Of a DNA stretch of 64,000 bases, positions 1 to 64,000 are shown in pieces. The notes below the pieces were generated by a model. It was not told the DNA's origin. It made no database searches and worked only from the letters and a program-made list of their open reading frames with translations. Source of the stretch: Burkholderia cenocepacia (GTDB taxonomy: Bacteria > Pseudomonadota > Gammaproteobacteria > Burkholderiales > Burkholderiaceae). Position numbers and translations under genes: made by a program. The DNA lies in assembly GCF_014211915.1 (NCBI RefSeq), contig NZ_CP060041.1, positions 62,001 through 126,000 of the forward strand, written 5' to 3'. The stretch's first letter is position 1; each line of letters starts with the position of its first letter.

Positions 1-390
1 CGCGATTCGGGCAATGACCGGAAACTGCCAATGGTCTTCTTCTGCGAGAACAACGGCCTGATCGTGTCGATGCGGCTCAAGAACGTCGTCCCCACCACCA
101 ACATCGCCGACTACGCGGCAGGCTACGGCGTTCCAGGCTTGATCGTGGATGCCCCGGACGCAGTGGCCGTCTACGAGGCCACGCAGGACCTTCGCTCGCG
201 CTCGCGCGGGCAACGGCCCAACGCTGATCGAGGCCAAGGCAGTGCGCCATCGCGGTCACCGGGATGGCGATTCGCAGTTGTACCGCACGGACAAGGACGA
301 CGACTTGGTGAACTACCGCGATCCTCTGGACGTGCTTCGCCTGTACATGAGCGTCGAAGAAATGCTGCGACCGGGACCCTCGGCTGCAGC
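1..390 (+). pseudogene. Remnant of a thiamine-diphosphate-dependent 2-oxoacid/acetoin dehydrogenase E1 alpha subunit
   Basis: The first 180 bases read in one frame as a typical E1-alpha interior segment (VFFCENNG, then ADYAAGYGVPG, then DAVAVYEATQ). The family sequence then continues in a different frame (ARARAGNGPTLIEAKAVRHRGH, DGDSQLYRTDKDD, NYRDPLDVLR), so there is a frameshift near position 185-195. After about position 365 the similarity stops without the normal C-terminal region, and the 5' part lies outside the window. Frameshifted and truncated, so it should give no working enzyme. The convergent regulator's stop codon lies at the junction where homology ends, which suggests an old deletion. 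Family assignment is firm; the exact substrate (pyruvate, acetoin or branched-chain) is not. Confidence 0.75.
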
Positions 391-1440
391 TCATTCCCGG
401 CGGCCCGGGTCGCTATCGTGGGAGGGGCGCAAACGTCCTGGGTTTCGCCCATTCGCCCAGCGCCTGTAGTCGGCCGGCGTCATACCGGTGAGTTGGCCGA
501 AGGCCCGTCTGAATGATGTTTCGTCGCTGTAGCCGCATTGCAACGCGACTTGCTTAATGCTTGCTCCAGGCCGCTCGAGCAACACGCAGGCCATTTCGAT
601 CCGCACGCGGGTAATGAACCCTTTGGGTGACTCGTTGGTCAAGCTCTTCAGCCGCCGATGCAGTGTCCGTTCGCTGAGACTTAGCGCGCTCGCCAGCGCT
701 TCAGTGGTCAGTCCGGGGCTAGCATGGCGAACGATCTGCTCTGCTTGCAGGAGCAGCGGGTCGGTGGCATTGACGAACCCACGGGGCGCATAAACCAGTT
801 GCGGCAGCGGCAAGCTGTCGGCCACGGAGATATCCGCAGCGAGACGGGCCACATCGGGCCCTGCCTCACGTCTGATCACATGCAAGGCCAGATCCACCCA
901 AGACAGTGGACCGCCTGTCGTCACGATCCGATCCTGCTCTTCCACTGCTGTGCCCCAAACCGCGCATGCCTTGGGAAACCGCTGCCTGAACGCATGGTGG
1001 AGCCACCAAGTGGTCGTACAACGCCTTCCGTTCAGCAACCCGGCCTCTCCCAGCACGAAAGTACCTGCACACGCAGCACCCACCAGTGCACCGGCCTGAT
1101 GACGCTCTTGCAGCCACGTTGCCGCGTGGCTGATCGATGCGGATACAGGGGGGAGCCGGTCAGGCCCCAGCGCCATGCCTGTGACAAGCGCCACGTCGCA
1201 ATGCGTCAATTCCCAAAACGAAGCGTCGACCGGAATCAGCCGGCCCTGCGGGTCGCACAGAGTCTTCCCGTCCGCGCTTGCGATAATGGTCTCGAAGGTT
1301 GGGAGGGCTCGGCCAGGCAGGTCATATGACGCGTCGGCAGGCGGTGCACGTAACGCTTGCTCCGTCATCCAGAACAGGTCGGCAAGGCCGCTAATGGCGG
1401 AGAGCAGGCTGCCCTCGACTGCAACGATTCCTATGCGCAC
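391..1440 (-). CDS. GlxA-type transcriptional regulator (DJ-1/PfpI-like sensor domain plus AraC HTH)
   Basis: A cytoplasmic regulator of about 349 residues. The N-terminal two thirds resemble the DJ-1/PfpI glutamine-amidotransferase-like fold (RIGIVAVEGS at the start, ALVGAACAGTFVLGEAGLL in the middle). The C-terminal third is an AraC double helix-turn-helix (LSERTLHRRLKSLTNESP, then QVALQCGYSDETSFRRAF). I chose the GTG at 1440 because a GGAG lies six bases upstream and the family begins near RIGIVAVEG. An ATG at 1575 would add 45 unlikely residues and overlap the divergent gene. The last 20 or so residues after YRRWAN look unrelated to the family and may be read-through into the neighbouring remnant. 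It is divergent from the alpha/beta hydrolase at 1563, a likely target. Ligand unknown. Confidence 0.85.
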   Translation of the reverse strand: MRIGIVAVEGSLLSAISGLADLFWMTEQALRAPPADASYDLPGRALPTFETIIASADGKTLCDPQGRLIPVDASFWELTHCDVALVTGMALGPDRLPPVSASISHAATWLQERHQAGALVGAACAGTFVLGEAGLLNGRRCTTTWWLHHAFRQRFPKACAVWGTAVEEQDRIVTTGGPLSWVDLALHVIRREAGPDVARLAADISVADSLPLPQLVYAPRGFVNATDPLLLQAEQIVRHASPGLTTEALASALSLSERTLHRRLKSLTNESPKGFITRVRIEMACVLLERPGASIKQVALQCGYSDETSFRRAFGQLTGMTPADYRRWANGRNPGRLRPSHDSDPGRRE

Positions 1441-1562
1441 GGCGCGCTCCGTGTCCGAGGGAGGGTTGGCGAATTTTGCATGAATGTTGGCAAGTTTGCC
1501 ACCTGCCACGGTTCGTTGAAGCCAGATAAATTTGGCACGTCTTCTCAACGATTCGCTTTCAC

Positions 1563-2393
1563 ATGAAATTCCCATTCCTTCACGACTGTCCGGACTCGTT
1601 CCTTCAGAGAAGAACGCGCCGTCGGTCCGTATGGTTCAGCCGACTGGTTGCAGCCGTGGCCTTCACGGCAACGCTGACGACGGCTCATGCGGCAGCGACT
1701 ACGGCGCCGGCTGTGCGCAACATCGTCCTCGTGCATGGTGCCTTTGCGGACGGATCGAGCTGGAACCCGGTGATCGTCAGGCTACAGCGCATGGGTTATC
1801 GCGTCACTGCTGTGCAAAACCCCCTCACTTCACTCGCAGACGACGTTGCCGCCACCGAGAGCGTCCTGCATCGGCAAACCGGCAACGTACTGCTGGTGGG
1901 CCACTCTTGGGCCGGCGCGGTCGTCACGCAAGCAGGCAACGCTGCCAATGTGAAAGGCCTGGTCTATCTGTCCGCGCTGGTACCGGACAACGGCGAGTCC
2001 GCCGCCGACCTTCTGCAACGCCTCAATGCGCCGATGACCGGCCTCGCACCGGACGCCCAGGGGCTGATCTGGCTGGACGATGCGCGAGCGTTTCAGCACG
2101 TCATGGCGGCAGACATTCCGCTTGAACAGGCTCGCGTCCTGGCATCGGTTCAACAGCCTGTCGCGGCGGCCTGCTTCACCGGGAAGATTCAGCAAGCGGC
2201 CTGGCACGACAAGCCTGTCTGGTATCTGCGAACCACCAACGACAATGCGCTGAAGCCCGCCGTACAGCAAGCCATTGCACAGCACATCGGCGCAACGGTC
2301 ACGTCGATTCGCTCCAGCCACATGTCGATGCTGTCTCACCCGGACGAAGTCGCGAGGCTGATCGATCTAGCTGCCCGACAGGCATTGCAATAA
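1563..2393 (+). CDS. Exported alpha/beta hydrolase
   Basis: 276 residues. The N-terminus has basic residues (QRRTRRR), then a hydrophobic stretch ending in AHAA near residue 44, which looks like a signal peptide, so a periplasmic location is likely. The mature part is a small alpha/beta hydrolase: VLVHGAFADGSSW carries the oxyanion-hole HG, GHSWAG places the nucleophile at Ser115, and SSHMSML places the catalytic His at about 253. An acidic partner is probably within TTNDNAL. The family covers esterases and related hydrolases; no substrate can be deduced. It leads a same-strand run with the azoreductase (51 bases later) and YciI genes, and is divergent from the GlxA-type regulator. Confidence 0.85.
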   Translation: MKFPFLHDCPDSFLQRRTRRRSVWFSRLVAAVAFTATLTTAHAAATTAPAVRNIVLVHGAFADGSSWNPVIVRLQRMGYRVTAVQNPLTSLADDVAATESVLHRQTGNVLLVGHSWAGAVVTQAGNAANVKGLVYLSALVPDNGESAADLLQRLNAPMTGLAPDAQGLIWLDDARAFQHVMAADIPLEQARVLASVQQPVAAACFTGKIQQAAWHDKPVWYLRTTNDNALKPAVQQAIAQHIGATVTSIRSSHMSMLSHPDEVARLIDLAARQALQ

Positions 2394-2444
2394 ATTCCAG
2401 CGCGTTTCGACGCGCTTCACTCCTCCCCTGACAGCGAGGCCTCA

Positions 2445-3089
2445 ATGAACATCCTTCATCTCGATTCGAGCATGCTCGGCAACAGTTCCATCACGCGGGA
2501 GCTGTCCGCGGCCGCGGTAGCGGGTCTACGGGCGCAGCATCCATCGGCGCATGTGACGTACCGTGATCTCGTCCGCGACGAAATCCGGCATCTCACCGGC
2601 CCAATCGCAGCCGGATTTCGCCAAATCGACGTCGGTGCTTTCGACGACGCCACCGCGCACGAACATCAGCTAACCGAAGCACTCGTCACGGAGTTTCTAG
2701 CGAGCGACGTCATTGTCATCGGTGCGCCGATGTACAACTTTTCGGTACCTAGCCAGTTGAAAGCATGGCTCGATCGCGTGGCCCAGGCCGGGCGTACGTT
2801 CCGGTATACCGAAAACGGCCCGGTCGGTCTCGCGGGCGGCAAGCAGGTGATCGTAGCCTCTGCGCGCGGCGGGTTTTACGCGGAAGCACCGCTCGCACAC
2901 ATGGACTTCCAGGAAAGCTACCTGAAGGCGTTCTTCGGATTTCTGGGCATCGTCGACGTCCGGTTCGTACGGGCGGAGGGGGTGTCGAAAGGTCAAGCCG
3001 TCCGGGACCGGGGCATCGCGCTCGCCCGCGCGTCCCTGACCGAGGTACTCGTCAACGTACGCACGTCCGGTGCGCAAACCATCCAGTAA
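2445..3089 (+). CDS. azoR: FMN-dependent NADH:quinone / azobenzene reductase (AzoR type)
   Basis: 214 residues, the normal AzoR length (about 200-215). The flavodoxin-like fold starts with MNILHLDSSML and SITRELS, where the early Ser/Thr residues bind FMN phosphate. GAPMYNFSVPSQLKAWLD is the classic FMN-ring loop, and a second flavin contact lies in ASARGGFY. The family makes cytosolic homodimers that reduce azo bonds and quinones by two electrons with NADH, usually as protection against thiol or electrophile stress. The downstream YciI-like gene starts 12 bases after this stop, so the two are probably cotranscribed with the hydrolase. Burkholderia genomes usually carry several AzoR paralogues. 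Confidence 0.93.
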   Translation: MNILHLDSSMLGNSSITRELSAAAVAGLRAQHPSAHVTYRDLVRDEIRHLTGPIAAGFRQIDVGAFDDATAHEHQLTEALVTEFLASDVIVIGAPMYNFSVPSQLKAWLDRVAQAGRTFRYTENGPVGLAGGKQVIVASARGGFYAEAPLAHMDFQESYLKAFFGFLGIVDVRFVRAEGVSKGQAVRDRGIALARASLTEVLVNVRTSGAQTIQ

Positions 3090-3101
3090 CAGGGGTCGCT
3101 T

Positions 3102-3410
3102 ATGCTGTTCGCCATCAAACTCGGCTACGTCCGTCCCATTGAAGAGATCCAGGCGCATCTCGATGCTCACAAGGCATGGCTCGTCAGATACGCTCAGGCG
3201 GGAAATATTCTTGCCGCGGGTCCGCTGCATGAAGAGAACGGCGGTTTCGTGCTGGCGTATGCGGACCAACCACGGGATATCGAAGAAATGATTGCCGACG
3301 ACCCATTCCATATTCACGGGCTGGCCACGTTCGATGCCCACTGCTGCGAACCTGCCATATGTGCGGCAGGCTTTCCTGCGCACTGGGCAGCAGGCGCAAG
3401 GTCGATATGA
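3102..3410 (+). CDS. YciI-family small protein
   Basis: 102 residues with a YCII-related fold: an N-terminal strand (MLFAIKLGYV), HLDAHKAWLVRYAQAGNILAAGP and then DDPFHIHGLATFD. These carry the conserved His and Asp residues of the family, which form small ferredoxin-like dimers of mostly unknown function. The last 20 residues (after FDAHCCEP) do not follow the common family ending, so the C-terminus may have diverged. It follows azoR by 12 bases and is probably in the same transcript. No specific reaction can be assigned. Confidence 0.8.
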   Translation: MLFAIKLGYVRPIEEIQAHLDAHKAWLVRYAQAGNILAAGPLHEENGGFVLAYADQPRDIEEMIADDPFHIHGLATFDAHCCEPAICAAGFPAHWAAGARSI

Positions 3411-3708
3411 TGGGCTTCATTTGCGGGACATGCTCACGCTGACCCGCGGTGGAATTCCGTGACCAATCGTACCGCGCGTCTCGCGTCGAGATTCTCGGAA
3501 TCACGGAATGTCGAGCTGCAGCGCTCGCCACAGTCGCCGCCCCGCGATTCGCTCAACCCCAGCCAGGCCGACATCCGGCGATAGCCGAAGTGCCGCAACG
3601 CTTGCGCGGCCCACCTCAGCCTCTCGCCTCGGCCGAATCAGGAAAGCTGCCAAAATGACGTCGCCGCGCGAAATACCGGTCTCCCGGCATACCAGCGATT
3701 CCGAACCG
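3411..3708. other. Gap between convergent genes, nothing recognised
   Basis: About 300 bases between the end of the YciI gene and the end of the transketolase C-subunit gene. Short open frames exist on both strands but match no family I recognise and have no ribosome binding site. I see no convincing terminator with a T-run. It also marks a shift from the somewhat less GC-rich left-hand block to the denser block on the right. Confidence 0.4.
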
Positions 3709-4707
3709 TCACCCGAGCCACGACCGGATATTCGCGCACATCGCGCTAGCCGAGATCCCGTACCGCTCGTGCAACGTCGGCAGCGCGCCCGCGGCGAGGT
3801 ACGCATCCGGCAGCGCGATCTGCCGGAACGGCACCGCGACGCCGGCGCCGAGCAACGCGGTCGCGACCGCTTCGCCGAGCCCGCCGATCACCGTATGGTT
3901 CTCCGCGACGACGACCATGCGCCCTTTTCGCGCGGCCTCGCGGACGATGGTCGCCGTATCGAGCGGCTTGATCGTCGGCACATGCAGCACGGCGACATCG
4001 ACGCGATCGGCTTCGAGCGCCTTCGCCACCTCGAGCGCACGCATCGTCATGATCCCGGACGAGATCAGCAGCACGTCGTTGCCGTCGCGCAGCAGCTTGG
4101 CCTTGCCGAGCTCGAAACGGTAATCGTATTCGTCGAGCACGGCCGGCACGTTGCCGCGCAGCAGACGCGCGTACACCGGCCCCTTGTGCGCGGCGATGGC
4201 CGGCACCATCTGTTCGATGTCCAGCGCGTCGCACGGATCGATCACGGTCATGTTCGGCATCGCGCGCATCAGCGCCAGATCCTCGGCGGCCTGGTGGCTC
4301 GGTCCATAGCCGGTCGTGAGCCCCGGCAATGCGCAGATCAGCTTCACGTCGAGATTGTCCTCGGCGATCGCCTGGTGAATGAAGTCGTACGCGCGGCGCG
4401 TCGCGAACACCGCATAGGTCGTGACGAACGGCTGCGCGCCTTCATGCGCGAACCCGGCGGCGGCCCCCATCAGCAGCTGTTCGGCCATGCCCATCTGGTA
4501 GTACCGCTCCGGGAATGCCTTCGCGAAGATGTGCAGGTCGGTGTACTTGCCGAGATCGGCCGTCATCCCGATCACGTTGGCGTTCGTGCGCGCGAGTTCG
4601 GTCAGCGCATGGCCGAACGGCGCGGAGCGGGTTGCCTGCCCTTCGGCCGCGATGGAGGCGATCATCGCCGAGGTCTTCAGGCGCGGCTTGTTGTCGGCGG
4701 TGCTCAT
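3709..4707 (-). CDS. Transketolase, C-terminal subunit (split transketolase)
   Basis: 332 residues covering the pyrimidine-binding and C-terminal domains of transketolase. The segment with ADLGKYTDLHIFAKAFPERYYQMGMAEQ contains the Glu of MAEQ that activates the thiamine ring. The region then runs through YDFIHQAIAEDNLDVKLI and the C-terminal lobe (VVVAENHTVIGGLGEAV). The start is the ATG at 4707, which overlaps the stop of the N-terminal subunit by four bases (ATGA) and follows an AGGGAGA ribosome site, so the pair is translationally coupled. Split transketolases usually transfer two-carbon ketol units in specialised sugar pathways rather than the core pentose pathway. With an SDR and MFS gene upstream and no kinase nearby, the substrate is open. 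Confidence 0.9.
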   Translation of the reverse strand: MSTADNKPRLKTSAMIASIAAEGQATRSAPFGHALTELARTNANVIGMTADLGKYTDLHIFAKAFPERYYQMGMAEQLLMGAAAGFAHEGAQPFVTTYAVFATRRAYDFIHQAIAEDNLDVKLICALPGLTTGYGPSHQAAEDLALMRAMPNMTVIDPCDALDIEQMVPAIAAHKGPVYARLLRGNVPAVLDEYDYRFELGKAKLLRDGNDVLLISSGIMTMRALEVAKALEADRVDVAVLHVPTIKPLDTATIVREAARKGRMVVVAENHTVIGGLGEAVATALLGAGVAVPFRQIALPDAYLAAGALPTLHERYGISASAMCANIRSWLG

Positions 4708-5549
4708 GCGTGTCTCCCTGCTTCGAGTGCGTCGAGCGCGAGTTGCCACTCGTGCGCATCGACCCGGATGAAATGACTTTTCTCGCGTGCTTCGAGAAAC
4801 GGCACGCCGCACCCCATCTTCGTGTCGCAGACGATGATGCGCGGCTGCGGCGCGTCGTGCCGGCGCGCATCGTCGAACGCACGTTTCACCGCGTCGATGT
4901 CGTTGCCGTCCACCCGTTGCACGTACCAGCCGAACGCCTCGAGCTTGTCGACCAGCGGCTCGAACGCCATGACCTGCGTCGACGGGCCGTCGGCCTGCTG
5001 GTTATTCACGTCGACGATCGCGATCAGGTTGTCGAGCTTCCAGTGCGCGGCCGACATCAGCCCTTCCCAGATCGCGCCTTCGTCGAGCTCGCCGTCCGAG
5101 AACAGCGTATAGACGAACGCATCGGAGCCCTTGCGCTTCAGGCCGAGACACCGGCCGACCGCGATCGTCAGCCCCTGCCCGAGCGAGCCGCCGGACATTT
5201 CCATGCCGGGCGTGTAGCTCGCCATGCCGGACATCGGCAAGCGGCTGTCGTCGCTGCCATAGGTTTCGAGTTCCGCGGCCGGCAGGATGCCGGCTTCGAA
5301 CAGCGCCGCGTACAGCGCGATCGCATAGTGCCCGTTCGACAGCAGGAAGCGGTCGCGCCCTTCCCAGTCGGGATCGTCGGCGCGATAGCGCATCGCGCCG
5401 AAATAGGCGACGGCCAGCACGTCGGCGATGTCGAGCGCCTGGCCGACATAGCCCTGCCCCTGCACTTCGCCCATCAGCACGGCGTTTCTTCGGATGCGGT
5501 ACGCGCGCTCGGCGAGCGTGACCGCTTCATGGATGGTTTCGGTTTCCAT
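4704..5549 (-). CDS. Transketolase, N-terminal subunit (split transketolase)
   Basis: 281 residues forming the thiamine-diphosphate-binding half. FLLSNGHYAIALYAAL is the conserved His-containing substrate region. GGSLGQGLTIAVGRCLGLK and FSDGELDEGAIWEGLMSA form the GDG-like cofactor-phosphate/Mg motif (here SDGELDEG), followed by IAIVDVNNQQADG with the metal-ligand Asn. It pairs with the C-terminal subunit just downstream (four-base overlap) and follows the MFS gene by 49 bases. The two polypeptides should assemble into a heterotetramer equivalent to a one-chain transketolase dimer. Substrate not deducible. Confidence 0.9.
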   Translation of the reverse strand: METETIHEAVTLAERAYRIRRNAVLMGEVQGQGYVGQALDIADVLAVAYFGAMRYRADDPDWEGRDRFLLSNGHYAIALYAALFEAGILPAAELETYGSDDSRLPMSGMASYTPGMEMSGGSLGQGLTIAVGRCLGLKRKGSDAFVYTLFSDGELDEGAIWEGLMSAAHWKLDNLIAIVDVNNQQADGPSTQVMAFEPLVDKLEAFGWYVQRVDGNDIDAVKRAFDDARRHDAPQPRIIVCDTKMGCGVPFLEAREKSHFIRVDAHEWQLALDALEAGRHA

Positions 5550-5598
5550 CGATCGCTCCAGTATCGGGTCGGAAGGAATGCAAATGAATCGGCGGTGA

Positions 5599-6924
5599 TC
5601 AGCGGTTCACGGATCGGGGCACGAGGAACACCAGCAGCGCGCCGGCCGTGATCGCGACGGAGATGAACACGAGCCCCGCGGTGGACTTGCCGGTCAGGTC
5701 GTTCAGCCAGCCGACGATCGCCGGCGAGAAGAAGCCCGCGAGGTTCGCGAAGCAGTTGACCGCGGCGATGCCCGCCGCCGCCGACATCCCGCCCAGCAAC
5801 GCGGTCGGCAGCGACCAGAACTGCGACGACGACGCGAGGATGCCGGCGGACGCGATGCTCAGGCACACGATCGATGCGCCGACGCTGCCGAGCATCGGCA
5901 ACGTGGCGAAGCCCGCCGCGGCGACCAGCATCGGCACCGCGAGATGGAAGCGGCGCTCGCGGCGACGATCCGCGCTGATGCCGATCAGCGGCAGCGCGAC
6001 GATCGCACACGCATACGGAATCGCGGTGAACAGGCCGACCCACAGCGGATCAGCCACGCCCGCCTTGCGAATGATCGTCGGCAGCCAGAACGTGAGGCCA
6101 TACTGCCCGAGCACCACGCAGAAGTAGATCGCTGCCATCAGCCACAGCCGGCGGTCCGCGACGAACGTCCGAATCGACAGGTGGGCGGTGGTGTGCGCGG
6201 CGTCGGCCGACACGTTGCGCGCGAGCAAGGCTTTTTCGGCGTCGGTCAGCCATTTCGCGCCGGCGATGCCGTCGTCGAGATACAGCAGGATCGCGAAACC
6301 CAGCACGAACGACGGCAGCGCCTCGAGCAGGAACAGCCACTTCCAGCCGGCCATCGACATCGCGCCGTGCAGCGAATGCATGATCGCGCCCGACAGCGGC
6401 CCGCCGATGATCCCGGCGAGCGGAATCGCCATGAAGAACAGCGACAGCGCCTTCGCGCGCCGCGCCGACGGGAACCAGTACGTGAGGTACAGGATCACGC
6501 CCGGCGCGAAGCCGGCTTCGGCGACGCCGAGCGCAAACCGCAGCACGTAGAACGCGGCGGGCGACTTGACGAACACGAAGCTCGCCGAGATCACCGCCCA
6601 GGTCAGCATGATGCGCGCGAGCCAGCGGCGCGCGCCGACGCGATGCAGGATCAGGTTGCTCGGCACCTCGAACAGGAAATAGCCGAGGAAGAAGATGCCG
6701 GCGCCCATCCCGTAGACCGTCTCGCTGAAGCGCAGGTCGTTGAGCATCTGCAGTTTCGCGAAGCCGACGTTGACGCGGTCGAGATACGCGCCGAGGTAGC
6801 ACAACATCAGGAACGGGATCAGCCGTCGCGCGACCTTCGCGTAGGTGGCCGCTTCGAACGTCCGCGCGTCGTCCCGTTGCAGCATCTCGCCCTCGACGGG
6901 CGGTGCGGGGTACTTTGCTCTCAT
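5599..6924 (-). CDS. MFS transporter, anion:cation symporter (ACS) type
   Basis: 441 residues with about 12 membrane segments. The sequence after the cytoplasmic N-terminus (LIPFLMLCYLGAYLDRVNVGFAKLQM) is the hallmark of the ACS family, which moves carboxylates, sugar acids and phthalate-like anions with protons. YFLFEVPSNLILHRVGARRW and RFALGVAEAGFAPGVILYLTYWFP are further family motifs. I chose the ATG at 6924 because an AGGAG lies a few bases upstream; a longer open frame to 7080 is not protein-like. It lies between the SDR and the split transketolase genes, so it probably imports the substrate handled by them. A paralogue of the same family is at 51725-53071. Confidence 0.9.
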   Translation of the reverse strand: MRAKYPAPPVEGEMLQRDDARTFEAATYAKVARRLIPFLMLCYLGAYLDRVNVGFAKLQMLNDLRFSETVYGMGAGIFFLGYFLFEVPSNLILHRVGARRWLARIMLTWAVISASFVFVKSPAAFYVLRFALGVAEAGFAPGVILYLTYWFPSARRAKALSLFFMAIPLAGIIGGPLSGAIMHSLHGAMSMAGWKWLFLLEALPSFVLGFAILLYLDDGIAGAKWLTDAEKALLARNVSADAAHTTAHLSIRTFVADRRLWLMAAIYFCVVLGQYGLTFWLPTIIRKAGVADPLWVGLFTAIPYACAIVALPLIGISADRRRERRFHLAVPMLVAAAGFATLPMLGSVGASIVCLSIASAGILASSSQFWSLPTALLGGMSAAAGIAAVNCFANLAGFFSPAIVGWLNDLTGKSTAGLVFISVAITAGALLVFLVPRSVNR

Positions 6925-6998
6925 CCTTGTCTCCTGCCATGGCCCCGGGTTGTCCCGGGTGCATGATGGTCGGCGCCGCGCATCGGGCGGCGCCGTTC

Positions 6999-7748
6999 TC
7001 AGTGAATCAGCATCCCGCCGTTGACGTCGAGCGTGATGCCCGTCAGGTAGCTCGACAGGTCGCTCAGCAGGAACAGGCACGCATGCGCGACGTCGGCGGC
7101 CTCGCCGAGCCGGCCGAGCGGAATGCCCTTGATGATGTCCTCGCGCATGTCGGGCGTCAGCTTGTCGCCGGTGATGTCGGTCTGGATCAGGCCGGGCGTG
7201 ATCGAATTGACGCGGACCCGGTCGGCGCCGAATTCGCGCGCCATCGCCTTCGCGAGGCCAAGCACGCCGGCCTTGGCGGCGCTGTAGTGCGGGCCGCCGA
7301 AAATGCCGCCGCCGCGTTGCGCGGAGACCGACGACATGCAGACGATGCTGCCGCCGCGCTGCTCTTTCATCGCGGGCAGCACCGCTTGCGACATGTACAG
7401 CGTGCCGCGCAGGTTCACGTCGACGATCGCATCGAAGTCGCGGGCCGAGATCTCCAGCGTGCGCACCGGCTGCGTGATGCCGGCGTTGTTCACGAGGCCG
7501 TCGATGCGGCCGAAGTGCTCAAGCGCCGCGCGGGCGGCCGCCGCGCACGCGTCGCGGTCGGTGACGTCGCAGGCGAGGCCGAGATGGTCGGCGCCGAGTT
7601 CGGCGGCGGCCGCTTCGGCGTCGTCGCGGCGCAGGTCGAGGATCGCCACGCGTGCGCCGTGCGCGGCCAGCGCGCGGGCCGTGGCCTTGCCGATCCCGCG
7701 CGGCGACGCGGCGCCGGTCACGATGATGGTCCGGTTGTCGAGCAACAT
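6999..7748 (-). CDS. Short-chain dehydrogenase/reductase
   Basis: 249 residues, the classical SDR length. The cofactor motif is TGAASPRGIG at residues 11-20, an acidic residue in DLRRDD after strand 2 hints at NAD preference, and NNAG is at 87-90. Ser140/Ser142, Tyr155 and Lys159 form the catalytic set (YSAAK). The C-terminus ends in a normal DVNGGM tail. It leads the minus-strand run SDR - MFS - transketolase N - transketolase C, so it probably oxidises a polyol or hydroxy-acid to a keto sugar that the transketolase then cleaves. That order is an inference from neighbours, not from sequence motifs. Confidence 0.88.
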   Translation of the reverse strand: MLLDNRTIIVTGAASPRGIGKATARALAAHGARVAILDLRRDDAEAAAAELGADHLGLACDVTDRDACAAAARAALEHFGRIDGLVNNAGITQPVRTLEISARDFDAIVDVNLRGTLYMSQAVLPAMKEQRGGSIVCMSSVSAQRGGGIFGGPHYSAAKAGVLGLAKAMAREFGADRVRVNSITPGLIQTDITGDKLTPDMREDIIKGIPLGRLGEAADVAHACLFLLSDLSSYLTGITLDVNGGMLIH

Positions 7749-7904
7749 CGCTTGTCTCCTTGTTGATGTGTTGTCCGGAGTGTCGGCTCACCGGGCACCC
7801 GCATCAACGCGGAAACGCTCAGCCATAGTTGAGAAAATTTCAGATGACGGCGAGTAGCCGGTGCTGCAGCGCAATATCGCGGGGCGTGCCGCCGGATGGC
7901 GCGG

Positions 7905-8804
7905 TCAACCCGCTTGCCGATGAGCGGCGACTTCCCGCTCGATCCACGCCAGGAAGCGCTTCACGCGCGGCAATTCCGCGTTCTGTCGCGGGTAAACGAG
8001 ATGATGCGCGCCCACTTCGACCGCATGGGCCTCGCCGAACACCGGCACCAGCAGCCCTTGACGGATCTTCACCGACGCGAGCATCAGGCTTTCGAGCGCG
8101 ATGCCGAGGCCGAGCGCGGCGGTTTCGAGCGACATGTACGAACGGTCGAACGAGAAGTCGAAGGTTTTCTGCGCCGCCAGCGGCACGCCGGTGCGGCCGA
8201 ACCACTGCTTCCACTGGACCAGCGGCGTTTCGGAATAGATCAGACGATGGGCGAGCAGGTCTTCCGGCGCGTGCACCGGATGTTGCTCGAGGTACCGCGG
8301 CGACGCGAGCGGCGCGATGAACTCGCCGCGCACCGTCTTCACCTCGAGGTTGTCCCAGTTGCCGTAGCCGTGCCGGACGTCGATATCGTAGAAGCCGTTC
8401 GAGAACGACACGCTTTCGTACGAGCACGCGAGGTTCAGCTGGATATCGCCGTTCGCCTCCTGAAACGACGACAGCCGCGGCAGCAACCACATCAGCCCGA
8501 AGCTCGGGCTCGAATGCACGCGCAGGATATCGACTTCGGTGCGGCTCGACGCGCGCTCGGTCGCGCGGCTGAGGTCGGCCAGCGAGCCGGTGACGTCAGC
8601 CAGGTAGCGTTCGCCGGTCGGCGTGAGGACGAGGCCGCGCCCCGAGCGCTGAAACAGCGGTTGACCGATCTGCGCTTCGAGGTTGCTGAGCTGGTGACTG
8701 ACGGCGGACGCGGTCAGGCCAAGCTCTTCCGCCGCTCGGTTGACGCTTTTGGTCCGGGCGACGCTTTCGAACGCGATGATGGCCTTGAGCGGCGGAATGC
8801 GCAT
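7905..8804 (-). CDS. LysR-family transcriptional regulator (GcvA-like)
   Basis: 299 residues: an N-terminal winged HTH (PPLKAIIAFESVARTKSVNR, SAVSHQLSNLEAQIGQPLFQ) followed by the usual effector-binding domain. The pattern LKAIIAFESVAR and a C-terminus with few hydrophobic changes place it in the GcvA-like branch of LysR proteins. The ATG at 8804 was chosen because MRIPPLKAI is the expected family start; the open frame upstream to 8888 is alanine/serine-rich and unlike a regulator. It is on the same strand as the SDR-transketolase operon, 156 bases upstream of it, and divergent from a second LysR gene at 9069. It probably controls the SDR operon. Confidence 0.88.
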   Translation of the reverse strand: MRIPPLKAIIAFESVARTKSVNRAAEELGLTASAVSHQLSNLEAQIGQPLFQRSGRGLVLTPTGERYLADVTGSLADLSRATERASSRTEVDILRVHSSPSFGLMWLLPRLSSFQEANGDIQLNLACSYESVSFSNGFYDIDVRHGYGNWDNLEVKTVRGEFIAPLASPRYLEQHPVHAPEDLLAHRLIYSETPLVQWKQWFGRTGVPLAAQKTFDFSFDRSYMSLETAALGLGIALESLMLASVKIRQGLLVPVFGEAHAVEVGAHHLVYPRQNAELPRVKRFLAWIEREVAAHRQAG

Positions 8805-9068
8805 GCTGGAATCCGTTGAAGAGAGCGGGCTCGCGCGGCTGGCCGGCGCTGGCGGCAGCGCGGCAGTGCCGGAGCCCTGCCCGCCCAAAAGCGATACGGT
8901 ACATCAGGAAGCGGCACCGGGACGATCGATTCGCGGCGCGGCCCGCGCTATCCCGGCGGCCCGGAGGCACACCGAGCCACGCCGACGCCGCCGCACTGGC
9001 GACGCGACATGCATGACGCCGGCGGAATCATGCAAAATGCTGCGCATCTGAGTGGCGGAGAGTGACCG
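8805..9068. promoter_or_regulatory. Divergent promoter region between two LysR genes
   Basis: 264 bases separate two oppositely transcribed LysR genes. LysR proteins usually bind their own divergent promoter through T-N11-A boxes, and several loose matches are possible here. I cannot single one out by eye. The GTG of the right-hand gene at 9069 has a GGAG seven to ten bases upstream. Confidence 0.4.
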
Positions 9069-9992
9069 GTGGGCATCAATTTCGATTTGACGGACTTGCA
9101 GGCGTTTCGCGCGGTCGTGGAAACGGGCAGTTTCCGCAAGGCCGCCGAAGCGGTCAGCCTCTCGCAGCCTGCGTTGAGCCGCCGGATCGACAAGCTCGAG
9201 GACGCGCTCGGCGTGCGGCTCTTCGAGCGCACCACGCGCCGCGTCGCGCTCACCACCGTCGGCCGCGTGTTCGCGCAGAGCGCCGAACAACTGCTCGACG
9301 ATCTCGACGCCGCGCTGCTCGGCATCCGCGACGTGTCGTCGAGCCGCCTGGGCCATGTGACGATCGCCTGCGTGCCGTCGGTCGCCTACTACTTCCTGCC
9401 GCCCATCATCGCCCGCTATCATCAGCGCTTTCCGCGCATCCGGGTGAAGCTGCTCGACGCCGGCGCCAACGAGGTGCTGGGCGCCGTCATCAGCGGCGAG
9501 GCGGATTTCGGCGTGAGCTTCATCGGCAGCCAGGAGGCGGAGGTCGAGTTCAAGGTGCTGCTCCAGGAGCGGTTCGTCGCCGCCTGCCGCCGCGACCACC
9601 CGCTCGCGCGCAAGAAGCGCGTCACCTGGAACGAGCTTTACGAGCACGACTACGTGTCCGTGGACAAGACGTCCGGTAACCGCCTGCTGCTCGACCAGGC
9701 CTTGGCGGCCGTCGCGCCGCGCACGCCGAGCGTGTGCGAGGCGCGCCACGTCACGACCCTGCTAGGGCTGATCGAGGCGGGGCTCGGCGTCGCCGCGGTG
9801 CCGTCGATGGCGATGCCGGGCCACGACCACCCTGTCCTCACGAGCGTGCCGCTCGTCGAGCCGGCCGTGAAGCGGCGCGTGGGCATCGTCAAGCGGCGCG
9901 GGCGCTCGCTGACGCCGGCCGCCGAGGCGTTTCACCGGATGATCGTCGACGCGAAGCGCGGCGACGCCGCCGGCAACGGCACATCGGCATGA
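9069..9992 (+). CDS. LysR-family transcriptional regulator next to dctA-type carrier
   Basis: 307 residues. The HTH spans DLTDLQAFRAVVETGSFRKA and PALSRRIDKLEDALGVRLFE. The effector domain contains VTIACVPSVAYYFLPPIIARY and a conserved LGVAAVPSMAMP near the C-terminus. The start is the GTG at 9069, preceded by a GGAG. The C4-dicarboxylate-type carrier gene follows on the same strand, so this is a plausible organic-acid-responsive activator of that carrier. The link is positional only. It resembles the CysB/CbbR-like group of LysR proteins that read small anions. Confidence 0.88.
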   Translation: MGINFDLTDLQAFRAVVETGSFRKAAEAVSLSQPALSRRIDKLEDALGVRLFERTTRRVALTTVGRVFAQSAEQLLDDLDAALLGIRDVSSSRLGHVTIACVPSVAYYFLPPIIARYHQRFPRIRVKLLDAGANEVLGAVISGEADFGVSFIGSQEAEVEFKVLLQERFVAACRRDHPLARKKRVTWNELYEHDYVSVDKTSGNRLLLDQALAAVAPRTPSVCEARHVTTLLGLIEAGLGVAAVPSMAMPGHDHPVLTSVPLVEPAVKRRVGIVKRRGRSLTPAAEAFHRMIVDAKRGDAAGNGTSA

Positions 9993-10058
9993 CGACGACG
10001 GAACGGAAACGAAGGAAGACCGCATCGTGAGGGGGCCCGGCTGTTCAAATCGCTTTAC

Positions 10059-11357
10059 GTGCAGGTCCTGCTCGCGATGATCGTCGGCATCGGCATCGGT
10101 CACGTGTGGCCGGCGGCGGGCGCGATGCTCAAGCCGCTCAGCGACGCGTTCGTCGCGCTCGTGAAGATGACCATCGCGCCGATCGTCTTTTGCACGATCG
10201 TGTCGGGCATCACGTCGTTGTCGAACGGGCAGGCGATCGGCCGCACGATCGTGCGCTCGCTCGCGCTGTTCTATCTGTTGACGGCCGCCGCGCTCGCGTT
10301 CGGGCTCGTCGTCGCCTACGTGCTGCGACCGGGCGCCGGCATGCACATCGACGTCCATCATCTGGATGCGAGCATCCTCGCGCCGTATGCGAAGCATGCG
10401 GAGCCGCGCAGCCTGGTCACATTCGCGCTCGGCATGATTCCGGACACGATGCTCGGCGCATTCGCCACCGGCGAAGTGCTGCCGGTGCTGCTGCTGTCGC
10501 TGCTGTTCGGCTTCTCGCTGAATGCGCATCCGCGCGCCGCGCGGCCCGTGCTCGCACTGATCGACGGCATCGCCCAGGTCGTCTTTCGCGTGCTCGCGAT
10601 GATCATGCGGCTCGCGCCGCTTGGCGCATTCGGCGCGATGGCGTTCACGGTGGGCCGCTTCGGCATCGGTTCGGTCGGCTCGCTGGCGAAGCTGATGGCG
10701 TCCTTCTACGTGGCCTGCGCGCTGTTCGTCGCGCTGGTGCTCGCCCCGCTCGCGCGACTGCACGGCTTCGCGCTGTGGCGGCTGTTGCGCTACCTGCGCG
10801 AAGAGTTGCTGATCGTCCTCGCCACCTCGTCCACGGAGCCGGTCCTGCCGCGCCTGATCGTCAAGCTGGAAGCGCTCGGCTGCGACAAAGGCGTCGTCGG
10901 GCTCGTGCTGCCGGCGGGCTATTCGTTCAATCTGGACGGGACCGCGATCTACCTGACGCTCGCGGCGCTGTTCATCGCGCAGGCCTGCGACGTCCCGCTG
11001 TCCGCGCCGCAGGTCGCGACGATGCTCGCGATCATGCTGGTCACGTCCAAGGGCGCGGCCGGCGTGTCCGGCAGCGGGCTCGTCGCGCTGGTCGCGACGC
11101 TCGCCGTGATGCCCGACCTGCCCGTCGCCGGGGTCGCGCTGCTGGTCGGCATCGATCGCTTCATGTCGGAGGCGCGCGCGCTGACCAGCGTGATCAGCAA
11201 CGCGTGCGCGGTGATCTTCGTGTCGTCGTGGGAAGGGGCGTGCGATCGTGCGCGTCTCGCGCAGCGGCTCGCGGCGGCCGGGCCGGCGTCGACGAACGGG
11301 GCCGATCAAGACGATGCCGTGGCAGACGGCGGTGACGGCGACGGGAAGACGGTCTGA
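10059..11357 (+). CDS. Dicarboxylate/amino acid:cation symporter (DctA/GltP family), 5' end uncertain
   Basis: At least 432 residues with eight membrane helices and two hairpins of the DAACS family. TSSTEPVLPRL is the serine-rich hairpin motif and YSFNLDGTAIYLTLAALFIAQA the conserved helix-7 motif. It imports C4-dicarboxylates or acidic amino acids with protons or sodium. The start is odd. A good ribosome site (GAAGGA at 10011) precedes a GTG at 10027, but that GTG is out of frame with the protein. One extra G in the G5 run at 10031-10035 would restore MRGARLFKSLYVQV, a normal DctA N-terminus. As read, translation can only begin at a CTG (10041) or the GTG at 10059. This is either a homopolymer sequencing error or a frameshift mutation. 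Confidence 0.8.
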   Translation: MQVLLAMIVGIGIGHVWPAAGAMLKPLSDAFVALVKMTIAPIVFCTIVSGITSLSNGQAIGRTIVRSLALFYLLTAAALAFGLVVAYVLRPGAGMHIDVHHLDASILAPYAKHAEPRSLVTFALGMIPDTMLGAFATGEVLPVLLLSLLFGFSLNAHPRAARPVLALIDGIAQVVFRVLAMIMRLAPLGAFGAMAFTVGRFGIGSVGSLAKLMASFYVACALFVALVLAPLARLHGFALWRLLRYLREELLIVLATSSTEPVLPRLIVKLEALGCDKGVVGLVLPAGYSFNLDGTAIYLTLAALFIAQACDVPLSAPQVATMLAIMLVTSKGAAGVSGSGLVALVATLAVMPDLPVAGVALLVGIDRFMSEARALTSVISNACAVIFVSSWEGACDRARLAQRLAAAGPASTNGADQDDAVADGGDGDGKTV

Positions 11358-11381
11358 TACGCGCCCGCCCGTCGCTCGGGT

Positions 11382-12164
11382 TCAATGCGCGGAAACGGAA
11401 TCCAGGCCGGTCGATTTCACGTCGGCCTGCACGTCGGGCGACGCGAGATAGTCGAGCAGCGCCTTCGCTTCCTTCGGATGCTGGGCGCCGACCGGGATGC
11501 CGGCGGCGAAGCGCGTGACGGACTGCAGCGATTCGGGAATCTTGCCGACGAAAGTCGCCCCCTTGACGGGCAGCAACTCGCTGACCTGCTGGAAGCCGAT
11601 TTCGTAGTCGCCGTTCGCGACGACCGACGCCACCGGAATCCGCGGAATCATCTTCGCCTTCGACTTCACCTGCTCCTCGATCCCGAGCTTCCTGAACAGC
11701 TCGCGTTCGATGTACACGCCGCTCGCGCTGTCCGAGTAGGCGATCGATTTCGCGTGCAGCAGCACTTGCTTGAGCCCTTCGGGGGTGCTGATGTCGGGCT
11801 TGGCCGCGCCGTCGCGCACGACCATGCCGATGCGCGAGTCGGCCAGATCGACGCGGGAATCGGGGATGACCTTGCCCTGCTTGATCAGATCGTCCAGCGC
11901 GTAGCCGACCATGATCACGGCGTCGGCGGGCTCGCCGCGCGCGAGCCGGTTCGGAATCGCTTCGGGCGACTTGCCCATCGACGGGCCGAGCGCGGTCGCG
12001 AGCGTATTGCCCGTGGTGGACGCGAACCGCGGGCCGAGCACCTTGTAGGCGGCGGTGAAACCGCCCGAGCTCATCACGTGCAGTTCGGCGGCCTGTACGT
12101 TGGCCGCCACCGCCGCGGTGGCGACGAGCGCGGTCGCGCAGCATTTCAGGAACAGATTTCTCAT
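11382..12164 (-). CDS. Periplasmic substrate-binding protein (ModA-like)
   Basis: 260 residues with a clear Sec signal peptide (MRNLFLKCCATALVATAAVAANVQA, cut before AELHV). The mature protein starts with the LHVMSSGGFTAAYKVLGPRF pattern of the ModA/PBP2 family, followed by ARGEPADAVIMVGYALDDL and SDSASGVYIERELF. Family members bind molybdate or small organic anions for uptake or sensing. There is no ABC permease or ATPase beside it. Instead it sits 55 bases downstream of a tricarballylate-type MFS carrier in the same direction, an arrangement I read as an organic-anion binding protein partnered with, or sensing for, that carrier. It converges with dctA (24-base gap). Confidence 0.82.
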   Translation of the reverse strand: MRNLFLKCCATALVATAAVAANVQAAELHVMSSGGFTAAYKVLGPRFASTTGNTLATALGPSMGKSPEAIPNRLARGEPADAVIMVGYALDDLIKQGKVIPDSRVDLADSRIGMVVRDGAAKPDISTPEGLKQVLLHAKSIAYSDSASGVYIERELFRKLGIEEQVKSKAKMIPRIPVASVVANGDYEIGFQQVSELLPVKGATFVGKIPESLQSVTRFAAGIPVGAQHPKEAKALLDYLASPDVQADVKSTGLDSVSAH

Positions 12165-12219
12165 GGTCGGGGTCGTGCGAATACGTGGGTGGGGATGAAC
12201 GTTCCGGCCGGGCCGGACC

Positions 12220-13515
12220 TCAATGCGCCGGCGTCAACGTCGCGGCGCGGCGACGATAGAGCGCGAACGTCGCGAGCAGCGCGCACACCGCGGCGAAGCT
12301 CATCCAGTAGCCCGGTGCGGCCTTGTCGCCCGTCATGTGAATGAGCCCGGTCGAGATGGCCGGCGTGAAGCCGCCGAACACGGCCGTCGCGAGGCTGTAC
12401 GCGAGCGAGAAGCCCGCGACGCGCACCTGCACCGGCATCACTTCGGTGAGCGCGACGACCATCGCGCCGTTGTACATGCCGTACATGAACGACAGCCAGA
12501 GCAGCACGATCAGCATGTTGGCGAACGACGGCGCATGCGCGAGGAACGACAGCGCCGGGTAGGCGGTCACGACGGTGAGCATCGTCATGCCGACCAGCAA
12601 CGGCCGGCGGCCGATCCGGTCGGACAGCGCCCCGCCGATCGGCAGCCACACGAAGTTCGACACGCCGACGCAGAGCGTGACGAGCAGGCTGTCGGCGGTG
12701 CTCAGATGCAGCACGGTCTTGCCGAAGGTCGGCGCGTAGACGGTGATCAGGTAGAAGCTCGTGGTGGTCATCGCGACCAGCATCATGCCGGCGACCACGA
12801 CGCCCCAGTTCTGGACCAGCGTGCCGAACACTTCCTTCATGCCCGGACGATGCTTGCGCGCCTTGAACTCCTGGGTTTCCTCCAGGTTGCGGCGCAGCAT
12901 GAAGATGAACGGCACGATCATGCAGCCGACGAAGAACGGCACGCGCCATCCCCACGCGGCGATCTGCGAGGCGCTCAGCCACTGATTGAGCGCGAAGCCG
13001 AGGGCCGCCGCGATGACGATCGCCACCTGCTGGCTCGCCGATTGCCAGCTCGTGAAGAAGCCCTTGCGGCCGGGCGTCGCCAGCTCGGCGAGATAGACCG
13101 AGACGCCGCCCAGCTCGGCGCCCGCGGAGAAGCCCTGCAGCAGCCGGCCGATCAGCACGAGCACGGGCGCCAGCAGCCCGATCGTCGCGTAGCCCGGCAC
13201 GAACGCGATCAGGATGGTGCCGCTCGCCATGATCGACAGCGTGACGATCAGGCCCTTGCGGCGGCCGACCTCGTCGATGTACGCGCCCAGCACGATCGCG
13301 CCGAGCGGCCGCATCAGGAAGCCGGCGCCGAACACGGCGAAGGTCATCATCAACGATGCGAATTCGCTTTGCGCGGGGAAGAAGACGTTGGCAATCTGCG
13401 TGGCGTAGAAGCCGAACAGGAAGAAGTCGAACTGCTCGAGAAAGTTGCCGGCCGTGACGCGAAAGATCGCGGCGGCCTTCGAGCGTTCGGCCGGAAGGCT
13501 GGACGAGGGGTGCAT
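12220..13515 (-). CDS. MFS transporter, citrate/tricarballylate:H+ symporter type
   Basis: 431 residues with 12 predicted membrane segments. The N-terminus ([20 protein letters not shown]) and the loop [20 protein letters not shown] are signatures of the metabolite:H+ symporter family including TcuC and CitA. The ATG at 13515 follows an AGGAGA ribosome site and gives [15 protein letters not shown], matching the start of the paralogue at 61539. The two proteins are very similar through most of their length (for example, [13 protein letters not shown] and [19 protein letters not shown] are shared). This copy lacks adjacent tcuA/tcuB and instead precedes a periplasmic binding-protein gene, so it may take a related tricarboxylate or dicarboxylate. 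Confidence 0.9.
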
Positions 13516-13852
13516 CTGGGTGTCTCCTGAAAATCCTGGAATACGCGGGAGGGGCTGGTCGATTGTCGTTTTCCGGCATGTTGGCGCGGTATCGATCAAA
13601 CGATAAGTGCGATTTTCGGAACGATTGATGCAGTGTTGTTATCAATCGAAAGCGACCCGCGCGGATCCGGACGGCGAGCGGGCCGTATCGCCGCATGGCC
13701 GCACACGTTTGCGTCGCCGCGCCCGGCCGATGTCGTCGACGGGCGGTCGATGAGCGGCCATGTCGGCCTCGATTTTTCGTTAACCGTGCCGTTAACCCTG
13801 ACTGGACCCGCGCCGGCGCAAGTGCAGCCGGCATCTCAAAACGAGCGCGAGC
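13516..13852. promoter_or_regulatory. Divergent intergenic region between the citrate-type MFS gene and the diguanylate cyclase gene
   Basis: 337 bases without a gene. It holds the probable promoter of the MFS gene on the left and of the cyclase gene on the right. A perfect inverted repeat (CGATTGAT, 11-base spacer, ATCAATCG) lies at 13622-13648 and a related ATCAAACGAT at about 13595-13604; see separate entry. No other structure stands out. Confidence 0.5.
13622..13648. promoter_or_regulatory. Inverted repeat, candidate operator for the citrate-type MFS gene
   Basis: Perfect 8-base arms CGATTGAT (13622-13629) and ATCAATCG (13641-13648) are separated by 11 bases. The site lies 107 bases upstream of the MFS start, a normal place for an activator or repressor site. 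A similar half-site (ATCAAACGAT) occurs about 20 bases nearer the MFS gene. The binding protein is unknown. Confidence 0.45.
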
Positions 13853-15361
13853 ATGCCCGCATTCACTTCGATCGAGAAAATCGCCGACTGGGCCGGACGC
13901 CACCCGTTCGTCGTCGGCGCGTTGGGCACGCTGATGTCGCTCGCGGCGCTCGCGATCAGCGCGGTGACGCTGTGGGTCGCGCGCAGCGAAGTCATCGAGC
14001 ACGCGCATGAGACGTCGCGCAACGTCGCGGCCGTTCTGGCGAGTCAGATCGCGAGGACGGTCGAAACGTCGAACAACGCGCTGGTCGCGCTGGCCGCCGA
14101 TCTCGGCAAGCCGGCGGTGCAGCGGATGGACGTCGGGTTGCGGCACGACCTGCTGTTCGAGCGCACCGCGGCGCAATACATGACCGGCATGGGCGTGACC
14201 GACCGGCGCGGCCGCCTCATTGACGGGTGCTGCAGCACGACCCATCGCTGGGACTTCGCCGATCGCGACTACTTCAAGGTTCATCGCGATGCGGACAACG
14301 TCGGGCTCTACGTCTCCCAACCCTATCGCGCACGCTCGCGCGGCGGCAAGGAGTCCATCGCGCTGTCGCGGCGCATCGAGCGGCCGGATCATACGTTCGA
14401 CGGGATCGCGGTCGTCGCCGTCGATCTCGCTTACTTCGAGCAGTTGCTGTCCCGCCTCGATGTCGGGCCGAACGGCGTCAGCGCGATCGTGCGCGCGGAC
14501 GGCACGATCCTCGCGAGAAACCCGTCGTTGAACGACGGCCAGATGAACCTCCTGCGCCGCTCGAAATCCTTCCACCGGATGGTGAACAGCGAATCGGGCT
14601 TCTATCCCGCGCGTTCGAGCATCGACGGCATCGTGCGGCTGTACACCTACCAGCGGATACCGGGCACCCCGCTGATCGCGGTCGTCGCGCCGGCCGAAAA
14701 CGACGTGCTGGCCGGCATCCGGCGCCTGTCGTGGACGGTCGGCGTGTCGGCGTCCGTGATCGGCGCGTCGTTCTGCGCGGTGGTCTGGCTGCTGGCCTTC
14801 GCGTTGCGCGACAACTTCCGCAAGCAGACGCTGCTGACCGATCTCACGCGTACCGATCCGTTGACCGGATTGCGCAATCGTCGCGCACTCGATACCGCAC
14901 TGGCCGACGAATGGGAGCGGCTGCAGCGCGGCAGCGGCGGCAGCCTGTCGGTGCTGTTCATCGACGCCGATCACTTCAAGCAGTACAACGACCAGCACGG
15001 GCACGCGCAGGGCGACACCGCGCTGCGTTTTCTCGCCGAATGCATCCGCGCGCATACGCGGCGGCGCGGCGACCTCGCCGCACGCTACGGCGGCGAGGAA
15101 TTCGTCGCGGTGTTGCCGGATACGGACGAAAACGGCGCCGCGCAGGTCGCCGAAGCGATTCGCCGGGAAGTCGAAGGCAACCGGCTCGTCGGGTTTGCGG
15201 AAACCGTGCCGCCTTTCACCGTCAGCATCGGCTGTGCGACCGGTCGGCGCGCGCGGCACGCGTCCATGCTCGCGCTGTCGCACCAGGCGGACATGGCGCT
15301 CTACCGCGCGAAGCGCGAAGGCAGGAACCGCGTGTGTTGCGCGCAGCCGGACGCGGTGTGA
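13853..15361 (+). CDS. Membrane-bound diguanylate cyclase (periplasmic Cache-like sensor plus GGDEF domain)
   Basis: 502 residues. Two membrane helices, at about 20-43 and 297-318, enclose a periplasmic double-PDC (Cache-like) sensor that contains DFADRDYFKVHRDADNVGLY, typical of amino- or organic-acid-binding Cache domains. The cytoplasmic end is a GGDEF domain: TDPLTGLRNRRALD begins it, the active-site loop is GGEEF at 413-417, and the inhibitory I-site RxxD is at 404-407 (RRGD). All catalytic elements are intact, so it should make cyclic di-GMP from two GTP in response to an extracellular ligand, with product inhibition. It stands alone as a single-gene unit and converges with a LysR gene. 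Confidence 0.93.
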   Translation: MPAFTSIEKIADWAGRHPFVVGALGTLMSLAALAISAVTLWVARSEVIEHAHETSRNVAAVLASQIARTVETSNNALVALAADLGKPAVQRMDVGLRHDLLFERTAAQYMTGMGVTDRRGRLIDGCCSTTHRWDFADRDYFKVHRDADNVGLYVSQPYRARSRGGKESIALSRRIERPDHTFDGIAVVAVDLAYFEQLLSRLDVGPNGVSAIVRADGTILARNPSLNDGQMNLLRRSKSFHRMVNSESGFYPARSSIDGIVRLYTYQRIPGTPLIAVVAPAENDVLAGIRRLSWTVGVSASVIGASFCAVVWLLAFALRDNFRKQTLLTDLTRTDPLTGLRNRRALDTALADEWERLQRGSGGSLSVLFIDADHFKQYNDQHGHAQGDTALRFLAECIRAHTRRRGDLAARYGGEEFVAVLPDTDENGAAQVAEAIRREVEGNRLVGFAETVPPFTVSIGCATGRRARHASMLALSHQADMALYRAKREGRNRVCCAQPDAV

Positions 15362-15460
15362 AAACCGCGGTTCGATCGGGACGGGCGGTGTGGCATGCGC
15401 CCCTGCCGATCGCGACGGCCTCCCGCTCGGGACATCGCGGTGCGCGCCGCCGTGGCCGTT

Positions 15461-16366
15461 TCACTGCCCGGGTTCGATATACGCGGCCAGTTCTTCCGGC
15501 TCACCTGACGGAAACGCGTCCTTCAGGTGATCGAGAAACGCGGACACGCGTGCGTTCAATAATCGCCTGGATGGATACAGCGCCCACAGCGCGATATCGG
15601 ACGCCGGTACGTCGCCCCAACTGACGAGCGTGCCGGCGGCCAGATCGCGGCTCACGAGCGAGATCGGCAGACATGCGGCGCCCAGGCCGAGGCGGACCGT
15701 ATCGCGCACCATGCTCAGCGACGACAGCCGCGCCACCGGTTCGACCGGGATGCGCGCCGTCCCGTCCGGCCCCGTGACCTCCCATCCGGTGCGGGTGTCG
15801 TTCGCGCCGCGCACCACGGCCGGCGCCGGTGTGGGCGCGTCGCCGCCGGGCCGCGCCAGCCCGGGCTTCGCGACGACGACCAGCCGGTCGCGCAGGATCA
15901 CGCGCCCGATCAGGCTCTCGTCGGGGTCCGGGTTCACGCGGATCACGAGGTCGTACCCTTCGTCGATCATGTCGACGGGCCGGTCTTCCGTCGTCACCTC
16001 CAGCCGGACGTCCGGGTATCGCAGCGCGAACGTCGCCACCAGCCGCCCCATCGCGAACTGGGAAAACAGCATCGGTGCGCTGATGCGCAGCCGGCCGCGC
16101 GGCCGCTCGCTCCCCGCTGCAATCGCCGACGCGCTGTCGGCCAGCTCCGCGAGCAGAGCGCCCGTCCGCTCGTAGAGCGCGCGCCCTTCCTGCGTGAGCT
16201 TCACGCCGCGCGAGCCGCGCTCGAACAGGCGCAGCGACAGACTGTTCTCCAGTTCCGCGACGCGGCGCGACAGCGTCGCCTTCGGGCGATCCGCGACCCG
16301 CGCGGCCTCCCCGAAGCTGCCGTGGCGGGCGACGAGGTTGAAATCGGCGAGAGCGAGCAGGTCCAT
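15461..16366 (-). CDS. LysR-family transcriptional regulator divergent from an NmrA-type gene
   Basis: 301 residues from the ATG at 16366 (MDLLALADFNLVARHGSFGE), the usual LysR start; an upstream ATG at 16402 would add 12 residues lacking family similarity. The HTH includes KATLSRRVAELENSLSLRLF, and the effector domain has LRISAPMLFSQFAMGRLVAT and IDEGYDLVIRVNPDPDESLI. This branch often represses or activates a divergent oxidoreductase, and indeed the NmrA-like gene starts 110 bases away on the other strand. It probably regulates that gene and itself. Confidence 0.9.
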   Translation of the reverse strand: MDLLALADFNLVARHGSFGEAARVADRPKATLSRRVAELENSLSLRLFERGSRGVKLTQEGRALYERTGALLAELADSASAIAAGSERPRGRLRISAPMLFSQFAMGRLVATFALRYPDVRLEVTTEDRPVDMIDEGYDLVIRVNPDPDESLIGRVILRDRLVVVAKPGLARPGGDAPTPAPAVVRGANDTRTGWEVTGPDGTARIPVEPVARLSSLSMVRDTVRLGLGAACLPISLVSRDLAAGTLVSWGDVPASDIALWALYPSRRLLNARVSAFLDHLKDAFPSGEPEELAAYIEPGQ

Positions 16367-16476
16367 GTGTTCCACCAGTGAGACGACACGTCTATTTATC
16401 ACACCTTCCGGATCGCGTGTGGATCACTTAACTTAGGTAGGCAGTCAACCCGACCATTACCTCAGGAGTGAACATC
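16367..16476. promoter_or_regulatory. Divergent LysR / NmrA promoter region
   Basis: The 110-base region is visibly AT-richer than its surroundings (TCTATTTATCACACC, then ACTTAACTTAGGT), typical of a LysR-controlled divergent promoter. An AGGAG at 16464-16468 serves the NmrA-like gene. I cannot assign exact -10/-35 boxes. Confidence 0.5.
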
Positions 16477-17340
16477 ATGACCATTCTCGTTACCGGCGCC
16501 ACCGGCCGTATCGGCCGCCAGCTCGTCCGTCAACTCGTCGATCGCGGCGCCGACGTGCGCGTGCTGGTGCGCGATCCGGCCAAGGCCGATTTTCCGGCGG
16601 CCGTGACCGTCGCGCAGGGCGACATGCTCGACGTCGACGCGCTGCGGGCGGCCTTCTCCGGCGTGCGCACGCTGTTCCTGCTCAACGGCGTGGCGGGCGA
16701 CGAATTCACGCAGGCGCTGATCGCGCTGAACCTGGCCCGCGAAGCGGGGATCGAGCGCGTCGTCTATCTGTCGGTGCTGCACGCCGACCGCTTCGTGAAC
16801 GTGCCGCACTTCGCGGTGAAATCCGGCGCGGAGCGGATGATCGAGCAAATGGGCTTCAGCGCGACGATCCTGCGGCCCGCGTATTTCATGGACAACGAGT
16901 CGATGGTCAAGGACGTGATCGTCGGACACGGCGTGTACCCGATCCCGATCGGCGGCAAGGGCGTCGCGATGGTCGATGCGCGCGACATCGCGGAAGTCGC
17001 GGCGATCGAGTTGATCCGCCGCAACGATGCGCCGGCCACGCTGCCGGTCGAGACCATCAACCTCGTCGGGCCCGACACGCTGACCGGCCCGCAACTGGCG
17101 TCGATCTGGTCGGACACGCTCGGCCGCCCGGTTGCCTATGGCGGCGACGATCCAACGCCGTTCGAAGACAATTTCGCGAAATTCATGCCGAAATGGATGG
17201 CGTACGAAATGCGTCTGATGGCCGAGCGCTACGTCAGCGACGGGATGGTGCCGGAGGCCGGCGACGTCGAGCGGCTGACCGCGATCCTCGGCCGCCCGCT
17301 GCGGACGTATCGCGACTTCGTGGCGGCGCTCGTGCGTTGA
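16477..17340 (+). CDS. NmrA-like NAD(P)-binding oxidoreductase / atypical SDR
   Basis: 287 residues. The N-terminal Rossmann motif is ILVTGATGRIGRQLVRQL (GATGxIG), followed by GDMLDVDALRAAFSGVRTLF. No classical Tyr-x3-Lys catalytic pair is obvious, which fits the NmrA/atypical SDR group that senses or reduces with NAD(P)H. Some members are quinone or ether reductases, others redox sensors. The ATG at 16477 is preferred over the GTG at 16468 because the AGGAG at 16464-16468 is then correctly spaced. Likely controlled by the divergent LysR gene. Confidence 0.85.
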   Translation: MTILVTGATGRIGRQLVRQLVDRGADVRVLVRDPAKADFPAAVTVAQGDMLDVDALRAAFSGVRTLFLLNGVAGDEFTQALIALNLAREAGIERVVYLSVLHADRFVNVPHFAVKSGAERMIEQMGFSATILRPAYFMDNESMVKDVIVGHGVYPIPIGGKGVAMVDARDIAEVAAIELIRRNDAPATLPVETINLVGPDTLTGPQLASIWSDTLGRPVAYGGDDPTPFEDNFAKFMPKWMAYEMRLMAERYVSDGMVPEAGDVERLTAILGRPLRTYRDFVAALVR

Positions 17341-17396
17341 GCGGGATGCGACGCACTCATGCGCCGCGCGGCAGTGCAGGGACTCGCCGGGCGGTT

Positions 17397-17422
17397 GAAC
17401 CGGCGGCGTGCGCGGCCGGTTC
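17397..17422. terminator. Hairpin between convergent genes, possible bidirectional terminator
   Basis: Perfect 8-base stem GAACCGGC (17397-17404) / GCCGGTTC (17415-17422) with a 10-base loop. It lies between the ends of the NmrA-like gene and the convergent GNAT gene. There is no T-run on either side, so it is at best a weak or Rho-assisted terminator. Confidence 0.35.
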
Positions 17423-17515
17423 GCCGCGACCTCCATACTGTTGCCGGCGACAGCGGCCACGCGACTGCGCCCCTGGCGTCCGGATCGGCGGGAGCCGGAC
17501 ACCAGGTCGGGCCCG

Positions 17516-18418
17516 CTACAACATGGCCTGACTGACCAGCCCGTACAGCCCGAATACCGGGTCGGCCGCGCCCTCGTGTGCCGCGGCCGGCGCATTGCGA
17601 ACCATCTTCGAACAGGTATCCACCTGCTTCAGTCCCTGTTCGCTCAGCCACGCCGGCAAACTGCTCCCGTCTGGCACATCGATCCGCACGAATTCGCCGT
17701 CCCGTTTCGTCAGCCAATAGCCGATCAGCGCCTTCGCATGCGCATCGTCGCCCGAACGCGGCGCAACCACCGGGCCGACCACGTAACCGCGGCCGAAGCG
17801 CCGCAGCACCGAAAACCCGACGACCTCGCCGTCGCGTTCGAGCACGACGCTTTCTCCCCGCGCCTGCAACGCGGACAACAACGCTTCGCGCTCGAGGCCC
17901 GACGCACGCGCGTCGAGTTCGACGAGACGCGGCCAGTCGGCCGGAGATCCGGCGCGCAGCCGCTCGCCATCGGGCACGGCCACCGCGACGGGCCGATCCA
18001 CGTTCCCCTGATACTGGCTCAGCGATCCGCACACGTTGAATCCGAGTTTCTCGTAGAGCGGCCGACCGGCCGGCGTCGCGTGCAGAAAAGTGATGCGCGG
18101 CCCCAGCTCATCGAGGAGCGTCTCCATCAGTTTGCGGCCGATTCCCCGGCCCTGATGCGCGTCGGAGACGATCACGTGCCCGATCGCCGCGCGATCCGCA
18201 CCGTACTTCCAGCACATCGCCGTGCCGATGACCACGCCGTTTTCCTCGGCCGCGAACGCGATCGACGTGTCGGCGGAAAACTGCCAGTCTTCCGCCCGGA
18301 ACGGCCAGCGCAGCGCGATGGAAAGCGCATGGGCAGCGGGGACGTCCGCTGCGGTGAATCTGCGGTAGTGAAGCGCCGACGTCGCGTCGCGCTCCTTCAC
18401 TTCATGTTCCTGGTTCAT
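17516..18418 (-). CDS. GNAT-family N-acetyltransferase (tandem GNAT domains)
   Basis: 300 residues. The first half is a canonical GNAT domain with the acetyl-CoA loop VIVSDAHQGRGIGRKLM (QGRGIG) and FLHATPAGRPLYEKLGF. The second half (from about residue 150: LVELDARASGLEREALLSAL, then GFSVLRRFGRGYVVGPVVAP) is a degenerate GNAT-like repeat. I chose the ATG at 18418, because the sequence from MNQEHEVKERD onward fits the family and the longer frame to 18505 does not. A clear paralogue with the same architecture is at 35894-36754; the two lie at opposite sides of most of the amine-catabolism cluster. Acceptor unknown. Confidence 0.87.
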   Translation of the reverse strand: MNQEHEVKERDATSALHYRRFTAADVPAAHALSIALRWPFRAEDWQFSADTSIAFAAEENGVVIGTAMCWKYGADRAAIGHVIVSDAHQGRGIGRKLMETLLDELGPRITFLHATPAGRPLYEKLGFNVCGSLSQYQGNVDRPVAVAVPDGERLRAGSPADWPRLVELDARASGLEREALLSALQARGESVVLERDGEVVGFSVLRRFGRGYVVGPVVAPRSGDDAHAKALIGYWLTKRDGEFVRIDVPDGSSLPAWLSEQGLKQVDTCSKMVRNAPAAAHEGAADPVFGLYGLVSQAML

Positions 18419-18612
18419 CAAGCGTCCTTTCAAATGATGTTCTCGTGCGACACGCCACGTCAGAAAAATGCGCAGTGACCCCATCGAAGCGGCTAAAAAT
18501 TGCACGGCGCTCCCCGGCTGGCATGAATGCCCGACGATCAGGAAGCACGCCGTTCCCGGACCTGACGCCCGATCAACCAGACGTCAGCCGGTTTCCACGC
18601 CGCTCCGAAGCA

Positions 18613-19809
18613 TCACGCCGATCGCGTGAAGTATTGCTGCGCCAACGCGACCCAATACCGGACGCCGGCCGGAATGATGTCGTCGTTGAAATCGTATTTC
18701 GGGTGATGCAGCGCCGGTGAGGCCGCGCCATCCTGCGCATTGCCGATCAGTACGTAAGCGCCCGGCCGCTCCTCCAGCATGAAGCCGAAGTCCTCGGACG
18801 TCATGTTCGGCGGCACGTCGGGAGACAGGCGCTCGTCGCCGAACGTATCGCGAATCACCGCTTCGCACAGCGCCGTCTCGGCCGGCGTGTTGACCGTCGC
18901 CGGGTAGTACTGGAAAAACTCCACGTCGACCTGCGCGCCATAGGCCCCCGCGAGCCCTTCGCACGCGAGCCGCACGTCGCGCTGCAGCTTCTGCTGCAAG
19001 GCCGACGACAGCGTGCGGATCGTGCCGCGCAGCTCGGCGGTGTCGGGAATCACGTTGTCCGTCGTGCCCGCATGAAACATGCACACGGAAATGACCGCCG
19101 GGTCGACGGGGTCCTTGTGCCGCGCGGCGATGGTCTGACACTGCAGCACCATCGAGCACGCGAGCGGCACCGGATCGATGCCCAGATGCGGCTGCGCCGC
19201 GTGCGCGCCCTTGCCCGTCACCGTGATCCTGAAGCGCGAGCCGGCGGCCATGATCGCGCCGGTGCGCAACCCGAAATGCCCGGCCGGCAACCCGGGCCAG
19301 TTGTGCATGCCGAATACCGCTTCCGTCGGGAATTGCTCGAACAGCCCGTCGTCGATCATCCTGCGCGCGCCCGCGCCGCCCTCTTCGCCCGGCTGAAACA
19401 CGAAATGGACGGTGCCGGGCAACTGCGGCAATTCCTTCAGCACGCGCGCGGCGCCGAGCAACATCACGGTATGGCCGTCATGGCCGCACGCATGCATGAT
19501 CCCGTGCGAGCACGACGCATGCGCGAAGTCGTTGGCTTCGTGGATCGGCAACGCGTCCAGATCGGCGCGCAGCACGATGCCGCGGCCCGGATCGGCGCCG
19601 GCCAGGCTCGCGACGACGCCGGTGCCACCCAGCCCGCGCGATACCGCGTAACCGAGCGCTTCAAGCTCGCGGGCCACGACGTCGGCCGTCCGGTGTTCCT
19701 CGAATCGCAACTCGGGATGCGCATGCAGGTCGCGGCGCAGCTTCGCCCAGTGCGCGCGATGCGCGTTCAACGACGTGTCGGGGATGATGGCGTTTTCCAA
19801 TCTCGGCAC
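18613..19809 (-). CDS. M20-family amidohydrolase (hippurate hydrolase / N-acyl-amino-acid deacylase type)
   Basis: 398 residues, the normal length for the M20D amidohydrolases. Metal-binding motifs are HACGHDGH at 106-113, with RADLDALP at 81-88, and the catalytic Glu is in QPGEEGGAGA (about 142). GAHAAQPHLGIDP is the lid-domain motif with the conserved His. It hydrolyses the amide bond of N-acylated amino acids or amines (hippurate, N-acetyl amino acids). It is the last gene of the long minus-strand run, 56 bases after the aldehyde dehydrogenase. That makes it a candidate for removing an acyl group from an omega-amido acid produced by the oxidase/dehydrogenase pair. Sec signal absent, so cytosolic. 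Confidence 0.9.
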   Translation of the reverse strand: MPRLENAIIPDTSLNAHRAHWAKLRRDLHAHPELRFEEHRTADVVARELEALGYAVSRGLGGTGVVASLAGADPGRGIVLRADLDALPIHEANDFAHASCSHGIMHACGHDGHTVMLLGAARVLKELPQLPGTVHFVFQPGEEGGAGARRMIDDGLFEQFPTEAVFGMHNWPGLPAGHFGLRTGAIMAAGSRFRITVTGKGAHAAQPHLGIDPVPLACSMVLQCQTIAARHKDPVDPAVISVCMFHAGTTDNVIPDTAELRGTIRTLSSALQQKLQRDVRLACEGLAGAYGAQVDVEFFQYYPATVNTPAETALCEAVIRDTFGDERLSPDVPPNMTSEDFGFMLEERPGAYVLIGNAQDGAASPALHHPKYDFNDDIIPAGVRYWVALAQQYFTRSA

Positions 19810-19865
19810 CCTTGCAAAGCAAACCGGTTCAAATCACGACTGCCGCATCGCGCGCGGCAGCCGCC

Positions 19866-21323
19866 TCAATCATAAAAGCCCAGGACAGACTTGACTTCCA
19901 TATACTCCGCCATTCCTTCGATCCCGTACTCGCGGCCGTTGCCCGACTGCTTGTATCCGCCGAACGGCGCCTGAGGATCCCATGCCGGGTAGTTCAGATG
20001 TACCTGCCCGGCCTGGATACGCGCGGCCACCGCCCGCACGCGCGCCATGTCGGTGCCCTGCACGTGCGCGCCGAGCCCGTACACCGTATCGTTCGCGATC
20101 GCGATCGCTTCTTCCACGGTGTCGTAAGGCAGGATCGCGAGCACCGGGCCGAAGATCTCCTGCTGCGCGATCGCCATGTCGGTGCGCACCTCGGAGAAGA
20201 TCGTCGGCCGCGCATAGAAGCCCTTGTCGAGGCCCGCCGGCCGACCGGGGCCGCCGGCGATCAGCTTCGCGCGTTCGTCGATGCCCACGTCGATCATCTG
20301 CGCGACCCGGCCGAACTGCGCGCGATTGGCCAGCGGCCCGTGCGTCGTGGCTTCGTCGAACGGATCGCCGACGACGAGCGTTTGCATCGCCGCGACGGCC
20401 AGTTCCTCGACCGCGCCGAGCACGGCGCGCGGCACGATCATGCGGGTCGGCGCGCTGCACGATTGCCCCATGTTGCGGAACGCGGCGGCCACGCCAGGCG
20501 GGATCGCGCGCGACAGGTCCGCGTCCGGCAACACGACGTTAGGCGACTTGCCGCCCAGCTCCTGCGCGACGCGCTTGACGGTCGTTGCCGCCGCCTGCGC
20601 GACGAGCACGCCGGCCCGCGTCGATCCGGTGATCGACACCATGTCGACTTCCGGATGCGACGACAGCGCGGCCCCCACCGTTTCGCCGCTGCCGCTCACG
20701 AGGTTGAATACGCCGGCGGGCACGCCCGCGTCGGCGACCACTTCCGCGAACAGCAACGCGCTGAGCGGCGACAGCTCGCTCGGCTTCAGCACCACCGTGC
20801 AGCCTGCCGCGAGCGCCGGCCCGACCTTCGCGGTGATCTGATAGATCGGCCAGTTCCACGGCGTGATCAGCGCGCATACGCCGATCGGCTCGCGCACGAC
20901 CGCGGTCGTCCCGCGCCGCTCGACGAACGGGTAGCGCGCCAGGTTGTCGCGTGCGACGCGGATGTGTTCGGCCGCGAGCGGCACGTGCGCGCCGCGTGCA
21001 TAGCCGATCGGCGCGCCCATCTCCAGCGCGAGCGCCGTGGCGAACAGCTCGGCGCGTTCCAGGATCAACGCATGGATGCGGTCGAGCAGCGCCGCGCGTT
21101 CCTGCGGCGACGTCGCGGACCAGCGTTCGAACGCATTGCGCGCGGCCTGCACCGCGCGGTCGGCGTCGCGTGCGCTGCCGAGCGGGATCTCGCACAGCGT
21201 GTCCTCGGTGGACGGGCTGATGACCGCGAACCGGTCGCCGCCGTCAGGCAGCACCCAGTCGCCGTCGATGAAGAAGCGATCGAGCCTTCCGGCTTGCATC
21301 AGGTGAACAACAGGGGAATTCAT
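19866..21323 (-). CDS. NAD(P)-dependent aldehyde dehydrogenase
   Basis: 485 residues from the ATG at 21323, which overlaps the stop of the upstream FAD oxidase gene by four bases (ATGA), so the pair is translationally coupled. The active-site Cys is 289 (NMGQSCSAPTR) and the general base Glu is 255 (QELGGKSPN). ITPWNWP is the cofactor motif and PFGGYKQSGNGREYG the C-terminal one. It oxidises an aldehyde to a carboxylate with NAD(P)+. Coupling to a PuuB-like amine oxidase implies that the substrate is the aminoaldehyde (or acylated aminoaldehyde) that oxidase produces, as PuuC does after PuuB. Confidence 0.92.
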   Translation of the reverse strand: MNSPVVHLMQAGRLDRFFIDGDWVLPDGGDRFAVISPSTEDTLCEIPLGSARDADRAVQAARNAFERWSATSPQERAALLDRIHALILERAELFATALALEMGAPIGYARGAHVPLAAEHIRVARDNLARYPFVERRGTTAVVREPIGVCALITPWNWPIYQITAKVGPALAAGCTVVLKPSELSPLSALLFAEVVADAGVPAGVFNLVSGSGETVGAALSSHPEVDMVSITGSTRAGVLVAQAAATTVKRVAQELGGKSPNVVLPDADLSRAIPPGVAAAFRNMGQSCSAPTRMIVPRAVLGAVEELAVAAMQTLVVGDPFDEATTHGPLANRAQFGRVAQMIDVGIDERAKLIAGGPGRPAGLDKGFYARPTIFSEVRTDMAIAQQEIFGPVLAILPYDTVEEAIAIANDTVYGLGAHVQGTDMARVRAVAARIQAGQVHLNYPAWDPQAPFGGYKQSGNGREYGIEGMAEYMEVKSVLGFYD

Positions 21324-22597
21324 TGCAGCGTGTCCTTGAGTCGATACCAGGCGCCGACGAACGGCAGGAACCAGGGTTTGCCGAAGTGGCCCGGAATCGC
21401 GGGCCAGTCGAAACCTTTCCATGGGTTGAGGTCGGCGCGTCCGTCCATGATCTCGGCCATCAACGTGCCCATCAGCGTAGCCATGTGCGTGCCGTGGCCG
21501 CTATAGCCCATCGAGTAATACACGCCGTCGCGTTCGCCCGCGCGCGGCAGGCGGTTGGCTGTCATGTCGACCATTCCGCCCCAGCAGTAGTCGATGCGTA
21601 CGGCGGCCAGCTCGGGAAACACGGTGGCCATCTGCTGCCGCAGGATTGCCCCGCTCTTTTCGTCCGAACGCGGATTCGACGCGGCAAAACGCGCGCGCCC
21701 GCCGAACAGCATCCGGTTGTCGGGCGTGACGCGAAAGAAATTCACGAAGTTCTTCGTGTCGGTGACCATCCGGCGCGTCGGCAGCAAGCGGTCGAGCAGG
21801 TCGTTCGGCAACGGCTCGGTGACGATGATGAACGCGCCGACCGGCACGATCCGGCGGCGCACCCAGCCGAACGGCCCGACCTGCGAAATGCCGCTCGCGA
21901 GCAGCACCTGGCGCGCGCGAATCTCGCCGAGCGGTGTTTGCACCGCGTACGCGCCGCCGGCTTGCCGCTGCAGGCCGAGCACCGGCGCCTGTTCGAGCAT
22001 GTGCGCGCCGCGGGCTTGCGCGGCGCGCGCGAGGCCGCGCACATAACGGCCGACATGCATTCCCGCGCTCTTGCCGAACAGCAGCCCGCCGTGATAACGG
22101 TCCGAGCCGATCTCGTCGCGCAGTTCCGCCTTCGTGACCAGGCGCGTGTCGGGGTCCACACTCGCCGCGAGCAGTGCCTGGCTGCGCACGAGCTTGTCGT
22201 AGTGCTCGGGCTTCGCCGCGAGCTTCAGCTTGCCGCGGCGCACGAAATCGCAATCGATCGACTCCTCCCTGACCAACCGCTCGACCGTGTCGACGCCCGC
22301 ATCGAACGCGCGATAGAGCCGGTTGGCCAGCTCCGTGCCGATGCGCTGCGACAGCGATGCGTAGTCCTGCGCGAAGCCGTTGTTGCACATGCCGCCGTTG
22401 CGCCCGGACGCCGCCTGCCCGACGGTGCCCGCCTCGCAGACGATCACCCGCGCGCCTTTCTTGGCCAGCGCCAGTGCGGCGGCCGAACCGGTGATCCCGC
22501 CGCCGACCACCACCACGTCGCAACTTCCGTCGCGCAACTCCGGCGAGCTGCTCGCGAATGGCTCCGACGTATCGAGCCAGTAGGAACTGAAACGCAT
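21320..22597 (-). CDS. FAD-dependent amine oxidoreductase, PuuB/DAO-like (copy 2)
   Basis: 425 residues from the ATG at 22597 (MRFSSYWLDTSEP, a typical PuuB-like start). The FAD motif is DVVVVGGGITGSAAALALA, followed by ASGRNGGMCNNGFAQDY. The C-terminal half contains FFRVTPDNRMLFGGRARFA and YSMGYSGHGTHMATLMG, where the GYSGHG loop closes over FAD. The family oxidises primary or secondary amines (such as gamma-glutamylputrescine) to aldehydes, making H2O2 or passing electrons on. It is clearly paralogous with the gene at 25382-26659. Immediately coupled to the aldehyde dehydrogenase. Substrate inferred as an amine, not proven. Confidence 0.88.
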   Translation of the reverse strand: MRFSSYWLDTSEPFASSSPELRDGSCDVVVVGGGITGSAAALALAKKGARVIVCEAGTVGQAASGRNGGMCNNGFAQDYASLSQRIGTELANRLYRAFDAGVDTVERLVREESIDCDFVRRGKLKLAAKPEHYDKLVRSQALLAASVDPDTRLVTKAELRDEIGSDRYHGGLLFGKSAGMHVGRYVRGLARAAQARGAHMLEQAPVLGLQRQAGGAYAVQTPLGEIRARQVLLASGISQVGPFGWVRRRIVPVGAFIIVTEPLPNDLLDRLLPTRRMVTDTKNFVNFFRVTPDNRMLFGGRARFAASNPRSDEKSGAILRQQMATVFPELAAVRIDYCWGGMVDMTANRLPRAGERDGVYYSMGYSGHGTHMATLMGTLMAEIMDGRADLNPWKGFDWPAIPGHFGKPWFLPFVGAWYRLKDTLQ

Positions 22598-22744
22598 CAG
22601 GCACTCCCAAGCTGTCGCACCGCACCACACCGCGCTGTCGGGCCGGCGAACGTTCGTCGCACGACCCCGCCGCGCGTACGAGCCGGATCGAAGCGCCTCG
22701 TCCAGAGGCTGCCTTCCCGGCCGCGTAACGGCCTTGCACTAGAA
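22598..22744. other. 147-base gap inside the minus-strand operon
   Basis: The gap lies between two FAD oxidoreductase genes of the same strand. It has no open frame with support. It could hold a secondary promoter for the downstream oxidase-dehydrogenase-hydrolase trio. It lacks the upstream element that is shared by 26.7, 32.4 and 35.5 kb. Confidence 0.35.
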
Positions 22745-24070
22745 CTAGAAATCCGCGACCTTGCCCCAGGCGGACTCGCTGAACCGGCCGGGCCGGTACG
22801 GCGTCGGGTCCACGAACGGCTCCGCACCGGACGCGAGATCGGCGATCAGGTGCCCGGCGCCCGGGCCGATCCCGAAGCCGTGCCCCGAGAAGCCCGCCGC
22901 GAGGATCAGCCCCGGCACGCCCGGCACTTCGCCGATGCCCGGCACGCCGTCCGGCGTGCTGTCGACGAAGCCGGCCCACGCGTGCGTGATCGTCGCTTCG
23001 CGCAGCTCGGGCAACAGTTCGGACGCGCGGCGGTACGTTTCGGCGACCGTCGGCATGTCGGGCTTCGGATCGAGAATGCGTACCGCTTCCATCGGCGTCG
23101 GCGCATCGAGGCGCCAGCGCTTCAACGTTTCATGACCGCCGCGTACGCCTTCGAGGCCGCCCGGCAGCAGGTTGCGCCAGCGCTTCGCGAACATCGGCAC
23201 GAATTGCGGCGCGAAGCGCAGGAACTGCGGCGTCGGGTCCACGCGCGCGCGGCCGCTGATCGCCAGTGCATAGCGTCCGTCGCAGCGGCGCGTAATGGAT
23301 ACGCCGGACGTATACATCGCACCCGGCAGCGGCGTGTCGACGGGCGACACGCTCAGGATCGACTGACGGATCGACGCCTGCGGAAACCGGATGCCGAGCT
23401 GGCGGCAGAACGACGACGCCCATGCGCCGCCGGCCATCACCGCCGTCCGGGTCTTGATGACGCCCGCTTCGGTGACGACGCCCGCGACGCGGCCGCCTTC
23501 GAGCTCGATGCCGCGCGCCGCGCAGTGCTGGTGGACGCTGCCGCCCAGCTTGATCAGCGCGGCGGCCACGGCCGGCGCGGCCTTTCCCGGGTCGGCCGTG
23601 CCGTCGGTCGGCGAGAAGACGCCGCCCTTCCACTGCCGCCCCGTCGCCCGTCCGCGCTCGGCGGCCTGCTTGCTGTCGAGCATGTACGTGGTCACGCCCG
23701 CGGTCTTCGCGAATTCGCCCCAACTGGCCCAGCGGGACAACTCGGCTTCGTCATTGCTGAGATACAGCAGCCCGCAGCGATGAAAGCCCGTGTCTTCTCC
23801 GGATTCGGCAGCGAATCGTTCCCACAGATCGATGCTCTTGCTCGCCATCGGCAACTCGCGCGCATCGCGGTTCTGCTGCCGGCACCAGCCCCAGTTGCGG
23901 CTCGACTGTTCGGCGCCGATGCGCCCCTTCTCGACGAGCGCGACCGACAGCCCGCGCCGGGCCAGATAGTAGGCGGTGAAGACGCCGATGATGCCGCCGC
24001 CGATCACGACGACGTCGGCCGCGGCCGGCGGCGTGGACAAGGTTTCGATATGGCGCAGCGGAGGGGACAT
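22745..24070 (-). CDS. FAD-dependent oxidoreductase, DAO / D-amino-acid dehydrogenase-like
   Basis: 441 residues. The FAD-binding motif is DVVVIGGGIIGVFTAYYLAR, followed by GAEQSSRNWGWCRQQNRD, a motif seen in DAO-superfamily sarcosine and D-amino-acid oxidoreductases. DSTPDGVPGIGEVPG and AAGFSGHGFGIGPGAGHLI form the C-terminal FAD contact. The start at 24070 is two bases after the cupin stop, so the genes are cotranscribed. It differs clearly from the two PuuB-like copies flanking it (21320 and 25382), so it probably acts on another intermediate, such as an imino or N-alkyl amino acid. Exact substrate unknown. Confidence 0.86.
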   Translation of the reverse strand: MSPPLRHIETLSTPPAAADVVVIGGGIIGVFTAYYLARRGLSVALVEKGRIGAEQSSRNWGWCRQQNRDARELPMASKSIDLWERFAAESGEDTGFHRCGLLYLSNDEAELSRWASWGEFAKTAGVTTYMLDSKQAAERGRATGRQWKGGVFSPTDGTADPGKAAPAVAAALIKLGGSVHQHCAARGIELEGGRVAGVVTEAGVIKTRTAVMAGGAWASSFCRQLGIRFPQASIRQSILSVSPVDTPLPGAMYTSGVSITRRCDGRYALAISGRARVDPTPQFLRFAPQFVPMFAKRWRNLLPGGLEGVRGGHETLKRWRLDAPTPMEAVRILDPKPDMPTVAETYRRASELLPELREATITHAWAGFVDSTPDGVPGIGEVPGVPGLILAAGFSGHGFGIGPGAGHLIADLASGAEPFVDPTPYRPGRFSESAWGKVADF

Positions 24071-24072
24071 GC

Positions 24073-24807
24073 TCAGTCTCGTTCGGTGGAAGGTTTGACG
24101 TTCTGCATCACGTAGAACTTCGCCACGCGTTCGCTGCTTTCCCACCCGATCGACGCGCCGCGCGGCACGAACAGCGCATCGCCGGCACCGACCGACTGCA
24201 CGCTGCCGTCGGGCGCCGCGAAGCGGACGCCGCCGTCCAGCAGGAACATGAACTCGTTGGCGCGATGCGGCCGGACGATCCGGTGATACGGTGTCGAATC
24301 CCACGTGCCCGCGCAGTATCCGGCTGCGTCGTCGGTGAACACGTTGTCGCTGCGGCATTGCGGCGCAGGGCCGAGCAATACCTCGGCCGGCAGCGTGGCG
24401 GACGGCTTGAAATCCGCGTCGGCGTACAGCGCAAAGACGCCTTGTTTCGTCGGTGTCTCGCACGCTGCCGAGCAGAACGTCAGCAGCACGGGCGATGGCG
24501 TGACGATGCGCAGCGCGGTGCCGCAGCCGATCACGGCGCCTTGCCCCGGGCCGACCACCAGCGGTGCGGCCCCGGCCGCTTCGAGCGTCAGCTCGCCTTC
24601 GACGACGACGAGGGTTTCGATGTGCGGAAAGCTCGACACGTCCAGCTCGCCGGCGAAGCGGATACGCCCCGCGGCCATCGCGTCGGGGCCTTCCCACGCG
24701 ATCTCGCGATGCGACGCGAACGGATCGCTCGCGCCGAACGCCTGCTGGCGGAATGCGGTGGAAGACGGTGCGCCGTCGGCCCGGTGCAACACGAAAACTG
24801 CGGTCAT
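24073..24807 (-). CDS. Bicupin protein (cupin_3 / DUF861-like)
   Basis: 244 residues with two small beta-barrel repeats. The first half contains SSFPHIETLVVVEGELTLEA and GQGAVIGCG; the second has RPHRANEFMFLLDGGVRF, then GDALFVPRGASIGWES, the typical cupin glycine/proline pattern. Related proteins appear in ureidoglycine and ethanolamine pathways and as accessory proteins in amine catabolism clusters. Metal-binding His residues are reduced (one in RPHRANEF), so catalysis is uncertain. The start ATG at 24807 precedes VFVLHRADGAP. It lies between a small AraC-type gene and an FAD oxidoreductase in one transcript. Confidence 0.8.
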   Translation of the reverse strand: MTAVFVLHRADGAPSSTAFRQQAFGASDPFASHREIAWEGPDAMAAGRIRFAGELDVSSFPHIETLVVVEGELTLEAAGAAPLVVGPGQGAVIGCGTALRIVTPSPVLLTFCSAACETPTKQGVFALYADADFKPSATLPAEVLLGPAPQCRSDNVFTDDAAGYCAGTWDSTPYHRIVRPHRANEFMFLLDGGVRFAAPDGSVQSVGAGDALFVPRGASIGWESSERVAKFYVMQNVKPSTERD

Positions 24808-24926
24808 TTCTGCTCCTGTGCGGTGCGTGGCGGCCTGGTTCAACGCCGTCACGCGATATCGGAAATCGTCGTTCGCCGGCTCTTCTGCCGGACATCCTCG
24901 GCGGGGCATGTCGTCCATGCGTGCGC

Positions 24927-25358
24927 TTACGCCGCGTGGCACGACGCTTCGCGGCGTTCGGTGCGCAGGCGCGCCGACGGCGTTCGTACCGGTACGCCGC
25001 CGGTTCGGGCAACCACGTAATCGCGCGGCGTGATCCCGAGCACGCGCCGGAAATGCCGGCACAGATGGCTCTGATCGAAGAAGCCGACGTCGGTCGCGAC
25101 GACCGACGGCGCGAGACCGGCGCGCAACAGGTCCTGCGCCCGCCGTATCCGCACGAGACACAGATACCGGTGCGGCGACAGCCCGGTTTCGCTGCGAAAG
25201 CGCGCGGTGAAACGCGACACGCTCAAGCCGGCCACCGCCGCGAGCGTGTCGAGGTTCAGCGGCTGCGCGAACGACGCGTCGATCGTGCGCAGCACGTCGC
25301 CGATCGCCGGCGAGACGGGCCGCGCGACACGCGGCGAGCCAACGAATTGCACTGTCAT
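24927..25358 (-). CDS. Stand-alone AraC-type DNA-binding protein
   Basis: 143 residues consisting of little more than the AraC double helix-turn-helix: LNLDTLAAVAGLSVSRFTARF for the first, then SVVATDVGFFDQSHLCRHFRR for the second, ending with LGITPRDYVVART. There is no ligand-binding domain, like SoxS/Rob-type regulators, whose level is set by synthesis rather than ligand. The start is the ATG at 25358. It is embedded in the minus-strand operon 23 bases after a PuuB-like gene, so it may feed back on the cluster. Confidence 0.85.
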   Translation of the reverse strand: MTVQFVGSPRVARPVSPAIGDVLRTIDASFAQPLNLDTLAAVAGLSVSRFTARFRSETGLSPHRYLCLVRIRRAQDLLRAGLAPSVVATDVGFFDQSHLCRHFRRVLGITPRDYVVARTGGVPVRTPSARLRTERREASCHAA

Positions 25359-25381
25359 ATCGAGTTCTCCCGGCGCTCGCT

Positions 25382-26659
25382 TCAATGCAGGAAATCCTGC
25401 ATCCGGTAATACGCGCCGACGAGCGGCAGGAACCACGCGTGTCCGAAATGGCCCGGTATCGCCGGCCATTCGAGCTCGCGCCACGGGTTCGACGCGGCCG
25501 CGCCGTACAGCACGTCGGCCATCACGCGGCCCATGTGCACCGACATCTGCACGCCGTGACCGCTGTAGCCCATCGAGTAATAGAGTCCGTCGTGCTGGCC
25601 CGCGCGCGGCAGCCGGTCGGCGGTGATGTCGACCAGCCCGCCCCAGCAGTAGTCGAGGCGCACGTTGGCCAGCTCGGGGAAATAGCCGGCCATGCCGGCG
25701 CGCAGGATGTCGCCGCTCTTCGCATCGGAGCGCGGGCTCGACATCGCGAAACGCGCGCGGCCGCCGAACAACAGCCGGTTGTCGGGCGTCACGCGGAAGT
25801 AGTTGCCGATCTGGCGCGACGTCACGTACGCACGGCGATGCGGAAACAGCCGGTTCAACTGCGCGTCGGGCAGCGGCTCGGTCACGACGATGAAGCTGCC
25901 GACCGGCGCGATGCGTCGCCGGAACCACGCGAACGGCCCGTGCTGCGACGCGCCGGTCGCGACCAGCACGCGGTCGGCGACGATCGTGCCGCGGGCGCAG
26001 GTAATTCTGTGACGCTCGCCGTCGAGCCGGTCGAGCTGCGTGACGGCCGCGTGCTCGTACACACGTGCGCCGGCCCGCACGGCCGCTTGCGCGAGGCCGA
26101 CGCCGAACTTGCCCATGTGCATCTGCGCGCCGTTGCGCTGCAGGAGCCCGCCGTAGAAACCGTCGGATGCGATTTCATCGCGAATTCGCGACGGCTCGAT
26201 CAGTTCGATGTCGGGATCGACATCGCGCCGCAACGCGTTGAAGGTCTTTTCGAGCCCCGCGAAGTGCTGCGGTTTCGCGGCGAGCTTCAGCTTGCCCGCC
26301 CGCCGGAAATCGCAATCGATCGCCTGTTCGGTGACGATCGTCTCGACGCTCTTCACCGCGCTTTCGTAGGCGCGATAGAACTGCTTCGCGGGCTCGGCAC
26401 CGATGCGCGCGGCCAGCGACGCGTAGTCCTGCGCGACGCCCGTATTGCACTGGCCGCCGTTGCGGCCGGACGCTTCGCCGGCGACTTGCACGGCTTCGAG
26501 CACGACCACCGAGACGCCCCGCTGCGCGAGCGCGAGCGCCGCCGACAAGCCGGTGAAACCGCCACCGATCACGACCACATCGGCCCGCCCTTCGACGGGC
26601 CCAACGCTGCCGGCGCGAAACGCGGGGCGGGTATCCAGCCAGTACGATTCCAGTTTCAT
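25382..26659 (-). CDS. FAD-dependent amine oxidoreductase, PuuB/DAO-like (copy 1)
   Basis: 425 residues. The start at 26659 (MKLESYWLDTRP) is set by an AAGAAGGA ribosome site about five bases upstream. The FAD motif is DVVVIGGGFTGLSAALALA, then ASGRNGGQCNTGVAQDY. The C-terminal half has YFRVTPDNRLLFGGRARFAM and MGYSGHGVQMSVHMG. It shares most of these motifs with the copy at 21320-22597, and both begin with YWLDT, so they are ancient duplicates. It is the first enzyme gene downstream of the ABC transporter genes. By family it oxidises an amine or N-alkyl amino compound to an aldehyde. Confidence 0.88.
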   Translation of the reverse strand: MKLESYWLDTRPAFRAGSVGPVEGRADVVVIGGGFTGLSAALALAQRGVSVVVLEAVQVAGEASGRNGGQCNTGVAQDYASLAARIGAEPAKQFYRAYESAVKSVETIVTEQAIDCDFRRAGKLKLAAKPQHFAGLEKTFNALRRDVDPDIELIEPSRIRDEIASDGFYGGLLQRNGAQMHMGKFGVGLAQAAVRAGARVYEHAAVTQLDRLDGERHRITCARGTIVADRVLVATGASQHGPFAWFRRRIAPVGSFIVVTEPLPDAQLNRLFPHRRAYVTSRQIGNYFRVTPDNRLLFGGRARFAMSSPRSDAKSGDILRAGMAGYFPELANVRLDYCWGGLVDITADRLPRAGQHDGLYYSMGYSGHGVQMSVHMGRVMADVLYGAAASNPWRELEWPAIPGHFGHAWFLPLVGAYYRMQDFLH

Positions 26660-26716
26660 CGGATCCTTCTTTTGCATGCCGGCAACGACGATCGGCGACC
26701 GTTCAATGAGAATCAT

Positions 26717-26855
26717 TTAATCACCGTCAAAAACCGCAGTTGCCGCGTATTCGCGCGCGGCGCGCGTACAAATCGCCGTTTTGCGCGACCGCCGCAGCAG
26801 ACTATGCGGCGGCCCGTTCACCGCACCGCGCGATGAACGGTTCGCGCACCCCGCA
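26717..26855 (-). promoter_or_regulatory. Promoter region of the PuuB-like gene with an element shared by other cluster promoters
   Basis: On the plus strand, TCATTTAA is at 26713-26720, CGCGTATTC at 26744-26752 and GTACAAATCGCCGTTTTG at 26766-26783. The promoter of the ABC binding-protein gene carries nearly the same blocks with the same overall length (TCATTTAA at 32440, ATACGAATCGACCGTTTTG ending at 32510, both 70 bases apart end to end). This strongly suggests duplicated promoters under one regulator. The block TTGACGGTGATTAAATGA, read toward the gene, is AT-rich like an Lrp or sigma-70 region. Confidence 0.55.
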
Positions 26856-28730
26856 CTACGGTTGCACCGGCGTGACACCGGCCGGCACCGGCTCCGCCTG
26901 GAAACTCGCGAGATCCTCCTCGCTGCGATGGCACAGCACCTGCGCGCCGTTGCCGAGCGTGCGCAGCGACGGGGCCGTCCGGTTGCACACGCCGTCCACC
27001 CGCATCGCGCAGCGCGACAGGAACGGACACAGCTCGTCCTCGTTCTCGCGCTCGCCGATCGGCACCAGCGGCCGGTGACAACGCTCGGCCGCATCGTCGA
27101 GCCAGCCCGCGCGCAGTTCCGGCGCGGACGACACCAGCAAGTGCGAGTACGGGTGATAAGGCGGCGCGCACAGCGCGTCGCGGCTGCCCGTCTCCACGCG
27201 GCGGCCCGCATACAGCACGACGATGTCGTCGCTGATCGCGCGCACCTTCGCGATGTCGTGCGTGATGAACACGTACGACACGCCGAGCTTCGCCTGCAGG
27301 TCGCGCAGCAGCTCGATGATCGCGGCGCCGACCACGGTGTCGAGCGCCGACGTGACCTCGTCGCACAGGATCAGGTCGGGCTCGGCCGCGAGCGCGCGCG
27401 CGAGGTTCACGCGCTGCTTCTGCCCGCCCGACAGCTCGCCGGTACGCCGCGACGCCACCGCCGGCGGCAGCCGCACGAGCTCGAGCAGTTCCGCGACGCG
27501 CTGGCGTGCACGCGCGCCCTTGATCCCGTGATAGAACGCCAGCGGCCGCGCGAGCGTGCGTTCGACGGTATGCACCGGGTTGAGCGCGGTATCGGCGTTC
27601 TGGAACACGATCTGCACGCGGCGATGCTGCTCCTTCGTCCGCTTGCCGATATCGCGCGCGAGCGGCTCGCCGTCGAGCAGGATCGTGCCGCCGGTCGCCG
27701 GCACGAGGCCCGCGATCACCTTCGCGAGCGTCGTCTTGCCAGAGCCCGATTCGCCGATCACGCCGACCGTCTGCCCGCGCCCGATGCGCAGGTCGACTTC
27801 GTGCAGGATCACCTTCGCGGGCCAGCCGTTCGCGGCGCGGCCGCCGTAGCCGGCGATCGCGCCGCGCACGTCGAGCAGCGGCGCCGGCGCGGCGGGCGTT
27901 TGTGCCTGCGCCTGCGTGTCGCGTTCGGCATCATTCGGCGTGACCGCCGCGATCAGGCTCTGCGTGTACGGGTGCGTCGGCGCATGCAGGATCTGTTCGG
28001 TCGCGCCCGCCTCGCGGATCACGCCGTCGCTCAGCACGACGATCCGGTCGGCCATCTGCGCGACAACCGCCAGGTCGTGCGACACGTACACCGCACTCAT
28101 CCCGTAGCGCTGGATCACGCTCTTGAACGCCTGCAGCACGTCGATCTGCGTGGTCACGTCGAGCGCGGTGGTCGGCTCGTCGAGAATCACCAGCTCCGGA
28201 TCGGTGATCAGCGCCATCGCGGCCATCAGCCGCTGCAGCTGACCGCCCGATACCTGGTGCGGATAGCGCTTGCCGATCGTCTCCGGCTCCGGCAGCGCGA
28301 GCGCGCGAAACAGCTCGACCGCCTTCGCCTGCGCGTCGCGCTTCGTCATCGTCTTGTGGATCAGCGCGGCCTCGATCACCTGGTCGAGAATCGTGCGCGA
28401 CGGGTTGAACGCGGCGGCGGCGCTCTGCGCGATATACGCGACCTTGCGCCCGCGCAGCGCGGTCAGCGCCGCAGCCGAAAGCGTGCACACGTCGGTGCCG
28501 TCGAGCTTCACCGAGCCGCCGGCGATCCGGCATCCGGTACGCGCATGGCCCATCAGCGACAACGCGATCGTCGTCTTGCCGGAGCCCGATTCGCCGATCA
28601 GCGCGAGCACCTCGCCGCGCCCGATGTCGAAGTCGACGCCGTGGACGATCGTCGTTTCCTCGCCGCCCGGCCGGCCGCCGACCACGCGCAGCCCGCGCAC
28701 CTCGACGAGCGGGTTCGATTCGTGTCGCAT
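26856..28730 (-). CDS. ABC transporter ATPase, two nucleotide-binding domains fused (Dpp/YejF type)
   Basis: 624 residues holding both ATPase halves that are separate DppD and DppF in many systems. The first domain has Walker A GESGSGKT at 46-53, the signature VSGGQ at 160-164 and Walker B LVILDE at 180-185. The second domain has Walker A at 326-333, signature LSGGQ at 433-437 and Walker B ILCDE at 454-458. A C-terminal Cys-rich oligopeptide-type segment (CPFLSRCAMRVDGVC) is present. It energises import by the two permeases encoded immediately upstream. The start ATG at 28730 overlaps the permease stop by one base. Cytoplasmic, peripheral to the membrane. Confidence 0.92.
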   Translation of the reverse strand: MRHESNPLVEVRGLRVVGGRPGGEETTIVHGVDFDIGRGEVLALIGESGSGKTTIALSLMGHARTGCRIAGGSVKLDGTDVCTLSAAALTALRGRKVAYIAQSAAAAFNPSRTILDQVIEAALIHKTMTKRDAQAKAVELFRALALPEPETIGKRYPHQVSGGQLQRLMAAMALITDPELVILDEPTTALDVTTQIDVLQAFKSVIQRYGMSAVYVSHDLAVVAQMADRIVVLSDGVIREAGATEQILHAPTHPYTQSLIAAVTPNDAERDTQAQAQTPAAPAPLLDVRGAIAGYGGRAANGWPAKVILHEVDLRIGRGQTVGVIGESGSGKTTLAKVIAGLVPATGGTILLDGEPLARDIGKRTKEQHRRVQIVFQNADTALNPVHTVERTLARPLAFYHGIKGARARQRVAELLELVRLPPAVASRRTGELSGGQKQRVNLARALAAEPDLILCDEVTSALDTVVGAAIIELLRDLQAKLGVSYVFITHDIAKVRAISDDIVVLYAGRRVETGSRDALCAPPYHPYSHLLVSSAPELRAGWLDDAAERCHRPLVPIGERENEDELCPFLSRCAMRVDGVCNRTAPSLRTLGNGAQVLCHRSEEDLASFQAEPVPAGVTPVQP

Positions 28731-29716
28731 CAGTGTCCTCCGGCGGCGCCGGCCGCGCCCTTGCGGCGGCCGCGATGCGGCAGGCCGTCGATCATCAGGT
28801 TGACGCCCACCGTCAGGATCGCGATCGCGACCGCGGGCATGATCGCGACGGCCGAGCCGTCGCCGAGGCTCGCGATGTTCTCGCGCACGAGCGAACCGAG
28901 GTCCGCATACGGCGGCTGCACGCCGAGCCCGAGAAAGCTCAGGCCGCTCAGCAGCAGCACGACGAACGTGAAGCGCAGCCCGGTATCCGCCAGCATCGGG
29001 TGGATCATGTTCGGCAGCATCTCGACGCACGCGATGTACAACGCGCTTTCGCCGCGCGCCCTGGCCACCTGCACGAATTCGAGCGTGCTGATGTTGACCG
29101 CCAGCGCGCGCGCGATCCGGTACGAGCCAGGCATGTAGCTGATCGCGGCGGTGAGCACCAGCAGCGGCAGCGACGAGCCGAACGCGGCGACGAGCATCAG
29201 TGCGAACATCTTCGACGGAATCGACGTGAGCGCGTCGAGCAGCCGGCTCATCGTCTCGTCGACCGCACGGCCCGACACGGTCGCGAGCAGCCCGAGCGTC
29301 GTGCCGGTCACCGCGGCGAGCAGCACCGCGGCCAGCGCGAGCAGCACGGTCAGCCGCGCGCCGTACAGGATTCGGCTCAGCATGTCGCGGCCGAGGAAGT
29401 CGGAGCCGAACGGCAGCTTCGCGCTGAACGGCGCGAACACGTCCGGCGTGACGATCGCGCCGACGTCATGCGGCGCGATCAGCGGCGCGAACACCGCGAC
29501 GAACAGCATCAGGCCGACCATCGACAGGCCGACGCGGCCGCCGGTCGTCAACGCGATGCGCGCGCCGCGGCGCTTGCGCGGCTGGTCGGGGGCCGGAGCG
29601 GCAGGCGGCATGCTGCCCCGCCCCAGGGGCGGGTCGCCGGAGGGCGGCAGCGCGCTGCTGCGTTGTACGGGTTCGATCGGTTGCATGGGCGGCATCTCGG
29701 AAGGAAGACGAAACAC
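28730..29716 (-). CDS. ABC transporter permease (DppC/GsiD type)
   Basis: 328 residues. After an N-terminal proline-rich cytoplasmic tail comes the first membrane segment (about 60-80), then LPFGSDFLGRDMLSRILYGARLT, the usual DppC N-terminal signature. The conserved permease loop that docks the ATPase (EFVQVARARGESALYIACVEM) follows, with LLLSGLSFLGLGVQPP near the C-terminus. Start choice is uncertain: the GTG at 29716 directly follows the previous gene's stop; ATGs at 29695 and 29686 are alternatives. Forms a heterodimer with the permease at 29717-30670. Confidence 0.9.
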   Translation of the reverse strand: MFRLPSEMPPMQPIEPVQRSSALPPSGDPPLGRGSMPPAAPAPDQPRKRRGARIALTTGGRVGLSMVGLMLFVAVFAPLIAPHDVGAIVTPDVFAPFSAKLPFGSDFLGRDMLSRILYGARLTVLLALAAVLLAAVTGTTLGLLATVSGRAVDETMSRLLDALTSIPSKMFALMLVAAFGSSLPLLVLTAAISYMPGSYRIARALAVNISTLEFVQVARARGESALYIACVEMLPNMIHPMLADTGLRFTFVVLLLSGLSFLGLGVQPPYADLGSLVRENIASLGDGSAVAIMPAVAIAILTVGVNLMIDGLPHRGRRKGAAGAAGGH

Positions 29717-30670
29717 TCAGGTGCGCAATCGCGGGTTCGACACGATCGAGCACAGGTCGGCGAACAGCACGAGCGTCAGGTAAGCGACGCAGAAGATCAG
29801 CGTGCACGCCTGGACCAGCGGGAAATCGCGGTTGCTGACGGCGTCGACCATCAGGCTCGCGAGGCCCGGATAGTTGAAGATCGTCTCGACGACGATCACG
29901 CCGCCGAGCAGATACGACAGGCTCAGCGCGATCGCATTGGCGATCGGGCCGATCGCGTTGGGCAGCGCATGGCGCAGCACGACGCGCGCGGGGCTCGCGC
30001 CCTTCAACGTGGCCATCTCGACGTACGACGCGCTCAACTGCTCGATCACCGCGGCGCGCGTCATCCGCGCCATCTGCGCGATCACGACCGCGCACAGCGT
30101 CAGCACCGGCATCGCATACGCACGCAGGAAATCGTGCAGGCTTTCGATCGGACCGCTGTACGACAACGCGGACAACCAGTGCAGCTTCACCGCGAACACG
30201 AGCACGGCGACCGTCGCGATCAGGAATTCCGGCGTCGCGACGAGCGACAGCGTGCCGAGGCTGATCACGCGGTCGATCACCGATTCGCGCTTGACCGCCG
30301 CGAGGATGCCGAGCAGCAGCGCGATCGGCACCGACACGGCGGTCGTGATCGCCGCCAGCGCGAGCGACTTCGGCAGGCGCCCGCCGATCAGCTCCGACAC
30401 CGGCATGTCGCCGGACAGCGACCGGCCGAAATCGCCGTGCAGCAGCCCGCCGAGCCAGTGCACGTAACGCACGTGCGCCGGCATGTCGAGACCGAACTGC
30501 TGACGCAGCGCGGCGACCGTCTCCGGCGTCGCCGACTGGCCGAGCGCGGCCTGCGCGGCGTCGCCCGGCAGCAGGTTCGTGATCGTGAAGATGATCGCGG
30601 ACACGATCAGCAGCGTCAGCGCGGTGACCGCGACGCGCCGGCCGATCAGCCCGATGAGAATTCGGTTCAT
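29717..30670 (-). CDS. ABC transporter permease (DppB type)
   Basis: 317 residues beginning MNRILIGLIGRRVAVTALTL, the typical DppB start with one membrane helix. TITNLLPGDAAQAALGQSAT follows, then GDFGRSLSGDMPVSELIGGRL, the periplasmic region of the family. SASYVEMATLKGASPARVVL is the ATPase-coupling loop (an EAA motif). The ATG at 30670 was chosen; an open frame to 30745 adds only Arg/Ala-rich sequence. It is the second gene of the binding-protein - DppB - DppC - fused-ATPase operon. The stop is directly followed by the next gene's GTG. Confidence 0.9.
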   Translation of the reverse strand: MNRILIGLIGRRVAVTALTLLIVSAIIFTITNLLPGDAAQAALGQSATPETVAALRQQFGLDMPAHVRYVHWLGGLLHGDFGRSLSGDMPVSELIGGRLPKSLALAAITTAVSVPIALLLGILAAVKRESVIDRVISLGTLSLVATPEFLIATVAVLVFAVKLHWLSALSYSGPIESLHDFLRAYAMPVLTLCAVVIAQMARMTRAAVIEQLSASYVEMATLKGASPARVVLRHALPNAIGPIANAIALSLSYLLGGVIVVETIFNYPGLASLMVDAVSNRDFPLVQACTLIFCVAYLTLVLFADLCSIVSNPRLRT

Positions 30671-30749
30671 GGAGCGACACTCCCGAAAAAACCGCGCGTG
30701 GCCGGCGCGGGGGTCCGCACCGGCCGCGCGGCGGCGGCCAACCACAACG

Positions 30750-32333
30750 TCATGCGTTCCACCACACGTTCTCGGCGAACATGAAGCCCATCATCCCGCC
30801 GGTCGGGATCGAACCGAGGCCCGCGAGCCGCTTGTCGTACCCGTCGAGGAAGCTGATGAACGCCGGAATGCCGACCCGGCCCTGCTGCGACACGATCACC
30901 TGCATGTCGCCGTACATCTGCTTGCGCTTCGCGTCGTCGGTTTCCGAGCGCGCGGCGAGCAGCAGCTGGTCGAACTTCGCGTTCTTCCAGCCCGACTCGT
31001 TCCACGGTGCATCCGACTTGAAGAACTGCGTGAACAGCACGTCGGCGCTCGAGCGCGGGTTGATGTTGCCGAACGTGAGCGGATGCTTCATCCAGTGGTT
31101 CGACCAGTAGCCGTCGGGCGACGCGCGGTTGACCTGCAGGTTCAGCCCGATCTTCTGGCCGGCCTGCTGCAGCAGCACGGCCATTTCGATCGACCCGTTC
31201 GCGTCGGACGTCGCATAGATCGGCGGCAGCGTGGCGCCGAGCGCCCCGGCCTTCTGGAGCAGGAACTTCGCCTTGTCCGGATCGTGCGCGCGCTGCGGCA
31301 GCGACGCGTTGAAGTAGCGGTGCCCCGGCGGAATCGGCTGGTCGTTGCCGATCACCGAGTAGCCGCGGAACACCGCCGTGCGGAGCTGCTCGCGATCGAA
31401 CAGGTACTTCATCCCTTCGACGAAATCGGGGTTCGCGACGATCGGGTTGTCGCTGCGCATGATCAGGTCGGTGTAGAGGCCCGACTTGGTTTCCTTCAGC
31501 GCGTAGCCCGGCGTCGACGAGACCCGCTGCGTCGAGCGCGGATCGATCGCGTTGATCAGGTGCACGTCGCCCGACAGCAGCGCGTTCAGGCGCGCGGCGC
31601 TGTCGCTGATGCCGATCAGCTCGATCTCGTCGAGATACGGCTTGCCCGGCTTGAAGTAGCTGTCGTTGCGCACGCCGACGGTCGACACGCCCGGCTTGAA
31701 CGACTTGAGCTTGTACGGGCCGCAGCCGATGCCGGTGCTGAAGTCGGTCGTGCCGTCCTTGACGATCACGAGCTGCGGCGTCGCGAGGATCACCGGCAGG
31801 TCCGCGTTCGCGCTGGCGAGCGTCAACGTGACTTCGTCGGGGCCGGTCGCCTTCGCGTCGGCGAACTGTTCGGCGAGCGGCTTGACCTTCGACGCGGTGG
31901 CCGGGTTCTTGTGGCGCATCAGCGAATACACCACGTCGGCCGGGCCGACCGGCTTGCCGTCGTGGAACGTGACGCCCTTGCGCAGCTTGATGATCCAGGT
32001 CTTCGCATCGGTCGTCTGCAGCGACTCGGCGAGGTTCATCTGCGGCGTCAGGCTCGCATCGAGCTGCGTGAGGCCGCTGTAGAACATGAAGAAGCGCGTG
32101 TAGTCCGCGCCCGTCGAGCCCTTGGCCGGGTCGAGCGTATCGGCCGTCGAGCCGGCTTCGTTCGCAACCCGGATCTTGCCGCCGCGCTTCGGCGCGGGCG
32201 CGGCGAAGGCGGAGTCGGGGGTCATCAGCAGTCCGCCGGCGCCGGCGGCCATCATGCCGCCCGCCGCCATGACCTTCATCATGTCGCGGCGCGTGAAGCC
32301 GCCCTTGCCGCCGTTGTCGATATCGTCGCTCAT
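30750..32333 (-). CDS. ABC transporter periplasmic substrate-binding protein (SBP family 5, peptide/opine/amine type)
   Basis: 527 residues, the full length of family 5 binding proteins. The N-terminus has a twin-arginine motif (FTRRDMMKVMAAGG at 13-26) and a hydrophobic segment ending at SAFA, so export is probably by Tat. The mature domain has AESLQTTDAKTWIIKLRKGV, then FHDGKPVGPADVVYSLMRHK, the core DppA/OppA motifs, and CGPYKLKSFKPG. These proteins bind peptides, opines or polyamine conjugates. It heads the transporter operon; the shared upstream element lies at 32440-32510. The ligand, and thus the cluster's substrate, is the main unknown. Confidence 0.92.
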   Translation of the reverse strand: MSDDIDNGGKGGFTRRDMMKVMAAGGMMAAGAGGLLMTPDSAFAAPAPKRGGKIRVANEAGSTADTLDPAKGSTGADYTRFFMFYSGLTQLDASLTPQMNLAESLQTTDAKTWIIKLRKGVTFHDGKPVGPADVVYSLMRHKNPATASKVKPLAEQFADAKATGPDEVTLTLASANADLPVILATPQLVIVKDGTTDFSTGIGCGPYKLKSFKPGVSTVGVRNDSYFKPGKPYLDEIELIGISDSAARLNALLSGDVHLINAIDPRSTQRVSSTPGYALKETKSGLYTDLIMRSDNPIVANPDFVEGMKYLFDREQLRTAVFRGYSVIGNDQPIPPGHRYFNASLPQRAHDPDKAKFLLQKAGALGATLPPIYATSDANGSIEMAVLLQQAGQKIGLNLQVNRASPDGYWSNHWMKHPLTFGNINPRSSADVLFTQFFKSDAPWNESGWKNAKFDQLLLAARSETDDAKRKQMYGDMQVIVSQQGRVGIPAFISFLDGYDKRLAGLGSIPTGGMMGFMFAENVWWNA

Positions 32334-33038
32334 CCGAACTGCTCCTGACTGTGGAAAGTGGGTCCAAGGGTCCAGCGTGGTTGTTCAATCCCGCTGCGTC
32401 CGCTTGCTGGTGGCGGGCGCGACGTCGTACACATGCAATTCATTTAAGCATCGCCAAAATGCGGTTTGTCGCGATTCGAGCGGCCCGCACGATACGAATC
32501 GACCGTTTTGAGCCGCCCGCGCAGCATGAATTGCTGCATGCGCATCCGTGTCGCCGTGTGCCCGGCGGTGTGTCGCGGCGGCTGCCGAACCCGTGTCGAT
32601 GCAGGAAATCGTAAGGCCGCAGCCGCCGCAGATTGCGTCGACAAAATTGCCCGTTCGGCATCCGGCGCGCGTTTGACTCGCGCAAACCGCACGTTTGTAT
32701 CGAATGGGGGCTTGCATGCCGACGACGGCTGAAACGCGCCGCGCGGTGCGGCAGATCGCCGCATGCACGGGCGTCGGCGGTGACGGTCGCGACGGCACGT
32801 CGCGGATGAAAGTTCAGAAGAATGCCGCTCGATCGGAGCAGCTTGGCGAGAAGGCAGGAAGAGGACGGGACTGGCCGGCGACCGTGCACACGCGAGCCGT
32901 GCAGCCGTCAGGAACCGTGGTGATCCCGTGCGGCGACGCGTCCGTCACCGGCATGCCGGCGCGCACGCCGGGCGTGCGCCGGCGCTGCGTGAAGGAGGTT
33001 GAACGATGCGCCGGCTGTCCGCGGACGGCACGAAGCCG
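32334..33038. promoter_or_regulatory. Promoter region of the ABC operon plus non-coding spacer
   Basis: 705 bases between the binding-protein gene and the end of the chemoreceptor gene. The left part holds the conserved upstream element (TCATTTAA 32440-32447, CGCGATTCG 32470-32478, ATACGAATCGACCGTTTTG 32492-32510), matched at 26713-26783. Open frames of 100-150 codons exist on the minus strand but show no family likeness or ribosome site. The right part (32650-33038) shows nothing I can name. Confidence 0.5.
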
Positions 33039-34577
33039 TCACGCAGCGAGCCGGAATACCGACACGGCGGCCCGCAGGCGCGCCGCCTGCTCGTCCAGCG
33101 ACGATGCGGCGGCGGCCGCCTGCTCGACGAGCGCGGCGTTCTGCTGGGTGACTTCGTCCATTTGGGCGACCGCCAGCCCGATCTGTTCGATACCAGTGCT
33201 TTGCTCGACCGATGCCGCCGAAATCTCGCCCATGATGTCGGCCACCCGGTCGATCGACCGAACGATCTCCGTCATCCGCTCGCCGGCCGTCTCGACGAGC
33301 CGGCTGCCGCTGCCGGCCCGCTCGACCGACGCGTCGATCAATCCCTTGATGTCCTTCGCGGCCGCGGCGCTGCGTTGCGCGAGCGAGCGGACTTCCGATG
33401 CGACGACGGCGAACCCGCGCCCCTCCTCGCCGGCCCGCGCGGCTTCCACCGCGGCGTTGAGCGCCAGGATGTTGGTCTGGAATGCGATGCTTTCGATGAC
33501 GACGGTAATGTCGGCGATCCGCACCGATCCGTCCGAGATCTGCCGCATCGTCTCGACGACCGCCTGCACGGCGGCGCCGCCCAGTTCGGTCGCATCCTTC
33601 GCCTGGGTCACGAGTGCATTCGCCTGGCGTGCGTTGTCGGCGTTCTGTTTGACCGTGGACGTCATCTGCTCCATGCTGGCGGCCGTTTCCTGCAGCGACG
33701 CGGCCTGCTGCTCCGTGCGCTGCGACAGATCCAGGTTGCCTTGCGCGATCTCGCCGGTGCCGGTGGCGATCGAGTGGGTCGTGGTCTGGATTTCGGCGAT
33801 GGTGTCGGTCAGCCGCGCCTTCATGTCGCCCAGCGCGACGAGCAGGCTGCCGGGCGCGGCGTGCGCCGTATCGAACTGCACGTCCAGTTCGCCGGCGGCG
33901 ATGCGGGCCGCGATCTGCGCCGCCTGCGCGGGCTCCCCGCCGAGCGTGCGCCTGACGCTGCGCAGCACGCCCCACGCAATCGCCGCGAGCGCCGCGGCGA
34001 TGACGAGCGTGACGGCGCCCAGCACCGTCGCGAGCCGGGTAAACGCCGCATTGATGTCGTCGTAGAAGAATCCCGTGCCGATCCACCAGTCCCAGTCCGG
34101 AATCGCGACCACGCCCTGCAGCTTCGGCTCGAGGTCCGCGTCGGGGCTGCGCTTGATCAGCACGTCGACGAGCGCGAAATGCGCCTGCGCCATGCCCGCG
34201 CGGTACGCCTCGCTGTCGGTCATGCCGCTGGTCGTGCGGTTGCCCTTCGCGCGCGTGCCGATGAACTTCGCGTTCGGATGGACGAGGTTGACGCCGTCGG
34301 ACGTCGTGACCCAGAAGTAACTCTTCGAATTCGCGTTGAGCGCCGCCAGCGCGGCCTTGGCCTGCTGCTGCGCCTGCTCCTGCGTGAGCGTGCCGCTCGT
34401 CTGCATCGCGCGATACGAATCGACCAGGTGCTCGGCCTTGGTCAGCAGAATGACGATCTCTTCGCGGCGGCTGTCGATCAGCGCGTCGCGCAGCGTATGC
34501 AGCGACAACGCGGCGAGCAGGACGATACCGAGCAGCGCCGCGACGACGAGCATCAGCAGTTTGGTGGACAACTTCAT
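33039..34577 (-). CDS. Methyl-accepting chemotaxis protein with a single-Cache sensor
   Basis: 512 residues. A membrane helix (about 7-29) is followed by a periplasmic sCache_2-like domain: [20 protein letters not shown] and [18 protein letters not shown] are its classic motifs. A second helix (about 182-205) leads to a HAMP domain and the cytoplasmic signalling hairpin with [20 protein letters not shown] and [13 protein letters not shown]. It should direct swimming toward an organic acid or amine-type ligand. The ATG at 34577 has a GAGG upstream and a sigma-28-like promoter at 34612-34638. Its place inside the catabolic cluster suggests it senses the cluster's substrate. Confidence 0.93.
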
Positions 34578-34611
34578 GCGGGGGCCTCGCAATATTAACC
34601 GTTCGGTACAT

Positions 34612-34638
34612 ATATCGGCCCGGGCGGCCCGGCCTTGA
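34612..34638 (-). promoter_or_regulatory. Sigma-28 (flagellar) type promoter for the chemoreceptor gene
   Basis: Read on the minus strand, TCAAGGCC, an 11-base spacer and GCCGATAT match the flagellar sigma-28 consensus (TAAAGTTT, 11 bases, GCCGATAA): 7 of 8 in the -10 box, 4 of 8 in the -35 box, and exact spacing. It is 35 bases upstream of the ATG at 34577. This would place the receptor under flagellar class-3 control. Confidence 0.55.
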
Positions 34639-34690
34639 ACGATTCAATATCGGTAATTACCCTCGCTTCGTGCGCTGATCGAACGCGCAC

Positions 34691-34731
34691 CGGGACGCGA
34701 CGGGCTCCGGCGGCCTCGCGGCCGCGTCCCG
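34691..34731 (-). terminator. Hairpin after the HAD gene, possible terminator
   Basis: Perfect 9-base arms CGGGACGCG (34691-34699) and CGCGTCCCG (34723-34731). It lies 28 bases past the stop of the HAD gene and before the chemoreceptor promoter. No T-run follows, so termination is uncertain. Confidence 0.35.
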
Positions 34732-34758
34732 TCACGTCATGGCGATCGACGAACCGGC

Positions 34759-35427
34759 TTACAGCCCGAGCTGCGTCGCGAGCTGGCCGATGTCCGACAC
34801 TTCGTAATAGTTGTAGAACGGCGTGCCCGGCTCGTGGCCGCGGTTCACGAACGCCTTGTGCTTGATCCCGAGATCCTCGGCCGTCATCAGGTCGTAACGC
34901 AGGCTCGACGACACGTGCAGCACGTCCTCCGGCTTGCAGCCGAGCTTGTCGAACATGTATTCGAAGCCCTGCATCCGCGGCTTGTACGATTGCGCCTGCT
35001 GCGCGGTGAACACCGCATGGAATGGCGCGCCGAGCTTGTCGACGTTGCTCATGATCTGCTCGTCCATCGCGTTCGACAGGATCACGAGCTTGTACTTCGT
35101 CGCCAGCCGCGACAGCCCGGCCGGCACGTCCGGATGCGGGCCCCAGGTCGGCACCGCATGATAGAAAAGCTCGGCCTCGGCTTCGTCGAACGTCACGCCG
35201 AGCCGCGCACAGGTGCGGCGGACCGAGTTGACGACGACGTCGCGGTACGGCTTCCACGCGCCGAGCACCTCGTCGAGCCGATAGGCGGCGAACGCGCGCA
35301 CGAAGGCCTCCATCGTGGCCGGCGACAGCCGGTCCGCATAGATTTCGCGCGCCGTCTCGGCCATCCGGAAATGGGTCAGCGTGCCGTAGCAGTCGAAGGT
35401 GATGTACTTCGGTTCAAACTGGATCAT
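34759..35427 (-). CDS. HAD-superfamily hydrolase, haloacid dehalogenase type II-like
   Basis: 222 residues of the L-2-haloacid dehalogenase fold. The nucleophile Asp12 is in the first motif (ITFDCYGTLTHF), motif II is VILSNAMDEQ, and YKPRMQGFEYMFDKLG holds the motif III Lys. HVSSSLRYDLMTAEDLGIK, with the acidic residues of motif IV, completes the active site. The family includes haloacid dehalogenases and phosphatases, so its presence does not prove a halogenated substrate. It heads a minus-strand unit divergent from the GNAT gene at 35894; its promoter contains a version of the shared upstream element at 35485-35530. Confidence 0.88.
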   Translation of the reverse strand: MIQFEPKYITFDCYGTLTHFRMAETAREIYADRLSPATMEAFVRAFAAYRLDEVLGAWKPYRDVVVNSVRRTCARLGVTFDEAEAELFYHAVPTWGPHPDVPAGLSRLATKYKLVILSNAMDEQIMSNVDKLGAPFHAVFTAQQAQSYKPRMQGFEYMFDKLGCKPEDVLHVSSSLRYDLMTAEDLGIKHKAFVNRGHEPGTPFYNYYEVSDIGQLATQLGL

Positions 35428-35893
35428 GGTCGGGTCCTGTCGGTGTGAAGCCCCGGCAGGGCCGGGGATGGGCTGGGTTCAACGAAATTGAATCAGGGCA
35501 AAAAGTCGTTCGCGCATCATTCGGCGCCGCTCAAAACGCAGAATCGCCGCGTGTTGCCCGGCACATGCAGCACGATCTGCGGCGCGATCGGGCGTGGCGC
35601 CGCGGCGCCGGCCGATGAGCGCCGCGCCACCGCGGCGGGCGCGCCTGCCGGTGCGGCCCTTCGGCGGCGGCAGCGCCGCCGTGCATGCATCGTAGAGGCA
35701 TTCCCACAGCAGGAGTGGCCGGATTGGCCGGCCGCGCCGGCACGATCCGCGCGTTCGCGCGCGCCGATCATGCGGGTTTGCATCGATCGTGCGCGAGCGG
35801 CCGCCGTGCCCCGAAAACAGGCGAATCGTCCTATCCGCGCCGCACCCGCGCTGGCAGAGTCGACCTGTCATTTCCACCCATCCGGAGTCCGGC
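35428..35893. promoter_or_regulatory. Divergent promoter region between the HAD gene and the GNAT operon
   Basis: 466 bases. Near the HAD gene there is a GC-rich hairpin (CCCCGGC 35451-35457 / GCCGGGG 35461-35467). Then a version of the shared element occurs: GAATCAGGGCAAAAAG and CGCGCATCATTCGG, matching AATCACCGTCAAAAACC and CGCGTATTCG at 26719-26753. The motif GCTCAAAACG at 35529-35538 is the inverse of CGTTTTGAGC at 32504-32513. Open frames in the rest are not convincing genes. Confidence 0.5.
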
Positions 35894-36754
35894 GTGTCCG
35901 ACCTCAATCCTTCCCGCACGCTTACCTATCGCCCGTTCACCGAAACGGACCTGCCCGCCGCGCATCGGCTGTCGGAAGCCGTCAAGTGGCCGCACCGCAT
36001 CGACGACTGGCGCTTCGCGTTCCAGCTCGGCGGCGGCTTCGTCGCCGAGGATGAATCCGGCGTCGTCGGCACCGCGCTCGGCTGGCGCTTCGACGACGCG
36101 CATGCGTCCCTCGGCATGGTGATCGTGTCGCCCGAGCGCCAGGGCTGCGGCATCGGCCGCGAGCTGATGATCCGCGTGGTCGACAGTCTCGGCGAGCGGA
36201 CCGTGTTTTTGCATGCGACGCCGTCCGGCGAACCGCTCTACGCGAAGTTCGGCTTCGCAGCGATCGGCACGGTCGATCAGCACCAGGGCGCCGCGTTCCA
36301 GCCGCCGCTGATCTCGCTGCCGCCCGGCGAGCGGCTGCGCCCGCTCGGCACCAACGACGGGCCGCGCCTCGCCGCGCTCGCCTCGCGCGCGGCCGGCTAC
36401 GAGCGCGGCGCGGTGATCGACGCGCTGCTCGACGTCGCGAACGGCATCGCGCTCGATCGCGACGGCGAACTGCTCGGCTTCGCGCTGTTCCGCCGCTTCG
36501 GCCGCGGCCACGTGATCGGCCCGGTGGTCGCGCCCGATGCGCTGCGCGCGCAGGCGCTGATCAGCCACTGGCTCGCGCTGCACGAGGGCATGTTCGTGCG
36601 GCTGGACGTGCCGGGCGACAGCGGGCTGTCCGACTGGCTGCAGGGGCTCGGGCTGCCGCGCGTCGATACCGTCGTCGCGATGGCGCGCGGCACGCCGCCG
36701 GCCCGCGACCCGGCGCTGCGCCCGTTCGCGATCGTGAACCAGGCGCTCGGTTGA
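35894..36754 (+). CDS. GNAT-family N-acetyltransferase (tandem GNAT domains)
   Basis: 286 residues from the GTG at 35894. The N-terminal GNAT domain has VIVSPERQGCGIGRELM (Q-x-x-G-x-G-type acetyl-CoA loop) and FLHATPSGEPLYAKFGF. The C-terminal half (RLAALASRAAGYERGAVIDA, then GFALFRRFGRGHVIGPVVAP) is a degenerate repeat. It is clearly paralogous with the protein at 17516-18418 (both have RPF/RRFT near the start, LRRFGRG and VGPVVAP). It leads a plus-strand unit with the GhrA-like gene 13 bases later. It may acetylate an amine intermediate of this cluster; that is inference. Confidence 0.87.
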   Translation: MSDLNPSRTLTYRPFTETDLPAAHRLSEAVKWPHRIDDWRFAFQLGGGFVAEDESGVVGTALGWRFDDAHASLGMVIVSPERQGCGIGRELMIRVVDSLGERTVFLHATPSGEPLYAKFGFAAIGTVDQHQGAAFQPPLISLPPGERLRPLGTNDGPRLAALASRAAGYERGAVIDALLDVANGIALDRDGELLGFALFRRFGRGHVIGPVVAPDALRAQALISHWLALHEGMFVRLDVPGDSGLSDWLQGLGLPRVDTVVAMARGTPPARDPALRPFAIVNQALG

Positions 36755-36767
36755 GGGGGCGCGCACG

Positions 36768-37694
36768 ATGAGCTTCCTCTACAAGGCCGACCCGGTGCGC
36801 GGCGCGCAGTGGGCGGCGCGCTTCGCGCAACAGGCGCCCGATCTGCCGTTCCGGATCTGGCCGGACCTCGGCGACGCCGCAGCCGTCCGCTATCTCGCCG
36901 CATGGCAGCCGCCGGACGATCCGGTCGCGCTGCTGCCGAATCTCGAGGTCGTGTTCTCGGTGGGCGCCGGCATCGACCAGTTCGATCTGTCGCACGTGCC
37001 TTCGCACATCCCCGTCGTGCGGATGATCGAGCCGGGCATCGTCGAAGGGATGGTCGAATACGTGACGCAGGCCGTGCTGACGATTCATCGCGACCTGTTC
37101 GACTATGCGGCCCAGCAGCGCGACCAGGTGTGGCGCGAGCATCCCGTGCGCGCGGCCGCGTCGCGGCGCGTCGGCGTGCTCGGGCTCGGCACGCTCGGCC
37201 AGGCCGTGCTGGACACGCTGCGGCGCTTCGGTTTCCCGTGCGCCGGCTGGAGCCGCACGCCGCGCACGCTCGACGGCGTCGACTGCTACGCGGGAGACGC
37301 GGCGCTCGACGCGTTCCTCGCCCGCACCGACATCCTGATCTGCCTGCTGCCGCTCACCGACAGCACGCGCGGCCTGCTCGGCGCGCGCGTGTTCGATGCG
37401 CTGCCGGCCGGCGCATCGCTGGTGCAGGTCGGGCGCGGCCCGCAGCTGGATTCGGCGGCGCTGCTCGCGGCGCTCGCGAGCGGCCGCCTCGACAGCGCGA
37501 TCCTCGACGTGACGGACCCCGAACCGCTGCCGCCCGGCCATCCGTTCTGGACGCACCCGCGCATTCGCATCACGCCGCACATCGCCAGCGCGACGCGGCC
37601 CGACACCGCGGTCGACGCGGTGCTCGCGAACCTCGCGCGCCATCGCGCGGGCCAGCCGATGATCGGCGTCGTCGACCGTACGCGCGGCTACTGA
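36768..37694 (+). CDS. D-2-hydroxyacid dehydrogenase, GhrA-like (glyoxylate/hydroxypyruvate reductase)
   Basis: 308 residues, the usual GhrA length. The Rossmann motif is RVGVLGLGTLGQAVLDTL, and the catalytic Arg lies in LVQVGRGPQLD. The Glu is in LDVTDPEPLPPGHPFW and the His in RITPHIASATRPDT, giving the standard Arg-Glu-His set of the D-2-hydroxyacid dehydrogenases. The enzyme reduces 2-oxo acids such as glyoxylate or hydroxypyruvate with NADPH. It follows the GNAT gene by 13 bases and precedes the aminotransferase gene. It might clear glyoxylate or another oxo acid released in the amine pathway. Confidence 0.9.
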   Translation: MSFLYKADPVRGAQWAARFAQQAPDLPFRIWPDLGDAAAVRYLAAWQPPDDPVALLPNLEVVFSVGAGIDQFDLSHVPSHIPVVRMIEPGIVEGMVEYVTQAVLTIHRDLFDYAAQQRDQVWREHPVRAAASRRVGVLGLGTLGQAVLDTLRRFGFPCAGWSRTPRTLDGVDCYAGDAALDAFLARTDILICLLPLTDSTRGLLGARVFDALPAGASLVQVGRGPQLDSAALLAALASGRLDSAILDVTDPEPLPPGHPFWTHPRIRITPHIASATRPDTAVDAVLANLARHRAGQPMIGVVDRTRGY

Positions 37695-37858
37695 CCTGCT
37701 GCGCGCCCCGGCCCGCCGGGCGCGCAGCAGAAAATGCCGAAGCACCCCGTGCAAACGCCACGCGCATACGTTTCGGGCCGCAAATTGAAGACGCATGCGG
37801 AATTCTCGCCCGTTAGCATGAACTCACCGCTGACACCTGACGAGAGTCCCGCCTTCCC

Positions 37859-39259
37859 ATGAACCAAGCCGCGCTGATCGAAGCCGATCGTCAACACCTG
37901 ATCCATCCCGTCGTCAATTACCGTGCGCACGAAGCGCGCGGCGTCACCGTGCTGGAATCCGCGGACGGCGTGTTCCTGCGCGACGCCGCCGGCCACACGC
38001 TGCTCGACGCGTTCTCCGGCCTGTGGTGCGTGAACGTCGGCTACGGCCGCGACAGCATCGTGAAGGCCGCCGCCGACCAGATGGCGAAGCTGCCCTACGC
38101 GACCGGTTATTTCCATTTCGGCTCGCAGCCGGCGATCGAGCTCGCCGAACGGCTCGCCGCGCTCGCGCCGCCGTCGCTGAACCGCGTGTACTTCACGCTC
38201 GGCGGCTCGGACGCGGTCGATTCCGCGGTGCGCTTCATCACGCACTATTTCAACGCGACCGGCCGCCCGTCGAAAAAGCAGATGATCGCGCTGGAGCGCG
38301 GCTATCACGGCTCGTCGTCGTTCGGCGCCGGCCTCACCGCGCTGCCGGCATTCCACCGCCATTTCGACCTGCCGCGCGCGGACCAGCACCATATTCCGTC
38401 GCCCTACCCGTACCGCCATCCGCTCGGCGACGATCCGCAGGCGCTGATCGCCGCGTCGGTCGCCGCGCTCGAAGCGAAGGTCGCCGAACTCGGCGCGGAC
38501 AACGTCGCCGCGTTCTTCTGCGAGCCGGTGCAAGGCTCGGGCGGCGTGATCGTGCCGCCGGCCGGCTGGCTGAAGGCGATGCGCGACGCGTGCCGGCGCC
38601 TCGGCATCCTGTTCGTCGCCGACGAGGTGATCACCGGCTTCGGCCGCACCGGCCCGCTGTTCGCCTGCGAGGCCGAACAGGTCGACCCCGACCTGATGAC
38701 CGTCGCGAAGGGATTGACCGCCGGCTATGCGCCGATGGGCGCGGTGCTGATGTCCGACGAAATCTACGAAGGAATCGCGGGCGACCGCGCCGATGCGCCC
38801 GTGGTCGGCCACGGCCATACGTATTCCGCGCATCCGGTGAGCGCGGCGATCGGTCTCGAGGTGCTGAAGCTCTATCACGAAGGCGGGCTGCTCGCGAACG
38901 GCCAGGCGCTCGCGCCGCGCTTCGCCGCGGGGCTCGATGCGCTGCGCGCGCATCCGCTCGTCGGCGACGCCCGCTCGGTCGGCCTGCTCGGCGCGCTCGA
39001 ACTGGTGGCCGACAAGGCGCACAAGACGCGCTTCGACGCGGCGCTGAACGTGCCGGACAAGATCGCTGCCGCCGCGTACGCGAACGGCGTGGTGTTCCGC
39101 GCGTTCGGCGACGGCGTGCTCGGCTTCGCGCCGGCGCTGAGTTTCACCGCGGGCGAGTTCGACCTGCTGTTCGAACGCGTGCGCAAGACGCTCGACGACG
39201 TGCTGGCCGATTCGGGCGTGCAGCGCGCGCTCGACGCCGCGCACGCGCAGCCGGCCTGA
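37859..39259 (+). CDS. Class-III pyridoxal-phosphate aminotransferase (omega-amino acid/putrescine:pyruvate type)
   Basis: 466 residues. The PLP Lys is at about 284 (VAKGLTAGYAPMGAV), and the ring-stacking Asp lies in LFVADEVITGFGRTG (Asp255). GGSDAVDSAVRFITHYFNAT and ERGYHGSSSFGAG are typical of the omega-amino acid:pyruvate / putrescine transaminase (SpuC) group. It would move an omega-amino group from, for example, putrescine, GABA or beta-alanine to pyruvate, yielding a semialdehyde. A succinate-semialdehyde dehydrogenase gene follows after a small regulator, which fits GABA-type catabolism. A 164-base leader separates it from the GhrA-like gene, so it may have its own promoter. Confidence 0.92.
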   Translation: MNQAALIEADRQHLIHPVVNYRAHEARGVTVLESADGVFLRDAAGHTLLDAFSGLWCVNVGYGRDSIVKAAADQMAKLPYATGYFHFGSQPAIELAERLAALAPPSLNRVYFTLGGSDAVDSAVRFITHYFNATGRPSKKQMIALERGYHGSSSFGAGLTALPAFHRHFDLPRADQHHIPSPYPYRHPLGDDPQALIAASVAALEAKVAELGADNVAAFFCEPVQGSGGVIVPPAGWLKAMRDACRRLGILFVADEVITGFGRTGPLFACEAEQVDPDLMTVAKGLTAGYAPMGAVLMSDEIYEGIAGDRADAPVVGHGHTYSAHPVSAAIGLEVLKLYHEGGLLANGQALAPRFAAGLDALRAHPLVGDARSVGLLGALELVADKAHKTRFDAALNVPDKIAAAAYANGVVFRAFGDGVLGFAPALSFTAGEFDLLFERVRKTLDDVLADSGVQRALDAAHAQPA

Positions 39260-39344
39260 CCGGCCAAGGGAAAGCCGGGCTTGTGGCCGCCATCGTTCGA
39301 CTCTAAAGTAACCGGACATTCCATTTTTGCCTTCTCACGTGAAC

Positions 39345-39836
39345 ATGACGGACAGCAAGCTGGATCGCATCGACCTGCGCATCCTCTCCCAGTTGCAGAA
39401 GCGCGGCCGCATGACCAACGTCGAGCTGGCCGATGCGGTCGGGCTGTCGCCCAGCCCATGCCTGATCCGCGTGAAGCGGCTCGAGAAGGCCGGTTACATC
39501 GGCGGCTACGGCGCGCATATCCAGCTCGAGAAACTCGGCGACGTGCAGGTCGTGTTTACCGAGGTCACGCTGGCCGACCACCGGCGCGAGGATTTCGACC
39601 GCTTCGTCGCGGCGATCCGCAACGTCGACGAGATCGTCGAATGCCACCTCGCGAGCGGCGGCTACGACTACCTGCTGAAGTTCATCACGCGCAGCGTGAG
39701 CCATTACCAGACGATCGTCGAAGGGCTGCTCGAGCAGAACATCGGCATCGAGAAGTATTTCAGTTACGTGATCATCAAGTCGCCGTTCGTCAAACGGCAC
39801 TACCCGCTCGAATCGCTGTTCGGCGAACGTCACTGA
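39345..39836 (+). CDS. Lrp/AsnC-family transcriptional regulator
   Basis: 163 residues. The HTH covers LDRIDLRILSQLQKRGRMTN and SPSPCLIRVKRLEKAGYIGG; the C-terminal RAM ligand domain includes ECHLASGGYDYLLKFITRS. The start used is the ATG at 39345 (MTDSKLDRIDLRIL). A TTG at 39327 would add only six residues. Lrp-type proteins respond to amino acids and act on nearby genes. Located between the aminotransferase and succinate-semialdehyde dehydrogenase genes and close to the shared promoter elements, it is the best candidate to control this cluster. Confidence 0.92.
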   Translation: MTDSKLDRIDLRILSQLQKRGRMTNVELADAVGLSPSPCLIRVKRLEKAGYIGGYGAHIQLEKLGDVQVVFTEVTLADHRREDFDRFVAAIRNVDEIVECHLASGGYDYLLKFITRSVSHYQTIVEGLLEQNIGIEKYFSYVIIKSPFVKRHYPLESLFGERH

Positions 39837-39943
39837 CACCCGGTGTGCGTCATCCCGTCACGCGGCAGCCCGCTGCCCGCGCGGGGGAAGTCGCGCCCGC
39901 TCCGCCGTCGTCGTCGTCGAACCGCTTCATTCAAGGACCTGTC

Positions 39944-41416
39944 ATGCCGCTTACGCTGTCCCGAACCGAACTCGTTCGCACCGCCAACCTCATCGACGGC
40001 GCCTGGCGCGATGCGTTCGACGGCCGCCGCTTCGCCGTCACCGATCCCGCCACGCTCGAGACCGTTGCCCACGCACCCGACAGCGGCGCCGCCGACGCGC
40101 GCGCGGCAACCGACGCGGCGGCTCGCGCGCTGCCCGCGTGGCGTGCGACGCCCGCGCGCGAACGCGCCGCGATCCTGCGCGCCTGGCATGCGGCGATCGT
40201 CGCGCACACCGACGATCTCGCGAAGCTGATGTCGCGCGAACAGGGCAAGCCGCTTGCCGAAGCGCGCGGCGAAGTCGCGTACGGTGCGTCGTACGTGCTG
40301 TGGTTCGCGGAGGAAGCGACCCGCACGTACGGCGACCTGATCCCGCAGCAGCAGCGCGGCAAGCGGTTGAGCGCGGTGAAGGAGCCGATCGGCGTCGTCG
40401 CCGCGATCACGCCGTGGAATTTCCCGCTCGCGATGATCGCGCGCAAGATCGCACCCGCGCTCGCGGCCGGCTGCACGGTGGTCGCGAAGCCGGCGGAGGA
40501 CACGCCGCTGACCGCGCTCGCGCTCGCGTTGCTCGCGCAGGAAGCCGGCGTGCCGGCCGGTGTGCTGAACCTGATCACCGCGTCGCGCGAACGCGGCGTC
40601 GAAGCCGCGGCCGACTGGCTCGCCGACGGCCGCGTGCGCAAGATCACGTTCACCGGCTCGACGCCCGTCGGCAAGCTGCTCGCGCGCGAATCGGCGGCGA
40701 CGTTGAAGAAGCTGTCGCTGGAGCTCGGCGGCAATGCGCCGTTCATCGTGTTCGACGACGCCGAGCTCGACGCCGCGGTCGACGGGCTGATGGCCGCCAA
40801 GTTCCGCAACGGCGGGCAGACCTGCGTGTCGCCGAATCGCGTGTACGTGCAGGCCGGTGTCTACGACGCGTTCGCCGCGAAGCTCGCCGCGCGCGTCGCC
40901 GCGCTGAAGGTCGCGCCGGCGACCGACCCGGCCGCGCAGATCGGCCCGATGATCAACGCGCGCGCGGTCGACAAGATCGCGCGCCATGTCGGCGACGCCG
41001 TCGAACGCGGCGCGCGTGTGCTGACGGGCGGCAAGCGCCTGACCGAGCTCGGCGCGAACTACTACGCGCCGACGGTGCTCGCCGACGCCACCGCCGACAT
41101 GCAGCTGACCTGCGAGGAAACCTTCGGCCCGGTCGCCGCGCTGTTTCGCTTCGAGTCCGAGGACGAAGCGGTCGATGCCGCGAACGACACGCCGTTCGGG
41201 CTCGCCGCGTATTTCTACACGCAGGACGTGCGGCGCATCGCGCGCGTGTCGGCGCGGCTCGAAACGGGCATCGTCGGGATCAACGAAGGCGCGCTCGCGA
41301 GCGAGGCCGCGCCGTTCGGCGGCGTGAAGGAATCGGGCTACGGCCGCGAAGGTTCGCGCTATGGGCTCGACGATTATCTGTCGATCAAGTACCTGTGCCA
41401 GGGCGGGCTCGACTGA
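39944..41416 (+). CDS. gabD: NAD(P)-dependent succinate-semialdehyde dehydrogenase type aldehyde dehydrogenase
   Basis: 490 residues, the normal GabD length. The catalytic Cys is 294 (GGQTCVSPNR) and the Glu 260 (LELGGNAPF). ITPWNFPLAMIARKIAPALA is the cofactor-region motif, and PFGGVKESGYGREGS marks the C-terminus, ending CQGGLD. It converts succinate semialdehyde to succinate, feeding the TCA cycle. The start is the ATG at 39944; the open frame extends upstream but is not protein-like. Its last 22 coding bases plus stop recur exactly at 46582-46605, marking the left edge of a probable insertion (see findings). Confidence 0.92.
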   Translation: MPLTLSRTELVRTANLIDGAWRDAFDGRRFAVTDPATLETVAHAPDSGAADARAATDAAARALPAWRATPARERAAILRAWHAAIVAHTDDLAKLMSREQGKPLAEARGEVAYGASYVLWFAEEATRTYGDLIPQQQRGKRLSAVKEPIGVVAAITPWNFPLAMIARKIAPALAAGCTVVAKPAEDTPLTALALALLAQEAGVPAGVLNLITASRERGVEAAADWLADGRVRKITFTGSTPVGKLLARESAATLKKLSLELGGNAPFIVFDDAELDAAVDGLMAAKFRNGGQTCVSPNRVYVQAGVYDAFAAKLAARVAALKVAPATDPAAQIGPMINARAVDKIARHVGDAVERGARVLTGGKRLTELGANYYAPTVLADATADMQLTCEETFGPVAALFRFESEDEAVDAANDTPFGLAAYFYTQDVRRIARVSARLETGIVGINEGALASEAAPFGGVKESGYGREGSRYGLDDYLSIKYLCQGGLD

Positions 41417-41418
41417 AC
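41395..41418 (+). repeat. 24-bp direct repeat, left copy (3' end of the semialdehyde dehydrogenase gene)
   Basis: The 24 bases starting GTGCCAGGGCGG and ending GACTGAAC encode the end of gabD (CQGGLD and stop) plus two further bases. They recur exactly at 46582-46605. Likely boundary of an insertion. Confidence 0.75.
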
Positions 41419-41644
41419 CGGCGTCGCCGGACGTTCGATTTCCCGTTGTGTGCTCCGCTCCCGCTTGCGTGACTTGCGGGTTCGAGCGCGACGAAGCGAT
41501 CCGTGTGGGCGCCGTGCCGAATCATGCGTGCCCGGCACGCCGTCCGCGGCGCAATCGCGCCCGCAGCCCCGGGTAAAAACGCATTGCCAACGAGAAATTG
41601 TGTGCGCATTGTCGACGGACGCCTTGTCCATCGCCCCACTCGCC

Positions 41645-42655
41645 ATGCATCCCGCTCCATTGCCGTCCGCCGTATGCGTCGCCGACACCCCGCCCGACAC
41701 GCTGCCGTCGGTCCGGCGCTTCGCCAGCCAGGACGTGGATACCCACGCGGAGTGCACGCACGGCTGGTCGATCCGGCTCGATCAACTGTCGCCCGGACCG
41801 TTCCATGGAACGCTGCACGAAATCCGCTTCGACGGCATGCAATTGCTGCGCGAACGCGTCAATCGGGCGCTGCTCAAGCGCGGCAACCAGTGCGCCGGCA
41901 GAACGTCGTTCAGCATCCCGCTGGAAACCGCCGGCGCCGGCTTCTGCGGCGGCGCGCCGCTGCGCGACAAGGCATTGCTCGTCTCCGGCGGCACGTCGCT
42001 GCCGGAACTACGCACGCCCGACCATCAGGACGTCGTACTGCTGACGGTGCCCAGCGACACACTGCGCCAACTGGCGTGGCTTGGCGATCGGGACGAAGAC
42101 GGCGACGGCATGGCGTCGAGCGAAACCCGCATCCTGCGGATCCCCGCAGCACGCCATGATGCGCTGACGGCATTGCTGATGACCGGCTTCGGGGCGGCCG
42201 ATACGCCGGAGCGCCCGCTCGCGCGGCCGCACACGCGCAAGACGCTGCACGACGCCATTCTGGTCGAACTGGCGCACGCGATGGAAGCGGCCGACCGCCG
42301 CGTCCGGCTCGATCCGTCCGCTCGTCGCCGTGTGGTCGATCGCGTGCGCGAACTCGTCGTGTCGCGACCCGGTGTGCCGCTGACGGTGCTCGACGTATGC
42401 CGCGAAGTCGGCGCGAGCCGGCGCAAACTGCAGTATTGCTTCGAGGAAATTCTCGGCACGCATCCCGCGTGGTACCTGCGCGTGCTGCGGCTGAACGCGG
42501 TGCGCCGCGAACTGCGCGAACATTCCCCCGCCAGCGCGTCGGTCAGCGACGTCGCGTGCCGTTGGGGCTTCTGGCATCTGAGCCGGTTCGCGTCGCACTA
42601 TCGGGAACTGTTCGGCGAACTGCCGTCCGACACGCTCAAACGGCCCCCACGATAA
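41645..42655 (+). CDS. AraC-family regulator, EutR-like
   Basis: 336 residues from the ATG at 41645. The C-terminal double HTH reads PLTVLDVCREVGASRRKLQY and then VSDVACRWGFWHLSRFASHY. WYLRVLRLNAVRRELRE between them is typical of the EutR-like AraC branch. The N-terminal domain has the EutR-type pattern MQLLRERVNRALLKRGNQ. EutR activates ethanolamine genes, but no ethanolamine enzymes are here; the neighbours are an outer-membrane protein, an MFS carrier and an amidase. So the likely inducer is an amide or aromatic compound. The start is not certain; earlier alternative starts such as 41600 exist. Confidence 0.85.
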   Translation: MHPAPLPSAVCVADTPPDTLPSVRRFASQDVDTHAECTHGWSIRLDQLSPGPFHGTLHEIRFDGMQLLRERVNRALLKRGNQCAGRTSFSIPLETAGAGFCGGAPLRDKALLVSGGTSLPELRTPDHQDVVLLTVPSDTLRQLAWLGDRDEDGDGMASSETRILRIPAARHDALTALLMTGFGAADTPERPLARPHTRKTLHDAILVELAHAMEAADRRVRLDPSARRRVVDRVRELVVSRPGVPLTVLDVCREVGASRRKLQYCFEEILGTHPAWYLRVLRLNAVRRELREHSPASASVSDVACRWGFWHLSRFASHYRELFGELPSDTLKRPPR

Positions 42656-42699
42656 TTACCAAAAGCGGATAACGCCCCGGATTTTGACGTTCCTAGACT

Positions 42700-42722
42700 C
42701 CGTACACATTTCAACTGTACGG
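42700..42722. promoter_or_regulatory. Perfect inverted repeat upstream of the outer-membrane protein gene, candidate operator
   Basis: Arms CCGTACA (42700-42706) and TGTACGG (42716-42722) with a nine-base spacer; the repeat ends 11 bases before the ATG at 42734. A TTGACG box at 42684-42689 could be a -35. It may be an operator or a leader hairpin for the outer-membrane - MFS - amidase genes. Confidence 0.5.
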
Positions 42723-42733
42723 GGAACGGCTCG

Positions 42734-43672
42734 ATGGAAATCCTCAGACGTCCGCACGGCGCGCGGCGCTGCCGCACACGCTCCGCCGCCGTCGCGATCG
42801 GCGCATTGGCAGCCACGCTCGCCTGCACGCGCACCCAGGCACTCGAAAACGACGGACCGATCACGCCGTTCGGCGTATTCGATTTCGGCGCGGGCATCAT
42901 GCCCCCGCCCACGCCGAACGGCACGCTTGCCACACGCTTCGCGTACTACTCGACACGCACGATCCGCAACGGCGGCAACGCCGACTTCTCGCTGACGGTC
43001 GCGTCCTGGAGCGTCGCGTATATCCGGATGACGAACGCGAAACTGTTCGGTGCGAACGTCGGCTTCGGCGCGGTCGTGCCGTTCCTGAACCTGAACGGAC
43101 ACGTGAACGTGCCGACGCCCGCAGGCACGCTCGCGATGTCGGCCAATCCAACCAACATCGGCGATGCGGACTTCCAGCCGCTGATCCTTGCATGGACGCT
43201 GCCGAACCTGTTCGTCAACGTCGCGCTGCAGGTCCAGGCGCCGACGGGCGCGTATCGCGCCACGCGGCTCTTCAATCCCGGCGTCAACCACTGGACCTTC
43301 TCGCCGATCATCGGCGCGACATACATCACCGACGGCGGATTCGAAATCTCGACCAGCATCGAGATCGACCAGAACACGACCAACCGTGCAACGAATTATC
43401 GAAGCGGCACCGGGTTCCGCCAGGAATTCGCGCTCGGCCAGCACATCGGCCCGTTCACGGCGGGCCTGGGCGGCTACATCGAGCGTCAGTTGGGCAACGA
43501 CCACGGCCCGAATGTCGACGGCAACCGCGCGCGCGTGAATGCGCTAGGCCCGGCGATCAGCTACGTCGAGCCGGGCAAGCCCGCGATATGGCTGCATGCC
43601 TACAAGGAATTCGGTGCGCAAAACCACGCGCAGGGGTACCAGATCGCGCTACGTGCCGCGCTGTCGTTCTGA
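42734..43672 (+). CDS. SphA/Phenol_MetA-type outer-membrane beta-barrel protein
   Basis: 312 residues. A basic N-terminus (RRPHGARRCRTRS) and a hydrophobic stretch ending at TQALENDG give a signal peptide. The rest is built of alternating short strands (FGAVVPFLNLNGHVNV, VNVALQVQAPTGAY, YITDGGFEISTSIEIDQN). The C-terminal residue is Phe (RAALSF), a hallmark of outer-membrane barrels. The family is called phenol-degradation MetA or SphA and probably forms channels for hydrophobic or aromatic compounds. It starts 78 bases after the AraC gene and is followed 22 bases later by the MFS gene. Exact solute unknown. Confidence 0.82.
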   Translation: MEILRRPHGARRCRTRSAAVAIGALAATLACTRTQALENDGPITPFGVFDFGAGIMPPPTPNGTLATRFAYYSTRTIRNGGNADFSLTVASWSVAYIRMTNAKLFGANVGFGAVVPFLNLNGHVNVPTPAGTLAMSANPTNIGDADFQPLILAWTLPNLFVNVALQVQAPTGAYRATRLFNPGVNHWTFSPIIGATYITDGGFEISTSIEIDQNTTNRATNYRSGTGFRQEFALGQHIGPFTAGLGGYIERQLGNDHGPNVDGNRARVNALGPAISYVEPGKPAIWLHAYKEFGAQNHAQGYQIALRAALSF

Positions 43673-43694
43673 TGTTCCGATTCGGGAGCTGTCG

Positions 43695-44924
43695 ATGAAT
43701 CCGCTTGCTTCAACGCAAACCGCGCCCTGCATGCGTGCCGCCCGACAGGCCGGCGCGAGCCAGGGCACCGTGCTGCTGCTCGGCAGTAGTCTCACCGTGA
43801 TGGGCGCGGTGATGATCGCGCCAGTCCTGCCGAAACTCGCGGCCGAATTCGTGCCGGCCGACCCGCGGCTGGCCGCGCTCGTCCCGCTCGTCGCGACGGG
43901 CCCCGCCCTCGCAATCGCGCTGTGTGCGCCGCTCGCCGGCTGGCTGGCCGATCGCGTCGGACGCAAGATGCTGCTGTTGCTCGCGACGCTCGTGTACGGG
44001 CTCGTCGGCGCGGCGCCGGCGTGGCTCGACAGCCTCACCGCGATCCTCGTCTGCCGGTTCGCGCTCGGCGCAGCGGAAGCCTGCGTGATGACCTGCTGCA
44101 CGACGTTGATCGGCGACTATTGGCGCGGCGAACAACGGGTGCGCTACGTGAACCGGCAGGTCGTCACGATCGGTATCGTCGGCACGGCTTTTTTCGTGCT
44201 CGGCGGTGCGGCCGGCGAGCACGCGTGGCGCTATCCGTTCTATCTGTACCTGTTGCCGATCCTGCTCGTGCCGGCAATTGCGACCGTACTGTGGGAGCCG
44301 CTGCGCGACGATCAGCCAGCCGAGCCAGGCGACGGCGGCGCGCCGTCGGCCGGACACCGGCTCGCGCCGACGCTCGCGGTCGGCTACGGGCTGATCTGCA
44401 TCGGCATGATCAGTTCGTTCGTGGTGCCCGTGCAGATGCCGCAGCTGATGATCGACATCGGTCAGCGATCGTCGACGATGATCGGCGCGGTCGCGGGCAC
44501 CGGCCTGCTGTCGACGCTCGCCGGCTCGATCGCGTGGCCATGGTTGCGCGACGCGATCGGCCGCCGCTTCGTCAACGTCGTGCTACTTGCGCTGCTCGCG
44601 GTGGGGCTGACGCTGCTGGCCCGCGCGCATACGGTGCCGGCCATCGTCGTGGCGGTCGTGATTCACGGCTTCGGCGGCGGCATGCTGGTGCCCAATGCCA
44701 TCCTGCCGCTGATGCGCAGGCTGTCGCTCGCGATGCGTGGCCGCGGCCTGGGCGGTTTCACGGCCGCGCTCTATCTGGGCCAGTTCGTCAGCCCGCTCGT
44801 CGTGCTGGGCTGTGCTCAGGCCTTCGGCGGGCTGCGCGCGGCGGTGTTCGCGATTGCGTCGGGCACGGCCGTCACCGCGTTGTCGTGGTTGTTGCCGGCG
44901 CTTCGCCGCCGCGACGACGAATGA
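43695..44924 (+). CDS. MFS transporter, 12 membrane segments
   Basis: 409 residues from the ATG at 43695, 22 bases after the outer-membrane protein gene. The pattern PLAGWLADRVGRKMLLLLAT (loop 2-3 motif) is typical MFS. CRFALGAAEACVMTCCTTLI and WRDAIGRRFVNVVLLALLAV mark the two halves. There is no strong link to a drug-efflux subfamily. In the AraC - outer-membrane - MFS - amidase order it most likely imports (or exports) the amide-type substrate. Cys-Cys in the middle (CVMTCCTT) is unusual but not diagnostic. Confidence 0.85.
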   Translation: MNPLASTQTAPCMRAARQAGASQGTVLLLGSSLTVMGAVMIAPVLPKLAAEFVPADPRLAALVPLVATGPALAIALCAPLAGWLADRVGRKMLLLLATLVYGLVGAAPAWLDSLTAILVCRFALGAAEACVMTCCTTLIGDYWRGEQRVRYVNRQVVTIGIVGTAFFVLGGAAGEHAWRYPFYLYLLPILLVPAIATVLWEPLRDDQPAEPGDGGAPSAGHRLAPTLAVGYGLICIGMISSFVVPVQMPQLMIDIGQRSSTMIGAVAGTGLLSTLAGSIAWPWLRDAIGRRFVNVVLLALLAVGLTLLARAHTVPAIVVAVVIHGFGGGMLVPNAILPLMRRLSLAMRGRGLGGFTAALYLGQFVSPLVVLGCAQAFGGLRAAVFAIASGTAVTALSWLLPALRRRDDE

Positions 44925-44960
44925 CTCCTTCACGTTTTCCTGTTCCTGAACGATAGACCC

Positions 44961-46418
44961 ATGAACGATTTTCAGACGCTCATCGCCACGCACGACGGCA
45001 TCGCGCTCGCCGCGCTCGTCCGTGCGAAAGAAGTGAAGCCCGCCGAATTGCTGGACGCCGTGCTAGCCAGTCTCGATACGCTGAATCCCGCGCTGAATGC
45101 GGTGGCGGAACGACTCGACGACTCGGCAAGACAGGCCGCGTCGTCCGTCACCGGGCACGAAAGCGTGCTCGCCGGCGTCCCCACGCTGATCAAGGACCTG
45201 TTCATGCCGGTGCGCGGCGCACGCATGGCGAACGGATCGCTTGTGTTCGGCGATCATCGGCCGGACTTCGACGGCGAACTGGTGACGCGCCTGCGGCGCG
45301 CGGGCATACCGATCGCGGGAACGTCGTTGTCGCCGGAGCTGGGCACGTCGTATTGCACGTCGTCGGCGCGCTTCGGCACGACGCGCAACCCGTGGAATCC
45401 GCACGTCAGCGCAGGCGGTTCGAGCGGTGCGGCAGCCGCGCTCGTTGCCGCGCGCGTGCTGCCGTTCGCGCACGGCAACGACGGCGGCGGCTCGCTGCGG
45501 GTGCCCGCGTCCTGCTGCGGCGTGTTCGGCTTGAAGCCGACGCGCGGCCGAACGCCGAATGGCCCGATGATCGGCGAGGGATGGGCCGGCATGGGCATCA
45601 ACCATGCGATCACGCGTTCGGTTCGCGACAGCGCCGCGCTGCTCGACCTGACCGCGGGCGCGGATACCGGTGCGCCGTATGCGGCGCCGTGCCAGCCGGA
45701 CAGTTTTCTCGTGGCCACGCAGCGCGATCCCCGGCCGCTGAAAATCGCCGTGATCGAGCAGGCGCCGCCATGGCCGCTGCATCCGGCGTGCCGGGCCGCG
45801 CTGGACTATACCGTCGCGTTGCTGCGCTCGCTCGGACATGACGTCGAGCCGCTCGCCAGTCCCGTCGATTCGGCGGCGTTCTACGACCGCGTGTTTACGA
45901 TCATCGGCGCACAAACGCGCGCGCTGCTCGACATGATCGGCGATCAGCGCGGCGCGCCGGTGCGCGACGACGAAATCGAGGCCCGCACCCGCATCATCGT
46001 GCGCGAAAAGGGCGGCGTGAGCGGCGCGCGATATGCGGGTGCGGTCGACTGGATCCACGCATTGGGCAGGACGTTCGGCCAGTTGATGGAGCGCTACGAC
46101 GTGTTGCTGACGCCGACGCTCGCGATGCCGCCGCTGCCGCCGGCGTCGCTCGCGACGGTGGACGACGCGCAATCGTTGAGCGAAGTCATCGATCGATCGC
46201 ACCGGTTTTCGCCCTTCACCGCGTGGTTCAACGCGACCGGCCAACCCGCGATGTCGGTGCCGCTTTACTGGGACGAGCAAGGTCTGCCGATCGGTAGCCA
46301 TTTCGCGGCGGCATTCGGCGCGGAATCGCTGCTGTTCTCGCTCGCCGCCCAGCTCGAACGCGCCGCGCCGTGGGCCGATCGAACCCCGCCGGTGTGCGTC
46401 GGGCTGTCGGGTGCGTGA
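44961..46418 (+). CDS. Amidase (amidase-signature family)
   Basis: 485 residues. The Ser-cisSer-Lys triad is visible: Lys78 in GVPTLIKDLF, the cis-Ser in AGGSSGAAAA (Ser154), and the nucleophile Ser178 in HGNDGGGSLRVPAS, 24 residues apart as in the family. Family members hydrolyse aliphatic or aromatic amides, or act on amide-linked metabolites. No signal peptide, so cytosolic. It follows the MFS gene by 36 bases. As the last gene of the module (41.6-46.4 kb) it probably provides the first catabolic step, releasing ammonia or an acid. Confidence 0.92.
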   Translation: MNDFQTLIATHDGIALAALVRAKEVKPAELLDAVLASLDTLNPALNAVAERLDDSARQAASSVTGHESVLAGVPTLIKDLFMPVRGARMANGSLVFGDHRPDFDGELVTRLRRAGIPIAGTSLSPELGTSYCTSSARFGTTRNPWNPHVSAGGSSGAAAALVAARVLPFAHGNDGGGSLRVPASCCGVFGLKPTRGRTPNGPMIGEGWAGMGINHAITRSVRDSAALLDLTAGADTGAPYAAPCQPDSFLVATQRDPRPLKIAVIEQAPPWPLHPACRAALDYTVALLRSLGHDVEPLASPVDSAAFYDRVFTIIGAQTRALLDMIGDQRGAPVRDDEIEARTRIIVREKGGVSGARYAGAVDWIHALGRTFGQLMERYDVLLTPTLAMPPLPPASLATVDDAQSLSEVIDRSHRFSPFTAWFNATGQPAMSVPLYWDEQGLPIGSHFAAAFGAESLLFSLAAQLERAAPWADRTPPVCVGLSGA

Positions 46419-46581
46419 CCGGTCCGGTGGCGGGCGACGGGATGCGCGGCACCGCGTTGATCGTCGCGGGCCGCGCGTGCCACGAGCATCGGCGTGCGGC
46501 GCAGCCGGTGCGCCAGCCGTGCGACGCGACGAACGGCGAACACGCTACCGCCCCACTGCGGCTGCGGCCATACCGGAATCC

Positions 46582-46605
46582 GTGCCAGGGCGGGCTCGAC
46601 TGAAC
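46582..46605 (+). repeat. 24-bp direct repeat, right copy (relic of the dehydrogenase gene end)
   Basis: Identical to 41395-41418 and still reads CQGGLD-stop in frame, but the preceding sequence is not dehydrogenase. It lies 11 bases before a hairpin, as expected if the original gene and its terminator used to be continuous here. Confidence 0.75.
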
Positions 46606-46616
46606 GGATGAATCCG

Positions 46617-46636
46617 GGCCGTCCGCGAGGACGGCC
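46617..46636 (+). terminator. Hairpin with GCGA tetraloop, probable original terminator of the dehydrogenase gene
   Basis: Perfect arms GGCCGTCC (46617-46624) / GGACGGCC (46629-46636) with loop GCGA; the distance from the relic stop codon is 14 bases. It now ends transcripts of the amidase module. No T-run follows. Confidence 0.5.
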
Positions 46637-46664
46637 GTCGCCGTGCCCGGTCAAGCCATGCACG

Positions 46665-46694
46665 TTGACATCGGAACCGATCGGTCCATATAAT
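46665..46694 (+). promoter_or_regulatory. Consensus sigma-70 promoter with an overlapping operator for the TetR gene
   Basis: TTGACA (46665-46670), an 18-base spacer and TATAAT (46689-46694) are both perfect consensus boxes. Inside the spacer is GGAACCGATCGGTCCA (46673-46688), a near-palindrome around ACCGATCGGT that resembles the operator at 47350-47365. A strong promoter blocked by its own repressor is the obvious reading. Confidence 0.75.
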
Positions 46695-46735
46695 GAATCC
46701 CACTTCAGGCACCGCATCGTTTGCGAAACCGATCA

Positions 46736-47332
46736 ATGGCAAATCCGGCTGGCGTGGGCCGTCCGCGCGAATTCGAACTGGGCGATGCCGCGCGCGACGC
46801 GATGGAGGTTTTCTGGGATCGCGGCTATGAAGGCGCGTCCCTGCCCGACCTGATCGCCGGCACCGGCCTGTCGCGCGGCAGTCTCTACAAGGCATTCGGC
46901 GACAAGAAGGCGCTGCTGCTGGCGGCGCTCGACCTGTACATGGCCGACGGGCTCAAGGCGACCGCCGACATCCTGTCGCAACCCGGCCCCGTGAAGGACG
47001 CGATTCGCGACTCGCTGCTGCGCTACGCCCGGCTGTCCGTTGGCGAGGCCGGCCGGCGCGGCTGTCTCGCGGTCGCGATGACCACCGAGCTGGCCGCGCG
47101 CGACGCCGATGTCGCGGAACGCACCGGGCGCATGTTCCGGCGCCTGCAGCAGCTCTATGCGGGCGCGATCGTCCGCGGCCAGGCGAGCGGCGAGATCGCC
47201 GAGCAGGACGAACAGGTGCTGGCGCGTTTGCTCGTCTGCCAGGTCGAGGGCATGCGCGTGCTGGGGAAAACCGGCGTCCCCGAGCACGACATGCTCGCGC
47301 TGGTCGACCGCACGATGCGCATCCTCGACTGA
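46736..47332 (+). CDS. TetR-family transcriptional repressor
   Basis: 198 residues. The N-terminal HTH spans AGVGRPREFELGDAARDAME and LIAGTGLSRGSLYKAFGDKK, the classic TetR motif. The C-terminal domain (RRGCLAVAMTTELAARDADV, QVEGMRVLGKTG) matches TetR members that control MFS efflux pumps. The start is the ATG at 46736. It ends 49 bases before a DHA2-type MFS gene, and matching 16-base operators lie in front of both genes. It therefore almost certainly represses itself and the pump, being released by a toxic compound. Confidence 0.92.
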   Translation: MANPAGVGRPREFELGDAARDAMEVFWDRGYEGASLPDLIAGTGLSRGSLYKAFGDKKALLLAALDLYMADGLKATADILSQPGPVKDAIRDSLLRYARLSVGEAGRRGCLAVAMTTELAARDADVAERTGRMFRRLQQLYAGAIVRGQASGEIAEQDEQVLARLLVCQVEGMRVLGKTGVPEHDMLALVDRTMRILD

Positions 47333-47349
47333 TATTTTTTACCCAATTT

Positions 47350-47365
47350 GGAACCGAATGGTTCC
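47350..47365. promoter_or_regulatory. TetR operator in front of the MFS efflux gene
   Basis: Perfect inverted repeat GGAACC-GAAT-GGTTCC. It shares GGAACCGA..GGT with the operator at 46673-46688. It ends 16 bases before the MFS start codon. Confidence 0.65.
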
Positions 47366-47381
47366 GTATGGAGAACCGTCC

Positions 47382-48863
47382 ATGTCACGGAATGACCCCG
47401 TATCACCCGACCCGCGTCGCTGGGCCATGTTTTCGGTCCTGCTCGTCGGCGCGTTCCTGCCGCCGCTGGATTTCTTCATCGTCAATGTCGCGCTGCCGTC
47501 GATTCGCGCGGAACTGGGCGCCTCGTCGTCGGCCGAGCAACTCGTCATTTCGTCGTATGCGGGCCTGTACGCGGTGACGCTGATCACCGGCGGACGATTG
47601 GGCGACCTGTTCGGCCGCGGGCGCGTATTTTTCCTCGGCTTGATCGGCTTTGCGATCGCCTCGACGCTGTGCGGCCTCGCGAGTTCGCCGTGGACGCTCA
47701 TCGTCGGCCGCGCGTTGCAGGGCGTGACGGCCGCGATCATGGCGCCGCAGGCGCTCGCGTCGATCCAGGCGATCTTCCCCGAATCGGAAAAGCCGCTCGC
47801 GCTCAGCCTGTACGGCGCGGTGTTCGGCCTCGCCGCCGTGGTCGGGCAGGCGCTGGGCGGGATCCTGATCTCGCTGAATCTGTTGAACCTGGGCTGGCGC
47901 ACGATCTTTCTCGTCAACCTGCCGCTGGCGATTCTGGTCGTCCTGTTCGGGATTCCGCTGCTGAAGGAAACGCGTGCACAGCATGCGCGCAAGCTCGACC
48001 TCGGCGGCACCGCGCTGTCGATGCTGACGCTGGGCGCGCTGATCGTGCCGCTGATCGAAGGGCGCGAAGCGGGCTGGCCGGCATGGGCATGGGCGTCGCT
48101 GCTCGCGGTGCCGGCCCTCGCGTGGTGCTTCTGGCGCTACGAGCGCCGGCTGGGCGGCCGCGGCGGCGCACCGCTGCTCGACCCGACCGCGCTCCGAGCC
48201 CCGGGGCTGGGCCGAGCGTTGCTGATCGCGCTGCTGCTGTACTCGATCGGCACGTTTTTCCTGCTGTTCTCGGTGTATCTGCAGAATGCATTGCACGTCG
48301 ACGCGCTGAGCGCGGGCCTCGTGTTCCTGCCGTTCGGCGTGGGGTTCCTGCTCGGGCCGCTGTCGACGCCTGTCTGCTCGCGTGTCATCGGCGCTTACGT
48401 CAATCCGTTCGGCATGAGCCTGGAGATCGTCGGGCTCGTCGGCCTCGCATGGTTGATCGACGTCACGCCGGTCGGGATGCCGCTCGCTGCCGTGCCGCTC
48501 GCCGCCGTTCTCTTCGTCATCGGTTTCGGACAAGGCCTCGCGCTGCCAACCCTGATGCGCATGGTGACGGGACGCGTCGCACCGGCGCTGTCCGGCATGA
48601 TCGCCGGCATCGTCAGCTCGACGCTGCAGGTGAGCACGTCGCTCAGCGTGGCGATCATCGGCGGTATTTTCTATACGGTGCTCGGCACGCGCCAGGACCC
48701 GGCGGCCATCGCGCATGCGTTCATCGTCGCACTCCTGTCGATCTCGTCGTTCCTCGCCATCGGCGCCGCGCTGGGCCTCTCGCTCGCTCGTGCACCCGCC
48801 GCGCCCACCTCGCTGCCGGCCGCTGCCCGGCCGACCTTCGGCCCGGCGCGCAAACGGCCGTGA
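47382..48863 (+). CDS. MFS efflux transporter, DHA2 (14-segment) family
   Basis: 493 residues from the ATG at 47382, just after the operator. The first helix and loop contain PPLDFFIVNVALPSIRAELG, the DHA2 pattern (D-x-x-x-V-N-V-A-L-P). GGRLGDLFGRGRVFFLGLIG and GRALQGVTAAIMAPQALASI follow. About 14 membrane segments are predicted. DHA2 pumps export drugs, dyes or organic solvents with protons. Paired with the TetR gene upstream, it is likely an inducible resistance pump. The EthD-like gene 70 bases later may or may not belong to the same unit. Confidence 0.9.
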   Translation: MSRNDPVSPDPRRWAMFSVLLVGAFLPPLDFFIVNVALPSIRAELGASSSAEQLVISSYAGLYAVTLITGGRLGDLFGRGRVFFLGLIGFAIASTLCGLASSPWTLIVGRALQGVTAAIMAPQALASIQAIFPESEKPLALSLYGAVFGLAAVVGQALGGILISLNLLNLGWRTIFLVNLPLAILVVLFGIPLLKETRAQHARKLDLGGTALSMLTLGALIVPLIEGREAGWPAWAWASLLAVPALAWCFWRYERRLGGRGGAPLLDPTALRAPGLGRALLIALLLYSIGTFFLLFSVYLQNALHVDALSAGLVFLPFGVGFLLGPLSTPVCSRVIGAYVNPFGMSLEIVGLVGLAWLIDVTPVGMPLAAVPLAAVLFVIGFGQGLALPTLMRMVTGRVAPALSGMIAGIVSSTLQVSTSLSVAIIGGIFYTVLGTRQDPAAIAHAFIVALLSISSFLAIGAALGLSLARAPAAPTSLPAAARPTFGPARKRP

Positions 48864-48933
48864 TCGCCCGTCATCGCCAGTCGTCTCCCGTATCGACATT
48901 GGCCGCCGTAGCAGTCCGACCTGGAGGTCCTTC

Positions 48934-49272
48934 ATGTTTTTCGTCGTTTCCTATCGCCGAGCCGCGGGTACGCGGTTCGATTCCCGTTACTACGTCGAGC
49001 AACACATTCCGCTGGTGGAAAAATCCTGGAAACCGTACGGACTCGAATACGTCGACGCTTTCTTCCCGGCACGTGAGGATAGCGAACTGATCGTCGTGGC
49101 GATGTGCCGCTTCAAGGACAGCTCGGCATTGGACGCCGCGTTCGCGTCCGCGGAGACGGCTCACGTCATGGCCGATATCGATGCGTTCACCGATATCGAA
49201 CCCGATCGGCATATCGCGGACGTCTTCTCGCGCGTCCGCGCGCACACGCAAGCGGATCCGCGTCGTGGATAG
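48934..49272 (+). CDS. EthD-domain protein
   Basis: 112 residues. A GGAGG ribosome site lies before the ATG at 48934. The sequence MFFVVSYRRAAG then YYVEQHIPLVEKSWKPYGLE (with a conserved His) and VVAMCRFKDSSALDAAFAS form the ferredoxin-like EthD fold. EthD proteins take part in ether or polyketide metabolism or are of unknown function. Its stop lies only two bases from the stop of the convergent HD-GYP/LuxR gene. No functional assignment can be made. Confidence 0.8.
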   Translation: MFFVVSYRRAAGTRFDSRYYVEQHIPLVEKSWKPYGLEYVDAFFPAREDSELIVVAMCRFKDSSALDAAFASAETAHVMADIDAFTDIEPDRHIADVFSRVRAHTQADPRRG

Positions 49273-49274
49273 CG

Positions 49275-50750
49275 TCACAGCAACCCCAGCGCCGACGCCT
49301 TGAGGGTCGCCGCGGCACGCGTCGAACATTCGAGCTTGCGGAACGCCTTCTCGACATGGGTTCGTACCGTGCTCGGACTCATCGCGAGCGCCTGCGCGAC
49401 CTGCTTGTTGCTCGCGCCGCGGGAAATCGCCCGCAGGACGTCGATTTCCCGTGCGGACAGGCGCGGGCCAGCGGGCGACGGACGCGTGGCGGCGCGCCGG
49501 AGCACGGGCGCGCCACCCGTTACGAGCGCGGCGACCACTTCGCCGCACAACCGGCCGCACGCCGCTTCTTCCTGCAACTGGGCGGCGGCCGCCGCATCGC
49601 TCAGCGCCGCGCGCCACGGACGCGCCGAGCGCAACGCGACCCACGCCAGCGACGCCGCCAGCACACGCGCCTCCAGCGTCAGCGCCGCCTCGCGCGCGCC
49701 GCGAAAATAGCCCGAGCCGTCCAACCGTTCATAGGCATACGACGCAAGCACCGCGGCTTCGCCGAGCGCGCCGGTCTGCCTGCCGGCGCGCTCGGTCCAG
49801 TACGGCACGAGCCGCACCTTTTCCCACGCGCTCGCGGACAGCCGCGTCGCCAGATTCCACACGTCGTTCGGCACCGCGGCCCTGCCGATGCCATGAATCA
49901 GTCCGGCGCGGTACACGCGTTCGCGCGCCGCCGCGTCCGGCGAGAGACGGCCGTAACACGCGGCCGCCGTCACGGCGACCGAACGCGAAAAACCCGTCAT
50001 CCACGGCAGTTTCAGATCGATGACGTCCGCAATCAATTCCGCGGACGTCGCGCCCTGCATGTCCGGTGTGGCCAATGCAGCGTCCAGGTCGGCAGGCGCC
50101 ATGTGCTCGAGCGCCGCCAGCCAGCGCGGCGCCTCACGCGCAGCCGTCTCGACGAGCATGGCCGGGTAGCGTGACCCCGCGCGTTGCCCGATCAGTTCGA
50201 CGGCCCGCTCGATGCCGTACGTGCGGCTGAACACGTCGAGGTCGCCCGCGAGCGCGACGATCGACACGGCGGGCGGCACCTGTTCGTGTGCGAGCCGGGC
50301 GGGCAGCCCGTTGCCGTCCCAGGTTTCGAAGATATGCCGCAGCGCGGTTTCCGTCGCGCTGGACAGACCGAGGATTCGCGCCACCTCGCCCGAGACTTCG
50401 CAATGGATTTGTGCAAGCGGGATCATTGCGGCGCCCGCGCCGCCGATCGCTTCGGCCATGCCGGGCCGGCTCTCGAGCATCGCGGCGCGGCTCGCGACGT
50501 CGTCGCCGAATACCTGCGCGAAACCCGCCGCGTTCGCTGTGCAGCCCGACCAGCGCAACAGCGCCACTTCGCACGCCGTGTCGCACACCGATCCGTCGAA
50601 TCGTGCCGCGTGCGCGAGCCGTGACGCCAGCCAGCCGGTGCGCGGCGAATGGTCGGTCGGCTGGCCCATGCTGAGATCGCCGATGAAGGCCAGCGCGCGT
50701 ACGGCGTCGACTATGCGCAGCGGGGCGTGAGGGGCTTGGGCGTCGGACAT
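49275..50750 (-). CDS. HD-GYP-like phosphohydrolase fused to a LuxR-type HTH
   Basis: 491 residues from the ATG at 50750; an alternative ATG at 50792 adds 14 residues. The N-terminal part resembles HD/HD-GYP proteins: HCEVSGEVARILGL with a later DGNGLP at 145-150, and a second half with LIHGIGRAAVPNDVW (286-287 HG) and DGSGYF at 344-349. The usual HD pair (HDIGK) is changed to HG, and GYP to GLP. Thus catalytic activity is doubtful. The C-terminal 60 residues (430-488) are a normal LuxR HTH (LSAREIDVLRAISRGASNKQ, TVRTHVEKAFRKLE). It is probably a sensor-type transcription factor. Confidence 0.85.
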   Translation of the reverse strand: MSDAQAPHAPLRIVDAVRALAFIGDLSMGQPTDHSPRTGWLASRLAHAARFDGSVCDTACEVALLRWSGCTANAAGFAQVFGDDVASRAAMLESRPGMAEAIGGAGAAMIPLAQIHCEVSGEVARILGLSSATETALRHIFETWDGNGLPARLAHEQVPPAVSIVALAGDLDVFSRTYGIERAVELIGQRAGSRYPAMLVETAAREAPRWLAALEHMAPADLDAALATPDMQGATSAELIADVIDLKLPWMTGFSRSVAVTAAACYGRLSPDAAARERVYRAGLIHGIGRAAVPNDVWNLATRLSASAWEKVRLVPYWTERAGRQTGALGEAAVLASYAYERLDGSGYFRGAREAALTLEARVLAASLAWVALRSARPWRAALSDAAAAAQLQEEAACGRLCGEVVAALVTGGAPVLRRAATRPSPAGPRLSAREIDVLRAISRGASNKQVAQALAMSPSTVRTHVEKAFRKLECSTRAAATLKASALGLL

Positions 50751-51042
50751 CGGGCGGGGCCGGGACGTTTGCAAGGATGGGAAAACGATCATACGCGACG
50801 GCGTCGCGGCGTGCACGAGCATGCGCGTCGGGGCTCGGGGTTCGCCGCGGCCGGCCCGGCGCGAAGTCCGCCGGCCTCGGTGCGGGCAACCGGAGGACGT
50901 CGCCATCGGACATCTGACCGATAGCGGCAAGGCCGGGCGATTGCGATACTCGGCGCACTGGAGATCCGGGCGGCACCGCATCCGCATGGCGGAAGCCCTG
51001 CATATCGGCCGGAACGACGACTCAATATATGAAGGAATGCAA
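50751..51042. other. Divergent spacer, no gene seen
   Basis: 292 bases between the HD-GYP/LuxR start and the membrane-protein start. It should hold both promoters; an AT-rich CTCAATATATGAAGGAATG lies directly before the membrane-protein gene. I see no further structure. Confidence 0.4.
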
Positions 51043-51618
51043 ATGGCTGACCGCTACCCCGAATTTCGTCCCCCTGCCGACGAACAATGGCTGAAACGGT
51101 ACTACTTTTCCCGGGCGATATTCTCGCTGATCTGGGTCGCGCTGGCGTTTGCCGTCGGCCGGCAGAGCGCGGCCGGCGCGGCGGTCCTGCTGGTCGTCTA
51201 TCCGGCCTGGGATGCGCTCGCCAATTTCGTCGACCTGTCCCGCAGCGGCGGGATGGCGGCAAACCGCACGCAGGCAGTCAATGTGGCGATCAGCGCTGTC
51301 ACGACACTGGCGGTATTTCCGGCGTTGAATGCGGGCTTGCCCTCAGTACTCACGGTGTTCGGCGTGTGGGCGATTCTCTCCGGCGTGCTGCAGCTCGGCA
51401 CCGCCGTGCGACGCTGGAAGCTTGCCGGCGCACAGTGGGTGATGATCCTGAGCGGTGCGCAATCGGCACTGGCCGGCCTGTTCTTCATCGTCCAACGCCA
51501 TGCGCCGATGCCGCCCGCGATCGTCAAGATCGCGGGCTACGCGGGAGTCGGTGCGCTTTATTTCCTGATATCCGCGATTTGGCTGCAGGTGCGAGGGATG
51601 CGACGCAGCGTGTCGTGA
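51043..51618 (+). CDS. Small membrane protein, DUF308-like
   Basis: 191 residues with about six hydrophobic helices (IFSLIWVALAFAVG, AAVLLVVYPAWDAL, NVAISAVTTLAVFPAL, LTVFGVWAILSGVLQL, WVMILSGAQSALAGLFFIV, IAGYAGVGALYFLISAIWL). The duplicated pattern resembles HdeD/DUF308 proteins linked to acid stress. The start ATG at 51043 is six bases after GAAGGA; an ATG at 51037 would sit directly on the ribosome site. The function is unknown; no partner genes are nearby. Confidence 0.75.
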   Translation: MADRYPEFRPPADEQWLKRYYFSRAIFSLIWVALAFAVGRQSAAGAAVLLVVYPAWDALANFVDLSRSGGMAANRTQAVNVAISAVTTLAVFPALNAGLPSVLTVFGVWAILSGVLQLGTAVRRWKLAGAQWVMILSGAQSALAGLFFIVQRHAPMPPAIVKIAGYAGVGALYFLISAIWLQVRGMRRSVS

Positions 51619-51724
51619 GCGCCCGGATGCGACGCTGCCGTAGCAGGGTGTCGCGCCGGCCACTCGCCGCGTGGCGCATCCGTTGCGCAGGCCTCGCACC
51701 GCGACCTGACGTCGTGCGAATGCC

Positions 51725-53071
51725 CTACCGCTCCACCGGCGGCCGCAGGATGTCGCGCGGAATCGCCGCGATCAGCACGCAGCTGACCAGCAGGCACGCG
51801 CCCAGTGCGTAGGTCCCGTTGTTGATGTTGCCGGTCATCTGCTTGGCGACGCCGGTGATCATCGAGCCCGTGAAGCCGGACAGGTTACCCACCGAGTTGA
51901 TCAGCGCAATGCCGGCGGCCGCGGCCGTGCCGGACAGGATCTGCCCCGGAAAGGTCCAGTAGATCGGCATCAGCGCGAGGATGCCGCACGTGGCGATGGT
52001 CAGGAATACGATCGACAGCGCCACGTTGTGCGCGAACGCCGCGCTCAGGATCAGGAAGACGCCGCCGATCAGCGCGGGAATCGCCGCATGCAGGCGTCGC
52101 TCGCCGGTCCTGCGCGAGTGCGACGCGTTCCACACCATCGCGAAGATCGCGGTCAGGTACGGAATGGCCGTCAGCACACCGATGTGCAGCGGGCTCTGCA
52201 CGCCCGACGCGCGGATGATCGACGGCAGCCAGAACGCCAGCCCGTAGAAGCCGGTATTGAAGGTCAGCAGGATGAAGGTGAGCAGCCAGACGCGCGGGCT
52301 GCGCAGCGCGGCGCCGATGCTGTGCGACTTGTGCGCGGCCTCGGCTTCGAGGTTGCGCGACAGCACCGCCTTTTCGTCGGCGGACAGCCACTTCGCCGAC
52401 TGCGGGCCGTCGCCCAGGCACGCCAGCACGATGAACGCCACCACGATCGACGGCAGCCCTTCGAGCAGCAGCATCCACTGCCAGCCGCTCATGCCCGACA
52501 AGCCGTGCGTCTGCTCCATCAGCCAGCCCGACAGCACGCTGCCGAGCGTCAGGCTCAGCGGGATCGCGACCAGGAAGCCCGACATCGCCACGCTCTGGCG
52601 CCGCGCGGGGAACCAGTAGTTCATGTACAGGATGACGCCCGGGAAAAACCCCGCTTCGCACAGCCCCAGCAGGAAGCGCAGCGTGTAGAACATCGTGGTC
52701 GTCTGCACGTGGAAGAACTGTGCGAGCGGCACGATGAACGCCATCGACGACGACACGATGCCCCACGTGATCATGATCCGTGCGATCCAGAAGCGCGCGC
52801 CGTAGCGGTGCAGCAACAGGTTGCTGGGCATCTCGAACAGGAAATAGCCCCAGAAGAAGATGCTGGCGCCGAGCGCATAGACGCCGTCGCTCAGGCTCAG
52901 GTCGTCGAGCATCTGCAGCTTGGCGAAGCCCACGTTGACGCGGTCCAGGTAGGCCACGACGTAGCAGAGCAGCAGCAACGGCAGGATGCGCCGCATGACC
53001 TTGCGATAAAGGGCGTCTTCGGACGAGTCGGCCGCGGCCGGTGCGGCAGCGGCCTGCGTAAGGGATGGCAT
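51725..53071 (-). CDS. MFS transporter, ACS (sugar-acid) type
   Basis: 448 residues. RRILPLLLLCYVVAYLDRVN is the ACS motif, YFLFEMPSNLLLHRYGARFW follows, and LLGLCEAGFFPGVILYMNYW continues. About 12 membrane segments. Members import glucarate, galactarate, gluconate-like acids or phthalate. It is divergent from the LacI gene, whose matching operators flank its promoter (53131 and 53193). Together with the dehydratase and FAH genes this makes a sugar-acid utilisation unit. Confidence 0.9.
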   Translation of the reverse strand: MPSLTQAAAAPAAADSSEDALYRKVMRRILPLLLLCYVVAYLDRVNVGFAKLQMLDDLSLSDGVYALGASIFFWGYFLFEMPSNLLLHRYGARFWIARIMITWGIVSSSMAFIVPLAQFFHVQTTTMFYTLRFLLGLCEAGFFPGVILYMNYWFPARRQSVAMSGFLVAIPLSLTLGSVLSGWLMEQTHGLSGMSGWQWMLLLEGLPSIVVAFIVLACLGDGPQSAKWLSADEKAVLSRNLEAEAAHKSHSIGAALRSPRVWLLTFILLTFNTGFYGLAFWLPSIIRASGVQSPLHIGVLTAIPYLTAIFAMVWNASHSRRTGERRLHAAIPALIGGVFLILSAAFAHNVALSIVFLTIATCGILALMPIYWTFPGQILSGTAAAAGIALINSVGNLSGFTGSMITGVAKQMTGNINNGTYALGACLLVSCVLIAAIPRDILRPPVER

Positions 53072-53130
53072 CGGTCTGTCTCCTGTTTATGTCGATCTTT
53101 TTCGTACCGGCGAGTGCATTTGACGCATCG

Positions 53131-53146
53131 ATGTTACCGATAACAT
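53131..53146. promoter_or_regulatory. GntR/LacI-type operator 1
   Basis: ATGTTACCGATAACAT, one base from a perfect ATGTTACCGGTAACAT palindrome, the operator type bound by GntR-like LacI proteins. It is 60 bases upstream of the MFS gene start. Confidence 0.7.
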
Positions 53147-53192
53147 CCGGTGGCAAAAAAAAGCCGGCGAGGCGACGGGAGCGATCAGCACG

Positions 53193-53208
53193 TTGATACC
53201 GGTAACAA
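53193..53208. promoter_or_regulatory. GntR/LacI-type operator 2
   Basis: TTGATACCGGTAACAA shares the ACCGGTAAC core of operators 1 and 3. It lies between the MFS and LacI promoters, 62 bases from operator 1. Confidence 0.6.
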
Positions 53209-53369
53209 AATCGAAGGTAGCACGTCGCAACAGACACGTACAAGTGTCGCCGGACGCGTGGTTTCCCTAGTACGACCCTCACCGCGACGGGCACGCCGCG
53301 ACCGTGCCTGAACGATATGCCGCACCGGTATGATGTAGCCTTTCCGGCTCTCTCCCGATCGCGATTCCG

Positions 53370-54407
53370 ATGCCCAGCCCCACCGCCGTCCGGCCCGCCG
53401 GGCCGCCCCGCATGTCCGACGTAGCGCGCCTCGCCGGCGTATCGAAGATGACGGTATCGCGCGTGCTCGCGGGCCACAGCGTGGCCGCCGAGACGCGTGC
53501 ACGGGTCTGCGAGGCCATCGACCGGCTCGGCTACGTGGCGGATGCCGCCGCCGGCGCGCTGTCGTCGGGGCGCTCGGAATTCGTCGCGGTACTGGTGCCG
53601 TCGCTGTCGAGCTCCAACTTCTCGGACACCGTGCGCGGCCTGACCGATGCGCTCGAACCGCATGGCCTGCAACTGCTGCTCGGCGACACCGACTACGACC
53701 TCGAACGTGAAGAGCGGCTGGTCCGTTCGATGCTGCGGCACCAGCCGCGCTGCATCGCGCTGACGGGGTCGCAGCACACCGACGCGACGCGCAAGGTATT
53801 GGAGCGCTCCGCGATTCCCGTGGTCGAGATGTGGGACCTGCCCACGCGCCCGATCGATACTGCCGTGGGCTTCTCGAACGTGCGGGCCGCCCGTGCGATG
53901 GTGCGCCACCTGGCCGAGCGTGGGTATCGGCGCATCGGCTTTCTCGTCGGTGCGAGCGAACTCGATCGCCGCGGCCTCGATCGGCTCAAGGGCTACCAGG
54001 CGGAGATCAAGGCGCTGGGCCTGGGCGAACCGCGCGTCGTGCGGCTCGGCGAATCGCCGATCACGATGAGCCACGGCGGGCCGGCGATGGCGGCGCTGCT
54101 GGAGCGCTGGCCCGACACCGACGCGGTAATGTGCGTGAGCGACATGTCGGCGTTCGGCGCGATCATGGAATGTCACCGGCGCGGGCTGTCAGTGCCTGCC
54201 GACATCGCAGTGGCCGGCTTCGGGAACTTCGAAGTGGCGACCTGCTGCCACCCGACCATCACGACCGTGTCGGTCGACGCGTACGGCATCGGGCTGCGCA
54301 CGGGCGAGGCGTTGCTGGCGGCGCTGCAAGCCCGTGACGGCGGCGAGCCGGCCGCATCGAAAAGCATCCGGATCGACTACACGATCATCGCGCGGGAAAG
54401 CGCCTGA
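53370..54407 (+). CDS. LacI-family repressor, GntR-like
   Basis: 345 residues. The HTH (MSDVARLAGVSKMTVSRVLA) and the hinge (GYVADAAAGALSSGRSE) are very close to E. coli GntR, as is LDIAVGF-like TAVGFSNVRAARAM in the effector domain. The start may be the ATG at 53370 or the one at 53412 (MSDVARL), where the HTH begins. It probably represses the divergent MFS gene, itself and the dehydratase operon through three operators at 53131, 53193 and 54538. The inducer should be a sugar acid. Confidence 0.92.
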   Translation: MPSPTAVRPAGPPRMSDVARLAGVSKMTVSRVLAGHSVAAETRARVCEAIDRLGYVADAAAGALSSGRSEFVAVLVPSLSSSNFSDTVRGLTDALEPHGLQLLLGDTDYDLEREERLVRSMLRHQPRCIALTGSQHTDATRKVLERSAIPVVEMWDLPTRPIDTAVGFSNVRAARAMVRHLAERGYRRIGFLVGASELDRRGLDRLKGYQAEIKALGLGEPRVVRLGESPITMSHGGPAMAALLERWPDTDAVMCVSDMSAFGAIMECHRRGLSVPADIAVAGFGNFEVATCCHPTITTVSVDAYGIGLRTGEALLAALQARDGGEPAASKSIRIDYTIIARESA

Positions 54408-54537
54408 CGGGCCGACGGCCGGGCGCGCGCCGACGCGCGACGTGCGCGGCCTCGCATCGCCCCCCCTGGCCTGCATCTGCGCCACGCGCACACGAAATCC
54501 TTCCGCTACGCAAAAAACCCGTGCTAACATCCAATCG

Positions 54538-54553
54538 ATGTTACCGGTACCAT
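54538..54553. promoter_or_regulatory. GntR/LacI-type operator 3, in front of the dehydratase gene
   Basis: ATGTTACCGGTACCAT, sharing ATGTTACCG with operator 1 and ACCGGTA with operator 2. It lies 43 bases upstream of the dehydratase start codon, where it would block transcription. Confidence 0.7.
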
Positions 54554-54595
54554 CCGGCACGCGAAATCAAGAAGGCCCTTCGGAGACAGCCTGCC

Positions 54596-56377
54596 ATGTC
54601 ACACACCCCTCGCCGTCTGCGCAGCCAGGAATGGTTCGACGATCCCGCGCACGCAGACATGACCGCGCTCTATGTCGAGCGCTTCATGAACTACGGGTTG
54701 ACGCGCGAGGAACTGCAATCGGGCCGCCCCGTCATCGGCATCGCGCAGACGGGCAGCGACCTGGCGCCGTGCAACCGCCATCACATCGAGCTGGCCGAAC
54801 GCACGAAGGCCGGCATCCGCGATGCGGGCGGCATTCCGATGGAGTTCCCCGTGCATCCGCTGGCCGAGCAAAGCCGCCGGCCCACCGCCGCGCTCGACCG
54901 CAACCTCGCGTACCTCGGGCTGGTGGAAGTGCTGCACGGCTTTCCATTGGACGGCGTGGTGCTGACGACCGGCTGCGACAAGACCACGCCGGCGTGCCTG
55001 ATGGCGGCCGCCACCGTCGACCTGCCCGCGATCGTGCTGTCGGGCGGCCCGATGCTCGACGGCTGGCACGAGGGCAAGCGGGTCGGCTCGGGCACGGTGA
55101 TCTGGCATGCGCGCAACCTGCTCGCCGCCGGCGAGATCGACTACGAAGGCTTCATGCAGCTGACCACGGCTTCGTCGCCGTCGATCGGCCACTGCAACAC
55201 GATGGGCACCGCGCTGTCGATGAACAGCCTGGCCGAGGCGCTCGGCATGTCGTTGCCGGGCTGCGCGAGCATTCCCGCCGCCTACCGCGAGCGCGGCCAG
55301 ATGGCTTACGCGACCGGCAAGCGCGCGGTCGAGCTCGTTCGCGAAGACCTGCGCCCGTCGACGATCATGACGCGCGCGGCGTTCGAGAATGCGATCGTCG
55401 TCGCGTCCGCGCTCGGCGCATCGACCAACTGCCCGCCGCACCTGATCGCGATTGCGCGCCACATGGGCGTCGAGCTGAGCCTGGAAGACTGGCAACGCTT
55501 CGGTGAAACCGTGCCGCTGCTCGTCAACTGCATGCCGGCCGGCGAATACCTCGGCGAAAGCTTCCACCGCGCCGGCGGCGTGCCCGCCGTGCTGCGCCAG
55601 CTCGATGCGGCGGGGCTGCTGCGGCGCGACTGCCTGACCGTGTCGGGCCGCGCGATCGGCGAGATCGCCGACACCGCGCAGGACGCCGACCGCGACGTGA
55701 TCCGCACGCCCGACGCGCCGCTCAAGCATGGCGCCGGCTTCATGGTGCTGTCGGGCAACTTCTTCGACAGCGCCATCATGAAGATGTCGGTGGTGGGCGA
55801 CGCGTTCCGCCGGACCTATCTTTCCGAGCCGGGCGCGGAGAACACTTTCGAAGCGCGCGCGATCGTGTTCGACGGCCCCGAGGACTACCACGCGCGCATC
55901 AACGATCCGGCGCTGAACATCGACGAGCGCTGCATCCTCGTGATCCGCGGCTGCGGCACGGTCGGCTACCCGGGCAGCTCGGAAGTCGTGAACATGGCGC
56001 CGCCGGCCGAGCTGGTGAAGCGCGGCGTGACGTCGCTGCCGTGCCTGGGCGACGGCCGCCAGAGCGGCACGTCGGCCAGCCCGTCGATCCTCAACGTGTC
56101 GCCGGAAGCCGCGATCGGCGGCGGCCTCGCGCTGCTGCGCACGAACGACCGCGTTCGCGTGGACCTGAATCGCCGCAGCGTCGACGTGCTCGTCGACGAG
56201 GACGAACTCGCGCGCCGCCGCGAGACCGCAAGCTTCACCGTGCCGCAGGCGCAAACGCCGTGGCAGGAACTCTATCGCCGCTTCGTCGGCCAGCTGTCCA
56301 CCGGCGGCTGCCTCGAACCGGCCACGCTGTACCTGAAGGTGATCGAGCAGCGCGGCAACCCGCGCCATTCGCACTGA
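54596..56377 (+). CDS. IlvD/Edd-family dehydratase, pentonate/sugar-acid type
   Basis: 593 residues. The iron-sulphur Cys ligands are at 59 (GSDLAPCNRHH), 127 (TTGCDKTTPAC) and 200 (SIGHCNTMGTA), the spacing of L-arabinonate and D-xylonate dehydratases, so a [2Fe-2S] cluster is likely. GDGRQSGTSASPSILNVSPE near the C-terminus holds the catalytic Ser. It removes water from an aldonate to give a 2-keto-3-deoxy acid. The ATG at 54596 follows a GGAGA region and operator 3. The FAH-family gene follows 32 bases later. The exact sugar acid is open. Confidence 0.9.
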   Translation: MSHTPRRLRSQEWFDDPAHADMTALYVERFMNYGLTREELQSGRPVIGIAQTGSDLAPCNRHHIELAERTKAGIRDAGGIPMEFPVHPLAEQSRRPTAALDRNLAYLGLVEVLHGFPLDGVVLTTGCDKTTPACLMAAATVDLPAIVLSGGPMLDGWHEGKRVGSGTVIWHARNLLAAGEIDYEGFMQLTTASSPSIGHCNTMGTALSMNSLAEALGMSLPGCASIPAAYRERGQMAYATGKRAVELVREDLRPSTIMTRAAFENAIVVASALGASTNCPPHLIAIARHMGVELSLEDWQRFGETVPLLVNCMPAGEYLGESFHRAGGVPAVLRQLDAAGLLRRDCLTVSGRAIGEIADTAQDADRDVIRTPDAPLKHGAGFMVLSGNFFDSAIMKMSVVGDAFRRTYLSEPGAENTFEARAIVFDGPEDYHARINDPALNIDERCILVIRGCGTVGYPGSSEVVNMAPPAELVKRGVTSLPCLGDGRQSGTSASPSILNVSPEAAIGGGLALLRTNDRVRVDLNRRSVDVLVDEDELARRRETASFTVPQAQTPWQELYRRFVGQLSTGGCLEPATLYLKVIEQRGNPRHSH

Positions 56378-56409
56378 CCCCACCGCCTCCGACTCTTGCC
56401 GAGCTGACC

Positions 56410-57591
56410 ATGCGTACTCCTTCCGTTTCCGACTGCCTGCCGCACGACCTCGCCCACGCGCTGCTGATCGGCCGCGTCTGGCGGCACGACGGCGCCCACG
56501 CGGGCCCGAGCGTCGTCGCCGTGCGCGGCGGCGAAGTGTTCGACATCACGCGCACCGTGCCGACCACCGCGGACCTGTTCGACCGGCCCGACGCAGTCGC
56601 GCTCGCGCGCACCGCTGCCGGCGAATCGCTCGGCCGCGTCGAGCCGCTGCTGCAGGCGGCGCTCGACGGCACGCCGGGCGCCACGCACCTGCTCGCGCCG
56701 TGCGACGTGCAGGCCGTCAAGGCGTGCGGCGTGACCTTTGCGGTCAGCCTGATCGAGCGCGTGATCGAGGAACAGGCCGGCGGCGATCCGGCGAAAGCGC
56801 GGGAGGTACGCGATACGATCGCCGCGACCATCGGCACCGACCTGTCGAAGATCGTGCCCGGCTCGGAAGCCGCGCTGCGCCTGAAGGCGGAACTCGAGCG
56901 CCGCGGCGCGTGGTCGCAATACATGGAAGTCGGCATCGGCCCGGATGCCGAGGTGTTTTCCAAGGCGCAGCCGATGTCCGCGGTCGGCTTTGGCGCGGAC
57001 GTCGGGCTGTTGCCCGTGTCGGTGTGGAACAACCCGGAACCGGAGATCGTGCTGGCGGTCGCCAGCGACGGCAGACCGGTGGGCGCGACGCTCGGCAACG
57101 ACGTGAACCTGCGCGACATCGAAGGCCGCTCGGCGCTGCTGCTCGGCAAATGCAAGGACAACAACGGCTCGTGCGCGATCGGCCCGTTCGTGCGGCTGTT
57201 CGACGACGGCTTCACGCTCGACAGCGTGCGGGAATGCAGCGTGTCGCTGCGCGTCGAAGGCGCGGACGACGGCTTCGTGCTCGACGGCATCAGCCACATG
57301 CGCGAGATCAGCCGCGACCCGGCCGACCTCGTCGCGCAGACCTGCGGCGCGCATCACCAGTATCCGGACGGCTTCATGCTGTTCCTCGGCACGATGTTCT
57401 CGCCGATCCAGGATCGCGACGCGCCCGGCGGCGGCTTCACGCATCACCTGGGCGATCGCGTCACGATCTCCACGCCCGCGCTCGGCGCGCTCGTCAATAC
57501 CGTGCGGCTTTGCACGGAGATCGCGCCGTGGACCTTCGGCGTGCGTGCGCTGTATGCGAATCTGGCCGCACGCGGGGTGCTTGCCGGATGA
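56410..57591 (+). CDS. Fumarylacetoacetate-hydrolase-family protein of a sugar-acid pathway
   Basis: 393 residues. The FAH metal site is seen in WNNPEPEIVLAVASDG (Glu210, Glu212) and GATLGNDVNLRDIEG (Asp231). An N-terminal extension and SALLLGKCKDNNGSCAIGPF resemble the 2-keto-3-deoxy-D-arabinonate dehydratase (KdaD-like) group within the FAH family. In such pathways the enzyme turns the 2-keto-3-deoxy pentonate into 2-oxoglutarate semialdehyde. That fits the preceding dehydratase, but a semialdehyde dehydrogenase for the final step is not in this operon. Could alternatively be a diketo-acid hydrolase. Confidence 0.82.
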   Translation: MRTPSVSDCLPHDLAHALLIGRVWRHDGAHAGPSVVAVRGGEVFDITRTVPTTADLFDRPDAVALARTAAGESLGRVEPLLQAALDGTPGATHLLAPCDVQAVKACGVTFAVSLIERVIEEQAGGDPAKAREVRDTIAATIGTDLSKIVPGSEAALRLKAELERRGAWSQYMEVGIGPDAEVFSKAQPMSAVGFGADVGLLPVSVWNNPEPEIVLAVASDGRPVGATLGNDVNLRDIEGRSALLLGKCKDNNGSCAIGPFVRLFDDGFTLDSVRECSVSLRVEGADDGFVLDGISHMREISRDPADLVAQTCGAHHQYPDGFMLFLGTMFSPIQDRDAPGGGFTHHLGDRVTISTPALGALVNTVRLCTEIAPWTFGVRALYANLAARGVLAG

Positions 57592-57861
57592 AAGCGGGAA
57601 ACGCGGCGACATGACGCCCTGCGCGAACGACGTCGACGGACAGTAGGCGAAGCGGTGTGAAATGGGCGTTCGCGCCGGCATGCACGTAGCCGGCCTTCGC
57701 TGCGCGACCCGAACACTCGCCGAGCCGGAACGGCGCCGCCAGTCGATCCCGCCATCCCGAAGTCTTTCCGGCGGCGCTCCACGGCCTCGGCGGACGCGAT
57801 TCGCCCCACCGATGCCTCGTCGGCTGCGACAATACCGCGGCTGAGTCAATTCGAGGTGTCG
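57592..57861. other. Spacer between the sugar-acid operon and tcuR
   Basis: 270 bases, no gene seen. It should contain a terminator for the left operon and the tcuR promoter; neither is obvious by eye. A GAGG lies five bases before the tcuR ATG. Confidence 0.35.
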
Positions 57862-58803
57862 ATGGAACTGAGGCAACTGCGCTATTTCGTCCGCGTCGTG
57901 GAACACGGCAGCATGGGCAAGGCCGCGTTGGAACTGGGCGTGGTGACGTCCGCCCTGAGCCAGCAGATCAGCCGGCTCGAGAGCGAGTTGTCCACGCGCC
58001 TGCTGCAACGCACCTCCACGGGCGTCGTGCCGACGGACGCCGGCCTTGCCTTCTGGAGACAGGCGCAACTCGCGTTGCGCCACGTCGACGATGCGGCGCT
58101 TGCCGCGCGTCAGGCGCGCCTGTCGGGACACGTCAGCGTCGGACTTGCGCCCAGTACGACCGGCGTACTCGGGCTCGCGTTCATGCAGGCGATGCGACAG
58201 CGCTATCCGGATGTCCGCTTGCGCATGGTCGAGAGCCTGTCGGGCTATCTGGGCGCGATGCTGAGTGCGCGCCAAATCGACCTGGCGATCCTGTTTCGTG
58301 AAGAACCCGCGCAGCGCTGGAGCGTGATGCCGTTGCTCGACGAACATCTGTTCGTGATCGGCGCCCCCGGCCTGCCGGGGATGCCCAACGGCCCGCACGT
58401 CCGTCTGGCGGACCTCGGCGCCATGCCGCTGATCCTGCCGAGCGGCCCGCATGGCCTTCGCGCCTTGCTGGATGCCGCATTCGCCCGCACCGGCTTCACC
58501 CCGCACATCGCCGCCGAAGTCGACGGCCTCGCGATGTTGATGGATGCGGTGCGCGGCGGGCTCGGGGCAACCATTCAACCGGGCGCGGCGCTTGCGCGGC
58601 TCGAGAACGCCACGCTTACGAGCGTCCCGGTCGCGGACGCCCACGCGACGCGGCCGAACGTGATCGCGAGCGTCTCCGACGACGAGTTGTCGCCCGCCGG
58701 GCTCGCCGCGCGGGTCGTCCTCGCCGACGTGGCGCGCGAGATCGTCGCGGCACGCGGGTGGCCCGGCGCCACGCTGCGCGAGCCGCCTCTTCACAAAAAC
58801 TGA
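57862..58803 (+). CDS. tcuR: LysR-family regulator of tricarballylate utilisation
   Basis: 313 residues from the ATG at 57862, preceded by GAGG. The HTH has MELRQLRYFVRVVEHGSMGK and TSALSQQISRLESELSTRLL, a Cbl/NAC-type LysR start. The effector domain (GHVSVGLAPSTTGVLGLAFM, then ILPSGPHGLRALLDAAF) is that of aromatic or tricarboxylate regulators. It lies directly upstream of tcuA, tcuB and tcuC in the same order as the known tcuRABC cluster, where TcuR activates the operon with tricarballylate. I assign the symbol from this conserved context. Confidence 0.85.
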   Translation: MELRQLRYFVRVVEHGSMGKAALELGVVTSALSQQISRLESELSTRLLQRTSTGVVPTDAGLAFWRQAQLALRHVDDAALAARQARLSGHVSVGLAPSTTGVLGLAFMQAMRQRYPDVRLRMVESLSGYLGAMLSARQIDLAILFREEPAQRWSVMPLLDEHLFVIGAPGLPGMPNGPHVRLADLGAMPLILPSGPHGLRALLDAAFARTGFTPHIAAEVDGLAMLMDAVRGGLGATIQPGAALARLENATLTSVPVADAHATRPNVIASVSDDELSPAGLAARVVLADVAREIVAARGWPGATLREPPLHKN

Positions 58804-58877
58804 AGACGTGTTGCCGCTCCGCTGATGGCGGCACGCGAGGCCAATCCGTAGAGTGCGTCTCAAAGGAGACGACTCAG
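58804..58877 (+). promoter_or_regulatory. tcuR-tcuA intergenic region with a hairpin around the tcuA ribosome site
   Basis: Arms CGTCTC (58856-58861) and GAGACG (58866-58871) form a 6-base stem with loop AAAG that covers the AAGGAGA ribosome site, seven bases before the ATG at 58878. This could lower or regulate tcuA translation. Confidence 0.4.
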
Positions 58878-60284
58878 ATGATCGATGTTCTCGTAATCGG
58901 CGGCGGCAACGCGGCGCTGTGCGCCGCATTGATGGCGCGCGAAGCCGGCGCGTCGGTGCTGCTGCTCGAAGCGGCGCCGCGCGAATGGCGCGGCGGAAAT
59001 TCCCAGCACACCCGCAACCTGCGTTGCATGCACGACGGCCCGCAGGACGTGCTGGTCGGCGCCTATCCGGAAGAAGAGTACTGGCAGGACTTGCTGAAGG
59101 TCACGGGCGGCATCACGAACGAGGCGTTGGCCCGGCTCGCGATCCGCGCATCGGCGACCTGTCGCTCGTGGATGCGCGCACATGGCGTGCGGTTTCAGCC
59201 GCCGCTGTCCGGCGCACTGCACGTGGCGCGCACCAATGCATTCTTCATGGGCGGTGGCAAAGCGCTCGTGAACGCGTATTACCGCAGCGCCGAAGCGCTG
59301 GGCGTCCAGATTCGCTACGACACGCCCGTCGACGCCATCGAACTCGACGGCGAACGCTTCGTCGCCGCGCGTAGCGGAAACCGGCGCTTCGAGGCGCGCA
59401 GTTGCGTGCTCGCGGCGGGCGGCTTCGAATCCAACCGCGAATGGCTGCGCGACGCGTGGGGACAAAACGAGCGTGGCGAATGGCCCGCCGATAATTTCCT
59501 CATCCGCGGCACGCGGTTCAACCAGGGCGTCCTGCTCAAGGCGATGCTCGACGCCGGCGCGGATGCGATTGGCGACCCGTCGCAGTCGCATTGCGTCGCA
59601 ATCGACGCGCGCGCGCCGCTCTACGACGGCGGCATCTGCACACGGATCGATTGCGTGTCGCTCGGTATCGTCGTCAACCGCGATGCGCAGCGCTTCTATG
59701 ACGAAGGCGAAGACTTCTGGCCGAAGCGTTACGCGATCTGGGGCCGCCTCGTCGCGCAGCAGCCGGGGCAGACCGCCTACTCGATCATCGATGCCAAGGC
59801 CGTCGGACGCTTCATGCCACCGGTATTTCCGGGTGTCCGCGCCGATTCGTTGCCGGAGCTCGCGCGCGGGCTGAACCTGCCCGAACGAGCGTTCGTGGAA
59901 ACGCTACGCGCGTACAACGCCGCATGCCGGGCAGGCACGTTCGATCACACGACGCTCGACGACTGTCGCACCGAAGGCGTCAGCCCCGCGAAAACCCACT
60001 GGGCACGCCCGATCGATACGCCGCCCTTCTTCGGCTACGCGCTGCGTCCCGGCATCACGTTCACGTATCTCGGGCTCAAGGTCAACGAGCGCGCGCAGGT
60101 TCACTTCGGCGGACGGCCGAGCGGCAACCTGTTCGTTGCCGGCGAGATGATGGCCGGCAACGTACTGGGCAAGGGTTACACGGCGGGCGTCGGGATGTCG
60201 ATCGGCACCGCGTTCGGCCGTATCGCGGGCACCGAGGCGGCGAAGGCCGCGCAAACGACCGGAGTTGAACATGCACGATATTGA
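58878..60284 (+). CDS. tcuA: FAD-dependent tricarballylate dehydrogenase
   Basis: 468 residues. The FAD motif is [20 protein letters not shown], followed by [19 protein letters not shown], typical of TcuA and the fumarate-reductase-like flavoproteins. Substrate-binding residues appear in [18 protein letters not shown] and [20 protein letters not shown]. The C-terminus has [20 protein letters not shown]. It oxidises tricarballylate to cis-aconitate, with electrons passing to TcuB. The gene overlaps tcuB by 14 bases and follows tcuR by 74 bases. An excellent family fit. Confidence 0.94.
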
Positions 60285-61473
60285 AGAACAAGTTCGCGAC
60301 GCCCACGCGCTCACGCCCGCCGGCCGGCCGTCGACACGCGCGAGCGGCGCCGCCGTGATCCGCATCGTGCCCGTCACCGACCACGAAGCGGAAGTCGCGC
60401 GCCAGATGCAGATCTGCAATGCGTGCCGCTACTGCGAAGGATTTTGCGCGGTCTTTCCGGCGATGACGCGCCGGCTCGAGTTCGCGAAGGCGGACGTCAA
60501 CTACCTGGCCAACCTGTGCCACAACTGCGGCGCGTGCTATCACGCCTGCCAATATGCGCCGCCGCACGAATTCGCGGTGAATGTGCCGAAGGCGATGGCG
60601 CAGGTCCGGCTCGATACGTATGTCGAATATGCGTGGCCCGCCGCGCTGGGCAAGCTCTACCGGCGCAACGGCCTGACCGTCGCGCTCGCGCTCGCGATCG
60701 GGCTGGCGCTTTTCCTGATGCTCGGCGTCGCGATGCACGGCTCGCTGCTGAATGGTCCGTCGGGCGGCCGTTTCTATGCGGTCTTTCCGCACAACCTGCT
60801 CGCCGCAGTGTTCGGCTCGGTGTTCGGGCTCGCCATTCTCGCGCTCGGGGTGGGCGTGACGCGTTTCTGGCGCGACGTGTCGTCGGGCACGGCAAGCATG
60901 CCGGCGGTTGCCGAGGCGGCGAAGCACGCGCTCGCGCTCACCTATCTCGACGGCGGCCACGGTGACGGCTGCAACGAATCGGACGATGCGTTCACGCTCG
61001 CGCGGCGCCGGTTTCATCACTTCACGTTCTACGGCTTCATGCTGTGCTTTGCCGCCACGCTCGTGGCGACCGTCTATCACTACGCGCTGGACCTGCACGC
61101 GCCGTACGCGTTCCTGAGCCTGCCCGTGCTGCTCGGCACGGCCGGCGGAATCGGTCTGCTGATCGGTCCTGCTGGCCTCTTGTGGCTCAACCTGCGGCGC
61201 GACCCCGCGCGGACCGATCCGGCACAACGCCCGATGGACCGCGGCTTCATCGCGCTGCTGATGCTCGTGAGCGCGTCGGGACTGGCGCTGCTCGCGTGGC
61301 GCGACAGCAGCGCGATGGCGACCTTGCTCGCCGTTCATCTCGGCATCGTGATGGCGCTGTTCGCCACGTTGCCGTACGGAAAATTCGCGCACGGAATCTT
61401 TCGCTGCGCGGCGCTGCTCAAGTCGTCGATCGAAAAGCGCCAGGCCGACCGCCTGCAACTCGGCTCGGACTGA
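60271..61473 (+). CDS. tcuB: Iron-sulphur/heme membrane protein that reoxidises tricarballylate dehydrogenase
   Basis: 400 residues. Two [4Fe-4S] motifs stand at C49-x2-C52-x2-C55-x3-C59 and C83-x2-C86-x2-C89-x3-C93 ([11 protein letters not shown] and [11 protein letters not shown]). Several membrane helices with His residues ([44 protein letters not shown]) suggest heme binding as in the citrate utilisation protein B family. It transfers electrons from TcuA's FADH2 to the quinone pool. The start is the ATG at 60271, six bases after GGAG. Gene order tcuA-tcuB-tcuC is conserved. Confidence 0.94.
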
Positions 61474-61538
61474 ATCGGGCCAATCGAAGCGGTCCGCTTC
61501 CGGGCCGCTTCGCACAATACATCCAACGGAGACACCCC

Positions 61539-62855
61539 ATGCATCCCTCACCGTCGATCGCGCCGGACAGCACGGCCGCAGGCACGTCGAAGCTCGGCGC
61601 GGTCCTGCGCGTGACCAGCGGCAATTTTCTCGAGCAATTCGACTTTTTCCTGTTCGGCTTCTATGCGACCAGCATCTCGCGGGTCTTTTTTCCGGCCGCA
61701 AGCGAGTTCGCGTCGTTGCTACTGACGTTTGCCGTCTTCGGCGCCGGTTTCCTGATGCGCCCGCTCGGTGCGATCCTACTCGGCGCCTACATCGACGAAG
61801 TGGGAAGACGCAAAGGGCTGATCGTCACGCTCTCGATCATGGCGAGCGGCACGATCCTGATCGCGTGCGTGCCGGGGTACGCGACGATCGGGCTCGCCGC
61901 ACCGGCGCTGGTGTTGCTGGGGCGCCTGCTGCAGGGCTTCTCCGCCGGGGCCGAGCTGGGCGGCGTGTCCGTCTATCTCGCGGAAATGGCCACGCCCGGG
62001 CACAAGGGCTTCTATACGAGCTGGCAGTCGGCAAGCCAGCAGGTCGCGATCGTCATCGCGGCGGCCCTGGGCTATCTGCTGAACCATCTGCTGACGAGCC
62101 AGGAAATCGGTGCATGGGGCTGGCGCATTCCGTTCTTCATCAGCTGCGCGATCGTGCCGGTCATTTTCGTGCTTCGCCGGACGCTGCAGGAAACGAACGA
62201 ATTCAAGGCACGCACCCATCATCCGCGTGCACGCGAGGTGTTCGCGACGATGCTGCGGAACTGGCGCACCGTGTTTGCCGGCATGCTGCTCGTCGCGATG
62301 ACCACGACGACGTTCTACCTCATCACGGTCTACACACCGACGTTCGGCAGGGCCGTCCTGAAACTGTCCACGGCGGACAGCCTGATCGTCACGCTGTGCG
62401 TGGGCGTGTCGAATTTCTTCTGGCTGCCCGTCGGCGGTGCGCTGTCGGACCGCATCGGACGCAAGCCGATTCTCGTGGCCATCGCGGTCGCGGCCATCGT
62501 GACGTCGTATCCCGCGCTCGCGTGGCTTTCATCCGCGCCCAGCTTCGGCCGCATGCTGGCCGTGCTGTTGTGGCTCTCGTTCTTCTTCGGCATGTACAAC
62601 GGCGCGATGGTCGCGGCGCTGACCGAAATCATGCCCGCCAGCGTTCGCGTGGCCGGCTTCTCGCTTGCATTCAGTCTCGCGACCGCGGTCTTTGGCGGCT
62701 TCACGCCCGCGGTGTCGACCTATCTGATCGAGGTGACGGGCGACAAGGCCGCGCCCGGCTACTGGCTCAGCTTCGCCGCATGCTGCGGGCTGTGCGCGAC
62801 CCTGTCGCTGTATCGCAAAGGCGGGACGGCGCGGCGTTCGGCGTCGCCTGTGTGA
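61539..62855 (+). CDS. tcuC: Tricarballylate/citrate:H+ symporter
   Basis: 438 residues with 12 membrane segments, beginning [20 protein letters not shown] after an AACGGAG site. [20 protein letters not shown] and [20 protein letters not shown] are the metabolite:H+ symporter signatures. It imports tricarballylate with protons. Highly similar to the copy at 12220-13515, so the genome keeps two such carriers; only this one lies with tcuA/B. Confidence 0.93.
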
Positions 62856-62875
62856 GAAGCGGCGCTCGCCTGCAC

Positions 62876-62891
62876 GGCGCGGCTTCGCGCC
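62876..62891. terminator. Hairpin between tcuC and the convergent chemoreceptor gene
   Basis: Arms GGCGCG (62876-62881) and CGCGCC (62886-62891) with loop GCTT. No T-run follows on either side, so it is a weak candidate terminator. Confidence 0.35.
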
Positions 62892-62955
62892 GCCGCCATG
62901 CTCCGACAGTGCGTCGCATGAAGCCGAGGCTTGCCGGCCCCCGTCAACCGGACCA

Positions 62956-64000
62956 TCACGCCGGCACCGCACGCTCCGCCAGCTTGAACTCCCCGACCGT
63001 CTGCGCGAGCCGCGCCGCCTGCTCGCGCAGCGACGTCGCGGCCGCCGCCGATTGCTCGACGAGCGCCGCGTTCTGCTGCGTCGTATCGTCGAGCTGCGAC
63101 ACCGCCTGATTCACCTGCTCGAGCCCGGTGCTCTGCTCCTTCGCGGCGACGCTGATTTCGGCGATCACGCTCGTGATGTTGCGCACGCCGTCGACGATTT
63201 CGTCCATCGTCGCCCCGGCCGTCTGGACCAGCCCGGAGCCGCCCTCGATCTTCTCGACCGACGAATGGATCAGCTGCTTGATTTCCCGCGCGGCCTGCGC
63301 GCTGCGCTGCGCGAGCGCACGCACCTCCCCGGCGACGACCGCGAAGCCGCGGCCGTGCTCGTTCGCGCGGGCCGCCTCGACGGCGGCGTTCAACGCGAGA
63401 ATGTTGGTCTGGAACGCGATGCCGTCGATCACGCCGACGATGTTGGCGATCTCTGCCGACGCCTGCGTGATGTCGCTCATCGTCGACACGACTTCGCGCA
63501 CGACCGTGCCGCCCCGCAGCGCGACATCCGACGCCGATTCCGCCAGACGGTTCACCTGGCTCGCCGCATCGGCCGAGTTGCGGGCCGTGCCGGCGATCTC
63601 CTCGAGCGCGGCGGCGGTTTCCTGCAGGCTCGACGCCGCGTGTTCGGTGCGGGCCGACAGATCCTGGTTGCCCTGGGCGATCTCGGCGCTCGCGAGGTTG
63701 ACGGACGTGCTGAACGCGCGGATCTGCAGCAGGATCGCGCTGATCTTCTCGGCGAATGCGTTGAACGCCCGCGCGATCTGCGCGGCTTCGTCCGTGCCAT
63801 CGGCGGGCAGGCGCTTCGTCAGGTCGCCGCTGCCGCTCGATACGTCCGTGAGCGCATCGCGCACCATCAGGATGCGCTTGAAAGCCGCGTTCGTCATCGC
63901 GCCGACGAGCGCGGCCGCGATGATGGCGACGATCACGATCGCCAGCAGCGTCGTCGTCGCGACCGCGCGCATGCCGGCCGTCACGTCGCCCTTGTCGAGC
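62956..64000 (-). CDS. Methyl-accepting chemotaxis protein, C-terminal part (runs off the window)
   Basis: The visible 348 or so residues cover the second membrane helix ([17 protein letters not shown]), a HAMP-type region and the signalling hairpin ([33 protein letters not shown]). The end is typical ([16 protein letters not shown]). The sensor domain and start codon are past position 64000, so its ligand cannot be judged. It is the second chemoreceptor in the window and converges with tcuC. Confidence 0.9.

Follow-up and report, generated by a model that had tools for sequence, protein, structure and literature searches.

An amidase module bracketed by copies of the gabD 3' end in Burkholderia cenocepacia, and the empty, filled and decayed states of its site in close relatives

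Small operons for catabolism are passed among Burkholderia replicons and on to other genera; it is seldom possible to see how those that lack mobility genes land. A stretch of 64,000 nucleotides from Burkholderia cenocepacia (assembly GCF_014211915.1, contig NZ_CP060041.1, positions 62,001 to 126,000 of the forward strand; hereafter the window) raises the question of how such an operon came to lie behind gabD, a succinate-semialdehyde dehydrogenase-like (SSADH-like) gene, with an exact copy of the gabD end on its far side. No report on this gabD–amidase locus was found in the literature searched. In this study, the locus was compared with its counterparts in 65 genomes of the genus and with module copies elsewhere. 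Its features are as follows.

39944–41416, + strand: gabD, SSADH-like, the target and likely anchor (Pfam Aldedh; start inferred by homology)
41395–41418, + strand: left copy of the 24-bp repeat, formed by the gabD end and stop plus two bases
41417–41641, + strand: left spacer, the first ~150 bp of which are found only in genomes carrying the module and in G081, a remnant site
41642–42655, + strand: AraC-type regulator (Pfam HTH_18; start fitted to a 335-aa plasmid relative)
42734–43672, + strand: outer-membrane transporter of the Phenol_MetA_deg family, below called the porin (Pfam E = 6e-54)
43695–44924, + strand: MFS transporter (Pfam MFS_1; start inferred)
44961–46418, + strand: amidase-signature hydrolase (Pfam Amidase)
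46419–46581, + strand: right spacer, in the window genome and B. anthina (G020) only, its first ~40 bp also in Burkholderia sp. MS389 (G021)
46582–46605, + strand: right copy of the 24-bp repeat, interpreted as what is left of an old gabD end
46617–46636, + strand: GC hairpin, which sits straight behind gabD in empty sites
46665–46694, + strand: candidate sigma-70-like promoter, TTGACA-18-TATAAT, a consensus match only, in the native right flank
46736–47332, + strand: TetR-family regulator of the native right flank (Pfam TetR_N), straight after gabD in empty sites

The AraC, Phenol_MetA_deg, MFS and amidase genes all lie between gabD and the TetR gene and share the strand of gabD. The gabD protein scores slightly below the cut-off of the NCBIfam SSADH model (638.6 bits against 646.35), and the best NCBIfam model for the AraC regulator is EutR, at 183 bits, below its cut-off of 319. 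Among the models shown, no cut-off is reached by the AraC, MFS or amidase proteins (for the amidase, the best 25 of 26 amidase models), and the porin has no model at all. Upstream of gabD are an AsnC-type regulator and a class III aminotransferase that passes the cut-off of NCBIfam PRK05965 and does not reach that of the GABA transaminase model, so that gabT is used here as a loose name. The candidate promoter matches the consensus at 12 of 12 positions and holds a short palindrome, ACCGATCGGT, between its boxes, which is possibly the TetR gene's own operator. Ten ORFs between 36.8 and 48.9 kb (the four of the module and six neighbours) were searched by Pfam domains; neither a recombinase nor a transposase is among them, all having other domains. 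The initial annotation had likewise seen no integrase. In addition, there is no tRNA in the 64-kb window, and no inverted repeat pairs the two insert ends among the 25 longest of 119.

The repeat itself, GTGCCAGGGCGGGCTCGACTGAAC, is exact at 41395–41418 and 46582–46605; of its 24 bases, the first 22 form the gabD end, stop included. The repeat search confirmed the earlier claim that the gabD 3' end recurs exactly on the far side of the module and brackets it. The pair is the sole exact direct repeat of at least 20 bp on the + strand of the window. By length alone it is only moderately above chance, the longest exact repeats in 20 order-3 Markov sequences of window length being 17–22 bp; it is the position of the repeat, and not its length, that confirms the observation as real. 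With at most one mismatch, the 22-mer occurs at 35 places in 32 of the 65 genomes; gabD ends account for 33 of these places, and the remaining two are the right-hand copies of the window genome and B. anthina. Just 22 of 44 gabD ends keep the 22-mer exactly.

These 44 gabD ends stem from a survey at an identity of at least 84%, which returned sites in 43 of the 65 genomes; all were compared over the 9.7–16 kb downstream of each. Three sites are filled (the window, B. anthina and Burkholderia sp. MS389), and one, G081, is a remnant with the same left spacer and just the start of the AraC gene. Four sites are empty (G003, G023, G063 on contig C3, and G076), with gabD running directly into the hairpin–TetR stretch. 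Two more are partly empty: G013 keeps only the junction and the TetR promoter, and G018 keeps the first part of the junction, followed by a jump to 49229. The remaining 34 have other DNA behind gabD. No native junction sequence present in the four empty sites is missing from the filled site. The initial annotation had proposed that the module was inserted at the end of gabD, copying that end, and had predicted an empty site in which gabD leads straight into the hairpin and the TetR gene; the four empty sites have this form and, together with the right-hand repeat, support the insertion. Of the two findings named there as contrary, a lack of empty sites in relatives did not hold, and neither did a repeat that is mostly absent, because the right-hand copy is found in two of the three filled sites (the window and B. 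anthina), and in the third, Burkholderia sp. MS389, the stretch from ~46454 to ~46625 is absent, right repeat included.

Taken over all 44 sites, 18 context groups can be distinguished downstream of gabD, with gabD complete and the gabD and gabT side conserved. This variety first suggested an attachment-site hotspot at gabD, an idea that was rejected because none of the other 42 sites has a second copy of the gabD end (at most four mismatches) within its 9.7–16 kb downstream. Farther along the right flank, at 51620–51703, the window holds ~80 bases where seven relatives hold 2.2–8.9 kb, including a common ~2-kb block; judged by this comparison, the short stretch is probably a loss in the window genome. 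Furthermore, the TetR–MFS pair (46606–48866) is also found elsewhere in G079 and G017 at 90–92% identity, so that this pair is itself mobile.

The hairpin behind the right copy has a perfect 8-bp stem with a GCGA loop, as described initially, and the fold of 46600–46665 has z = −2.3. This picture needs qualifying, since the left copy too has a small 5-bp hairpin behind it, in DNA whose fold is not better than that of its shuffled versions (z = +1.5). No T-run is seen after the right hairpin, nor did the terminator scan report it, so that it is a candidate terminator and the name terminator is unproven. Folding of the 36 bases behind gabD gave a 7-bp stem in two empty sites, G003 and G023; the stems of G063, G076, G013 and G018 are different or weaker (weak in G076), and the B. 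anthina version of the right stem has mismatches; the hairpin is native to the gabD–TetR junction, yet not strictly conserved.

Weak matches to the module occur in all 65 genomes, as expected for common gene families. Apart from the three gabD sites, long matches are found in five places, namely contig C4 of the window genome, G011, G063 contig C4, G077 contig C2 and B. dolosa LMG 18943 (G064); G028 holds an AraC fragment only. Module homology extends at most over ~41567–46410. The 24-mer (at most six mismatches) is absent from these five loci and from that of G028, and the 22-mer (at most four mismatches) from the loci in Trinickia, Paraburkholderia, B. dolosa, Azospirillum, a distant Acidobacteria MAG and the B. 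cenocepacia HI2424 plasmid. At no other locus checked does the module come straight after gabD; that of Trinickia (L115) has a gabD-like fragment (57%) ~2.5 kb beyond the amidase. Since these relatives are not behind gabD and lack the repeat where checked, the repeat belongs to the target site.

The second copy in the window genome, at 7105–11803 of contig C4 (160 kb; L087), is 81–87% identical to the module, and its flanks and those of the copies in G063 contig C4, a B. cepacia plasmid, and G077 are 98–99% identical. In the plasmid search, nine of 219 matching records cover at least 80% of the query; these nine are plasmids of B. cenocepacia, B. ambifaria, B. dolosa and B. cepacia with the module at 85% identity, and the plasmid copies have one common context. 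On G063 contig C4 (210 kb), a second aminotransferase–AsnC–gabD set (L096) lies ~50 kb from the module copy. A donor context for the spacers (41417–41640 and 46411–46605) was not found among the matches listed for the 65 genomes, where the strong ones are the carriers and G081, plus part of the AraC leader in G028, and the many others listed are short and at chance level; the left spacer matches strongly solely in G081, Burkholderia sp. MS389 and B. anthina. A search of the 65 genomes with the flank on the amidase side of the G011 copy gave no clean empty site among the four of 20 returned loci that were compared, which aligned only to the module edge. The module is read as a mobile amide-catabolism operon captured behind gabD.

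The explanation favoured here, with somewhat more confidence than doubt, is that recombination, likely anchored in gabD, inserted the module between the gabD stop and the hairpin in the ancestry of a small Burkholderia clade, the second copy being the old gabD end. The incoming DNA would have consisted of a gabD 3' end followed by the module; its gabD end would have aligned with the resident copy on the left, and on the right a join, or the crossover of a circle, would have fallen inside the final 22 bp of the resident gene. The product would be a complete gabD, then the module, then a stump of 22–24 bp ahead of the old gabD hairpin, which the amidase transcript would now enter. No integrase would be needed, and such an insertion would account for the intact gabD, the stump and the lack of mobility genes. 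We infer this mechanism from what is observed, namely the repeat, the four empty sites and the repeat-free relatives of the module.

In favour of anchored insertion are the exact repeat of the end of the target gene, with a second copy in two filled genomes only, the empty junctions, compared with which the filled site has lost nothing native, the five module relatives and the AraC fragment of G028, all repeat-free, and the absence of a recombinase from the ten ORFs searched. The contrast between a conserved gabD/gabT side and 18 downstream contexts is as expected of an anchor, and anchored insertion has been documented before (PMC3240628; PMC5361080). Against it, no donor was found in which gabD is followed by the left spacer and module, and microhomology at the junction is not demonstrable without one. 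Products of homology-facilitated illegitimate recombination (HFIR) usually lose recipient DNA of similar size (PMC3240628), and none was lost here. In addition, the empty G003 and G018 group with the carriers in the gabD tree, and the right copy is better preserved than a dead stump should be.

This last point arises from the divergence between the window and B. anthina. Base differences amount to 9.8% in the AraC gene, 7.2% in the porin, 7.7% in the MFS gene and 9.1% in the amidase, against 4.0% in gabD, 6.6% in TetR and 6.3% in the second MFS gene; at four-fold sites the values are 15–21% for the module, 9% for gabD and 11–17% for the right side. The divergence of the module is thus about equal to or slightly above that of the right flank, which fits an old insertion over recent interspecies spread. 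The right copy is identical at 22 of 22 positions, beside a right spacer with 39 substitutions in 155 sites and a stretch up to the TetR gene with 15 in 117. The chance of no change in 22 sites at these neighbouring rates is ~0.002 to 0.05 by post hoc arithmetic. The unchanged block spans 46573–46603, that is, the right repeat and the 9 bp ahead of it, and the rest of the spacer is ~25% diverged. Gene conversion, constraint or luck would explain the identity of the right copy.

One alternative, judged rather unlikely, places the insertion before the split of the clade and regards the emptiness of G003 and G018 as secondary, through precise excision by recombination between the 22-bp copies. 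It was weighed with trees of gabT–gabD (all 44 sites and a 14-site subset), of TetR–MFS (nine rows) and of the rpoB and gyrB regions of 13 genomes picked from the 65. The empty state is most likely ancestral: in the 44-site tree, the empty G013, G023 and G076 form the sister group (0.97), a join left open in the 14-site tree. However, G003 and G018, though empty, fall with the carriers in a six-species set (98/96 in the 14-site tree), as secondary loss would have it, and the repeats remain exact. Holding the window, B. anthina and Burkholderia sp. MS389 together is rejected upstream (p-AU 0.028) and borderline downstream (p-AU 0.050), which also speaks for loss, whereas with G081 added as the fourth carrier, the upstream data do not reject the grouping (p-AU 0.17). 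Shared derived sites conflict on both sides of the insert, as interspecies recombination would give. Support for the six-species set comes from the rpoB region; in the tree of the gyrB region the set is not recovered, G081 and G018 being placed elsewhere with low support. Inside the set, the rpoB, gyrB, gabT–gabD and TetR–MFS trees and the site patterns disagree. Secondary loss also leaves the origin of the repeat unexplained. Precise excision and allele sorting by recombination would both fit the empty G003 and G018. A more speculative extension, considered rather improbable, is that the 22-bp repeats would allow the amidase module to come and go as a reversible cassette: a single capture behind the aminotransferase–gabD operon, residence before the old hairpin, and precise shedding in the G003 and G018 lineages without a recombinase, the right copy being kept identical to the gabD end by gene conversion or selection.

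A comparably doubtful proposal is insertion by a site-specific recombinase, with 22 bp of the gabD end serving as attachment core and the recombinase gene since lost or acting in trans. The exact direct repeats, the gene end restored on the left and a pure insertion with no native loss are what it would leave, but no recombinase is present in the ten ORFs, no second gabD-end copy at the other 42 gabD sites (9.7–16 kb downstream), no 22-mer with the module copies elsewhere and no tRNA in the whole window. Although an integrase core would give a similar sequence, the other supporting features are missing. A transposon-like insertion with a target-site duplication of 22–24 bp, a length unusual for transposons, would make the direct repeat part of the target, single in empty sites; it was rejected as very improbable, there being no transposase among the ORFs searched and no inverted repeat pairing the insert ends among the 25 longest of 119, and the copies elsewhere neither beginning nor ending with the repeat.

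What the module genes would do can be predicted from their families. The amidase aligns over residues 11–478 of its 485 with the 6-aminohexanoate cyclic dimer hydrolase NylA, and the positions of the KD, GGSSG and GGGS/AAGS motifs, which hold the catalytic residues of the family, coincide. NylA is its closest solved relative (PDB 3a2p, E = 2.4e-79; the next different enzyme among solved structures has E = 4.9e-38), a member of the same amidase-signature family but a distant relative only; it acts on the 6-aminohexanoate cyclic dimer (PMC5408104). In the predicted division of labour, the AraC regulator would sense an amide or lactam, the porin and the MFS transporter would import it, and the amidase would hydrolyse it. 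The adjoining aminotransferase and semialdehyde dehydrogenase could take up an omega-amino acid product of the amidase; this link is only a suggestion, as the other module copies are not beside such genes.

Gene capture of this kind is ordinary; the scar, a duplicated end of the neighbouring gene gabD, is unusual, and the example is unusually clean: among close relatives the one site is seen empty, filled, decayed and in part deleted. The locus lends itself to testing how genes may be captured at operon ends without a recombinase. It also sets an amide hydrolase in possible connection with the aminotransferase–semialdehyde dehydrogenase pair beside its landing site.

Several known systems resemble this locus in part. 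Integrase-type genomic islands insert at gene 3' ends between direct repeats and leave the gene complete. The initial annotation had likened the module to such islands; the repeats of the gene end and the complete gene are indeed alike, but the recombinase (ten ORFs), the tRNA (window) and the sibling inserts (42 sites) are absent, and the likeness is formal only. The B. cenocepacia HI2424 plasmid NC_008545 has the same four genes in the same order at 85% DNA identity; however, they are flanked by glycosyl hydrolase and fumarylacetoacetate hydrolase genes, not by gabD, and the 18.8 kb checked contain no 22-mer. HFIR, described for Acinetobacter baylyi, Streptococcus pneumoniae and Pseudomonas stutzeri, is alike in that foreign DNA enters beside a stretch common with the recipient without an integrase (PMC3240628). 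Its products usually show a loss of recipient DNA of similar size, about 1 kb on average, and microhomology of 3–10 bp at the other junction, both usual rather than universal there (PMC3240628). Here gabD lies intact on the left as a candidate anchor, in which donor-derived bases are not assignable without a donor; in contrast to the usual HFIR products, the window locus gained 5.2 kb and misses nothing native. The displaced effector–immunity modules of Vibrio cholerae (PMC5361080) likewise have a module behind a conserved anchor and a piece of the old locus downstream; there a whole immunity gene is left and the effector displaced, whereas here 22–24 bp of the anchor remain and nothing was displaced.
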